A DNA stretch of 64,000 bases from assembly GCA_963995505.1 (NCBI GenBank), contig OZ023199.1:3281906-3345905 (forward strand), written 5' to 3'. Source of the stretch: Hypericum androsaemum. Taxonomy: Eukaryota > Streptophyta > Magnoliopsida > Malpighiales > Hypericaceae. The translations under genes were made by a program, and so were the position numbers. How positions within the stretch are numbered: the stretch's first letter is position 1; the number at the start of each line of letters is the position of its first letter. A model generated the notes under the pieces. That model saw only the letters and a list, made by a program, of their open reading frames with translations, ran no database searches and had not been told where the DNA came from. Of this stretch, positions 1-64,000 are shown piece by piece.

Positions 1-3000
1 GGTGATAACTTTTACTATTAAAGCACAAAAGGTTACACATTAAGTCAGGAACACATTGTATAAGCAAAAAAATGCATTCTCAGTATATCACACATCATTT
101 CGCTTCAAAAGGTAACTATTAAAGCACAATAACAGATATTCTCAAACAAACAAAAAAGCACAACAACAGAGTGGACAGAATGTAAATAGAAGGCAGAGTA
201 ACATTTTACCATTGCTTACTATTAAAAGATGATGCATTGCCTTGTCTATCATTGATAATGTCAAAGTATCATTGGAAGTTAAATTGATCCCTACAAATTG
301 CTTCATCTCCAATAATATTCTAGAGGAGGACATAGAATTGATTTAGCAAGTAAAAGACTGAAATGGCATACAAACGTTCCAGATATAATACATTTATAGA
401 AGCAATGACACAGAAAAATAGCACAATTTCCATTAGGAGTATGGAAAACGAAATTACAGAATCACGAGTTCATTTCTGGTTATCGTACCTGAGTGAGCTC
501 AGCTTCTTTCAAGGTTTTTTCGTATTTTATGCAACAATCCCAGGCTTCCTCGAGCTCATGCTTATATGCCTGCAATAAGACAAATATATTGCTGGTCTCA
601 GAAATATGAACACAGCGTCATCGATTGCTGAGCTGGGACAAAAAGTTCAAGGTTTCTAAAGTCACGACTTAAAGAAGAATCTAGGTCTTCAGTTGATTCG
701 CAATTAAGAAGTTAGCATCGACCAAAATTTCATACATGAATATTAGAGGGAATAAAGGCATTCCAGTGGAAAGGAAAACAGAAACATCAGTATAGTCATC
801 CAAGGCTTAAAACCTCAATGAATGCTCTCTCCTTTATGGTTGCATTCTCCCTCATAGCTCCCTCCTCGAGCATTATATGCAAAGGCTCCAGAACCTTCAA
901 CATACCCTCAATGTTATGTTCACCGAAGTATAAACGGCTTGCTTCTTCCAGAGTCTCATGCCACATTTCAAGCCAAAGTATCGCAACTCGGATCAGCTCC
1001 TCTGACACGAGTTGGGCCTACAGAAGAAACAAGAAATTTCCACGATTTATAGGAATAACAAATCAAGAAGAAAAAAGATCAATTAAGTGAATTAACAAAT
1101 CAATTAACCTGATCAACAAGAGCACCACTATGCTGCCGAACTTTGTCTACTACTTCTTGAGCTGCCACTCTACGTAGGTTACTTACAGATTTACATGCCA
1201 CAAGAAGCGGGTACATTAGAGCCTGCAAAATAATGTGGCGCCTGAAGTACAGCATTGAACAAATGAACCGACTCTTTTCTATTAAGTATTATATCAGGAA
1301 AGTTATCAACATCTTTCTCTAGATATAGTATACACAGAGCATGACAAAAAAGTTCACTGACAGTAATGACTATCCACCTGAGAGCACAGTCCTTCCAAGA
1401 CTCAAAAGGTGGGCAATTGGATATGAAAAAGACCTCAATAGAATACATAAGGTGAAAGCGCCATCATGATTTGAGATGTTGGCATGGAATGCAGACCTGG
1501 GGATGACTTTGGCCAATTTGCACCAACAGTGATTGTATCAATTCTCGTACAGCATGGATATTTGAGTGTATTCTGGCAATTATCTGAGGCAAAACAACCA
1601 GCCAAGTGTTGATGCTAACATGTGCAAATCCTTCCTGTAATGCATTTTGTACTTCAGCTGTAGCTCCATGGTTGAACCACAAGGTAAGGAGGCGAAGTAT
1701 GTCCTGAAAAAGATGATGTAACACGAAGAAACCATAAATCAGAATGAACAAGTACAACATTATGGCAGAATGGTGACACAGAAGCAGCATATTCAGGGGC
1801 ATTTTGAATGAGCCTGCGAGATTAAATTGGCATTTTCCAATCAAAAAGACAGTTTACACACTTTATGCTAGTATTTTTTCCATTATATACATCTTGCCAA
1901 ATGAGTAGCTGGTATCTGGAATTTCCCTTACTTCCAAACTATCATCAACCCCTTTAGCATTTGCCGCACACGCTATGGAATGGAAATACCCATTGACTGC
2001 TGCCACTACAAATTGTGAAGCAACATTTGCAAACCCTCTTAAAGTATAATGTGACATCACAGCTGTATTGAACAATGCCCATGTGTGCCATGCTTTTGCC
2101 CATTTTGTTGCATACTGAGTGGCATTCCTAAATGCTCCACGAATTTCTACGCAAGAGGAAGAAAAAACCGGAAAAAATTAAAATTGTTAGTTCCTATCTT
2201 CTTCCTCTCTTGATGCAAACAAAACCAAAAGACAAGGGCAACATCAGATACCTTGAATGGACTCATCATCCAATCCAGGAGAAAGAGCCCACTGCCAGCT
2301 TCCAAGTCTTAGATATACACGAGCAAGGAGGGGAACGCCTGGACTGTTACCACTTGTCAAACCAGTTGACATTGAAGAATGCATGTTTGGGCCAATCGAG
2401 ATCTCCCTGGCTAAGTTCTACAATGACAACTTATTGGAATGAGAATTTACCAAAAAATAGATATCAATTAGGGCACTCCAGAAAGAGTCAACTTTTTTAA
2501 GGAAAAAGAAATTTTGAGCCATGACAAGAACATTAACCAGCTTTGCTAACCTGCAGCCTAGCAAATGCTTCTTTCCGTTTATGATCCTCCCCGAGAGACC
2601 ACTGATACTTTAAATATCCCAGCATAACTTGAGGACGCCCGTGAAATTGCACAGTTTCTGGAGATGTCTCAGGGTCATACTGAATTGCATGAAATAAGAT
2701 GATAAGCAACAGAGGGTAAATAGATGATAGAATATTAGAGATCATTTCCATGATCACGAAAAAAATGGGCAGTACCTGTAGGAGTTTAATCAAAGTGGAT
2801 CGAGCCTGACTAATCCGATTGCTTTGACGACAAAGAGACGAAAATTTGAGCCATGTATCAACATCCTCGGTTGGAGGCAGAACAAGCGCTCTCACAGATA
2901 AAAGTTCTTGCCAGACCTGGATATCCATATGGATAACTTGCATTAATAGTGATAATAAAGAGTAGAGAGCAACGGGCAAGAAGAAACAGGGTACACCAGT

Positions 3001-3060
3001 TTACAGGCTGCTGCAGCTTATTATCAGCATAAGACACACACACATGGAGAGGAAGCGGGA

Positions 3061-3099
<39 letters not shown>

Positions 3100-6000
3100 C
3101 TCAACATTCCTCTTTGCCCCTTGTATTCTTTCGGTCCACATATTGCGTATAAGGGCTCTCCGGCTCTCAGGAAGGGTACAGTAATCTATCACCTGAAAAA
3201 CAATTCGTTACATCATAGGCAGAATGAAGTTTTCAACAATTCGTTACATCATAGGCAGAATGAAGTTTTCATTGTAGTTCCTAAAAAAAGTTTTCACTGT
3301 AGAGCATGGACTAGAACGAGTGGCAGAGAACAATATCTCAAACAAAGTGAAACAAACCTCTTCTAGCTCTGAGAGCTGCTGTACACGGACCATGTTGCTA
3401 TAAGCACGATCATAACTCTCTAGAACCTGAAAAAATAAATCTCAAGGTGTTAAATCATCATGTTGAGTACCATCACAAACTTCAACACCGGAAATAGACC
3501 ACGTATCAAAGACGAGACATCAGAATGCTTGAGATTAAATGGTAACACAATTATCTCAAGGATTAGTTGCTGACCAAAGCAGCAAGCTCAGTTGCCAGGC
3601 ACTTCCTAGCTCTTTCAACATATTCACGAGCTTCGACATACTTGATGAGACATGACATAAAGAATTAGTTGTCAGTTTGATCATCCGATGAAGAATAAAA
3701 GAAAGAAGTACAGTGAGATCAAGCATATGTACTTTGCCTCTGCGCACAAATAAGACAGCCCCGAAGAATGTCCTGTTACTACTTCCATCACCACTACCAG
3801 TTGTATTTCCCGTTTTGTCACCATCATCTAATTTAGATATGTATTCTGACATCTGATCCCACTCACCCATATTCCAAGCAGCTCTAGCAGCCTAGGGCAA
3901 TAACAACAAATGTGAGAAACCATGTTTTGATTAATAGAAACATCATGAGGATTAGAATCGACCATGGGTGCCATTTTTAATCGAGCAGATGACTCAGCTG
4001 AGGTCCAATAATCCTTGCACAGGTTGTTTAGCTCTTCCCACCGAGCTAAAGCTGCTAGGCAACGCATCCTTCCTGTAAACATGATAAGACTGGATTCACG
4101 AATCTTCATCACAAAACTTCACACTTTTCTAGACCATGTAAAGGTCGTAAAGAGACCCGAACATAGCCTGTAAGAATTACCATTGGTGTCAATCATACGT
4201 AGGAAAAAAATAAGCTAAATCATTGAAGTATGTTATGTTGGCAGGATGGTTTATAAGTGTGGAAGATCCACCTACTCGTTTTAAGGTTTTGTGGGTAGGA
4301 TATGGAAATTCCTAACCACATTGGAAGTGGCAGGTGTTTTGCGCTGGTTTATAAGTATAGAAGATCCACCCACTCATTGCCATAAGGTTCCGGGTAGGAT
4401 ACGGAAATTCTCACATGGTATCAGAGCAGGTTGATCCCGTGCCCATTATCGTGCTCGCACAACCCCCGTTTCATCGCACGTTGGCGAAGCAAAGCCCGTA
4501 CAAACTTTGGTCTGATGGGTCTCGTTTGAGGGGGCGTGTTGAGAATCTCACATTGCTAAGTGCAAGAGTGGTGAGCTAGTTTATATATGTGGAAAATCCA
4601 CATACCTATTGTCTCAAGGTGCTGGGTAGGATATGGAAATCCCTAACATGTTGAGAATCTCAAAGTGCCAAGTGTAAGATCGGTGAGCTAGTTTATAAGT
4701 GCGGAAAATCCACCTACCCATTGCCTTAAGATTCTGAGTAGGATATGAAAAATCCTAACATAGTATCAAAGCCAATTGCTCAAATGAGACTGATGGCCCG
4801 TTGTGCTCGCACGACTCCCCTTTGAAAGCACGAGAGACAATGTGAAGCCGTGCAAACTTCAGCTTGATGGGCTTCGTTTGCAGGGACTTGTTAGAGAGAA
4901 TCCCACATCAGAAGTGGCTAGTGTGTTGGGCTGATTTATAAGTCTGGAAGATCCACTTACTTATTGTCTTAAGGTTCTGGATAGAATATGGAAATTCCTA
5001 CATGTTACACGTCAACCAATGGGCTTAACCATGTAAATGTTGAAGGAAGATCTTCAGCAATTAGTGTCGTTAGTCCCTTGCAGCAATAGAAGACTAGCAT
5101 TAATGCCACAATTTTTAATCTTTGAAGGGACAAAATACAAAACTTCTAACAGTAGGGTTAGAGTTCAAACTACATAAAACAAGTTTCATTACAATGAATC
5201 TTGTAATGATGCAAAATGAGTTGAAGTCCACACAACTATTTATAACACCAATATTAGTTGCAGATCTGTAAGAAATTATAAACAAGTCAAGCTCTACATC
5301 TTACCTAAAGTTGCTTCCAGAGCAAGATTAGGACTCAAAGACTGAGAGGCTTTTGCTGTATATGCTCGAAGAGCATCATCCCAGCGTTGCAGTTTCTCAT
5401 ACCTAAATATGTACGGAGGTCAGTATGCTTCTCAATACCAGGGCGGTTTCGATTGTGAGGTGGACAAAATTGATTACCAGCATGATGTGTATTAGGTCAC
5501 AGAAACATAATGAATATTAATGCTTCTCAATACCAGGATTCCTTGAGTTGAACTTCCAGATTTTGTTGCGCGAAAGCTAGTATGCCGACGGCAGCCTACA
5601 AACAATTAAAGACAAGCTTAGCATCATATAAACCACAGTAAAACAGGGAATACAACAAAGGTGACAAAATTTGGTATCATGGTTGCATAGAGGTTAGACC
5701 TCATGTTGGTGCAGCTGATTATTTATATGTATGAGGGCTTCAACCACAGCAACAGGATTAGCGTCCATTTTCTTAGATATTGCACCTTCAAATTCCATTT
5801 CTTTGTAGTGCAGTGCCTTTGCAAATGCCTGACACTGAAATATAAAGGTCATTAGTTAACATGCATAAGACATGTGAAATGACATCGCACCATAGTATTT
5901 TATGATAATAAAACCTTCTCTGCAAGAGCACCAAGAAGACGAATTTCTATAGGGAGTTGCTTCTCATCATGTTCCATGAACTCTGCCTACAAAAGTTTAC

Positions 6001-9000
6001 ATCAACCATTGAAGATTGCAATCATAATACGAGTCAACAGCAGATCACGGATTTTATCAAGCAAAAAAAAAACATAATCATAGTTTTCAGCTGTACTTCC
6101 AAAATAAGAATCAATGGATCATCAAGAAACAGGTGAATATGATTACAAATAATGAATTTCAGAATGGAAAATTCCAGAAAAAGGTAGTTAATCAAATAAA
6201 AACCACACTAGGTGTAAGCAAGATGGAGTAAGACAAGTAAATAAGAATTAAATATGCTCAAGGATGAACAGGACATTGACAGGGAAACAAAATACAAAAA
6301 CGCATACCAAGTTAAGAAGTGTTGATAAAATTTCAGGAGGAATATTTGGGGATGAAAATGCCATCTCCAAACTTTGAACCAACTGCTTCTGACTGGCCTC
6401 ATTTAATTGTGCCCAACAGCTGACAAAACCAGCAGCAAATAACTCCCGCCCAACAAACGGCTGAAACAAAGTAAGCATGGTACAGCACATACTAGAGAAG
6501 AAAGAAAGCAAATGGATGACAGTTAGCACCTGCAATTGTGCAAGCCTAGCACAGGTTCGTAATGCTGGAAAAGGGGACTCCTTTAGAAGTTCAATGCTGA
6601 ATTGCCTAATCCACTCTGCCCAATCTTCTTTAGTGCTGCGGTTGGATGCCTCCCCAGCTGTTAGTAATCGAGTATCATTTATCTACAGAATACAAAAATG
6701 AGTGACTTTAACTCCTAACAGGAAAAAACATATCATGGGCCAAGAGAAATATTTTTCTGATGGTGTCGACCCCACAGCCTTTATACCATGTAATCCAAGC
6801 TATCAACATTAAAGGATGGAAAAAAAAAAGAATTTCTCGAGTCAGAATTGAGGCAATGTTCAATTGATGTTATTAACCAAAACTGACAAGCAACCAATAT
6901 GTCTCCACAGTGAAGATTTTGGTCCTCAAGAGTCTGGATTGGGAAATATTCATTTTTGTCTATGGCTGAACTGGTGAACAATACAATTGAGAAGCTAGCA
7001 TAAAGACATGCCACGGCTAAAATGTCCTGAAAAAATGTAACACGATGGTTCTTCTATTTTAATCAATAAAAAATTACCGATTCAGAGGAACCAAATAGAG
7101 ATACCAGAACGGGAACCTATCTCTATTTTTTGTAAATACGAAAAGAGTTCCTCAAGCATTGATGTGGGCTACTCATGAAATCCCAGACAAATATCTTAAC
7201 CTGTACTAAAATGATGCCAAAACCAAGAGTGTAAATAAAGGGAAACCTGCAGAAGACAAGTTATCAAACTATCAAATGCTTGATTTAATCATGTCTGTTC
7301 AGAAGTTCACCTGGTGGCCTCTTATTTGTTTCTGTGCATCAATCCCATCTTCGTAGGGGTCATTATCTGTATCATTTAAGGGGTCACTGACAACCTCAAC
7401 TGGATGCCGGCGGGGCAACCTTTGGGTCACAGCACTGCCCAATACAAGTGGTTCGCGTCTCCTCAGCCGTCCTTCAATCTCTTCAAATTCTTTATGCTGA
7501 GGTTAAACATTATAGTTAAATAACATTACGAAAAAATTCCCTCAAAGAACAATTCCTGCTTATGATCTGCAGTAAATTTCCAAACCCGCAAGCGGTGCTT
7601 CAATAGAAGTTTGTGGACAGACGAAACAAAAATGGCAAAATCCTCTCCAAGAGCATGCGCCAAACAACAAAGTGCATCAACAGCATCTTTCCGAAGCTCA
7701 TCATTCTTCCTGTGTGCAAGGATTCACCCATCTTACAAGTGAGAATAGAGTTATGCAAGTTTGAAGATCCAGCACGATGTCTGGAACATCATATTCCATC
7801 AAAGGCAGTATGATTACAGCACTGTTTTCTGGATTAAGCAAGTTCTTTTTTTCTAAATAAGCATGTGCACGGGGAGAAGAGTCCATTCATTCCTCAAAAT
7901 ATCACCTTTGACAAATAGGTAACATCCAGATGGGTTGCAGGTCAAACAAGTTCAGAAAATCGGATTAAATTGAAAGGCAATACATCAAACATTGAGGTAT
8001 TTTTCTCAAAATAATCCGTACATTGTAAAAGTTGGCAGATTTTGATGAGAGAGAACAACGGCTCAAAGTTGGTTGTGATTCCAAATTGAGAAACCATACC
8101 ATAAAAAAAACCTAATTCGTAACATCAAAAAGTGCAAGTAAAAACAATCTTTTGTAGACTCGATGAAAGAGATAAAATATCGTTTAATGCAAAAGAAAGT
8201 CAAAACGGCCAGGATCGTAAAGGAGGAGAGATGTACCCATCCAAGATAAGCTTCAGGGGGTGGACAAGAGAGGAGATGTGACCAGTTACCTGACAAAGTA
8301 ATTTGCATTAATGGACATGGTTGTCTGCATCCAGATAATTGTGCACCCAGGCAAAACAGAAAATTTGGGTTTTCTTCGAAAAATTTAAGAACCAATTCTA
8401 TTTTACTAGAGGATGAGAGCCGAAGAAATAATCCAATTTGCATTGATTTATCAATAACTGGTCATACTTATTTCTCTACTTTGGCAGTGGGAAAGAGTGG
8501 ACAAACGCAAGGAACATATTTGGTTTGAAATGCTCGACAAGTCAGGAGAACCCAAAAACCACTGAAACATACCTGCACACAAGGGATTAACCTTGACAAC
8601 GTTCTTATAGCAGCACGTCTTATCTCCACAGAAGCATCGACTTTAAATAATCTAATCAGAGCAGGAAGAAGCAGATGCATGTGCTCATCCAATGTTCCTA
8701 CAATAGGCGAACATAGTTAGAGAAGCCCCGCTGCATCTTTGCAATGCATGGTGCGCAAGCAAAATTTATAACCTTTGTGAATTAAAACCCTAGGACTAGT
8801 CAAACCTCAAGCTCTGATTCAAGGATGATATTAAAATTTCCCTGTGTAAGAAGCCATGCATGCACAACTTATGCATCTATTTGCAAGAAGCCTAATGGAC
8901 TGGAGCGTCACGAAGATGCTTGCATCAGAATCTAACGTTATTTTTGAGAAATAAATGTATCTCTATTTTTGTCTCGACATCAGTTACCAGATTTGCTGAT

Positions 9001-12000
9001 ACTTTATGAAAATGTACTCCATAGGTAATTTCAAGCCAAGCATCGCCAGAAACACATTGAAAAGACCGATCTCGCTTTACAAAATATTATGTTCCAAGGA
9101 AAGGTCACAAACCACCAAACACTTCGAGTGCGTGAAGTATATCAAAAACATAGGTGTAATCATTACACCGCTCTGCATCACTTAGGATTAGAATGCAACA
9201 AGGAAGAATATCAGGCAGATACGTCCGAAATTCATCATTGAGAGCTAAGCAAAGCTGTTCCACCAGATGCAGAACCTGAAAGTTGACAACATAGAAAGCA
9301 AGCACTTATTTAATAGCAATTCATCACGTGGGAAAGCATGAAACCTGAAAGTTGACAACATAGAAAGCAAGCACTTATTTAATAACAATTCATCACGTGG
9401 GAAAGCATGAACAATGGACTTCAACCACATGGAAAGAGAAGTGCCATAAACTAACTGGAAAACCACGGGTAGGACGATTGGTGGCCGGGAAAGTGAAGGA
9501 AGACCATAGTTCAGATATAAGAGAGAGGAGTTCCGGAATGTATTTCCAAATATGCTGCAAAAGTAACATTAAAGCTCCTTATTTCACAAAAGAAAAGGAC
9601 TAAAAGACGTGGCAAGTTAACAAAAGTTTCACATCAAACGATAGTCCTCACCATGAACAGCAATCACAACTCACCTGGCGAACAATAGATACTAGAGTCC
9701 CAAGCTTCCATGTTATAAAATCTTTCAGATTTTCATCACATGACCGAACAATATGAAAGAGATCGGGTAAAACCTGTTCAGGAACAAATAAAGAAATCTG
9801 ATCGGCATTATATGCAATTATGCAACTCATGCATGAGGAAGACAGATACAAGCCAGCAAGTTGTATAGTGAGCATGAGTTCTGGGAACCTTAGGTGTTAC
9901 CCATCACAAAACCATGAGGTTTTAGATAATAGTTAAACATCAGCATGCCGAGAAATTTATTTTATTGATACAAATGTATTCATGTGGACACCAATCAAAA
10001 TATAAATATTTGACTTCTTTGTTGCACAGTTTTCTCCATACTTTACGGAAAGACTGCCCAATTAGCATGAATTCGACCTTAAATCGTTCAACTATATTCC
10101 TTTAACTTGACTGTCGAGCTTTCAATGACCTATCTATTCTTGTAAGGCAAGCCAAAAAGCCAGTCGTGATCTTCTTTTCATTTGTTCATAAGTAAGAGGA
10201 TAATATATTTAGTCAAGAGCCCAATATAGAAAGATATGGAGCTTCACTTCCGTTTAGGCACAAGGATTTGATATAATTTAGTAGCAATGGCTAGTGTAAA
10301 CAGGACAGTTTTCCATGTCTGTTGTACAGTTAATTCACAATGATATGCACAGACTAGAGAATTGGGATTTTAGGATGTGAAACACAAAACCATTGTATAA
10401 GAAACATCACGCTTCTTGTTTTATCCAGTATTGCTCTTCTTTTCTGTCTTGGAAGAAGGGAGGGAGAGGAAGTGATAAATAACTTACCTTCGGCAAATAT
10501 GGGACACAACCAAGGCCCATTGACTGCTCTCGCATAGGGTGGGAGAAGGAGCCAAAAATGAAAGGCATCAGAGACGGGAGGAGCAAATAGAACTGAATTA
10601 TAAGAAATTAAGAGAAGAAAAAATAGTCTCTTTTAAGTGTACCTTAAATATGAACATGAGGGAGCCCACCACCTTCTGGTGGTAACTAGCAAGGGAAGGA
10701 TCCCTCAAAATTCGCATCAAAGAATTGATAGCAACCTGAAAACGTCACTGAGGAAATTAAACCATGCCTCAAGTGAAGTGACAAACTCAGTGTTAGTACT
10801 ACCGTGGAATAATAGTCCTCGGACGTAGCAAAAGATGGCCAGAGATCCACTGATAGCTCATCCATCGAAGGAATGTGTTGCCCAGAATCACTGGCTGCAC
10901 GGGGGACATCTCCATGCGATTCAGTTAACCTCTGCTGGTTTTTCTTATGTACATGGGGATCCAAAGCTCCCATAATACCAAGGACCTGCAAAGAGGTCCC
11001 ATAAATCAGAATCTTGCATAAGGGAAATCCAAACCGACATACAATGTACCTGCAATACCTTACCTTTAGTACTTCCCTTCTGGTAGACCACACTAACTCT
11101 CCATTCAACAATTTCAAGAGCAAGCCAAGCAACTGAGGATACTTGTTATATGGAGTGATTACATACCTACAACAGAGGCAAGTCAATCAAGTGAGGGTTG
11201 AACACTTCTTTTTCTTTATGCTAACTTATTTTATATTAAATACTACAACAAACTAAAAACAAGGGTTCCAGGCAACAAAGTCTTTAGACATCATAGAATA
11301 AACATAAAAAGTTGCAACAAAAACAGTTTAAAGTAGATAACTTAGAATAAAATAACTGCTTATTCAAAGAAGAAAAGGTAAAAAGCAAAACTAAGAACTT
11401 AAGAGAACCTCCTAACAAATGTACAAGCCATGGAAACCACACTCATCCTAGACATGGCGTAAAAAACCTTCCAACCAACCTCGTTTCTCAAAAAACAACC
11501 TTTAAGAAGTCAAGGGCTAACACTTATATCTAAATCAAATGTTTCATTGATGATTGATGCCAAAGCAGAATCTACATTCATCAAACGAAATAATGTCAAA
11601 GCAGCATGTAAGCAGTAAGCAAATACAAATTGCCTCACCCTGTGTTCTGCACAACATGACCAAGAGTTGCTATGGCAACTTCGCGTTTCCTAGCTGCTGC
11701 TCCATCCAGCAAAGCTTCGACAATCAAAGGCATGAGCTCTGGAATATATTGCCTTATGGCAAAACCACCCTAATAGATCACTGAACTGTGACAATCTAGA
11801 AAGTGAAAAAATGTAACAATGAAGTGAAATTCCTACTCATATACTAAAAAGTAGCAAGGAAACAGCATGGAACTGTTACAAGTCACGTTACACAACTCTC
11901 ATACTTAATAGTTTTTTACTGCATATGTTACATACATCAAATGAATATCTAAGAGTAGAAACCTCGAGGAGAAAGAGTTAACCAATGTAAGTGGAATCAG

Positions 12001-15000
12001 TACTTTCCAAAGAATTAAAGCAGCAATACACCGGTCAAGCAATAGAAAAAAAATGATATCATAAAATGACATTAAACTAGTCCATAGTCTGTGCTAAAAT
12101 TTAAAGAATAAAATGCCTCTAAGCTCAAGATTTCCACAAATCCTTGATGATAAAAGAGCATGCAACAAAAATAACTTCACATAAATTGTGAAAACATTAA
12201 CAAATATCGATAACTGCATGGCATGAATTTTTTTTGTTTTTGTTGCTAAATAACTGCATAACATAAATTTGTATGGATACATACATTATAGAGAGCTCTA
12301 AGAAACATCACAAGGAAATGTCAAGAACCAAATAGCTATGGTTTTGTTTGTTTTCAGTAATAGGTTTTCCATACTTTTCTCTAATTTCTATTGTTTGTTT
12401 GCAAGTTGGACATTTTTTACAAGAAGATGTTTTGAGAGAAGATGTTTTACAGCCAAATCGCTCGGAAACACTCCCCTGAAAGTTAACAACCCATCGCAAA
12501 ATCTGATTTCAAAACTCCGATTCATAACAAACTTTAGATGTACAAACAAACAACGGAAAAATAATTTCAACAAAATGTCACCCTAACTACGGGAAAAGTA
12601 TTTACTTTCCCAGAAATCCCATGGAAAAATATTTTCCAAGCAATTTGTTTCCACTAAAATTAACAGAGCCGTCGATATATGCAGACAGCACCCCAATCAG
12701 CGAATTGGTACATACAATAAAATGTTACCCAAGTGCTCAATGACAAGACATTAGTAGAAGAACGCATCTGTAATCTGTATGGAAAAAATAAGCAAGAGAA
12801 TAAACACCAAGTGGCACATGCAGCATATAAAAGAAATTCCAACCATATACGCTGCCATATGTGTTTTCATCTCCCTTTCTCTCACCCATGCAAGCTTCAG
12901 AAAAGCAAGGCAGATATAAGGAAACAGCAAATCACTCAAGATGCTAATTTACTCACCACCCTAGCAAGATCCCCAACAGTCACAAGCACGCCGCTGACAA
13001 TGCCATTGTTTGTATTCACACCAGTACCTTCAAAAAGTCTTGCAACAAGTGCCTGTAAAAACAAGGCAATCAACATCGCAACTATAAAGAAGGATGAAGA
13101 AGGCATTTGGAATTCCCATTAAAATCTACCTTGTGTATAGGTGCAATGTAGGGAATGATTAGCCGTTCACAACTACGAATCAAACAACCCAGTAGCTTTG
13201 CACTTTCTTCTCTGCATTTGTTATCCGCACTGTGATGGCAAGTTAAAAGAACATCAGAATTGCAGCCAATTGTGGCATCTATCTATGATCTTAAAAATAC
13301 ACCTATATCTAACAAGGGTATAATAATCTACATTATCATAATTCGCTCAAGCCTCCACATACCTCTGTTCTAGATAGGTTAAGAGTTGTATAAGATGGCG
13401 GCGCAGTGCTGGAAGAACATATGCAGGATTTTTCTCAGACAGTCTCCCAGCAATTGAGATTGCATACTCTCTAACATCAAAATCCTGACAGAAACATAAT
13501 GATGAAGAATCAGAAAATGAACAGAGAACAAATTAGAGACCTGGAACGAGTGATTGATGTTGTAAAAAATAATATAAATATTCAAATTAGAGACCTGGAA
13601 CGAGTGATTGATGTTGTAAAAAATAATATAAATATTACTTTTCACCTACATTTTCAATAGATGAAAGGTGTTATTTATGGTCGATAATACTTATAAAAAA
13701 AACAACAGAGAATAGGAGTCCCCTCCATACCTTCTTCATGTGACAGAGTTTGACAGCACCTAACCCGCTAAATTGTTTAGCACTAATATTTCAGTTATAG
13801 ATAACCCGCATAAATTGATTGTTATGGATTACAAAAATTTCGTCTTTGGAGAAACACCGCTAACATTATATTTTCCCTCTTAAAACTTCAATTAAAAAAG
13901 TCTGTAACATCAGGAACAACATTTACACCCATGTGTGTTGCACTAAACAATTTGACAGAATAAGTTTTATTGAAACCAACTTCATGTGCGACAGAATATT
14001 GAGAAATACGGCACCACGGATTTTTTACAGGATACTGAGACATTATGGAAACAGTGCAACTTTGGTTTCAAAACAGTGTCCTTGGAGAAGTGCATTATTT
14101 GCTATTCTAATGAAGTTGTGTCAGTAACAACCCCCAGAATTTTTTGCATCGTAATAGGAAGAACAAAAGGTGATCATCTTGTTTGCTATCTTTTGGGCCA
14201 TATCGGGAGTGAGGAATATGAGGGTGTTTGATGGGGAAGAAACCTCAATGGCTGATTTTTTGGATAGATGGTATAGCCTTTTGTATTTTTGGTATGGAGA
14301 AATAATGAAATATACCTTAGCACCAGGTTGGATTTTGTTAACTTTGTGGAGGATTCTAAAAGGTCCTCTTAATGTACATGGGTGCGCCCCTTTGGTGCCG
14401 TTCAATTAAATCCTTCCTTATTTAGCACACACACAAAAAAAAGAAGACTTAAGTGACTCTTTTGAGATGAACATATATCTTCTTTAGCTAAATAAACAAG
14501 GATATAATTAAAAGGCATTAAGGGGATACACCAGTGTACATCAATTGATGCTCAAATAACCAAAAAATCAAGGATCAAACAAACTTGATTTCTCTTTTAA
14601 ATGAGTTTTATAAGAAAGAAAACCAAAAAAATAAGGGTCAAAGAAAAGCTTCGGGAAGCATATGGTAATAAGCCTGAATATGTTTCTCTGGACAGAAACT
14701 CCAAGTTGCAGAATGCTAATAAGTTGATATTGTATCCATAGGTCACTGGAATGTACCTCATCGTATAAAGCAGCAAGAACTGCACTGAGACCGTCAGCAT
14801 GTGCTAGGAAATCATCAAAACCATAGTTTTCATGTAGGCAGGAAAATATTGAATTGCGAACAGTGACATCAGCATCTGCGACAGCTGCAATGAGAATCTT
14901 CTCCACCAGCTGGAGCATGAATGAACATTACTATCAGTGATCCAAAACAAAATCAGAAAATAAGACAAACAAAACAGTTCCTTGATAACTATGGAATTAC

Positions 15001-18000
15001 AGACTCCCACTCTGTGGATTTGAACCTTGATAACTCTTACCATAGACACATTTGCCAATATAAGATTTCCTTATGGCATGACAAGCCCAAACAGACAAAG
15101 GTAAAATCATTCCCACACATTAATAAAATCATTAAAATGGATATAGATTATAAAAAATAAAAACCAAAATCATTTGCACACATCAGAAGTCATATGACAA
15201 GCTGATTGCAAATCATTCTCACAAATTAATAAATACAAACTACTCTTGAAAAGTCAGAGTTTTGATAACTGTGCATTATCTTCTTGATGCACAAATTATT
15301 ACTTAAAGGTGTGTTTGCATGCAGCAAGAGACGAAAATGCAATTCCTGCTCCTACTTCAGGTTTGACCTTTCTTTTCCAAAATAATCAATCAAGTTGATC
15401 AAAGAGACATTATATCTCAAACACCTGAGATAATAGCTTAAGAGTGCATGAGAGAGTTCCGTGGTCATTGATAATCAAAAATAGGACTAAAAAACAAACC
15501 ACCTATCTGCTGTTGCATGACAAGCAACTCACAGAGACTACCTTACTTCATTTTATCATCTATAGCACAATCCTAATCACGCAAACAAAGCTCTTTACCA
15601 CATTATCGAACTAAGATTTTCCTGATTATTGAATTGGTAGTATTCAGTACAGTCATGGCTTGACAGAAAATTTGAACAAAAACCATCAAGCAGAAATGAG
15701 ATGCTGCTAGAAGCACAAAGTCCAAGGTGGGACCTATAAGCAAATGGAAAGGAGAAATCATTTTGACATAGAAAAACAACCTCCTCAACAAGCAGACATA
15801 GTTTTCCTCCTGTGCGGGTGGTTCGACCGGACCCAAATGGCGTCGATGTAGTACAGGAGAAAGAATTAGCTAATAATATGCAGCAACATAGTGCAGCATC
15901 CTTCCTTGTTGTTCCATCATCATCATCTAAGTAAATCACAACCGATTCTCTGGCAAACTCTAGAAGTTTGTGACCCTGATAAAAAAAATTATTGTTTATA
16001 GAAGATGCCATAACTGCACTAAGCACACGTGGAATTTCAATGTCCGCTGACCTTAAAATTAAAATGTGCAAGTGTCTGCAAAGCAAGTTGCACTGAGGCC
16101 GACCCAGCAAGGTCCGATACTTGCTGAGGAGCATTCACCACACTGCCTCGGACCACAGGAATCGCGGGTCTAGTCTGAGAATATGCAGACTTCGAAAGAA
16201 CAGATGAGATGCATTTCAGAAGCCTCTCTTGTATTGTTGGCAGCAATGACGGGATACTGTGATAGAATCATAGAACCAAAGGTTTGAAGCACTGAAGTCT
16301 CAGCATCATAATTAAGAAATGGACACAGCAAAAGGTGAAATGAAGCTCAGTATACCCAACAGTTATCTTTTCCAGGGCCTCAACAAGAGTTGGAGAAAGA
16401 CCAGCAGAGAACATAACATCCAAAAGGCTGCGAACATGAGGTTCCATAACTGGCCCCATAGCTCTGGCAATGTTTCCAACACAAGCTAAAGCCTCAAGAG
16501 AGGGTTTATCTTTACGTGGAGCAATCTACATAGGCAGATGGAGAGCAATATTTAGTGATACTATTCCACAAATAATGACTTAAACGTATGCAGTTCTTTC
16601 TCCCCCGAATGGTGAGAAGGTCCAAACGAGGTATAGCCAAAACAAATTAAATAATCCAAACCTCATGCGCGGACAGGTGAACATGGCAGCCATAAAAAGG
16701 TACTTACGGCATCACGCAAGTGATTAGTTATTGTCGGCAAATAGTGGCCAAGTTCTCCATCCAAAGCACCAGCCATCTCGCCTAGGGCAATGAATCCACT
16801 AGCACGCTCAGCTGGTGTTCTCAGCACTGCCAGGATATGATCCATGCATATCTGATACAGAAATGTCACGTTATATAGAAACTATGAAACTTCCTACAAA
16901 CCACGTTATCAAGTAACAAGAGGATCATATATCAACCGTCAAGTAGATGGTAACAAAACGATCCCGCAGAAAATGGGCAATACGAGGCAGCAATGAAGTA
17001 ATGCTCAAGCGAACAAGCCGATCCCTATGCTGCAAGTATCTCAGAACAATTTCGGCCACCTCCCTGTACCTTGGCATCATGAACTCCCCGGTATTCCTGC
17101 CACATTTCCAATTAATTGAACCTTGTCAACTTCAATGATCACACTTTCTCCCTTGCATTTAGCAAAAAAAAATTTTTCATTTACAACAATGGCAATGACA
17201 CCTTAAAAAAGTACCAAATATATTTAGCATTACCAAACACAGATGAAGGCAACAAATTTATCAAATGTTACATAGAAATTATTAAGGGGGTTTAATCTTA
17301 CAGCGTACTTTGTCCATAATACAAAATACGCTGCCCAACTAAACAGCATCATCCAAGTCAACACGATCGTCCCAAGACTCCCATGTCCTTTCCAGTCCCG
17401 ACACACACCAAAACTTGAATTATTCAATCATCTATGCTGGCATGAGCCCTCGAATCCTGACTTATCTATTTTGGCAAGATACTTTAACAAGCATCACTGA
17501 TTTTGAATCTTAACTATATTAGCATGAAAGAAACCCCAATGTCTGACTTGTGGATAGATGGTATAGATTTCTGTCCTTTTGGTATAGAGAGAAATATTGA
17601 AGTAGCGAGTTGGACATTGTTAATTTTGTAGAGATTACAATAGGTCCTCTTGATGTACATGGGTACACCTCTTGGTGCCTTCTAATTAAATCCTTGCTAG
17701 TTTAACATAAAACTATATTTCATGATTTTCCTGGTCGATCTTGAAAATACAGCTTCCATCAACAGAACATAGTTAATGACTAACCAGCATCACCAGGAGG
17801 TAGGTCGTGGTTTAAAAACTTTTAAAGACATGTCACGAGTACCAATTGCAGCGAAAAAAATTTCAGTTACCAATCTACAAATTAAAGGAGAAAGAAGAAA
17901 CATTAATCATTCCATAGGGACCTTAGAAGCTCTCCAACTGCAAGTAAGGAACCATGTATGCTGTGTACTGGAGCATTATTACCTAATCCATCCTGAGTTG

Positions 18001-20653
18001 CCTCAAACATGCGATAAAACCTGCAAACAACAATTGAAGATCAGAAATAGAAGTGATATAGCAAATGAGACAAGCAGTCAACACATTCCAGGTTGCTGAA
18101 ATGACCATGAGCAAGCTGACTCCAAGGATAAGCGAATGTCAATCCGGGTAGGATGGGATTTCAATTTCACAAACGTAAATCCACAGAATCGATTAAATTA
18201 GAAGATCATTCACAAAGGACCCCTGAGACGAAACTTAAAGGTCTCCAGATAAGCACCCCCAAAATAACCAATAATGGTTTCGATCAATCAAAAGCTGCCT
18301 TTCTTCTCCCTTGATATTTATAACTTGTATGCAAGAAAAGTAACTCCGGAGGTTCTTTCATTGGACTCCCCCTTGTTTGTTGACCTTGTAAAGTGAAGTA
18401 CCATTAAACATGTCCAAGTACTCGAATAGTTTTGAACAGACTCCACAACACCAAGACAGATAATTTGTTTCAAATGCAAGTCCTACTTGCATCCCCAACC
18501 AGTCACAAACATTGGTAAACACAATCTAACTATGTTCTTTAGGACTTAACTCCAGTTCAATGAGAACGATAAAAAAGTATACAACAGCCATAAAATGTTC
18601 ATGCTTTTCATTTCTTTTCCTTGACAAGCAAGAATGATTTATCAGTGAAGTCTCAAGGGTCGCACCCACGCACATCATGATAAGTTCATGTTTTTCATCC
18701 ACGCTGTTTTCACTTTCTAACTGCAAAGCTATTTCATACCAGCCCCTACGGTTCGCATGATCCCCGAATTCAAGCTATTCATCTACCCTGCTTTCACTTG
18801 CCAACTAGGTGAGAGCAGTTAAAAGATCTTATTCGTCTAGATCTGATTGAAGCTCAAGAACACAGCATACTTCATCTTGACATAACTGATTACTTTAGCT
18901 TGCCTCTTAAAGCAAAAGGGTGGATAAAGTCAATCATACCTAACAGAAGTGAATCTACAAAGGCCACTGAGACTACTACTTTAAGATATTGAGGGATATA
19001 TGTATTCTTTTGTCTTTTTCATATATCTGAATTTATTTAAATTGAAGGTTCCTCCCACCACAAAGTATGATTGCTGAGGGATCAGAGTACTATAAATTAT
19101 TTATGCGTACTCTACAACTATCGTGGAACATGCAGCTCATATGTCCAATAATAACTTTTTAAGTCTACCCCATTCAGAATAATGGTACAGCTTATATCAG
19201 ACCTGTAATTCCAGAGAAAAAAATCCACTCACCATGGCACACGCCAGCGTGTCTCGCGCTTTTCAATAACTTTGAGGCAAGCACGCAGAGCCTCCACTGC
19301 CCGTTCTCTGACTTCTAACTTTGGGTGTCTTAATGCAGCCCAAATAGCGTCGATAAATTCAGATACATGTAAATTAAACACTGTTGAAGCATTTTCTGCC
19401 ACTTCCTAGAACGGAAACAAGGGAAACAATTAAGTGATGGTTTAGAAAGTCAAATTTTTTTAACTTCGCAACCCAAGGGGAGCGCAAGGAATTGAGTTGT
19501 GATTCTGGCTACAGAGGAATAACAGATTAGAACCTGTATTTTGGATAGAATCAGTTATTAAATGATTTCTCTTTTCCGAGAATATATTCTTAACAAGTGA
19601 TCAGGGGATATGTTAAACAAACCCTATTAAGTTTTGCCTAAAGTTCTATTTAGCAACAAAAAAAAAAGTTGTGCCTAAAGTTCATCAATCCTTCTGATGG
19701 TCTCACTGTTGTCTTTCGTATAAAGGATTAATAAAGTCAATCACGCAAACACCCAAATAAATGCAAGAAAATAGATACTGAACTTACTTTCAAGATCAAA
19801 ACTGCAGCTAAAAGATGATGTTCTGCTAGATCATTTTGAAGCCAACCCAGTGCCATTTTCACCTACAAAAAATAGCATGAGATGCTTGTAATAACAAACC
19901 TTACAAGCTTGTATATAACAGCTCCACAAACCTGGAACTCTACTTCATCAGCAGTCATGGCTCCCCCCGACCTGGCCAAATGGCCAAGAACTCTACTGGC
20001 AAGATCCAACACTTCCCGTACACGCTTCTTCTCAAATACCCCGCGCAAGTGAATAGAGAACTTAGATACCTTAGAGGCATTCTCCCCAAGGGTAACATCT
20101 ATCAGCTCGTCGATTGCTCTCAAAGCCCCCAAATTCTCTGCAACGTTGATGCTCTCCAAGAGACTAGAAAGTCTTTCATATAACTGATCCATGAATCTGG
20201 AAAAGGCTTCCCCGCTAAGATCTCGCGCTTCTTCCTCCACATGCTTCCTTAAAGCCATGGCTGCCCCTTCCTGCACCATTTTGAGAAAAGTTTCATACCC
20301 TGAACACAAATCCCCGACAAAGTCCACCAAAGTAATTAAAGCGAAAATCCGGTTGAGGGCTCGAAACCCACCTCGAAGAACCCGTAATTAAAGCGAAAAT
20401 TGAAACAGCTCGAAAGAAAAACAAAACCCATAGAGAAAGCTGGGAACTTTAGCTTCCTTCAACCTCTCTCTTTCTCCATTGACCTTCCTAAACCAAACTT
20501 CTAGAGAGAGGGAGAGAGAGAACCAGGTACCTTAGGGTTGCCCGAAGTACACAGATCAGCCAAAATCCGGTTAAGGGTTTCCAAGCTGCCACCGCCGTGG
20601 CCGGCGGCGAACGCCGGAGGGAGAAAGCGGAGTGCTTGGACCGGGTTCGCCAT
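1..20653 (-). CDS. TOR: Serine/threonine-protein kinase TOR, N-terminal 1992 residues (45 exons; 3' end outside window)
   Basis: Nutrient-sensing PI3K-related kinase, catalytic subunit of TORC1. The start [10 protein letters not shown] is followed by a Gly-rich stretch and [11 protein letters not shown] as in plant TOR. HEAT repeats fill most of the N-terminal half, the FAT region runs from about exon 28 to 43, and the FRB ([20 protein letters not shown]) is exon 44. The last exon seen ends AELTQ; kinase and FATC domains lie left of position 1. Exons, 5' to 3': 20531-20653, 19932-20270, 19788-19862, 19233-19405, 17922-18020, 16937-17096, 16708-16851, 16356-16525, 16052-16256, 15781-15975, 14757-14909, 13363-13484, 13130-13229, 12957-13052, 11639-11769, 11064-11166, 10803-10985, 10643-10735, 10488-10523, 9675-9773, 9456-9554, 9113-9275, 8573-8697, 8237-8289, 7586-7709, 7311-7496, 6530-6682, 6308-6460, 5915-5986, 5700-5834, 5534-5595, 5305-5402, 3963-4072, 3733-3891, 3575-3640, 3358-3426, 3100-3192, 2776-2916, 2551-2679, 2252-2417, 1932-2146, 1497-1703, 1109-1222, 814-1017, 489-569. 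Phases agree at every junction. Exon 37 appears to use a GC donor. Confidence 0.97.
814..1017 (-). other. TOR: TOR exon 44: FRB (FKBP12-rapamycin binding) region
   Basis: This exon encodes most of the four-helix FRB module just upstream of the kinase domain. The visible core is [20 protein letters not shown], then [20 protein letters not shown]. The serine that mediates rapamycin resistance when mutated in yeast and human TOR is retained (EEASRLYF). The helix carrying AWDLYYHVF would follow exon 45 (489-569) and lies outside the window. Positions 1-488 look like the intron after exon 45; I saw no exon there. Confidence 0.93.
3065..3095. repeat. GA dinucleotide microsatellite inside a TOR intron
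   Basis: About 15 GA units lie just beyond the 3' boundary of TOR exon 37. On the coding strand this is a CT tract directly after the apparent GC donor. Confidence 0.9.
3203..3274. repeat. 36-bp tandem duplication in a TOR intron
   Basis: The segment containing ATTCGTTACATCATAGGCAG occurs twice in direct succession between TOR exons 37 and 36. No coding sequence is affected. Confidence 0.85.
4230..5002 (+). mobile_element. Cluster of miniature LTR retrotransposons (TRIM) in a TOR intron
   Basis: Five copies of an approximately 110-bp terminal repeat (about 4230-4312, 4313-4415, 4537-4648, 4649-4760, 4889-5002) share TTTATAAGT, GAAGATCCACC and GGGTAGGATATGGAAAT. The best copies start TGTT and end CA. 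TGGTATCAGAGC, complementary to initiator Met-tRNA, follows the repeat at 4416, and a mutated form (TAGTATCAAAGCC) follows the repeat at 4761. The short internal segments (about 110-130 bp) encode nothing. Two full units, about 4313-4648 and 4649-5002, abut directly. Size and structure match TRIM elements. Confidence 0.8.
9274..9411. repeat. 69-bp tandem duplication next to TOR exon 22 acceptor
   Basis: Two nearly identical 69-bp units (9274-9342, 9343-9411) each contain CTTTCAGGTT on the minus strand. The inner one is the splice acceptor of exon 22, so the duplication has created a decoy acceptor 69 bp upstream. Confidence 0.88.
13531..13637. repeat. 54-bp tandem duplication in a TOR intron
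   Basis: The segment TTAGAGACCTGGAACGAGTG through the following TTGTAAAAAATAATATAAAT occurs twice in tandem in the intron between exons 11 and 12. A diverged single copy recurs in the TOR pseudogene near 29205-29255. Confidence 0.85.
14160..14430 (+). mobile_element. LINE (non-LTR retrotransposon) 3' tail in a TOR intron
   Basis: The plus-strand reading frame contains [20 protein letters not shown] and then a [17 protein letters not shown] segment, the usual C-terminal tail of plant LINE ORF2 after the RT zinc-binding region. It ends near ATTAAATCC and is followed by an A-rich tail. A related copy lies at about 17520-17705. It is a 5'-truncated remnant. Confidence 0.6.
17520..17705 (+). mobile_element. 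Second LINE 3' tail in a TOR intron
   Basis: This resembles the tail at 14160-14430: GGATAGATGGTATAG, then GGTCCTCTTGATGTACATGG, then a CTAATTAAATCC end. It lies in the intron between TOR exons 5 and 6. Stops and indels show it is dead. Confidence 0.5.
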
Positions 20654-21151
20654 TAGAATTAATCCTTTTTCTTTACAATAAAATTCCCCAAAACCCTAAA
20701 ACCCTCCTTCCTCGCAGATCCCTCCAGTCTAAGACATCAGATTCTTTGGAGAGAGAGACTGGAAGTTCACTGATTTTCTTAATTTTTTTTGTTTCTCTCT
20801 CTATCCCTTAAATTTCCTGGTTAAAAGGGAACTAAAACGGGAAAAGACGAATTTTTTTAGGCTTCATCAATGTGAATGGGACCCACTCGGGGATTTCAAT
20901 GTTTTTCTTGACAAAAAGAATTTGCATTCTATTTTGGGTCCCACTCCGCGATGGCCAGGCCGCTTCCCGAAAATGACAATTGGCACGATTCGAATAGGAT
21001 TTTTTTTTGAAAGGTACAGTTTTTCATGAATAAAACACCTCTTAGTACAACTGGTTCCCCACTGCCGTAGTCGCGGAGGAGACACCTACGTGCAGGCCTA
21101 ACATAAAAACCCTAGTGAAAACTCCTTAAATGTACTATAAATGGAGTTAAG
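20654..21151. promoter_or_regulatory. TOR 5' leader and proximal upstream region
   Basis: Noncoding sequence upstream of the TOR start codon. It contains GA/CT-rich leader-like sequence around 20700-20810. The block from about 20640 to 21120 is duplicated at 29745-31040. No clear TATA box was seen on the minus strand. Confidence 0.5.
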
Positions 21152-21498
21152 TGTTAGGACAAGCACTTTTGATAGGCCCATACACAACAATAAAGAGATA
21201 TGAGAATAATAGAAACACTGAGAACACACGATATACGTGGTTTAGTCAACTGACCTACTCCACAGGGTATAGACGATCTTTCACTATGATATGGAGTACA
21301 ACAGATACATAGGCCATGGCGAGGCTACCCGCCTCAAGCTCTTCTCGCTGCCTACACTACCGTACCCATTGTGTTTAGTCCAAAGAACTCCTAAACACTG
21401 CTCTCCTATTTATAGGAGATTAACCCTAAAGTCCCTTTCTGATTAGAATCCTATTACATTAGGCAATAACTAAATAAGAAGTTGAGACATTCCCAACA
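21152..21498 (-). repeat. LTR of the non-autonomous element (3' LTR by orientation)
   Basis: Starts TGTTAGGACAAGC and ends TTCCCAACA. It matches 23025-23376 along its whole length, including the CACTATGATATGGAGTACAA segment. Confidence 0.92.
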
Positions 21499-21689
21499 AT
21501 CTCCACCTTGGCTCAAAATCCAAAATCAATCGTCATCTCGAGCTTCACTTGCTCTTCCACATCCGGTCATCATCTTCACAGCGTGCCTCTTCCATTAAGC
21601 TTCATGCTCCACAATTTGAAAACTCCACCCGGAACCTTTTATAAGTATCTACTCACCATGATCTTCACTCGATCACTCAACATATCAAG

Positions 21690-21870
21690 AGAAAATAGTA
21701 TGCGCGCAAGCTGCACCCTGCTCTTTGGCACCATATTTTCTCTACCAATCTTCACTACTTCACCTCCACGGGAACCTTCATGACGTCACTGATCTATCAG
21801 AAGAACATCGTATGCATGCAAGCTACACCCTACTCTTCGGTGCCATACTTTCTCAACCGATCTTCAGATC
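21690..21870. repeat. About 110-bp imperfect tandem repeat inside the non-autonomous element
   Basis: CAAGCTGCACCCTGCTCTTT near 21710 recurs as CAAGCTACACCCTACTCTTC near 21819, with matching flanks. Noncoding. Confidence 0.7.
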
Positions 21871-23024
21871 AAAACATAAGTAGAGGGCACCAACTTCTAG
21901 ACTTTATATCACCTTCTCGTGACTGCCTCACTCCGGCCTTACATCACCTTCTCGCGATCAGCTTGCTGGACACTTGTACCTCACTCTTTCATCCTCGTGG
22001 ACACTAGTAGTAACCTACGAAATATGTGAGTAAACTAACACTTGTGACAACAGTGCTAAACTGCACTACGCCACCTCTGAACTACATCTGCACCTCGTCA
22101 ACGAGTACTAGGCTCAAGCTCTGCTTAAGGTCTTCAGCTGATCCACCTCCTCGTCCAACACTATGAACCCACAACCCGATCAAATCCCACGGAATAAGAG
22201 AGTATCACTCCTCCACCTTCAAACAAACCTCATGTCCGATCTTTTGTGAATCTACCTAACCTGAACTCATCTGCTTCAACATGACCTCAATATGACCTTC
22301 ACTTGGCCAAATTCTTCTCAACTCAGGCGGATAAATCACCATGCCCATTATCAGCCCAATTTGCATACTTGCATACTCCAAAGTTGCTGAAAAAAACCAT
22401 AAATCAGTCACACCATTGACTTTTTATTCTGCTGACTTTTGGTCATACAGTCAAACTGTTGACTTTTGGTCAACCAAAAAATCTAGGGTTCTTCTTCTCC
22501 AACAACTCCAACACCAAGAAAAGGCAAGGGGGCGGCAGCCGGAGAGCTTCACCAGTGGCGCGGTCCAGTGGCTGATGATGATGAGGTACGCGGGGTCCCC
22601 TTTCTAGGCGCGACGGTGGAGCGACGCGAGCTCCTTCTCTCTGACTCGCGCTCCCTTTCTCCCCGATTCTCTCTCCTCGTCAGTCTCTCTCCCCGACAGG
22701 GTCTCTCTCTCCCCGACCTTCTCAGCGACGGGCGAGATGCGCGGGGCCGGTGGCACGACGGGGACCTCCTCTCTACGATGGTGGTGCGACTAGGGCTGAG
22801 CAAGTTGGCCGAACGACGCCCATGGAACGTCTGAGCAACGGGCGGCGACTCCCTCCATGCGCGGCAGCCACTCTCCAAAGGGATGGAAATGCTATTTCCA
22901 ATTTTCCCCCAATTTTGGCAAAATTACCAATTACCCCTAACTTTATTCTAAAATTACAAAATAGTCCCTCATTGCCTCCTCTACCAAGGTCTACCTAGAT
23001 ACATACCAAGCTCTTGATACCAGT

Positions 23025-23376
23025 TGTTAGGACAGCGAAAGCACTTTCAATAGGTCCATGCACAACAACAGAGAGATAGGAGAATGATAGAAACACTGAG
23101 GACGCGCGATATACGTGGTTCGATCAACTGACCTACCCCGCGGGGATGTAAACGATCTTTCACTATGATATGGAGTACAACAAATACATAGGCCATGACG
23201 AGGCTACCCGCCTCAAGCTCTTCTCGTTGCCTACACTACCGTACCCATTGTGTTTAGCCCAAGGAACTCCTAAACACTGCCCTGCTATTTATAAAAGACT
23301 AACCCTAGAGTTCCTTCCTAATTAGAGTCCTATTATATAGGCAATATTTAAATAGGAAGTTGAGACATTCCCAACA
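23025..23376 (-). repeat. LTR of the non-autonomous element (5' LTR by orientation)
   Basis: Starts TGTTAGGACAGCG and ends TTCCCAACA. The putative primer-binding site lies immediately to its left when read on the minus strand. Confidence 0.92.
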
Positions 23377-23399
23377 TTAAGTAAGTTATTAAAGTTAGC

Positions 23400-23657
23400 A
23401 ATGAGATTATGGAAAACAAGGTAATTTCTGAATAGCTAAACACTCAAGCATATTGAATCGAACAAAATAAACCAGACCCATCGTGTTTGAGAACCCCATA
23501 CTAGGCCCATCTTGTCCTCTAGAAGCCCAGCCATAGAGCCACAGATACACCATTGCGCATCCCCAGTCTGGAGGAAGAGGTTCAATATCTTAGAAACCAT
23601 AACGCATTGTAAGAAAATATGGTTAAAAGACTCACGCTCCGCTCTGTATAAGGTGAC
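23400..23657 (-). mobile_element. LINE RT zinc-binding domain remnant (copy 1)
   Basis: The minus-strand frame contains RAERESFNHIFLQC followed by a W-rich stretch, matching the RT zinc-binding region of plant non-LTR ORF2. It lies in the TOR upstream block and has a paralogous copy at about 31390-31620. It is interrupted at 23658 by a solo LTR. Confidence 0.55.
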
Positions 23658-26168
23658 TGTCACGACCCGAACTCAGGTCGGTGACCGGCGCTAGACTTCA
23701 ACTCATGTTATTCACAAAATAAATCTAGTCAGCCTCTAACGTATTCAAATTTATAATCATAAGCATTTAAACATAAAATTAAAACCTGATGATCTTTAGT
23801 TTCATATTCTAAGTTTACAAAATATAAGCCAAGCTTTTATCTTTTTAATATATACTCCCAAGATCAAAATAAATCATGTGACTACGAAGCTTCTAAATCA
23901 ATGAGAAAAATACAAACTGGAGACCTCCAGACCAGTCCCGGAGAATAAAGCAGACTTATACGATCAGAGTAGATCTTCGAACCAATACAACTCATATTCG
24001 AGTTCCTGCAAAACTAGTGAGAGGGGGAAATGAGTATTTTGGAACACTCAGTAAATAAATAAGATATGCATCGTAATTTATTTAGCTACTCAATGCGCAA
24101 ACATACCTAAAACATGTATATAACTAACATGGCAAATAAATTATGCGAAAATATACATTGTTCAAAAGTCATACTTACCAGACGACCAAATATAGCATAT
24201 AATCACAAAGTCGCAGAAACACGAGTAAACTACGCAATTTAACACATGACACATAATTCCAATATTACATAGCAGAACTGACGAACATTCGGCAAGATCT
24301 AGATAGTGTCACTCCAACCCCGACACGGGGATACCATATCTCGAAGGCACCATCATCAATCAACCTCCTCGGCCAAATAGTTCTGCCCACCGTAGGCAAC
24401 CATATCATATCAGACCAACCTCATCGGCCAAATAGTTCTGCCCGCCGTAGGCAACCATATCATATCAGACCAACCTCATCGGCCAAATAGTTCTGCCCGC
24501 CGTAGGTAACCATATCATATAACGAAGCTATCTATATTATATAGTTATTCGTATCACACAAATTCATAGGCTCCAAACGAATCAAATAGGTCCAATGAAC
24601 AAACCAACATCTCAAGTACCCACTCGAGGTCAAATTAAGCAAACACTTACAAATCATAATGTCATATCATAATGCTCATATGAAAAATGCACAATATGCA
24701 CTAACAATACCATATTCAAAATCATAACAAATAAATAGAGTGCGCCAAATAAAGCACGAGTCACATATTATTTGTTTACCGATTTTGGCTCGATGACCAT
24801 CATAATCGGCGATCCTCTTTCCAATATACAAATTCCTTCATTTGGAATTCAACTTGTTCAAGTTTGATATCCACATAATCTTTTCCAAGACCTGTAACAT
24901 TAAAATGGTTCCCAAAATTTAATAGAACCATAAATCACTATTAATAATTACCAGTTAATCAGTCCAATATTCTAAATTCTTCGGTTCTTTCATTTTTTCT
25001 AACTTCCAATATATTTTAAATTTTCCATCTAAAAATATCAAACCCACAATTTTACTTTCAACCTAATTGACTTCATCCGATTTACAATCCCTGGATATAG
25101 TTACCAATTTCTTAATCCATTGCAAAATTTCCCTTGTTTCTTGTGGTCCTATTAATACCAAGCAAATATTTATTAAAGATTCATCGAAATCAAATAATTT
25201 CTTTTAATGTATTTATTTTCAGCTATCATTTATTATAATATCCAATCCTACTGATCATCAAACGACCAAATTTATATCCATCGAGTTTACTGAATTCTAA
25301 TTGTCTTTCTATTCAAGTGCCCTCGATTAACTTCCTTTGATCCTTCTTCTTATTCTTTTTTTTTTGTTTAGTTTCCTTCTATATTTTCCTATATTCAAAC
25401 TCATGTTTATTTCACAAGATCTTAATTCTTCCTATTCCCGTAACTAACAAGCAAATTCATGGTCATCTAATTCTCAAGTCAAATTGTTACCAACTTCATA
25501 TTTTCCATCTATATTTATTTACTAACTTACCAATTTTATAATTGAATACTAATTACATTCCAATAATTTACATGAGACTATTGAAAATTTGCTTAGCATG
25601 TTAACATCCTTTTTCTATCTTCGTCTATCGCCAACTCCCTTCTTTTTATTTTTATTTTCCTCCTTCGGTTCTGTTCTTTATTTTTCTTCTTCTTCTCTTT
25701 GTTTCGGTTTTTTCAATAGTTTACTTATCTTTAATTTTTTTTAGCTATTTATACTTCCTCCGAGTTCTACCTCTTGCTTTTACTTTTGCCTTGGTGTCAA
25801 ATTATTTTACATCCACGTTTCACACTCCTTTTCTTTCTCTTAATTTATTTTCTTTTGCTCTTATCCTTGTTTCATAAAGTAATCCATATCCAACTTCATC
25901 CCCATTTTATTTTCTTATTATTTTCAATTCTAACTTATCCAATCTTATTTGGTTAATCTTATCTTCTACTTCTTTTTATTATGTTAGTGCAAATGGTGAA
26001 ACTTACTTCGATAGTTCTCCTATCATTTAATAATGGAATATATGTCATCGTGGCTAATTAATTAGCTACCACGTTTTAGCATTTTCTAAATGTAAAATTT
26101 TCTTATCGAACAATTTAGCATACTTGATTAAATTTAGTTAAATTGAACTTACATGATCGGGTATTACA
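23658..26168. mobile_element. Solo LTR of a Gypsy-type retrotransposon (2.5 kb)
   Basis: The segment begins TGTCACGACCCG, a common start of plant Ty3/Gypsy LTRs, and ends GGGTATTACA. The flanks are GTGAC (23653-23657) and GCGAC (26169-26173), a 5-bp target duplication with one change. The paralogous block near 31620 lacks it. No coding capacity was seen in the interior, which is AT-rich with pyrimidine-rich tracts. Confidence 0.75.
24362..24520. repeat. Three 55-bp tandem repeats inside the solo LTR
   Basis: The unit contains CGGCCAAATAGTTCTGCCCG and CATATCATATCAGACC, present nearly three times at 24362, 24417 and 24472. Such subrepeats are frequent in long Gypsy LTRs. Confidence 0.88.
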
Positions 26169-26382
26169 GCGACATAGGCTTCGTCTCAATTTATAATTTC
26201 CAGGTGCAACAAGTTGTCACATGTCTTAATTTTTCCTTGCATTGTAAGCCACAAGAAGCAAGTGGCCTTATACGGAATCAAGCTCGAAAACTCCTTATTA
26301 ATGACTCTAGGAGATGTAATCCAAAATCCCTCGATCAGAGCCGTGTATAGGATATAAACACTGAAGCCCTCTCATGTATATC

Positions 26383-27864
26383 TGATGAGTGTAAAAATAC
26401 GCTATCATCCATGTATATTTTAGTATCGATTTTCCATTGTTTCTAGTATTTTTGTGTGTTATGTATCGTTGTATTGTTATATATTGTGCTTTGAACGTTT
26501 TAGTGTAGTTCTTGTGATTTTTATTACATTTCGTTCATGTTTATTACTAGGAGATTATGTGGTGATGTGAGGAGGATATTGTTGCACTTTGGAGCGTGTC
26601 ATAGACGATCGGATCAGCCGGGACAATTGGCGATTTACGAGACCCAAGAAAGCGTGGAGCAAAACTGACCCCTTGCGACTCAAATACCGATAACTTTCTC
26701 ATCCAAAGTCCAATGGAGGCAAGCAAGGTGGCGCTGGAAAAAAGACATCCGGAGCTACAACTTTGTCTTCATGGGCTTCTTCAAATTCGGAGTCCAAGTG
26801 GGAGAAAAATCGTGTCTAAAGTTGACCTTCAAATCTGCCAACAAATCTGATGAGTGGGCCAAATTTTAGGATTTGTTTTGGGCCCATTTTTGGGCATGAA
26901 TAGTGAATTTCGTGGCTGGCACTTCCTAAGCCAAAAACTTGTATAAATAGCTTCCTTGGCTTATTTTGGAAGCCAACTAACTTGAACCTTAGGCTTTTAG
27001 ATATTTTGCTAAAAACACTCACCTACTCTCATCTTCCATCTTGGTGGAGAAAACTTTAGCTCTCCATTGTTAAAGCTTGTGTAGAGAACTTGAAGGAGAT
27101 AATTTTTGGAAGCTTGAAGATCATCTTGAGCTTTCTTTATCTTTCTCTTTTATGTTCATGCTTTGCTTGCTTTGTTCAATGGATGCGTTATGTTATTTGG
27201 TAAATATGTGTGAGTAGTTGATTAGTGAGTTTGGTGTCTTGATGGCACCTACTTAGCCAATGATTTAGGGGATTAACATGCCTAGGTATGTGTACTAGTT
27301 AATGAACTTAATGTTTAATCTCGTTTGATCACCTTGATTATGAACATGGTTAATGTTAATTGCCGAGAGGGGTTAGGATTAACAGATCATTTAACTAGTT
27401 GAGTAGAAACCTATTGATAAGAGATCACCTTAGGTGACTAGTTATCCTAAGGATGGTGATTATAGTTGGTGATTAGTTAGATTAGATGGCTAATTTATCG
27501 CGAGAGCGTGGTTAGTTCATCTAAGTCTAGTTAAGAATCGATTTAGACTAGTTTGTCGCGAGAGCGTTGATTAGTTGCCTTAGAAATATCCGGACCATAT
27601 CATGAACTTAATAAACCCCATAAGCCATTTGGTTATTTATGTTGTCATTGATACCAAGCTCACTCTTGTTTTAAGTGTTTAAGCCATCACCTTGTTTAGT
27701 TGCAATTTTATTTCAAGTAGCATATTGTGTTTGGAATTGACACCTCCATTTCTTATAGTCCTAAACTAGTGGTAGAGTCCAGTTTGCGGCCTAGCTTAGT
27801 CCTTGTGGGACGACAATCCCTTACTTACTCATTATTGCAAGAGGGGTGAAAAACCGCTCTTTCA
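26383..27864. mobile_element. Second solo LTR (about 1.5 kb)
   Basis: The segment begins TGATGAGTGTAAAAATACGC and ends CCGCTCTTTCA. The flanks ATATC (26378-26382) and ATATG (27865-27869) resemble a 5-bp target duplication with one change. The paralogous block at about 31825 lacks it. Near its right end it has the TCCTTGTGGGACGACAATCC-type segment common in plant Gypsy LTRs. The exact clade is not determined. Confidence 0.68.
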
Positions 27865-28502
27865 ATATGCATCCACACTAACTCATCTGAAGTGGTAGGA
27901 TCTCTCTCTATTTTTTGGAGATGGACCCAAATGTTTACCTCATTTCTTTAAAAATAAGGATTTAAGTATGATATTGTCCTTAAATATTGGACAAAATAGG
28001 ACGATCCACACGTCCATAATATTTATAAGTTATTTAATAAAAAAATTTAAATTGTTATTTTATTATTCATGATAGCAAATAAACATTAAAAAAAGTAAAT
28101 ACAATTAGTTTATTCATTAAAATAAATCAATATAAAAAACCAAACAAGCAAATAAAAAAATTAAGTTGGAAACTTGAAAACATAGTAGTGTCAAAGGTCT
28201 TGGATTGATCAGCCATGAGTTGGTGGGTTTGGATTGAGAATTTGGTATGAGATGCAATAATTTATATGTATGTATTATTTTAATAATATCTTCTTCTTTT
28301 TTTTGTAAAATATGGGCACTATCTTATAGATCTATATCTATCACCTTATCCTATTAAAAAAATCAGATTCTGATCTAGAAAAAATTAACGATATTGGACC
28401 CTTCAAATTGGAGTCAACTTGTCTGAGTCATGAATTGATGTTAAAATTTCAGATATTCAATTAAGGAACTTTTTATAAATTTTAAATTATACGTGTCAAA
28501 TA

Positions 28503-28909
28503 GAGTTTTTAAAAGCAACCCGAAGACCGATGCGAAATTTTTTCCGTCCTCCAGATCAACCAGTCAGATCACATATTATATATTTTTTCTATTTTAAAAT
28601 AATATATAGACTAAATAATAGGTTTAAAAATCCATATTCTTGATAGGTCGGCCAATTTATTTCATCTCTAGTATAATTTTCTTTATTGATTTAGTTTATT
28701 TTGTGTTGATTTGAAAAAATCAGGTGCGTGATCTGATTTTTATTTTATTTTTTGGGGTAGGTCATCATCCAGTCGGATCAGATGGTATGAGTCAACAAAA
28801 TTGATCAAACTGCCCGGTCCAATTGAAATATTGACTGTTCACAAGGTTGGCGTCCTTACCCCATTTATTGGTATGTCCAGCTGCCCGATTCATTTTTAAA
28901 AACCTTGGT
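28503..28909. mobile_element. Small hAT-like non-autonomous DNA element
   Basis: The paralogous flank near 32148 reads through without this segment. It is bordered by GTCAAATA (28495-28502) and GTAAAATA (28910-28917), an 8-bp duplication with one change. Both ends carry TTTTTAAAA in inverted orientation. An 8-bp duplication suggests hAT. Confidence 0.6.
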
Positions 28910-29118
28910 GTAAAATAAACACGAAAACACTAAAATGATGTTTGCTCTTTCCCTTTTCGAATAGTCGGTCGTCGGAGAGGGATGCTGTCGTTCATGGTTA
29001 AATGATGTAAATTGAAAAGAGAGTGTGTTGCCGACCGGTAGACGAATGGTACTTTATTCAGGGTTGACTATAAAATCTTGGAAAATGGAAATGAATTCCA
29101 AAATGGTATGATTTGTGG

Positions 29119-29756
29119 AATTTTTCTCAGACAGTCCTCCATCAATTGGGATTGCATCCTGACAGAAAAATAATGATGAATAATCAGAAAATGAACAGGA
29201 AACAAATTAGAGAAATTGGAACTAGTGAGTGATGTTGTAAAAAATAATAAAAATATGACTTTTGCTCCGGACAGAAAGCTTGAACAACGTTCCTCTGGAC
29301 AGAAACCCCAAGTTGCAGAATGCTAATAAGTTGATATTGTATCGTAGGTCACTGGATTTTACCTCATCATTTAAAGAATTGGCGACTAACATGCAGCAAC
29401 AGAGTGTAGCACAAGTCAATGAATTCAGCAAAAAGATTCGGGACACTTTTCATTTCTTTCTTATTATATCGAAGATTATCCATATTATTTATTGAATTCG
29501 AATCCTTCCTTGTCGTTCCATCCCCATCATCTAAGTAAATCACAACTGATTCTTTGACAAACTCCAGAAGTTCGTGACCCTGTGAAAAATGACTGTTTAG
29601 AGAAGATTTCATAATTGCAATAAGCACACGCGTGAAATTTCAATGTCCACGGACCTTAAAATTAAAAATCCGATACTTGCTGAGGAGCATTCACCGCACT
29701 GCCTCGGACGGCGGGGGGGAGAAAGCGGAGTGCTTGGACCGGGTTCGCCATTAGAA
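29119..29756 (-). pseudogene. TOR pseudogene: internally deleted copy of the 5' half
   Basis: In minus-strand order the segment carries sequence matching TOR exon 1 with the leader (29703-29790), part of exon 9 (29668-29707), the exon 9 end with its intron and exon 10 (29498-29665), fragments of exons 10 and 11 (about 29290-29420), and exon 12 with its intron (29119-29250). Exons 2-8 are missing, with fusions and frameshifts, so it cannot encode TOR. It is the right-hand product of a tandem duplication whose left copy is the working gene. Confidence 0.88.
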
Positions 29757-30040
29757 TTAATCCTTTTTCTTTACAATAAAATTCCCCAAAACCCTAAACC
29801 CCTAGAAGAGGGAGAACCGCCTCCGTTTTATTGCTCTCACTATCCCTTAATTTCATGGTTAAAACGGAACTAAAACGGGGAAGGCGAATTTTGCAATAAA
29901 GACGTTACATTGCGCGTGGTGGGATGTTGGCGATGGAAGGTTTTTTCCAGTGAGGCTTCATCGATGTGAATGGGACCCACTTGGGGATTTCTATGTTATT
30001 CTTGACCAAAAAATATATTTTATTTTAGGACCCACACGGC

Positions 30041-30873
30041 TAGAGATGACAATTTGACTTTTATCCTGAGGGTTTACATAATCCAGATTCGAAGGGTCTA
30101 AGACCTGTTGACTTTGATCGGGTCTAAACCCAGATCTTACCCGTATCCTTATTTTTTTAAAGGATAGGCATGGATATGGATCCATAGGATCATACCCGGA
30201 TCCGACCTGAATTAAAAAATATTAAAATAATATATAAAAATATATTAACTACTAAAGTTAGTACCAAATTCTCATCACAACCTACCCAATTTAGAATTTT
30301 TTTTAATAAGTAAATTGTATTCATCCAAGTTGGTATAAATACCACAGTACCAAAATCCTAAAGTCACATCTTAACAGGTAACGATATCGCAGTATCAAAT
30401 ATCAAAATATTATAACTGGTAAAGAATGTGAACACCTATTCAACCAAAAGAAACACTTGTTAAGTAGGTTCCAACTGATGCCCTTGACGCTTTAGATATC
30501 CGAGTGAAACTAACAAATTGCCAAAGGAGGAATGATGAAGAAGCTTTTAACTTACATAATGTTAATTCAACCTTCTAATACATTCTACCCTTCAATTGTC
30601 TTATTAATTTGTAATTTTTTTATTAATATTTTTTATTTTGACTTATTTTAGCGAAAGAATAAATTGCATTCACATTTTTCGAGTGCTTCGCTTTTGCTAA
30701 CAAGTATGGCTTAATATTTAATTTTTAAATAATACAGTCGTCCTGATCGTGTCCGATTTTTTAGGACCCGAATTCTGCCCAAATCCTTATTTTTAAAGAC
30801 GATAAGGGTAAGGATCTGGGTCGACCTTCACAAAAGAAGGCAAGGATCCGAATCCTGTCCATTGCCATTCCTA
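30041..30873. mobile_element. hAT-like non-autonomous DNA element (833 bp)
   Basis: The left end is TAGAGATGACAAT; the right end, on the opposite strand, is TAGGAATGGCAAT. This is the TAGGGATGGCAA-type terminal repeat of plant hAT miniature elements. Flanks CACACGGC (30033-30040) and CACATAGC (30874-30881) match at 6 of 8 positions. The homologous site in the left copy (near 20948) is empty. The interior is AT-rich with no transposase. Confidence 0.72.
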
Positions 30874-31328
30874 CACATAGCGATGGCGAGAGTTCGGTGC
30901 CCGAGAATGGTAATTGGCAAAATTCTAGTAGAATTTTTTTGGAAGGGTATAATTAATTCATGAATGTGTCTATGCACAAGTTTCCCATTGCTGTAGATGC
31001 AGAGGAGACACTTACGCGCAAACAAAACCCCTAGCGAAAACCCATGATGTACTAGCCCTCATACAGATACTGCGAGTCTCGTCAAAACTTTGTCGTGATA
31101 AAATCTAGAGAAAAAAAAAATCCTGTCGTGGTAGAGCCGCTTTACAAGGATCATAGAAAATCAATTCCCATATCCTGTGGTACACTAGGAAGACTAAAGA
31201 CCCAAACCAGCCCACAACCCCAGTGAAGTAGCACAATACGAAACAAAACAACTCATGCACCCAAAGTTTCCAAGAGTTACGCCGGCAGCAATATCATCCA
31301 CTCATGTCTAGCAAGCCTGAGACAAGCG

Positions 31329-31625
31329 CTATTGTATCCGTGGAAGTCCTCGACCAATAGGCCCACTCTGCGATACGCCTATAGATGGAGTTACGCAACT
31401 GATTGAAGTCAACATAGAGATTCGGGGAAACAACGTAGTTTCTGAATAGCCAAACACTCGAGCATATTGGAGCGAACAAAATAAATCAGGCCCATCGTGC
31501 TTGAGAACCCCGCACCAAGCCCATCCTATCCTCCAGAAACCCAACCATAGAGCTAAGAATACACCATTGAGCATCCACAGCCCGGAGGAAGAGGTTCCAT
31601 ATCTTAGAAACCACAACACACCACA
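31329..31625 (-). mobile_element. LINE RT zinc-binding region remnant (copy 2)
   Basis: Paralogous to 23400-23657. The stretch after the zinc-binding region remains partly open on the minus strand but is W-rich and decayed. It is part of the duplicated block. Confidence 0.5.
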
Positions 31626-32345
31626 AGAGGTTCATCTCGATTTATAATTCCCTAGCGCAACAGATTGTCCTGAGTCTTAATTTTTCCTGCATTGCAAGCC
31701 ACAAGAAGCAAGTGACCTTATACATAATCAAGCTCAAAAACTCCTTATTAATGTCTGCAGGAGATGTAATAGAAAATTCCTCGAACAAAGCAGCGTATAG
31801 AATATGAACATTGAAGCCCTCTCCTCTATCACACTAACTCATATGAAGTAGTTGGATCTAGAGCATTTAGATCTTACACTATTTTTTGGAGATGGATCCA
31901 AATTTTTATCCTTATTTCTTAAAAATAAGGATTCAAGTGTAATATGGTCCTAAAATGCTGGACACACCAGGGCGATACACGCATCCATATTATTTGTAAG
32001 TTGTTATTCACAATAGCAAGTAAACATTCGAAAATGTGAATACAATTGATTCTTGGACCCTTTGAATCGGAATCAACGTGTCCGAGTCGTGAATTGACTC
32101 AGATATTCAATTAACGAACTTTTATTAAATTTTAAACTATATGTGTCAAATAAACACGAAAACACTAAAATAACGTTTGCTCTTTTCTTTAATAGTCGGC
32201 CGCAGAGGAACGCTGTCGTCCATGGTAAAATGATGAAAATTGAAAAGATACTGTATTGCCTACCAGTAAACGAATGGTACTTTATTCAGGGTTGGCCATA
32301 AAATCTTGGAAAATGGAAATGAATTCCAAAATAATACGATTTGTG

Positions 32346-33051
32346 GAACTAAAAAAGGAATTACGGAAAGTGAAAAGGTGGGATTCCGAAATGGTACTTT
32401 ATTATATCCCTACTTTTACGTATTTTCATGGAACGTGATACACAATTTCAAAGCTTATGGAAAGTGAATTTTATTTCTTTTTGGTACTGAACTAGAAAGG
32501 AAAATTTGTTTCCGTAAAAAAAATTTGATTCCAAATAAACTCAAAATAACTATTGTTGTGTCGTAATCCAGTAACAATTAAAAGTGGTATGCACTAGTAG
32601 GATAGTTGCAAGTCTCTTACTCGAGGAAACACTTGAATTCAATTTTGGAAGTGCAACAATATTAAATGCTTGTTCGGCATAAATATGAACACTGTATATT
32701 CTCGCAACAAAATCGGTCTAGTGAGTGTCTGAATATGGTATAAAAAATTGAAGTTTTACAATGCTGATTTATCAAGGTATGCAACTTTGCTGATAGTTCT
32801 CATCACAAAGCACACTTTTTGTACAGCTCGTCGGAAAACCAGAGCAGACTTAAAAACAAGAACAAGCTCTGGAACTACAGGAGAAAAAAGGAGCCGACGG
32901 AAGCAGAAGACAAGCGAGCCATTAATGTAGATACGAGAGAATAGTGAAAGGAAATAATATTACATCTGTATGACGAACAACAGCCAACTCCAATGTAAGG
33001 CAAGCAGGCGGCTATATGATTCGATTCGCTTTTGAGACGTCGGAGTTACTG
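32346..33051. other. Intergenic, 3' flank of the first AE7-like gene
   Basis: No gene seen. The part from about 32820 to 33051 is duplicated downstream of the second AE7-like gene (about 41615-41823), which marks the 3' edge of that gene duplication. Confidence 0.6.
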
Positions 33052-34844
33052 CTAAGCATATGATGGACCCAAGCATTCATCAACCATGTCAACAAGACCC
33101 GGGTTCTCTAGTGCAGCGGCCACTCTTTCTTTGTCGTTCAGTTGTTTATTAACTGCGGGCAGAAAATAATTAGAGCATGAGAAGGGGCAGAATTTCGTGG
33201 AGTGCATGTCTGGGTCTACATGCTTAACGCTAAGGCTTGGACAAATAAAATAGCCAACCAAGAAGTCCTTTCTGTGATGTTAAGAACTCAACGGCTAGAA
33301 AGATATCGAGTTTATAGCCATCCACGAGAGGAAACAAAATAACATGATCAACAGAGTGAGACGATCCGGTAACTTTCTGACAAAATTAACAGACCAATCT
33401 AGCTACTCACATCGAAAGTTATAAAGCATATGTCAACTGATGTTAACATAACTGCCGTTTAACTGTAAAACTTCTAATGGCAGAATGAGAGGGCTTCGAA
33501 CAACTGAAACAAGAACGTCATTTTCTTAAAGACAAACTGGCACACTGGAGGAGGAGGAGGGGTTTACCTGCGGCTTCAGTATCATGTGTTCCGGGTGCGA
33601 CCCTGATATCCACCTAAAAGGTATAAAGAGGAGAAAACAGGAAAGATTCACTTGCATGCATTGTCGGGCGGCAGCTTCAAGAATGCTTTAACGAGAAAAA
33701 GAGATATTGACATGAAGGTCGTACCTTATAGCGAGATGGAAGACTTCTCATAAGCTTCACTCTCAAGCAAAGACCGATAATTGTTGCCATGCTACAATGT
33801 CCGACTGTTGGAGTAAAAGAGACCCTAAACAATAGGTATTAGATTCCCACCCGAAGTTCAGAATAACTAGAAATTGATACTGAAGAATTACAACTGTCAT
33901 CACCTGACATAACTATGCTCATCATCTACTTCAATTGCATCTTCTGTTATCACTTTGAGCTCTTCTAAAGAATAAGGGTGCTCTGGGTCTTTGATGTCTC
34001 TGAGATGGTCTGAAAATATCAAGGAAATTCAACATGAAGCATACCAAAACAGAACACACACACACACACATATAAGACGGAGGAGACAAATTTTTAAGGA
34101 TATGGAGAACTCAATTTAAGAGGTACTAGTTATCTACTAAAATAACGAATCCTGGTTACAGACAAACAAACATTTTAACAATACGTAATACGAGCTAGAT
34201 TTCTGAGAAATAACCGATCAAAATCACACAGATCCACTGAAATCTCAATCACAAATCCCTTACTGTCCTAATTTCTGTGATAGATAAGCAAATGAAAAGT
34301 ATTGCGAAGCAACTAAAGTATCCATTGGTAATATGGGAGAAGAGGTACCCTGAACAAACTATGCCTCGAAAACCAACGGCCTCATACCTTATACAAGTCA
34401 TTTCAAGTATACCTACCCTTCGATGAGGACGCGAACACGAAGACAGTAACCTCTAACGGTTCCTATAGTCGAATCCGACAACTCATAGCACACGAAACAC
34501 TCGTAACTCATAACCAATGCGAGTTGGCCAAGTGGTAATGGACTTGAATTCACTTAAGAGGTTTCGGGTTAAGCCAAAAAAACACCATTAGAAAAACCGC
34601 ACCTAAATAGGGGCCGACAATGCTCGAATATTGTATATCTCATAGGCATCCATGATGAGCAACTAGCAAAATTGGGATAAAGAAGGCAGAGGAGAGTACC
34701 AAACACTTCCAGTTGGTCTATGGGCTCGGCCGCCACCTCATCAACAGCAGCAGACGGAGGAGGAGCATCGCTCGGAGTCCCCCGAGCACGACGCTCCTTC
34801 TTCTGGTAAACAACTGGGTTCGCGTTAATCAGACCAGAAGCCAT
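33052..34844 (-). CDS. AE7: MIP18 family protein AE7-like (cytosolic Fe-S cluster assembly), copy A
   Basis: Cytosolic iron-sulfur assembly targeting factor (MIP18/CIA2B, former DUF59) that passes Fe-S clusters to nuclear and cytosolic enzymes. Five exons, 5' to 3': 34700-34844, 33904-34009, 33725-33824, 33568-33613, 33052-33152, all in phase; product 165 residues, the normal length. The N-terminus is [13 protein letters not shown], then [49 protein letters not shown] and [20 protein letters not shown]. The conserved Cys in HCSM is present. Exon 1 has an Ala/Pro-rich insert. It is divergently transcribed from the aspartyl-tRNA synthetase gene. The gene resembles Arabidopsis AE7 more than AE7-like paralogs, but the assignment rests on recall. 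Confidence 0.95.
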
Positions 34845-35998
34845 CTCCTCCCTTTCCTACTAACCGCTTCTACACACCAAAACAACCGTAAAGATCGCAA
34901 CTTTAACGAGTAAGGAGAATTAAGGGAGAAGGGTTTGGGGAGGCAGAGGGATAGGTGTTGTGGCTTAAAGGCCTAATATTAAATAATAAGCGAAGGCACA
35001 ACGAGGTACTTAATGAATAACGTGTGTACAATTTAGTCGATGACAAAGCGGTCAAATTTGTTTTAATAGTCACACTAACAATTATGATAACTGACGACTT
35101 TTCTTAGGGGATAGAACGAGTGACTATCGATATAAACGTTGACTAAACCAAACACAATACATAAAAAATGCAATCTTTTTAGTTTCTTTGTACATTACTA
35201 TGTTATTTCTTTTCGTATCGAAACAGTTGATTATAATATGGTCTTCGTACTATCCTTCTTAAAAAATAAAAAAATAAATTATCCTCTAGTCTCTAGTCTA
35301 TAGTGAAATCACTTCTCGGGTCCCTGCTATTTAAAAAATTATTTAGCCGTCCCTGCTATTCGAAAAAATGTTGGTCTCGGGTCCCTGTGTCACAGACAAA
35401 CTCTCCCACTCGAGCAATCCGTACGGTACTTCGACCCTCGCTAGCCAAAGTCAGCCTACCCTCACTTTCTCTCGACTTTAAACCCGTAAGAAGAAAGAAA
35501 GAACACACAAGTATGAGACTCATTATGGGAATACTAGTGTATTACTCAACTATGAGATTTTGAGAAATGATTACAAATGAGGGTGACAATCCTTTTATAT
35601 ACACATCCATGGAAGGATCCACATAATTGCCAACTACCATCTTCTTAATAATTATAACTCCTATCTACTAAGTATCAATTATTATCTTTTTTGGAGTATT
35701 CTAGAATGTCTCGCAACATTTCGTAAAGTTATTTAGAACATTCTTTTTTTCTCTCGTGGAGATTTCAGAAGGCTCCTTGATTTCGAAGAAGTCATCCCGT
35801 GATACCTGGCTGATGTTACTGGATATTTTTTAATTTTTTGTCACAAAAAATGACTTTTATACCCTTAGACAAAAAACAAAACAAAAATCTTCTTCTTAAA
35901 AAAGCCGAGGTTGCACAAAGCACGGGCAACGGACCACGTGAGTGTCACGTGTTTCTATCCTTAAACCCTGTCTAATTTCCCCTTGGCTCCTACTCTCC
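34845..35998. promoter_or_regulatory. Divergent promoter region between AE7 copy A and AspRS
   Basis: The 1.15-kb gap holds two CACGTG G-boxes, 35935-35940 and 35946-35951, five bases apart and just upstream of the synthetase start. The same arrangement recurs at 43654-43670. The middle part, about 35300-35800, reads like a retrotransposon LTR fragment (GGGTCCCTGCTATT repeats, then AT-rich sequence), but I could not define its ends. Confidence 0.65.
35935..35951. promoter_or_regulatory. Paired G-box (CACGTG x2)
   Basis: CACGTGAGTGTCACGTG has two perfect palindromic G-boxes spaced by 5 bp, 48 bp upstream of the first in-frame ATG of the synthetase. bZIP and bHLH factors bind this core. It is retained in the duplicated promoter at 43654. 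Confidence 0.7.
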
Positions 35999-38900
35999 AT
36001 GAACCTAGCTTCTCCCCTCTGTCTCTTCTCTTGTCCCTCCGCGACCATGTCTCTCCTCCGCCTCCGTTCCCTACCACTCCTAACCCTCCGGTGGAAGCCC
36101 ACATCGCTCCCTCTCCTTCTCCACCGCAGAGTCCCTCTTAAACCCCACAAGAGGCCCATCTCTACCCTCTCCGCTTCCCCCTCCTCCACCGAAACCCTCT
36201 CCAAGAAGCCTCAGGCCCTCGTGTGGGTCTCGCGCACCCGGTACTGCGGGCAGCTCTCCGAAAGCGATGTTGGACAGCGCGTTCGCCTCTGCGGCTGGGT
36301 CGCCCTCCACCGTGTCCACGGTGGGCTCACTTTCCTCAACCTCAGGGACCATACAGGCATCGTCCAGGTCCGTAATCTGCCATTCTTTTCGTACCCACGT
36401 GGCATTTCCGGGTTTCGGTCCCAAAGTTTACAGCTTTAAGATGGATGGTTCCACAATTTGTGGTCTTTTTAGTGGTATTTTAGCCTGAATTTGTTTCAAT
36501 GGGGTCGGTTTTAGGTGACAACGTTGCCGGATGAATTTCCTGATGCGCATTCCATCGTAAATGACGCGAGGTTGGAGTATGTTGTTGCTGTTGAAGGCGT
36601 TATCCGTCCTCGTCCAAGTGAGTCTGTTAATAAGAGAATGCAGACTGGCTTCATCGAGGTAAAGACCATCTGGTTGTTTCCTTGGAGTACGATAATGTTA
36701 GAATTCTGCGGGGATCATAAGAAATTTCCTGGTTTGTGCTAGGTCGCCGCTGAACATGTTCAAATTTTAAATGCTGTGAGGTCAAAGTTACCATTTTTAG
36801 TCACCACTTCAGATGATGCTAAAGATTCTGTCAAGGAGGAGATTCGCCTGAGGTAGTGACTTGTTGAAATCCGAGTTGTTAAAGTGTTGTCATTTTCGAC
36901 TGCTTAGTTCAGCTGTTGCATTTGCACAATTTGGAACTATTGCCCATAATTATCTGAAATTTCAGTGACGATTTGCATGAATTTGTTTTCCTGTCGATAT
37001 CTTTCTCTTAATAATTCATGGTTCTGGACTTTTGTGCTTTGTCTGACTTCTGTGATGATATATGATTTCTTCCAAAGGTGGCTACTGCATCAATGTTTAC
37101 TTCTTGGAATGTGTTGATTGAGCAACTCATGTGGTATATTAACATGCTTACAGGTATCGATTTCTTGATTTGCGGCGGCAGCAAATGAGCTCGAATATAA
37201 TGTTGCGCCACAGAGTAGGGAAACTCATGAGAAGATATTTAGAGGATGTACATGATTTTGTAGAGGTTTAACATTAACTTATTCTTCTCTGTTGTTTTCT
37301 CTCGTTTGATTAGGACCATCTACTAAATTTTTTTCTATTTTGATCCTACTTTTTCATGGTTGTAAGGTAGATTGAGACTCCAATACTTTCTAGGTCCACT
37401 CCTGAAGGTGCCCGAGATTACTTGGTTCCCTCTAGAGTTCAGGTACTTGACACTAATCTAGCCGCCTCTCAACTTTTCTTTGGTTTTGTCATGGTAGAAT
37501 GCAGTATGTTGAGGCTATGTTACATTTGCAACTGCTAGAAATGAGTCTGGTGCTAGAAATGAGTCTGGTGCTAGAAATGAGTATGTTGTGAAGTTGTAAA
37601 CAATTCACCATCTTAGAGCTACTATGAAGCGTAGTTTTTTAGGTGAAGTATATCTACTCTAGTTTATTTGTTTCGTTTGTCAATTTTCGAAGCCTAGTAG
37701 TCAAGTTAATGGAGAATAATCTTATCTGTCTAATCGTAACACCGAAACATCTTATCCTCTCAAGTTAATGGAAGACCAAAGTAATTGGTGAAACCAATGA
37801 GGGAAGTTCCATTATACAAGCATACTACCGAAAATGAATTCCATGTGGTCAATCACAATTGTGATGAGAATTATATGGCAAGTTTTCCTGTTTTCTTTAT
37901 TGAGTGTATTCTGTTCTCGTGGTAATTGTGGCATTTGTGTATAATCCATTACTCCATTATCCATTTTGTCTGGCTACCAGCAATTTCTGCATGCATTCGG
38001 CATCCTCTCTTTTCTCTCTTACTTTGCGTGGCTAGCAACAAATGTCATCCACTCTGTTCTGATTCACTTACCTGCGTATTATGAAGCCAAGAACATTCTA
38101 TGCTCTGCCTCAGAGTCCTCAGCTGTTTAAGCAGATGTTGATGGTCTCTGGCTTTAATAAATATTATCAAATAGCTAGGTATTTCTTCACCAACTCAACC
38201 TTCTTTTCATACCAGCATTAAGATTATTTTCTTTCATTTTCACAAAAGAAAGAGTATCTGATGTTTTTGTGTCCTTGTTGTTTGTGTGCCTTGTCACCCA
38301 CCAACCGTCGATGCAGCCAACATGTGCTGGTGGTTGATTGCCAGGCCTTGCTGCTGAAGCTTTGGCATTTTCGCTGCCTCATTGCTACTCTGAACAAATT
38401 TTCTTTTTTCTTTTCGGCTTTCAGGTGTTTTAGAGATGAGGACCTGAGGGCTGATAGGCAACCTGAGTTCACGCAACTCGATATGGAACTGGCTTTCACC
38501 CCTTTGGAAGACATGCTGAGACTGAATGAAGATTTAATACGGAAGGTTAGTGATTCTGCTTCCTACAAAGTGCATAATAATGTATCTGTTGGTTGGATGC
38601 TATCAGTCAAACACATTTAATCGCTATTTTTCTTTTACTTGGCGGGCTTAAATAAATGCTTGCTGTTGTTCTCCAACTGGTAGATATAGGGAGACTTATA
38701 TTGTCCTCCATTGTATGTCTGCATTAGAATGAGTTAGGTCAGCTTTGTTTCATGATCTCGTATACTCAATTTCATGTTTTTCTCCTTGAAATTTTGTATG
38801 TAGTTGACATGTTCAATATATCTTCTTATTGCAGTGATCGCAAATCTTATGCATGTTGCACATTTTCTTATCCCGCATCTTAATTTTGCTGCCGACTTCG

Positions 38901-40923
38901 GAACTTTTGCAGGTCTTTCTGGAAATCAAAGGTGTTGAGCTACCGAATCCGTTCCCTAGGCTCACATATTCCGAGGCAATGAATAGATTTGGGACAGACA
39001 GACCAGATATGAGATCTGATCTCGAGTTAAAAGATGTAATTATCACCTTTCATTTGCTTTTTGCACTTCACAGTACCACAGCAATTTATGACTTTTGAGA
39101 ATACAACAACCATACCCGAGGATTTTGTATGGGCCGTCATTTAGAAGTATATGTGAAGTCAAAAAGCATTGACCTAGTATCTTCACCCATAAGTAGCTAA
39201 CTGTCTTCAGTTAGGATGTCTTTCTCTTTGGAGTTTCTTTATCATTATTCATCTTGTTCAAGACTGAACGTCCTTGTCTGCGTTGCTTCTGGCCAATCTA
39301 AAGCTTTGATTCACTTCTGAACTCTATGCTTTTGGACACAAGCTGTCGTTCTAATAATGTTATTTCTTCATGATGCAGGTCTCTGATATTTTTGTAGAAT
39401 CTCCCTTCAGAGTCTTCTCTGATATCTTGAGTGCCAGGGGTATCATCAAAGTACTGAGTGTGCCTGCTGGTGCAAAAAGTTACTCAAACACGGCTCTCAA
39501 GAAAGGCTATCTTTATAGTGAAGCAATCAAGTCAGGAGCCAAGGGGCTACCTTTTCTTAAGATTTTGGAAAATGGTAATACCGAACTCAGTTCTTTTTCT
39601 TCAAATTGTCTGTGTATTGGTTGATATTGTTTTGACTCTAGAACGGGTTTTACGTAATCCCAGGGGAGATTGAGGGAATTCCGGCACTAGTTTCAAGCTT
39701 GGATGCGATAAAAAAAGAGCAATTTCTTAGACGATGCTCTGCAGGACCTGGTGATCTTATTTTATTCGCAGCGGGTCACCAGACAGCAGTTAACAAGACG
39801 TTGGACAGGCTCAGGTCACTCGTTGCAAATGACCTGGGCTTGATTGACCATGTACGTATGCAACCTTCAGAAGATAAGAATACTCGTATCTATTCTTCTG
39901 CCATTTCCTGATGTGCTTTTGCTTTCTGGAATTCTAGTCCAGGCATGCAATACTATGGGTGACAGATTTTCCAATGTTCGAGTGGAATGATGAGCAACAG
40001 AGGTTCGAGGTATGTGATTCAACATTTATGTACTTATAAACGGTTTCAAGTTTCTCATCATCCTGGCAAATCTGTTTATTGCTTGCCTTCTTCTGCTTGC
40101 TACTCACGTGGAAGTTGGAGTTGTGCCGTTATACTTTTCTCTGTCTGTAACCGGAATTCTGTGGCAGGCCTTGCATCACCCGTTTACTGCGCCTAAACCC
40201 GAAGACATGAATGACCTTTCTTCAGCTCGTGCCCTTGCTTATGACATGGTTTACAATGGCATTGAGGTGCTTTTTCACGCGCCTCTTCTACTTTTGCGAT
40301 CTTGAAACCTGTATATGTCATGTTGTGACTTTACTTCCCAATTTTGTTCTGTCAGATTGGCGGAGGAAGTTTAAGAATATACACACGCGAGGTACAGCAA
40401 AAGGTTTTTGAAATTATTGGCATATCCCCGGAAGAGGTGAGACGACCATTAATTGCTTGCATTCATTTTAGGCTTGTTTTGGTGCAATTTTCTTCGAATT
40501 TCGGTGTTTATGTAAGAATGGAGGTACCAGAAGAAAATGTCAACCATTTAGTATATGTCGATCGTGTTACAAATTACTCGTGCTCCTTTTCTTTCGTGCA
40601 GGCCGAAGCAAAGTTTGGCTATCTTTTGGAGGCACTGGATATGGGTGCCCCTCCCCACGGTCTGGAACTAATCCTTTTTACTCCATTTCGTTGTTGTATA
40701 CCAAAGCTAGTGAACATGCTCGACAAATTTCAATTTCGGTTTTCGTGGTGCAGGCGGCATCGCTTATGGATTGGATAGATTGGTCATGTTGTTGGCTGGA
40801 GCTAATTCTATTAGAGACGTCATAGCTTTCCCGAAGACGACGACTGCTCAATGTGCTCTCACCAAGGCGCCATCGGAAGTCGATCAGCAACAGCTAAAAG
40901 ATCTATCCTTGCAAGCTCTATAG
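35999..40923 (+). CDS. Aspartate-tRNA ligase, chloroplast/mitochondrial (bacterial-type AspRS)
   Basis: Charges tRNA-Asp in organelles. Fifteen exons: 35999-36367, 36515-36658, 36743-36852, 37154-37265, 37371-37442, 38087-38178, 38425-38545, 38913-39035, 39379-39574, 39664-39851, 39938-40009, 40168-40266, 40356-40436, 40602-40659, 40754-40923. All phases agree; product 668 residues. The N-terminus is Ser/Leu/Arg-rich, as for an organelle transit peptide. Next come the OB-fold anticodon domain ([19 protein letters not shown]), class II motif 2 ([14 protein letters not shown]), the bacterial-type GAD insertion (about exons 8-10) and motif 3 ([15 protein letters not shown]). Two in-frame ATGs compete for the start, 35999 and 36047; I took the first. 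It resembles Arabidopsis At4g33760. Confidence 0.95.
37528..37583. repeat. 18-bp unit repeated three times in an AspRS intron
   Basis: GCTAGAAATGAGTCTGGT recurs in tandem, the last copy diverged. Intronic. Confidence 0.8.
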
Positions 40924-41823
40924 CAGCTTTTCATAATTGCTGCTTGCCTGCCCTGCTTTACACAACTTGATCCCATATCTGTTTTTGTATCCAGCATTTG
41001 GCTCCGGTTTTTTGTTTCTGAGGAGCTTATGTATTAATAAGTTTTATCTTTGAAGAAACACTCGAAATCATACCATAAATTAGAATTCTTCTTTAAGAGG
41101 GAAGGAAAGGAACATGTACTTCGTTTGCTTAGGACCCATTTCTCTGAAATTGTATGCTAGATTTGACATGAATAAACTGATAGCTTATCGGTGATGCTCG
41201 GGTACGGTCGTATGCATCTTCTTTTCCAACAATATCGACTAATTCAGACCCGATCTACGGAAATTTAATCCAAAATATTTATGAACCAACGTGTCTAAAC
41301 CAACAAAACTGTATAAATATCATGCACATTTTCTGTCCTACGAACATTTTCTGTCCTACGATCAGAAATGTGAAAATTCGCTTATTCTGCAGATGCGAAA
41401 ATCTAGCTTCTGCAGATTTTAGAGTGGAGGTACTACTACGGATGCATACACATGCTTGCTAAGTTCATTTGACAGAGAAAAGTGAGAAGAAGTCATGCCC
41501 TTTCTTATGAATCTAATTCCTGAATTCAGTTTCCGTTCAATCATGAACTTTCGGAATGCGGAATGCTCGATCTGCACCGTGTTACATAGAGAACGAACAC
41601 GAAAGAGAGTTTGTATAGCTCGTTGGAAAACCAGAGCAGCAAATAATGCCTGATGCAAATGGAAACACAAGCTCGCCATTGATCGAGATACGAGTGAAAA
41701 GTGAAAGAAAAATGCCATAATTTTGTCTGTATGATAAACAACAGCTGCCGAACCTAACGGAAGGCAAGCGAATGGCTATATATATGTATCGAATGGCTTT
41801 CGAGATGTCAGAAGGAAGTACTT
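40924..41823. other. Intergenic region between AspRS and AE7 copy B
   Basis: No gene seen. Both genes end here. The part from about 41615 to 41823 is paralogous to 32820-33051. A 24-bp string TGTATAAATATCATGCACAT at about 41310 also occurs upstream of the MADS-box gene at about 45284. Confidence 0.5.
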
Positions 41824-43225
41824 CTATGCATCATATGATGGAGCCAAGCATTGATCAAGCAGGCGGACAAGAACTGGGTTCTCAAGTCCACTGAGCACTC
41901 TATCTTTGTCGTTCAGTTGTTTATTAACTGCAGGCAGAAAATAGTTAAGAGCAGATGATTAAATTGTACAACTTTTAATGGCAGAACAAGAGGGCTGGCT
42001 TCAAACAACTGAATGAAACAGTAGTCTAACTTGCTCGAAACCAAACCGGCGGGTTTACCTGCAGCTTCGGTTAAATGTGATCCGGGTGCCAACCTTATAT
42101 CCACCTGAAAGTAACAAAAACCGGAATAAGCGAAACAGGGACAATGCACTTAGATGCATCGTCACAAATACAGATACTCCAAAACCAGTCAACTGATTAA
42201 GCAGTGCAGCCGTATCCTGAATCCGTAGCTTGCGCCAATCCGAGCGCTTTCCACACGTATTTCACAGACTACAAAGTTATATCTTGCAGCTCAAATGAAA
42301 ACACAATCCAAAGAGTCAAACACACAAACAAGACTACTATAAAGCATGCGACACGCTATATATGTGACTCGGTCAGATTTACATTTCACACTTTCTGTAA
42401 CTATAATCCGCATTGGCAACACAATTCGTTTTGCTAGACCATAATCCAATAATTTTGTTACTGAACGTATTCGTTTTGCTGCAGAAATGACAATTTTACA
42501 ACAGAAACCAAATAACAAACAGAAATTGAAGCTCATACCTTATAGCGAGAAGGAAGACTTCTCATAAGCTTCGCTCTCAAGCAAAGACCGATAAAATTTG
42601 GCACCTCACAATATTCAACCGTTGGTTTATAAGTCACCCTGAAAAAAAAAACCATCAGACTCTGGATCTGCAGACGGCATGTTCCGAGTAACTCGAACCC
42701 GAAACCGAAAAATTACACTTTGTCAGTCATCACCTGACATAACTATGTTCATCATCTACTTCAATTGCATCCTCTGTTATCACTTTGAGCTCTTCCAGAG
42801 TATAAGGGTGCTCTGGATCCCTAATGTCTCTGAGATGGCCTGCAATTATCGAGGAAATTCACGATGAAGCGTACGAAAAAAGAATGTTGATTGACAAGGA
42901 ACCAAAGCATTCCATGAGTAATGGCCTCATCCCGCGTACGACTTGTAACGCCACTTGATCCGACCGACTGTCCCCATTAACACGCATCTCGAAAAATTTT
43001 CCAGGCACCCACAATGTGTGTAACTAGCAAGTGGGATATAGAATCAAAACATATCATAACACGAAAAGAAAACCCGAAAAGAGTACCAAAAACTTCTCGT
43101 TGGTTTATGGGCTCCGCGACGAGCTCATCAACAGCAGCAGAAGGAGAAGCAGCATCACTCGACGTGCCCAAAACCCGCTGCCTCTTATAAACAACTGGGT
43201 TCGGATTAACCAGACCAGAAATCAT
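41824..43225 (-). CDS. MIP18 family protein AE7-like, copy B (diverged duplicate)
   Basis: Duplicate of the gene at 33052-34844 with the same five-exon structure: 43087-43225, 42734-42839, 42539-42638, 42059-42104, 41824-41927. The frame is intact and gives 164 residues. It starts MISGLVNPNPVVYKRQR and keeps [20 protein letters not shown]. The normally invariant region FTPTVEHCSMATVIGL reads YKPTVEYCEVPNFIGL here: Cys remains but the neighbouring H, S and M are replaced. The C-terminus is also changed (RVLSGLENPVLVRLLDQCLA). Introns are shorter than in copy A. This pattern suggests relaxed constraint or a new role after duplication; expression is unknown. Confidence 0.9.
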
Positions 43226-43653
43226 CTCCTCTCTTTCCTGCTTCCCGCTTCTACGCAGTTGGCGGGTAGAATAACAACAGATACAATTAATTCTCACCCT
43301 TTAAAATAGAAAAATTTTGTTTGAGAATATAACAAAGCCCTCCAGAGCTCCGATCAATTCGCCTAAATTTTTCAGTTTTTTTTTTTTACAGGAAAGCGCT
43401 AACCTTGAAAGGGGATGATCGCTGGGTTGCACCGGTGGGGAGAGTAGGACGTGGAGAGGGAGAGGGATACTAGTTGACGCTTTTTATTTGGTTTATTGGA
43501 GTGTTATAGGGATACGATTAATTCAAGTACGAGTAGGATAAATTGAACCCGAGAATTTGTTTTATGGTTTAGAAAGCCGGTATCGTTAGGAGACTTGCGC
43601 GTTCGTAGAACACGAAGTTGGAGAAGTTGATGCATGTAAAACACGCGACTGGC

Positions 43654-43670
43654 CACGTGAGCGTCACGTG
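43654..43670. promoter_or_regulatory. Paired G-box in the duplicated promoter
   Basis: CACGTGAGCGTCACGTG has the same spacing as the pair at 35935-35951, with one spacer difference. Confidence 0.7.
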
Positions 43671-45314
43671 CTTAAATCCTGGCCCAAAACCCTCCGAAAC
43701 AAGCCTTGAACTTTCTCGTTAGTGCTCGTCTGGTTACTTGGGAGAAAAGTAGTTGTATTTTGAAATTAATTGTATAAGTAATGAAAAATTACAATAAGTT
43801 ACTACTTACTAATTACACTCTCTTGTCTAATGAAGATTTTTGACAAAAGATTGGATATAATTAGAAAAAATTGGAAAGTAAATTTGGTTATTTTTTAGTG
43901 AATTTGAAAAATCATAACGTAACCATTCAAAATGCTATATCTAATTTGTCAATTACAATCTCCTAACCCTTTTTAAATTTAAACCTTATATTCTCTTGTT
44001 CAAATTTAGATTTTGACGACATTTTTGTTGTTGCTGCTAATATGCATATAGTAAATGAAATATAAGTACAATACGTGTTTTTAAGCTATATATATATTTT
44101 TCCTTGCTAATAATTGTATTTTTTAAATTATGTATACATGTATAATTCACATATTATACGTTCGGTGATTAACTAAGCTATCCAACGACATTTTTTACGA
44201 GAATAATTTTTTGCAAAGATTAAAACTTAGTGTTGCTCGAGATGAGCAACAACGTTATCCCGCAGATGGGTTGCGGAGAAGAAAAAGGAGCATTGTATTT
44301 TTCTTTTTGTAATCTTTGGTCGCATTTCTTACTCCACCTCTTTTGTGAGATTTTAATTTTTTTTCTCTTTTAGGTGTACAAAATTTATATTGTATTACTG
44401 TATCCTTGTTAATTTGGAGCAATAATATATTTACTTACAATAAAAAGTAGAAGCAAAACAATAGCAATAATACGTGAATCCAAAGTAAACCACGAATCGG
44501 TACATCATCGCGAGACTCTAAATATAAAAGGATGTCTTGTTTTCAAAATACGTAGTAAAATTAGATCAAATCAACCATTCTTTTGACATGTGAGAGGATG
44601 GAAGTTACTTGTTGTATTTTCCTATGCAAATTTGAACGGGTTAATTACTTATAAATTTTCCTACCAAAAAAAGATAATCACATAAATGGAAGAATATCAC
44701 AATTGATTAGTGTGACTATTTAATTGCATCGTCGGGGTAGAAACATCGGTAACGAAACTTTCCCATCAAGTGGCCAGTAAACAATCGGGTTGCTTTGATA
44801 TTGACTATTATTGGACAAAACAATTTTCGATAAAATACTCAAAAATTCTTGATATTTAGAAAAATTAACGTGTCGAGACATTCTAATATTGATTAGTCCT
44901 AACGTAAGCCTCAACCTAACGCGCAACTATATGTCATACAAATCTTAATTTATTCAATTGATTTTTCGCAAATCCTCAGCAGGAAATATCAACTTCTTTT
45001 GTGGCAATACATCTAATACAGATCACAAGGCCAAAGAAATTGTAACCGCGTATTTTATTAATCAATCTCCCAAACAGGGATGAAAATGTGGTCAACTTTA
45101 CAAACTTGGCCAATATACATTGTATTTGGTATTTAGTAAATGATTGGCAATTGATTGATCAACGTGGAGTTCTAATAAGAAGCAATACTAATTTCATGAC
45201 AAAAAAAAGTAGAACTAATGAAATCATATAATAGGAAATCAGTGGAAATTGGTAGGTAAGTAATTAGGGGTCACCAACAAATCTGTATAAATATCATGCA
45301 CATTTTCCCCTCTA

Positions 45315-45322
45315 CTATATAC
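45315..45322 (+). promoter_or_regulatory. TATA-like element of the MADS-box gene
   Basis: CTATATACC lies about 115 bp upstream of the start codon, a plausible distance for a plant TATA box plus a short leader. A second candidate, TATAAATA, is at about 45285. Confidence 0.45.
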
Positions 45323-45430
45323 CATTTCGAACACCAACCTAAAAAAAAACATATTTTCGTCCATGAAGCTCTGAAGTAGGCTATAAAATCCGCTATATCG
45401 CTGCATCTAGAACCCAATAACTATTTTCCG

Positions 45431-46702
45431 ATGTCGAGAAAGAGTTATGGCCGGCAAAGGGTCGAGATGGCCAAAATGAAGAAGGAGAGCAATCTCCAAG
45501 TGACGTTCTCCAAGCGTCGGGCTGGTCTCTTTAAGAAAGCCAGTGAACTTTGCACTCTCACAGGCGCCGAGGTTGCCATCCTCGTGTTCTCCCCCGGGAA
45601 GAAGGCGTTCTCCTTCGGGCATCCCGGAGTTGCACCGGTGATTGATCGTTTCCTTTTTGAGGCGAATAATAGTGCTCCGGAGGCATCAGATCCCATGAAA
45701 CATTTTATTGAGGCTTACCGGAATGAGAACGTCCGAGACCTTAACATGCGACTCTCTCAAGTACGTACATTCATAATTATAATTTATAATCTTGTAAATA
45801 AAATAATATTTTTAGACAATTTTTTCATAATTTTTTTTTTCTAGAATGTAACAAATATTGGAAAATAAAGAGAAAAAATATACAGAAAAATATATTTTCC
45901 AATGAAACGGCAGAGCATGGATCGATATTTTTTTTGTATAAATGAACTTCTAATATATGCCAGTTAGCGGTTACAATTTAATTTATGTTGCACTGATTTT
46001 TTATTTTTTGAAAAGTAAAAGAATTATATTACTCTAAAATACATCATATACAAGTACATCTTTAACTGATGCAAACGACAAGCAGCCTGAATTTGTTTTC
46101 GTTTAATCTAAGTTGGGAATTTCTCCTCAAACAATCTAACACATATGTATTAATCATCAGGCGCTGAAATCCAGTTTAGATCTACTTAATAAGATTATGA
46201 TAACACGAACCGACTTGCTCACAAAAGATCACGTTGTTGGTATTTTAATATGGTTTTGTTGACTTTGAAAATATTAAATATTCTACTTGCCCGAAAAAAT
46301 CGTAAGGTGCTTCACGAGCTTGAAATAGAGAAAAAGAAGGGAGAAGAACTTATAAGGATGAGAAAATTAGCCAACAATCAGGGTCTCAACTGGTGGGAGT
46401 CCCCCGTTGAGGAGCTCACTCTTCCTCAACTAGAACAATTGAAGGCCTCCTTAGAAGAATTGAAGAAAGACGTCTCAGTACAAAAGGAGAATCTCAATAT
46501 CCTTCAAGCATCTTATCATTTACCACTACCGCCGCCGCTACCACCAACAACACATTGTGCCTCTAGTTCTGCTAATGTTAATGTTTGCTTCTCCCAACCA
46601 TTCAATCTTAATTTTCCTTATTTGGAGCAGAATTTTAGTGTTGGGACCAATACTACCGGCGTGAATGATACCGGATTTTCGACAGGGTATTATATGAAGT
46701 AG
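45431..46702 (+). CDS. Type I (M-alpha) MADS-box transcription factor, AGL62-like
   Basis: DNA-binding regulator of the M-alpha class, whose members act mainly in female gametophyte and endosperm. Exon 1 (45431-45760) holds the whole MADS domain: [40 protein letters not shown], then [20 protein letters not shown], the latter typical of AGL62 and AGL61. Exon 2 (46307-46702) starts after CGTAAG and gives a coiled-coil region ([20 protein letters not shown]), the [20 protein letters not shown] motif and a Pro-rich, Asn-rich C-terminus; 241 residues in total. M-alpha genes are often intronless, so an intron between MADS domain and coiled coil is slightly unusual. The exon 2 start was chosen by family alignment and phase; an earlier acceptor at 46161 runs into a stop. 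Confidence 0.9.
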
Positions 46703-47234
46703 CCCGTTGATCGGGATGTTGTATCTTGTTAGAAACTCTGTATTTAATAAAAATCTTGAAATTTAGTATTAATACCTTGCAAATAGATGATAATAGTTGG
46801 AATAGATTGGAAAGAATTTTGGATGAATAAGGGACAATTACAAATATTTTTTAGAAAAGTAAATAATTTTTTCATGTTTTAAAGTTTTTTCTTTTACTAT
46901 GTATGAATGTTGTCTATTTCAAAATGTTCTCTCAAAATTTTTTTAGTGAGTTAACGATTGCACGAACTTGACTTTATTCTCGTGTCATAAAATGGGGATT
47001 CATATAATAACAACTAGCAAATACGCATGCGCGATACGAGTGCTGTTTTGTTTCAAAATCCGTAAAATATATAGTTTATTAATTTTTTTTAAGCTCTACA
47101 TGAATAAGATGCTCTCTTACATATTTAATTACACTATTTTCTTTTTTGATTTACCTAAGATGTCATAAAAACTTCTTTATCCACAATATTTTTTTTAATT
47201 ATTTTTACTTTATCACCAACATTACCTCTCTTGA
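46703..47234. other. AT-rich 3' flank of the MADS-box gene
   Basis: No gene or structured element recognised. Confidence 0.5.
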
Positions 47235-47690
47235 CTAACACCTTATTGTTCTTGCTTCAAACACCTCTTGAAAGGGCAACATACAACTACCCATGACTGA
47301 AGACATGTTCGGGAACATACTAACCATTCGATCATTTAACTTCTCGACATGCTCATTCAATGGTGGAATCAATGTCCTGTTAGCTAAATAATCTCAATCC
47401 TTAGAATTATAGGCCAAGTTGGGAAAGATAGCGTTTATCAATTGAGACACTAAATCTTCGTCAGTCCAGGGCATGACCATATCATCTCGAATCTTTATCA
47501 TGTCATTTGCCAAAGAAGGTTCATGCCCATTCACAAAAGCGAATAAAAAAATCTAATCAAGACATGTTGTTTACTGCACGCATATTCGTCTTCAGATGAA
47601 GAACCTCTACTTTTCTCCACAAAGGTGACCTAATGAGACACCAATCGACAATTTGCCCCCTTGTAGCTTTTAGTCCAACTGGCAAAACAT
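47235..47690 (-). pseudogene. PIF1-like helicase remnant (Helitron Rep/Hel C-terminus)
   Basis: On the minus strand, broken frames read SPLWRKVEVLHLKTNMR, then remnants of the following helicase region, and finally PEHVFSHG-stop-LYVALSRGV. These match the last conserved motifs of Helitron/PIF1 helicases (VLHL..NMR and FSHGQLYVALSR). Stops and an internal deletion are visible, so it is non-functional. Helitron termini (TC start, CTRR hairpin end) were not located. Confidence 0.75.
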
Positions 47691-47789
47691 GGCGAAGGAG
47701 TTTCTCAAGAAGTAGCAGATTCATAATTTCAGAAGAGAAAAAAGGAAATATAGAGATTTAAAATTCCTCATAAGAGCAGGGGCATTTCA

Positions 47790-48070
47790 GGAATTTTGTA
47801 AAATTAGTGAATAAGGTTTTCACTGTGGGGGGCTTGGGCCGCCGCCATGAAGCCGACCATCGGAGTGACCACTGTTGCCCTGACCAGAGAAGGACTGCCC
47901 AGCTTGCGCACCACCGCTGCGACGCACCATCTTCCCCATCGCATATCTTCGGGCCGCTGTCCCAGGAAGAGAAGGGAGAGGAGTTACAGAGAGAAAGGGA
48001 TCCAAATCTTGCCGCCGCCATTAAAGGGGAGTCCGAGGTCTCGTGCGGCCGCTCACGCTTACCGTTTACG
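47790..48070. other. GC-rich, coding-like island next to the Helitron remnant, identity unknown
   Basis: A 280-bp GC-rich patch in AT-rich surroundings carries open frames on both strands. On the minus strand an ATG at about 48022 opens MAAARFGSLSLCNSSPFSSW. I do not recognise the product. Position beside a helicase relic fits a gene fragment captured by a Helitron, but that is inference. Confidence 0.4.
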
Positions 48071-48179
48071 TGGAAGATAATTTTGACATTTTTACGGCGT
48101 GATACCAAACTACCTAAAAATGAGTTTTCTTTTATTATAGTAAGATATATGCCACTCATATTTGTAAGGCATTGATAAA

Positions 48180-49025
48180 ACTATCTTTTTAAGATTAATT
48201 TGTTGTATGAAAATGATAAAGGTTAAATTCAAATATACCCTTAAGGAAATATTTTTCCAATGAAAAAAACTGAAGAATTAGAGTGTAGAATAATTTTCTA
48301 TGACATAATGTAAGAATTTATCGAAAAAAGGTCTTCTAGTTATTTTTTTAAGGAATCTCATTGTTTCGATAGAAAATATTTTATTAGCGAAAAAAACAAA
48401 TCCTTTGAAGGAAGCTTTAAGTTGAAATTCCCTCCCCTACTATGAAGCATAGTTTTAAAAAAATACCCGGGGAACGACCCGTTTTGCTCTCCATGTAGCG
48501 GTTTGATCCGTCTAACTGGTTAGATTGTCAATCGGACCGAATATTTTTTCTTATATACTTCTAATTTTTTAGAAATACATGTATGTATATATTATATAAG
48601 ACGGCTTTGCAGGAATTAAAACATTCTAGTGACTTTTAGTTTATTTTCAATTCTCACTTTTCTTTCCAACGAAAGACACCTTCTCTCTCTTTTATTAATT
48701 AATTATTTCCTAATCTCTCACACTTACTAATCTTAATTAACCTCTCCCCATTTCCACCAAATAGAAACAAACTGCACTCCATCTAGCCCCTCCCTCATCA
48801 TTTCTTTTCCCTCTTTTCTTTTCTTTTTTCCTTTCTTTTCGTCCTTCGTCATTCATTTGTTGTGGCTTCCTTAGATCTGCAAAGTCCAAGGTTAATATTC
48901 TTCCACTCCCTGTTTGGTTGTCTCAACGTTCAACCAAAGCTCCCGTGCGAAGCACTGAAGCAGCTTCACCGATACCACCAATGTCACGTCATTCCTCGAT
49001 AAGCGAACGCGTAGAGAATCAAAGA
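48180..49025. other. Intergenic, AT-rich
   Basis: No gene seen. Pyrimidine-rich sequence at 48660-48870. A short stretch at 48450-48540 (GACCCGTTTTGC, CGGTTTGATCCG) may be part of an old hAT-like miniature element. Confidence 0.35.
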
Positions 49026-49292
49026 TCAAGTTCCATCGCCTCCAAATCCCCAGTTCTTCTTTGTTTTTGAGTTTAGGGTTGGGAAAATTGGAAAGAATTG
49101 GGAGAAATCAAGAGAGTTCTTGCTGACCTCCTCCTCCAACGTGGAGACGCCGGCCGCCGCGTCGGAATTCTGCGTCACCACTACCTCCTCCTCCTCGTAT
49201 GCAGCTGGCGGAAGTGCCGTGGGAGAGGACGACGCCGTCTCCTGGAACTCGTCCGCGAACCCTACGCTAATTAGCCTCGTCCTCTTAAACAC
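49026..49292 (-). CDS. Unrecognised 88-residue open frame or exon fragment
   Basis: GC-rich open frame in an AT-rich gap. The translation has SVGFADEFQETASSSPTALP followed by an acidic AYEEEEVVVTQNSDAAAG stretch. A possible splice donor follows GAGGAG near 49125, so the N-terminal 55 residues could be one exon. I recognise no family. It could be a captured or orphan exon; no further exon was found on either side. Confidence 0.25.
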   Translation of the reverse strand: MFKRTRLISVGFADEFQETASSSPTALPPAAYEEEEVVVTQNSDAAAGVSTLEEEVSKNSLDFSQFFPIFPTLNSKTKKNWGFGGDGT

Positions 49293-50390
49293 ATGATTTA
49301 ATTAAAAGAATAGTTTAGACATTTCTATGGTGTCGGACAAAAAAAAAAGAGATTTACATTATTATAGTAAGATGATCCATGTGATTAATTTATTTTGATA
49401 CGATATTAAATACAAAATGTTAGAACGATAATAAATGCAATTACAATGTTTTTTAACATTTCTTTAAAATTTTAAAAAATATTAAAGCTCTTTATTTCAT
49501 GATGGTCACACTCGGGGAAGTTGCAACATCGAGATCTATTGCTGCTTTTTGGACTCATTATAGTCGTCCCATGCTAAATTACAGTAGCACATTGTTTCTC
49601 TTTCGTAAATGTAATTACGTCTCCCGTATAGTTCGTGACGAATTTTTTTATTGAGTGCAGTCGTTGTGTTGAGTAATATAATTGTCCACTTATAAAAAAT
49701 TCTCATTTCACAAACCAAGCATAGAACTTCCCTCATTCACGTGTATAGAAAAAAAAAATCAATTGCAACTATCCTAGAAGTTGCTTATGTTGTCAATGGA
49801 TATGGACATATGGTTAGTAAGTAATTTGGAAGTTTTGGATTCAAGTTTAATGAATGTAAAAAAATATTATTAGAATCATCTTTAAAATATAGTTTTTGAA
49901 AGTGTTCGATTCAGAATATTCAACTGTCTCCATTACCAAGACAATAATTAACTAAAAGGGAGAATTTTTTGATGGTTGCCCAAAAGACACAGTCGACCAT
50001 TAGAAATTCGACTCCGAAAACAAATAGATGTAACTTTAAGATGTAACTAATTAAGATCGAGGAGGGAGGGAGAGGGCGAAAGTCATTTCCAATTTCATGT
50101 ATTTTAATTTGTTCACTTATAAAAAATAGCACTGCTTGATTAAATCGTTCAGATTCATTTGCATATCCATTATTTGAATTTTGAGATTTATTTATAACTA
50201 TAAGACATCCTATTATATAAAATGAATTATTCATGGATTTCATTTGTAACTTTTAGCTTATATAGATGCACCTAACATTATTTTAATTTAATCAAAATGT
50301 ATCAAATTCGAATAATTTAAAATACAACAATATTAAATATTTATCCAACCAACTTCACAACTTTTTACACCCCACTTCTAGTTGACAATT
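49293..50390. other. Intergenic, AT-rich
   Basis: No gene, repeat or regulatory structure recognised. Confidence 0.4.
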
Positions 50391-50701
50391 TCCGTGCAGA
50401 CTATATCAAGAATTCCCGAAATGTCCCTGTAACCGCCAAACCCAAGCTCCACTATAGATCATAAACATCTAAACCCACGCACCCCTTGCCCATTCAAAAA
50501 TCACCGAAAGCTATTCCCCGCGCTCTTTCTTCTCCAAGAGCTCCTCTCCTCCAAGGTTAATTATCTACTCCTCATTCTCCCTAATTCATCAAGCTTCAAA
50601 TTAATCTCTCTTCATCTACTAATTAATCCAATGTAAAGTAGATTTATCTTGGAGCGAGAGCACCTCCCCTCTCCCCTCTCGCTAAGGCAAAACTATCTCT
50701 T

Positions 50702-51460
50702 CTCCGGTCGAGGTCGAGAGCACACCGCTTGCTCCGAGGATCATCTCCGCCGTTCGCTCCAAGTTCTAAGGTAAAAAGTATTTCCTCTCTCTTCTGTTCC
50801 TAGTTTGTTAGATCGTGTCGTAACAGATTCCTTTAGTAACTTCTTCACTTCGGCTCGGTCAGCTCAAATTTCTAAGTCCTCTCCGGTCGAGAGCACACCG
50901 CTTGCTCCGAGGATCATCTCCGCCGTTCGCTCAAGTTCTAAGGTAAAAAAATATTTCTAATCTCTTCTGTTCCTAGTTTGTTAGATCGTTTCGGTTATGA
51001 ATCGTTTAGTAACTTCTCCACCTCGGCTCTTTCTAGTCCTCTCCGGTCGAGATCACACCGCTTGCTCCGAGGATTATCTCCTCCGTTCGCTCCAAGTTCT
51101 AAGGTATAAATATCTCCTCTCTCTTCTGTTCCTAGTTTGTTAGATCGTTTCGTAACCGAATCGTTTAGTAACTTCTCCACTTCGGCTCGGTCAGCTCCAA
51201 TTTCTAGTCCTCTCCGGTCGAGATCACACCGCTTGCTCCGAGGATCATCTACTCCGTTCTCTCCAAGTTTTAAGGTATAAATATCTCCTCTCTCTTCTGT
51301 TCCTAGTTTGTTAGATCGTTTCGTAACCGATTCGTTTAGTAATTTCTTCACTTCGGCTCGGCCAGCTCCAATTTCCAGTCCTCTCCGGTCAAGAGCACAC
51401 CGCTTGCTCCGAGTTCCGATCCTCGTTAGTTTCTCCTCCGTTCGCTCCAAGTTCTAAGGT
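50702..51460 (+). repeat. Five tandem copies of a leader-exon-like unit (160-180 bp)
   Basis: Units start with CTCCGGTCGAG or a variant at 50702, 50881, 51041, 51212 and 51383. Each contains CACACCGCTTGCTCCGAG, CCGTTCGCTC and AAGTTCTAAG followed by GTA, a good splice donor, at 50770/50771, 50942/50943, 51103/51104, 51274/51275 and 51458/51459. The upstream flank, 50400-50700, is CT-rich like a plant promoter and leader, with another donor-like CCAAGGTTAA near 50555. The array may supply alternative noncoding first exons for the gene starting at 54137. Transcription is not proven. Confidence 0.75.
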
Positions 51461-51469
51461 AAGAAGTAT

Positions 51470-53500
51470 CTCCATGAAACTATTCTCCCTCTTCCTAGCT
51501 CCTAGAATTTGAATTGATGAATCTTTAGTCTCTTCTCCGTCTTGTCTAGTGTAGAATCTATTTTCGAACGAGCATTTCGTTAGCCACTTGAACGTTGTGT
51601 TAATTATCCCTTGCGTTTTATAAATTTTAATATTTAGAGTCAAGCACTAAGTTATACATGTATCTCCATTTTTATGTGTATAGTTATAGTTATTTTGATT
51701 TTGGAAAGATTACATAATAATCTCACTAAGATTAATTTGAATCGATTAATCTTGTATAGTTTCTTGTCCATCGTGTCTAGTATATAATCTATTTCCGAAC
51801 AAGCATTTCTTGATTTCGCTAGCTATTTTGAAAGGTAATTTTTTCTAAAATTTAATATTTAGAGTCGAGTATTACTAGGTCCTACTTTATAATGAGATGT
51901 CTCTTCATTTTTATGTGTATTTATTTTATTTTTGAAATGATTTCATTTTTCTTTCAATTTTTGATTATTTCAATTTTTTGGAAAAATTTTCCTCTCTTCT
52001 TGATTGATTTCTTACTTCTATAGGATGTTAATATTATGTCATTTTTATTATATAATGTAAATTGAATAATGTTGTTAATTTTTTATAAAAATCGGATGTG
52101 TTCTAGATGCTACTTCCAATGTAAAACCTGGTATTTTAATGGTGAACTTAAAAAATTAAATGACTGAAACACAAATTAGCAGTGATCATTATTGCATTTT
52201 ATCGTCCCAAAAAATATACTCTCGTCTTAACCCCACGCGCCTCAGAAACCTCCAATTCTTACCCCGAGCCCACCCTTCCAAATGGACCCACAGACCCAGC
52301 CCATAACTGAACCCCAAAACCTAGCCCAAGCTTCAAACCCAGCCCATATCTGAGCCCAAGTCCCAAACCCCAGCCCATGCCCGAGCCATAAAACCCAGCC
52401 CAAGTTCCAAACCCAGTCCAGCTCATGTACGAACCCTACTCGAACCCCAAACCCTGACCGAACCCACCCAGTTATTTGTTATTTGCTTTATTCTCTCTCT
52501 TAATTTTATAGGTTTTAATGTATACAGTTATTTTTTTTGAAAGGTATGAATACAGTTATTGCTGTTTATTTTTGGAACGATTTCAATTTTTCTTTCAATT
52601 TTGGGTTATTTCAAAAAATGTAATTTTTTTGGGAATATTTTCTCTCTTCTTGGTTGATTTTTTCCTTTTATAGAATATTAATTTTATGTCATTTTCATTA
52701 AACAAAGTAAATTGGATGATGTGTCATTTTTTATGTCAATTGGATAATGTGTTATTTTTTTGGTCACGTTTACGGACTAATTAGTTCAATTAGGGACAAA
52801 TTATTTTTGAAAGGTATATTTTTACACAATGATTACAGTATTAGGATTTGTATCTTGAATATTTTTGAATTTATACACGCATTGTATCGTTATCAATTTG
52901 AAACTATATGGTACTAAAATGTGAAAATGTGAAATTACATGATACTTACGCGGACTAAAAAGCAATTGCAACTATCGTAGAAGTTACCTTTGTCAATGGA
53001 TATGGTTGGTAAGAAAATTGGAGGCATTGGTTCAAGCTTAATGCATATAAAAAATATTATTAAAGTTATACTTGAACGTCAAAGGGTATGAAGTTTAATG
53101 GCACAAAAAATTGTAAAATTCAAGTAGGTGCAAGATTCAAAGTCTGATAATATCAAGATGTAAAAATTTAGCAAAAAAAAATAAACCCACCTCTAAGAAC
53201 ACTTAATTTAAGCTAACATTGGAAGAAATTCAAGTAAGAATTAAGTTGAAGAAGCAGGCCCACGGCCCATTGCCACGTTGGTTTAACTAACTTTAGATGA
53301 CTAGGACTTTTTGAAACCTGTGTAATAACCGTTTCTCCCTCCACTTTAAACAATCCTCTTTTAGCTCAAGAAATGAGAAATATTTCTTACCTTCGCTTTT
53401 AGATAGAAACTGTAACTAACCAGAAAAACTCTTAAGCTCATTTTAGTTCAATATGAAGAGGTTACTTTTCCCTCCAGCTCTCTCTACATCGGAGCTCATT
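51470..53500. other. AT-rich gap, possibly the leader intron of the downstream fusion gene
   Basis: No gene recognised. A CCCA-rich degenerate repeat lies at 52255-52465 (for example CCCAGCCCAAGTTCCAAACC). The rest is T-rich. Confidence 0.4.
52255..52465. repeat. Degenerate CCCAGCCCA-type short-period repeat
   Basis: AACCCAGCCCA, GAGCCCAAG and GAACCCCAAACC variants recur about every 20 bp on the plus strand. It stands out as C-rich in T-rich surroundings. Confidence 0.6.
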
Positions 53501-53693
53501 TTAGTTCGGCCATTGTTGAACGGAAATAACTACTAGTCTTGGAGTAGATCTATGTTCCTTGTTCTGCATAGCCGTTCTTGAGCTTACTCTTGATCTCGTG
53601 AAGTCGCTAGTAAGTTCTCTCCTCGATTTTCTTTAATCGGAGCGGTATTTTACTTGGATCGGAGTTAGTTGTTCGTGAATCTAGTTGAATCTA

Positions 53694-54052
53694 GTTGCAT
53701 AGAGATGATGTTAATCACTTGGGAACTGACGTGGATTCTGAAGAGATGTCTAGTCCTTATCGTCTTCGTTCGAGTGGAAATCCTCCACTCGTGCTAGTTT
53801 GGCCATTGTTGAACGGAAATGACTACTAGTCTTGGAGTAAATCTATGTTCCTTGTTCTTCGCTTAAAGAATAAAGTCGGTTTTGTTGACGGATCTATAAT
53901 AGTACCAACTGCTGATGATCCGATGTATAACAAGTGGGAGAGGTGTAACACTACTGTTTTAAGTTGGATCATGAACGCTTTCAATTTGACTCATCATTTG
54001 TTTTATGAACTGCTAGACTCAAACATCTTTATCTCATTTCTTAACCTGCAGA
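53694..54052 (+). pseudogene. Copia-like gag N-terminal domain fragment
   Basis: The plus-strand frame from about 53694 reads SSPYRLRSSGNPPLVLVWPL, then LNGNDY, one TAG stop, then SWSKSMFLVLRLKNKVGFVD and KWERCNTTVLSWIMNAF. This matches the Copia-like retrotransposon N-terminal domain found before the UBN2 gag domain. Nothing of the rest of gag follows; the frame runs on to a stop at the presumed acceptor of the TCTP exon. A short second copy of the CGGCCATTGTTGAACGGAAA segment lies at 53505-53570. Confidence 0.75.
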
Positions 54053-54136
54053 TTTGATTCCTCTTTTGCCTCTCGCTCGTCTGCTCGAGAGATTCCCAGT
54101 TTCGGATCGGTCCAGAAGATAATCTAACGGCCAAAC
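54053..54136 (+). promoter_or_regulatory. Probable 5' leader of the TCTP-type exon
   Basis: TTTCTTAACCTGCAG at 54038-54052 looks like a 3' splice site. The following 84 bases up to the ATG are pyrimidine-rich (CCTCTTTTGCCTCTCGCTCG). This supports a noncoding first exon further upstream. Confidence 0.5.
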
Positions 54137-54556
54137 ATGTTGGTCTACCAGGATCTTCTCTCCGGTGATGAGCTTCTTTCGGACTCCTTCCCCTACAAGG
54201 AGATCGAGAATGGAATGCTTTGGGAGGTTGAGGGGAAGTGGGTTGTACAAGGTAGCGATAATGTTAAGGTTGTCGATATTGTTGACACCTTTAGGCTTCA
54301 GGAACAACCTCCTTTCGACAAGAAGCAGTTTGTGACATTCATGAAGAGGTTCGTCAAGCCCAAATTGGAGATAGATCGGCAAGAAAACTTTAAGAAACAC
54401 GTTGAGGGGGCAACCAAGTTTCTACTTTCGAAGCTCAATCACCTTCGATTCTTCGTTGGAGAGAGCATCCATGATGACGGGTGTTTGGTGTTCGCCTACT
54501 ACAAGGACGGTGCCGTCAACCCGACATTTTTCTACTTCTCCTATGCATTGAGGGAG
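54137..54556 (+). other. Intron-free TCTP domain exon lacking the acidic loop
   Basis: Plant TCTP genes normally have several introns. Here the whole domain is one exon, so it probably arose by retrocopying. About 20-25 residues between WVVQG and [10 protein letters not shown] are missing. They normally form the flexible acidic loop that carries the first TCTP signature (IGANPSAE). The second signature region is present ([20 protein letters not shown]). The last residues of TCTP are replaced by the splice donor GAG/GTAAGT. Confidence 0.9.
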
Positions 54557-57500
54557 GTAAGTGTTGAAGATTAAAGATAGCTAGGTGTTTGGTGTTCGGT
54601 GGTGTCCTGTGATTATTTTTCTGGGTCCAAGTATTCATATTATGGGACCAATATCTAACCCGCAGATTTGTTTCATTCAATTTCAGATGGAAAGAAGGAG
54701 CTCATCGACAAAAAAGATGGAAGCTGAGAGTTCGAAAAAGGTTAGAAGAATATCAACCTTGAACAATGTGCTATAAGCATGCTTTTCTCTGAAACGGTAT
54801 TAAGCATGCTTTTCTTTGAAACGGTAATGAGCAAACGCTTGTTTAAGAAGTCTTTATTTAGTAGGTTAGACATATTTACTAATGACTATGATATAGTCAT
54901 TGATCATGTTCTGTTGAGAATAAGATCGAAACGAGTAAAAACGAGAGACATAAGAATTACGTGGAAATCTCAAGACGGGGAGAAAACCACGGGCAAAGGA
55001 GAGTCGTCCACTATGCGAGTCAAACAGGTTATAAAGATTCCGTCTCGACTACTCTACAAAATACCTAGGCATAGGTCGATAGATATAGGAGACTATTACT
55101 CTATCCTAAATAGGAATAGAGCTCTACTCTAATTAGGAATTTGGGACAAATCCTAACAAATCTCTACCTTGGACCAAATTCTATGACTCTAACATCAACG
55201 CTGCTCCACTTTCACCATCAGTCCCTAAGGGCAATCATCATCAAGCACGAAAACTTACCAAGTCCAAGCAATGCTCGAACTTAGTACCAGAAAGCGGCTT
55301 CGTCAACATGTCTGTAGGGTTATCCTGGGTACCAATCTTGCTCACAACAATGTTACCTTGAGCAACATGCTCCCGAATGAAGTGGTACCTCACATCAATG
55401 TGCTTCATCCTCTCATGATACATAGCATCCCTCGTGAGATGAATTGCACTTTGACTATTACAGTACACTGTACTGACCTGCAGCTTCTCACAAATTTTAC
55501 TAAAAAAACTTGTCAATCAGATAGCCTCCTTCACATCTTCAGTTATAGCCATGTACTCCGCCTCAGTGGTAGACAATGTCACTGTGGTTTATAGACAAGC
55601 TCTCCAACTAATAGCGCATCCTCCAAGAGTAAAGAGATATCCAGACAATGACATGAACTTATCAAGATCTCCAGCATAATCTGATAATCTACTCTACTTA
55701 GTACCTCATAATCTAGTCCACTGATCTCCAATGACCTACTCCAGGATTTTCCATAAACCTGCTAACAACACTCACATCATAGGCCAAATCTGGGCGTGTG
55801 CAAACCATAGCATACATCAGAGAATAAACAGCAATGGAGTATGGAACACCAGACATGTAATCGACCTCAGCAGCTGACTGTGGAGATAAAGCGGACGAAA
55901 GCTACAAATATGTACCAAGAGGAGTACTCACAGGATTATCAGTCACATCAAACCTGTCAAGTACCTTTTCAATGTAACTCTCCTGACTCAGAAATAATTT
56001 CCTTGCTCCTCTATCTCTGGCAATTTCCATACTAAGAATCTTCTTAGCTGGACCCAAATCTTTCATCTCAAACTCGCTATTCAACAGAGCTTTGAGCTTC
56101 CTCACCTCTCCTTTTTCACTGTCAGCAATTAACATGTCATCCACAAACATGAGTAAATAAAATTAGGAATCGTCGCGTAACCTTTTCAGGTAAACACAAC
56201 TATCATACTTGCTCCTCTCATAACCATGAGAAATCATAAAGGAATCAAACCTTTTATACCACTGCCTCAGAGATTGCTTAAGGCCATACAAGGACTTCTT
56301 CAACAAGCACACATGGTCTTCTTTGCCTTCAACATGAAAACCCTCAGGCTGTACCATATAAATCTGCTCCTCAAACTCTCCATTTAAGAAAGCTGTCTTC
56401 ACATCAAGCTATTCAAGCTCCAAATCCTGCATAGCGATAACACCAAGAAGAGACGAATCGAGGTATGCTTCACTACTGGTGAAAATACCTCATTAAAGTT
56501 CACACCAGAAATCTGACTATATCCTTTAGCCACTAGTCTAGCCTTGTATCTAGGCTCTTCAACTCCAGGTATACCATCCTTCTTCTTGAATACCCACTTG
56601 CAACTGACAACCTTCTTATCCTTAGGCAGCTTAGTAATCTCCCAAGTCTTGTTCTTGTGAAGAGATTATATCTCTTCCTCCATAGCAACCAACCATCTAG
56701 CAGAGTCTTTCGACTTCACAGCATCTGAGTAACTAGACAGTTCTTCACAGCTATCAACTTCTTCTGCCACATTCAAGGCAAAAGCAACAATATCAGCCTC
56801 ACCCAACTTCTGTGGAGGCCTGATAATTCTTCTGGGCCTGTCTCTAGCAATAGAATACATTGGCTCCCTCTCAACTGTGCCAACATTCTCAGCTTCATCA
56901 GACTACCCATCATGAGTAGGATCATGAAAATCAATATCACAGAAGGAACTCGCTTCTGGATCAGCATCAAACTCCACCTGCACTTTTGACTTTTGCAAGT
57001 CCACACTTGGAGCACTGGAAATACCAGGTGAAGAAACATCCTCCCTCTTACTCAGAATGTCTGTCTTTTTGAAAATAATATTCCTACTCAACAAGACCTT
57101 AGATAGCTCGGGACACCACAACTTGTATCCCTTCACTCCAGAAGCATGGCCAAGGAAGATACATTTCACAGATCTTGGCTCTAACTTGCCATTATTTACA
57201 TGAGCATAGGCAGGACACCCAAATATCTTCAAATCAACATAATTAGGAGGATTTCTAGACCACAATTCTTCAGGTACCTTGCCATCAAGTGATACATGAG
57301 GTGAACGATTGACACGGTGACAGGCAGTGGAAGCAGGTTCAGCCCAAAACGACTTAGGCAAACCAGCATTTGACAGCATACAATGAACTTTCTCCAACAA
57401 AGTTCTATTCATTCTTTCAGCGACTCCATTCTGTTGAGGTGTACCCGGGATTGTCTTATGCCTGACAATACCCTCATTCTTGCAGAACTCATCAAACCAA

Positions 57501-60500
57501 CTAGAGCAAAACTACAATCTATTATCTGTGCGGAGATGCTTGACATCTCTCCCAGTCTGCTTCTCAACCATAGTCTTCTACTGCCTGAAAGTGACAAAGA
57601 CTTGATCTTTGCTCTTCAAGAAGAACGTCCACACCTTCCTCGAATAGCATCAATGATAGTCAGCATATACTTGGAACTATTCTTTGATACAACTTGAGAT
57701 GGTCCCCAAAGATCAGAATGAATATAGTCAAGTATTCCTTTTGTAATGTGCACACCTTTCTAAAAACTAACTTTCTTCTAGTTGCCAAACACATAGTGCT
57801 CACAAAATTCTAACTTCTCAATACCTTGTCCACATAATAATCATCTTTTATTCAGCTCGGTCATGCCTTTCTCACTCATGTGACCAAGTCGCATATGCCA
57901 CAATGAGGTATTCTTAGAATCTGTCAATGGGCCAGATGCAGCAACAGTAGTCCTTGTAACTGTAGAACACTGCAAAACATACAGATTCCCAACCTCCTTC
58001 TTGGCCTTCATATGCACTAATGAGTTCTTACTCATACGAAGAACTCCACCTTCTCTGGTGTACCTATACCCCCAATGAATCAAGGGTACTCAGTGAAATC
58101 AAGTTCCGCTTCAAATCAGGGATATGCCTCACATTCGTCAAGGTTCGAATGACACCATCATACATCTTGATCTTCACTGTACCAATACCAACAACCTTGC
58201 AGACAAAATTATTTCCCATGAGAACATTACCCTCCTTACATTCATATGTTGAAAACTGTCCCGGATGGGACACATATAAAAAGTACAAGCAGAATCAAGG
58301 ACCCTAGCAGCATCAACTTTAGACTTTACATCAATCACTGACAAAAGGTCTCCATTAGATTCTTCTTTCTGAGTGGTAGTGACAACACTAGCAATGCCGC
58401 TATCAGAACTTTCTTCTTTCGGAGCACTGGACTTTTTGCCCTTCTTCTTGTTCTTCAGCTCCGGACAGAACCATTTAATATACCCAACCTTATGACAATT
58501 GAAACAAGTCTTATCAATGTGCCTTGACCTTGATTTACTTCTGCTCTTCTTTCTCGAACCAGACTTAGCATTCCTCTCTTAAGACCTCCCCCTCACAACC
58601 AAGCCAGTCCCTTGGTTATTTTCAGAGGAACTAATAGTGTGCTTATAACTAACAGTGTGCTTATCAATTCTCTCTTTCTCCAAGAGCGAATCATGAACAT
58701 TATCCCAGCTAAGAGTATCACGGCTGAACAACAGAGTATCCCTGAATTGCTGATAGGAGGCAGGCAACGAGCACAATAACAATAAAGCCAGATCTTCATC
58801 ATCATACTTCACACCTAGAGTTCTAAGATCATCCATTATATCCTTAAATTTATTAAGGTGGTCATGAACAGACTTATCTTCTTGCATCCGGATAGAAAAC
58901 AGTCGTTGCTTCAAGCACAGTTTGTTGGTCAAACTCTTGGGCATGCACAACTTTTCAAGCTTTGCCCACAATGAGGAAGTTGTTGTCTCCTTCATCACGT
59001 CCCGCAAAATATCATCTGACAAATGCAACTGAATCTGACTCATAACTTTATAGTTCTTTGACGCTTTCATCGCAGCATCCCAACTCGAAGGCATCAACTT
59101 TTCATCATGTAGAGTCTCATCCAGCTCTAAATGTGTCAGAATAACACGCATCTTCACCTGCCACAAGGAAAAAATTAGTTTTTCTCGTCAACTGAGGGAT
59201 CTCGTACTTTATAGAAGTCATCTCGAAACACCTCGAACCCAAAAAATCAGCCCAAAATAGGTTAGAAACCAAAATAGTTGACTTTTGGTCAACCTGTCAA
59301 ACCGTTGACCACGTCAACTCGAAATTAGGATTTTTCAAACCAAAACTTCTAAGAGCGGCCGGACCACCACGGCGGGCGGCGACGGCTCGGCTGTGATGAG
59401 CGCGGACGGAGGACACAGTGATGCGTCGGTGGATGGCGGTGGCGTCAGGATTCAAGGGTTCTTTCTCTCTCCCCGAAATCCTCCTCTCTCCCCAATGACA
59501 AGATGAACGGTGATCGGTGGAGCTTCTCCCGGCACGGTGAAGGTGCGCAGGGGCGGTCGCCTCTCTGAGGCGACGACGGCGGTGATCGGGTGCGCGTCTC
59601 CTTCTCTCGCATCGGAGTTCAACAACGAACTCCAAACCCCGATGAACGAGAGTCTTTGCGTCTTCTCTCTTCAAGCTGCAACGAGACGACGGCGATGGGG
59701 CTCGGCGGCGCGCGGGCAGGCTAGCGACAGACGCGGCTCTGGGCGAAGGATGATGACGACGCTGGGATGCGGGGGGTGGTCGGCCGCTGCTTCTCTGCGA
59801 CGGCTCCAAAGGGTTTTGAGAAGACCCAAAATCCCCAATCTCAAATTTTCCCCAATTCGCAATGTGCCAATTTTTTTTTCTCGAATACTTGAATCTCAGA
59901 TCTGGCTCTGATACCACTTGTTGAGAATAAGATCGAAACTAGTAAAAACGTGAGACACAAGAATTACGTGAAAACCACGGGCAAAGGAGAGTCGTCCACT
60001 ATGCGAGTCAAACAGGTTACAAGGGTTCCGTCTTAATTGCTCTACAAAAGACCTAGGCATAGGTCGATATATATAGGAGACTGTTACTCTATCCTAAATA
60101 AGAATAGAGTTCTACTGTAATTAGGAATTTGGGACAAATCCTAGCATGTTCCATGTTCAATTTTTCACTTTGAAATAATATTTTTAATCCAAATTCTTTA
60201 ATACTTGGATCAATTAGTATTGATTTTTTTCCATAAGATATTAACTTTTCCCAATTGAGTATCATGCAAATACCGCGAGAAAAAATGTTTATGATTTACA
60301 TTATGCAACCGTTCTTTATTCTGTAAACAAATGACATTGAATTTGTTTTTTCAGAGGGGAGTTGGACAGAGTTCAAAAAAGGTAGCAATGATATTTAAGT
60401 TGTTCTTTTTATCGTTTCTTGGATATTTAATGGAGTTTAAACTTTTTAGTGAAATTGTTTTCCCGTAGGGGTGGAGTATCAATAAGCCAGTGGAGATGTT

Positions 60501-61427
60501 ATCTCCTATCTATCATCAAGCAGGAGGTATAATATAGTTTGACCATTAAAATTTTAATTTAATTATGTATTTGAATGATACATACTTTCTTTTTTAGATA
60601 CTTGTGTTGCAATTGCGATCGTTGGAGTTATCGAAGCAATATACAACATGCAGAAGAATCCACAAGATATGATAGTACTATCTGTTGAGGACATGATAGA
60701 ATGGTATTTGCAAAAGGAGTTAATGAGTTCTGGTGTCTCGGCAACGGATAAAGTGTATAACCACATTATCAACAGCGGTGGAATTGCCAAGACAGATTTT
60801 GCTTCAAGCGACTCTCTTATTGATTTCGCCATTAAAAGACAAAATGAAATAGTGAGAGCAAGTAAGAGAAAAGGAAAAGAAAGAAAAAGGAGAGAAGCAA
60901 AGAAAGAAGTAAGTCACTGCAATTACCTTTAGGACTAAAATTTATTATTGTTAAATGATTTATTCATACATCTAATTTAGTTTAATGTTTTCAGGTCTCG
61001 ATCAATGGCTACAAGAACTTGACTCCTAAGAATGAAAGAGAAGTGGTTGATATTCTGTCACACCATCCCGTTGTTGGAATTTTCGACGTGTATCCATCAT
61101 TTGAAAACCTACCAATGGGGGAGGTGATCGTCTAATATCATCATACTTTATTATATACATGTACATAAATTATAGAATTTTATAGAATTGTGTGATTTCT
61201 TTCAGGTCTATAAAGGACCTACGGAGGAGGAAATAAGGACGGGTGAAGAGACTATATTACATGCCGTGCAGGTTTATGGACATGGAGGTTCGGAAGAGAC
61301 CGGGTATTACTGGGAGGTGAAAAATTCTCACGGGCCAGATTGGAGCAATAGCGGATATGGCAGGGTATCCACCACCATACCGTTGGTGTCGATATCGTAC
61401 CCAACTGGGGTAGAAAATGCATCATAA
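54137..61427 (+). CDS. Predicted TCTP / papain-like cysteine peptidase fusion (406 residues)
   Basis: Exons: 54137-54556, 54687-54740, 60355-60381, 60469-60526, 60598-60908, 60995-61123, 61206-61427. All donors and acceptors are GT-AG and phases agree. Exon 1 is a 140-residue TCTP-like domain ([40 protein letters not shown]). Exons 2-3 are a basic, Ser/Lys-rich 27-residue linker. Exons 4-7 form a divergent C1A peptidase: active-site Cys in [20 protein letters not shown], His in [11 protein letters not shown] and Asn in [13 protein letters not shown]. It has no signal peptide or propeptide. Intron 2 contains a whole Copia element in the opposite orientation. Alternatively, the TCTP exon reads through its donor to a stop at 54574 as a separate 145-residue protein, and the peptidase starts at an ATG in exon 2. 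The exon structure favours fusion; transcript proof is lacking. Confidence 0.72.
54912..55158 (-). repeat. Copia LTR (3' by orientation)
   Basis: 247 bp, with about 19 extra bases relative to the other LTR near 54963 (AATCTCAAGACGGGGAG region). Confidence 0.93.
55241..58578 (-). pseudogene. Copia pol remnants: protease, integrase, RT, RNase H
   Basis: Broken frames on the minus strand carry, in order, an aspartic protease-like LDSACT, the GAG-pre-integrase [15 protein letters not shown] (57841-58083), the integrase core end (56903-57412), RT with [19 protein letters not shown] (56163-56402) and [10 protein letters not shown] (55902-56150), and RNase H with [12 protein letters not shown] (55241-55516). 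Several stops and frameshifts separate them. Confidence 0.88.
58579..59166 (-). pseudogene. Copia gag (UBN2 domain)
   Basis: An open stretch of 195 codons matches the gag polypeptide of LTR Copia elements, including [20 protein letters not shown] and [22 protein letters not shown] at 58579 interrupts the frame before the zinc knuckle, where [14 protein letters not shown] has lost the His of CCHC. The natural N-terminus is not evident upstream. Confidence 0.85.
59167..59918 (-). other. Copia internal leader (untranslated region between PBS and gag)
   Basis: GC-rich (CGGCGG, GGCGACGG runs) with an incidental open frame. It contains GTTGACTTTTGGTCAACC motifs near 59278 that also occur at about 22460 in the non-autonomous element, suggesting kinship. 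Confidence 0.6.
59919..60146 (-). repeat. Copia LTR (5' by orientation)
   Basis: 228 bp, starts TGTTGAGAATAAGATCGAAA, highly similar to 54912-55158. Confidence 0.93.
60469..61427 (+). other. Divergent C1A peptidase domain exons
   Basis: The four exons give 239 residues. Catalytic Cys, His and Asn positions are all present, but the Trp after Cys is Val, the Trp in NSWG is His, and the oxyanion Gln spacing is altered. The active-site Cys is the only Cys in the domain, so the usual disulfides are lost. A K/R-rich segment ([18 protein letters not shown]) is inserted between the L and R lobes. These traits suit a reducing compartment such as cytosol or nucleus. Confidence 0.82.
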
Positions 61428-62697
61428 AGGTAAGTGAGCTAGCTTAAAATCATTGACATTGATTTGAGTAGGAGCTAATAGCCCAGGTCCATACCAAATG
61501 GCTATGTCACTGACATTGCTGCTCTTCGTGCAACAGTGTGATGCGAACTCCAGATCCTTTTTTTGTCCACCGGCGGCCTAGTCCTTTGCTTTAATGACTC
61601 TTCCACGTTCCCTTTTGAATTGAATACGACGTCCACTACGTGCAAGACACTGGAGCACGAATATTATATACGGCAGAGACAAGGGTAAACGGATTTTCGA
61701 TGGATCAGTTGCGAATACAAACTCAATATCGCTGGAGGTCTTCCTGTAGTAAGTCCATGGCTATGTCACGGACCGTGACCTCGTGCCCCGTCTCGATCTT
61801 CTACCCCTGAAGAAGAACCCTAGATCCAGCGTCGGTTTTAGATCTGAGGAACACGACAAAAATGTGTAACGCCTATGTACATCCCAGTGCCTGTCTTTTC
61901 GACGAGGCATCGGTTCTCAATAACGTGCAAATATCGAACTATCAGGCGTTTTTGGTAGGCAGACAATCTCAAATCATTCTCAAACAAAGAAAAGGCAGTC
62001 GATTACAATCGAGAGCTTTAGATTTCGGGACTAGGCACTGTCAAATAAGTTCATTTTTCTTGATAATATCTGTCGCATCTATTGTCCAACAACTAATCCA
62101 TAGAGAGATATATCTCTTTCTATCAGGTTTTGCCGCAATAATATCATTCAAGAGATTCAGAATTCTAGACTTCTCATTAAATTAAAACTGTTCGTGTCAA
62201 TTGATCTAGGCTCCTGAGTTACTAGAGAATTAGTTTAACAGAAAATATGCAACTTCAGAGTAAATGACAGAGCATAAGTTGGTTAAAATGATAGACAGAG
62301 AAAGCATCGGTGGTTAAAATGATAGCATGTGTTCGAACATTTGCCACAAAATACTATCTCAGGCAAAGCCAGCCTTTGAAAAGGAAAAAAAAGGCGAGAT
62401 GCATGTTTTCATCTGATAAGAACATGGACACAGAGTAGACAAATCATTTTTGTTCTTCAATTAGCAGAATTTCGGGCTTAAGAAAAGGCCTGAAAACTAT
62501 TACTCCAAACTCAACGAGCATCGAGCAAATGGCAGAGCACCAATCCATCAAACCTAATAAGAAAAAGACATACACAGAGATCAAAGAACGGTAAGCTCAC
62601 AGGTAAAGAAAAGAGTTTATAGGAGTTAGCACTGACATTATCCCTTTTGGAGCAAAACCAAACTTTCTAGTAGAACATGTCATAGAGCATAAGTACT
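61428..62697. other. Intergenic region between the convergent peptidase and cystatin-like genes
   Basis: No gene or repeat recognised; both genes terminate into it. Incidental open frames only. Confidence 0.5.
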
Positions 62698-63524
62698 TTA
62701 ACCAAAAGACTCGTAATAAGCAAAAGGCTTGTCAAACCATATACCAAGAGTATACGACTCAAAATTCCTTACGGCTTGATCTTGGCGAACACGAATTACC
62801 TGATCAGGTTTGGGCCTGAAGATGAAGAGGTGTGGTTTGTTGCCCAAACATTCGACATGTGCTTGGTAAATCTTGATATCCGTTGTGCCAATAACTCTGG
62901 CATTCAAGGTAATGAGGAACTTACAGGGGTTGGAGCTACCTCGATTAGCCTTGGTGACATCCACAAACTCAAGCTTCTCAAACTAATAAATAGTCCATAA
63001 AGAAATTAGTCACCAAGCTACACATATACAAAAACTGCGCAAGATGCAAACAGACCTTTTCTGCGTTGTGACGTTCAATAGCGTACTTTGCACAGTTGGC
63101 AACAGCCTCCATAGTGCGTTCGTCCTTCAAATTCGCTGGGCGTAGTCCTCCGATCCTTTTAGGCACACGAGGAAATATGTCGACATCGAAACCCTAGCAT
63201 TACCAAATCAAACAATCCCCATGGAAAGAACAAAGAGTTCAACAATCGAATGTTCCGATACATAAATACATACATATAAAAGGTACGCACATCGGATAGT
63301 TTGAGTTGCTTGAGATAGCTGAACCAGATTTCATTCTCTTGCTTGGTTAGGCTGTCGTAGACGAAGTCGGGATTGCTGAGGAATTTTTCCATATCTTCCT
63401 CGCTGCAGGGTACGTAATAGCGGCCATCGTTGAAGCTGCAGCCATCACTGTCGCTGTCGTCGTCGTCCAGCTCCGGCCTTTTAGATTCCCTCCCGCTGAT
63501 CACGGTTTCACGCACCGAAGCCAT
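62698..63524 (-). CDS. Cystatin-fold protein (plant cystatin-like / DUF626-type), 218 residues
   Basis: Exons, 5' to 3': 63291-63524, 63056-63193, 62698-62982, all phase 0. The N-terminal part is acidic (ELDDDDSDSDGCSF) followed by YYVPCSEEDMEKFLSNPDFV. The second exon has GFDVDIFPRVPKRIGGLRPA and EAVANCAKYAIERHNAEK, the helix that starts the cystatin fold. The third begins FEKLEFVDVTKANRG and continues with a cystatin-type beta region (FLITLNARVIGTTDIKIYQA). The QxVxG loop of papain inhibitors is not evident, so inhibitory activity is uncertain. Exon 3 might end earlier at a CAG/GTAATT donor near 62800. It is convergent with the peptidase fusion gene. Confidence 0.78.
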
Positions 63525-63587
63525 ACTCCGATCAGAAAACCCTAAAATTGGCACAAAGGGGAAGGCTTTTTTTGGGGTGGGGGGCGG

Positions 63588-63596
63588 TTATATATA
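63588..63596 (-). promoter_or_regulatory. TATA box of the cystatin-like gene
   Basis: TATATATAA on the minus strand, 64 bp upstream of the start codon at 63524. Confidence 0.6.
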
Positions 63597-64000
63597 CTCG
63601 GTCAGACATGGATTAATACAGTTTAATCCTTTTTCTTTCTAACATATACAGATTAATCTTTTTATTTAAGAGAGTGTGCAGGTTAGTCCTTCAACATTGT
63701 CGCTATCATATATAGATTAATCCTCTCAAAATCATATATAGATTAATCTTTCTCATTATTATAGTACTACTCTATTTTATGAGACGAAAGTAAACTCAAA
63801 TCTCAAACCCAAAACCTAAAATCTCCAACTTCGAACCTCGAACTCATGTATCCCCGGACTCGGACCCCCAGACCCCATCCTCGGATCCCTGTCCACGGAC
63901 CACCGGATCCCCAGACCACGAACCCTGGGCCGCCGACCCCCGGACAACCTAAACCCCTGGACCACAGACTGCCGACCACGGACCCCCGGATCCCGGACCA
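63597..64000. other. Upstream flank with two simple repeat zones
   Basis: At 63600-63760 ATATAGATTAATC or CAGATTAATCTTT recurs about five times. At 63850-64000 a C-rich degenerate repeat (CCCCGGAC, CCCCAGACCAC, GACCACGGACC) continues to the window edge. No gene seen. Confidence 0.6.

Follow-up and report, generated by a model that had tools for sequence, protein, structure and literature searches.

TRIMCyp and jingwei are characterised chimeric genes in which a cDNA is inserted in a host gene. Both are named in a paper whose introduction gives 898 putative retrogenes for rice, 380 of them chimeric (PMC6881317). The locus considered here, which lies in a stretch of 64,000 nucleotides from Hypericum androsaemum (the window), is like TRIMCyp and jingwei in that a cDNA sits in a host gene; its retrocopy is N-terminal, however, and it is a candidate chimera only. 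It likewise resembles the chimeric retrogenes of plants in that the copy of an mRNA, here of TCTP, is placed to recruit adjacent exon-intron sequence; it differs in that the partner is a C1A-like (papain-like) peptidase gene and in that the chimeric transcript is predicted from the sequence.

Processed pseudogenes of mammalian TCTP reportedly exist (they are the title subject of work by Thiele in 2000, cited in PMC7202613). They and the window's copy are alike in being retroposed TCTP mRNA, and we know of no mammalian one that is joined to another gene. In the literature searched neither a described TCTP-peptidase fusion nor a paper on a TCTP retrocopy in plants was found, and PF00112 is present in 0 of the 19 matches of the protein search with the fusion. 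The chimeric retrogene is as a kind already known from plants; the pair of TCTP and C1A was not found elsewhere in these searches.

Origin and insertion site of the TCTP copy

The TCTP part of the locus is, by homology, a retrocopy of an mRNA and no ancient domain of the peptidase gene. The intronless copy occupies 54060..54658 on the plus strand. It is homologous to the parent (G000:C1, L009) from where parental transcription is inferred to start as far as the last match in the parental 3' UTR, so that it took along the 5' UTR and some of the 3' UTR but no promoter. The parent lies at another place in the same genome, on contig C1, and is a TCTP gene with five exons of 28, 74, 129, 158 and 118 nt; all four introns are absent from the copy, which does not have the five-exon structure of plant TCTP genes. 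Identical exon lengths are given for cucumber TCTP1 and TCTP2 (PMC5605047).

The copy is flanked by a direct repeat of 19 bp with 17 of 19 positions identical (54042..54060 on the left and 54656..54674 on the right, plus strand), probably a target site duplication, which the last three bases of the retrocopy overlap on the right. Such a repeat was equalled in 0 of 4000 shuffles of narrow flanks and in 1 of 4000 of wide ones, and its 15-bp core (14 identical) in 2 and 31 of 4000, respectively. For L1-like retrocopies in dicots, duplications of the target site measuring 13, 15 and 17 bp are on record, also with mismatches (PMC4838847); the same paper mentions tailless retrocopies for therian mammals. 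Mismatches in the duplication are thus found both among those dicot retrocopies and in the window's copy, whereas the latter has no exact TTAAAA site and no poly(A) tail, none being seen by eye upstream of 54656.

The uninterrupted site was found at two paralogous protease loci, C13 and C11. When the window's two flanks are joined they score 140 against C13 and 106 against C11, as compared with 111 and 79 when the right flank is left beside the sequence that truly adjoins it; after shuffling of the left flank, 0 of 1000 trials (C13) and 3 of 1000 (C11) attained the joined score. From these comparisons it is almost certain that a TCTP mRNA from the C1 gene was inserted, with a 19-bp target duplication, before the exon carrying the peptidase ATG. 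The target was probably the 3' end of the 5'-leader intron which precedes the ATG exon in most family copies; a native upstream leader exon of the peptidase gene was looked for and not found.

State of the TCTP frame

The TCTP-like coding exon (54137..54556, plus strand, 140 amino acids) is an open frame whose match to Pfam PF00838 scores 128.9 bits, the cut-off being 24.3. The initial annotation took it for a complete TCTP domain, which it is not: compared with the parent, 66 nt (the 22-residue acidic loop) and 9 nt (three residues) are missing, both in frame, and the C-terminal V-K-C of the family is replaced. The lost acidic loop with I-G-A-N-P-S-A-E is a signature of the TCTP family. AlphaFold2 gave the exon a mean pLDDT of 64.9 and an intact TCTP, run as a control with the same 36 sequences, 58.7, both values being too limited to judge the effect of the deletions.

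That the frame is still open despite 25 to 32 inferred substitutions on its own branch is unsurprising, because the chance of no stop among these changes is 0.27 to 0.37. The branch carries 12 synonymous and 20 non-synonymous changes, which is not distinguishable from a neutral pattern (P 0.15); if three codons in doubt are left out, the counts fall to 11 and 14 (P 0.059). On the parental branch there are seven synonymous changes and one non-synonymous change. The inferred substitutions show relaxed constraint on the copy relative to its parent. Of the 75 columns with a conservation of 98% or more, the copy breaks five, the range being 0 to 4 in the homologs compared (n = 113, from the first 118 in the best 120 of 808 matches).

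The peptidase gene and its family

Six exons in matching phase had been proposed to follow the TCTP exon. These are exon 2 with the peptidase's own ATG and a Ser/Lys-rich extension (54687..54740), exon 3 with a linker (60355..60381), exon 4, in which the C1A-like region begins (60469..60526), exon 5 with the catalytic Cys and a Lys/Arg-rich stretch (60598..60908), exon 6 within the C1A domain (60995..61123) and exon 7 with the catalytic His and Asn and the stop (61206..61427), all on the plus strand. From 54687 to 61427 they are indeed open and in phase to the stop and yield, with the TCTP exon, 406 amino acids. That exons 3 to 7 match in phase is, however, a property of the peptidase gene itself and uninformative on a joining; only the junction 54556/54687 bears on the fusion.

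The intron after exon 2 contains a decayed Copia LTR retrotransposon on the minus strand (54912..60146; LTRs 54912-55158 and 59919-60146), flanked by the 5-bp repeat TGTTC and with an LTR divergence (K2P) of 0.079. Its lesions (12 junctions in 1,315 codons) were not relied on as a clock, since this presumes that the element was intact at insertion.

A C1A peptidase domain running to a stop is confirmed: Peptidase_C1 matches the 266-residue part in one stretch, 47-249, with E 1.9e-17 and 64.5 bits against a cut-off of 20.7. The best solved relatives are ananain, dipeptidyl peptidase 1, which is not a plant enzyme, and glycyl endopeptidase. The catalytic Cys, His and Asn align with those of ananain and dipeptidyl peptidase 1, the alignment being weak by itself around the Cys (about 5 bits) and stronger around the His and Asn (about 27 bits), and the candidate oxyanion Gln is one residue nearer the Cys than in dipeptidyl peptidase 1. 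The domain match and the three aligned residues are held in common with the C1A peptidases of plants.

C1A peptidases usually have a prodomain and disulfide cysteines. Here Pfam finds no prodomain, Peptidase_C1 being the sole match in the peptidase part, and there is one Cys in 266 residues, so that the disulfide cysteines are missing. The Lys/Arg-rich stretch, a Val for the Trp after the catalytic Cys and a His in the NSWG motif also set it apart from the plant enzymes. Against a paralog Ka/Ks is 0.24 (computed block by block), by which measure the peptidase is conserved. Of the 386 word-sharing candidates in a protein search with the 266-residue part, none had an E value of 10 or less; relatives were located in its own genome. 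To judge from these features the peptidase is a member of a divergent family of C1A type in which no prodomain is recognised, and no published prodomain-less C1A family of plants was found in the literature searched. In seven genome stretches around other C1A paralogs there was no significant match to TCTP (best E 0.38) and none to a cystatin-like gene.

The junction and its possible products

That the TCTP frame ends at a strong donor was correctly seen. GAG|GTAAGT at 54556/57 ranks within the top 0.07% of the window's 2,953 GT sites on the plus strand, and the acceptor at 54686/87 ranks within the top 1.5% of its 3,912 AG sites on that strand, both ranks being from an approximate matrix. The GTAAGT (54557..54562, plus strand) arose when the codons that once ended TCTP shifted by one base; this shift is the sole frame-breaking change and sits just beyond the exon. 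Among the five TCTP sequences compared it is unique to the window: the genes C1 and C6 and the retrocopy C5b have GTCAAG and the retrocopy C5a has GCCAAG. At the acceptor, AG|ATG is present in five of the six family copies inspected (the window, C13, C11, C14a and C3, C10 being the one without), a distribution by which the acceptor is older than the TCTP insertion. The A of a branch-point-like CTAAC (54655-54659, made of the right repeat and the preceding base) lies 28 nt before the intron end. The intron is 62% AT and the TCTP exon 47% GC; GC content is a poor exon marker here because peptidase exon 5 has only 37%. The phase fits at 54556/54687, for which the prior chance was 1 in 3. Thus the predicted joined frame is sound and its junction well formed in donor, branch-point-like CTAAC and an acceptor common to paralogs. 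To this extent the proposed gene fusion is supported, but what it would join is a retroposed TCTP and a stand-alone peptidase gene; exon 2 opens with this gene's own ATG, so that the peptidase can be made without TCTP.

The locus is thus a candidate chimeric retrogene. Peptidase transcripts would start upstream and encounter the GC-richer TCTP exon, edged on the left by an acceptor-like site (TTAAC and an acceptor-scoring AG, exon start 54052, lie in the left repeat, and 54052-54136 has no ATG) and on the right by the very strong new donor at 54556. A share of the mRNA would include this exon, by which TCTP would be joined to peptidase residue 1; when it is skipped, translation would begin at the peptidase's own ATG and give the peptidase by itself. 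As a fusion, the product would carry a loop-less TCTP N-terminally on a papain-like protein of the cytosol or nucleus. That fused transcripts make up at least one isoform we rate at even chances. A fusion protein that functions is less likely than such transcripts, and it is unlikely that a working fusion brings a cytosolic papain-like protein to the partners of TCTP by means of the loop-less TCTP, switched by inclusion of one retroposed exon. The tethering to TCTP partners put forward in the initial annotation has to be set beside the relaxed constraint on the TCTP copy and the several usual C1A features that the peptidase lacks.

It is quite possible, if somewhat short of an even chance, that the copy is an inert TCTP retropseudogene lying in the leader intron or the 5' flank and either removed by splicing or not transcribed at all, with the peptidase made from the ATG at 54687. 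The position of this ATG at the exon start in the family copies, the relaxed constraint on the TCTP copy and the broken frames of the genome's two other TCTP retrocopies, C5a and C5b, all agree with inertness, and the donor may have arisen by neutral chance. Against it speak the intact frame with in-frame indels only, the lone frame-breaker outside the exon making a near-perfect donor, and the share of positions that differ from the parent, 43 of 428 in the CDS (10%) versus 25 of 164 in the UTRs (15%), the latter figure being partly inflated because the alignment is uncertain next to gaps.

With the donor unused, the TCTP frame would run through a tail EVSVED to a stop at 54572..54574 (plus strand), which starts 16 nt past the last exon base. 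Expression of this 145-residue TCTP-like protein, independently of the peptidase gene, is improbable: the open frame with its copied UTR sequence would allow for it, but a copied promoter is lacking, the family end is replaced and use of the donor would take the stop away. An artefact of assembly or prediction is scarcely credible, for although protein records fusing TCTP with unrelated domains recur (8 of the 19 matches have another Pfam domain, and records P0007 and P0012 exit TCTP after the same Glu), the flanking repeat and the uninterrupted paralogous sites indicate a biological insertion.

The candidate chimeric retrogene makes the formation of a chimeric gene legible, in that parent, empty site, target duplication and donor-making change can all be read. 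The analysis has also brought to light a divergent family of C1A type in the same genome. Should fused transcripts exist, few steps would have sufficed to unite a growth regulator with a papain-like domain.

The gene model and its splice junction

Judged from its gene and element content, the window is of plant origin; it occupies G000:C20:3281906-3345905 of the species' own genome assembly (385 Mb, 29 contigs). The TCTP frame (54137–54556) scores 128.9 bits with PF00838 and the peptidase part 64.5 bits with Peptidase_C1. Conceptual joining of the exons yields a product of 406 residues, and the six exons that the initial annotation had placed behind the TCTP exon are indeed read in matching phase up to a TAA stop (61425–61427). 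Its strong donor at the end of the TCTP exon is also borne out: with an approximate splice matrix, donor 54556 ranks in the top 0.07% of the 2,953 plus-strand GT dinucleotides of the window, and acceptor 54687 in the top 1.5% of the 3,912 plus-strand AG dinucleotides. The intron between them (130 nt, 62% AT) contains one branch-point-like CTAAC with its A 28 nt before the intron end.

Retroposition of TCTP into a peptidase gene

The TCTP part of the window is a retrocopy of the mRNA of the TCTP gene on contig C1. All four introns of this parent, whose exons (28, 74, 129, 158, and 118 nt) have the same lengths as those of two cucumber TCTP genes (PMC5605047), are missing from the copy, which matches C1 from 54060 to 54658, with its right end inside the 3′ UTR. 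Position 54060 corresponds to C1 position 856, which probably lies near the transcription start of the parent because a TATAAA is found about 25 nt before it. The own genome contains at least three intron-bearing TCTP loci (C1, C3, and C6) and at least two further intronless remnants, both on C5 (genome search; counts are lower bounds). The latter (L012 and L013) are 5′-truncated, frame-broken retrocopies; with the window copy they indicate that TCTP mRNA was retroposed repeatedly in this genome.

The copy is flanked by a direct repeat (54042–54060 and 54656–54674) with 17 of 19 bases equal. Shuffling narrow flanks never gave so good a match in 4000 trials, and shuffling wide flanks gave one in 4000; the 15-base core (14 equal) was equalled in 2 of 4000 (narrow) and 31 of 4000 (wide). 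The length of the repeat is comparable to that of target duplications of dicot L1-like retrocopies, and target-site marks are described as fading quickly (PMC4838847). No poly(A) tail was found at the end of the window TCTP copy; tailless retrocopies are mentioned in PMC4838847 for therian mammals. In the peptidase paralogs on C13 and C11 both flanks of the insertion are present and contiguous. The joined window flanks align with scores of 140 (C13) and 106 (C11), as compared to 111 and 79 for the right flank together with its true neighbor, the tail of the retrocopy. When the left flank was shuffled, the joined score was reached in 0 of 1000 (C13) and 3 of 1000 (C11) cases. Just 5′ of the retrocopy there is a duplicated Copia-type gag relic (53495–53565 and 53788–53858; 53830–54000), with a PF14244 match (E 1.7e-8) for 53830–54054.

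An AG directly precedes the ATG at the start of the first peptidase exon in the window and in the paralogs C13, C11, C14a, and C3; no AG|ATG was seen in the upstream sequence of C10, read by eye (six family copies compared, C14a and its near copy C14b counting as one). We read the shared AG|ATG as the putative conserved acceptor of a leader intron. In C13 there is an early stop in the ATG exon and the start would have to be the next ATG; the C11 copy carries stops. By eye, the closest paralog (L038, G000:C13:4173500-4183400) is without the intron between window exons 3 and 4.

The TCTP frame ends with GAGGTCAAG in the genes C1 and C6 and in retrocopy C5b, with GAGGCCAAG in retrocopy C5a, and with GAGGTAAGT in the window copy. 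The latter is shorter by one base, and the TCTP domain therefore stops exactly at a donor.

Constraint on the two parts

Retrocopy and C1 differ by a Ks of 0.27 and a Ka of 0.072 (140 codons). With C6 as outgroup, 12 synonymous and 20 non-synonymous changes fall on the retrocopy branch as compared to 7 and 1 on the C1 branch (Fisher P 0.017); over all codons, the ratio on the retrocopy branch shows no departure from neutrality (P 0.15). The alignment is doubtful at three codons adjoining the 66-nt deletion; if these are left out, the retrocopy counts are 11 and 14 (P 0.059 versus neutral, 0.046 versus the parent branch), and without also a fourth codon, in which all three bases are changed, 10 and 12 (P 0.056 and 0.092, respectively). 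The chance of no stop in the frame is 0.27 (all codons) or 0.37 (minus three codons). Mismatches to the parent number 43 of 428 in the CDS and 25 of 164 in the UTRs; both internal indels are in-frame, and the C5 copies are disrupted. The first 38 codons (54137–54250) are free of retrocopy-branch changes, synonymous or not, all 32 inferred changes lying in the remainder, possibly by conversion or chance. In sum, the frame is open and its constraint relaxed relative to the parent, perhaps to a weak level or to none. The large intron of the peptidase gene carries a minus-strand Copia element (LTR divergence 0.079, 5-bp repeat), which is younger than the retrocopy/parent split if rates are alike.

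Of the 228 codons compared between the window and C13 peptidases, 134 encode identical residues, at a Ka of 0.29 and a nearly saturated Ks of 1.19. The Ka/Ks of 0.24 (bootstrap 0.15 to 0.37) speaks for selection on the peptidase family, not on the window copy since insertion. Against solved C1A enzymes the alignment is good at His and Asn and includes the region around the catalytic Cys, which is weak if taken alone; by eye, all three residues are kept in the translations of seven paralog stretches. Because the whole peptidase product contains only one Cys and no Pfam match for a prodomain was obtained, a cytosolic or nuclear location appears likelier than the secretory route. In two C1A paralogs on C14 (L040 and L044) a one-exon unit (query 149–194) is tandemly repeated 368 bp apart, in three and four copies, respectively. 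Directly downstream of the peptidase gene, on the minus strand (62698–63540), there is a cystatin-like gene whose hand-joined product gives weak Pfam matches, to SQAPI at E 0.00097 and to Cystatin at E 0.16, both below the curated cut-offs. It is possibly an inhibitor-like neighbor of the papain-like gene; none was found near the other C1A paralogs in the seven stretches.

Predicted products and related fusions

Through the insertion a TCTP block that is exon-like and richer in GC came to lie between a putative upstream start and the old acceptor. The left repeat holds an acceptor-like AG (54052), downstream of which the TCTP start codon is the first ATG. We infer a leader exon from which inclusion of the TCTP exon would lead to a TCTP-peptidase protein and its skipping to the peptidase alone.

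The initial annotation knew of no described TCTP-protease fusion; the TCTP-C1A pair was found neither among the 19 proteins matched by the fusion query, all of them inspected, nor among the papers listed by the literature searches. The records P0007 and P0012 depart from TCTP after the same Glu as the window, as P0001 may do in its first TCTP copy, and fusions at this point have therefore been predicted before, with other neighbors. Chimeric retrogenes are already known in plants (PMC6881317), and the locus in the window is a candidate further case.
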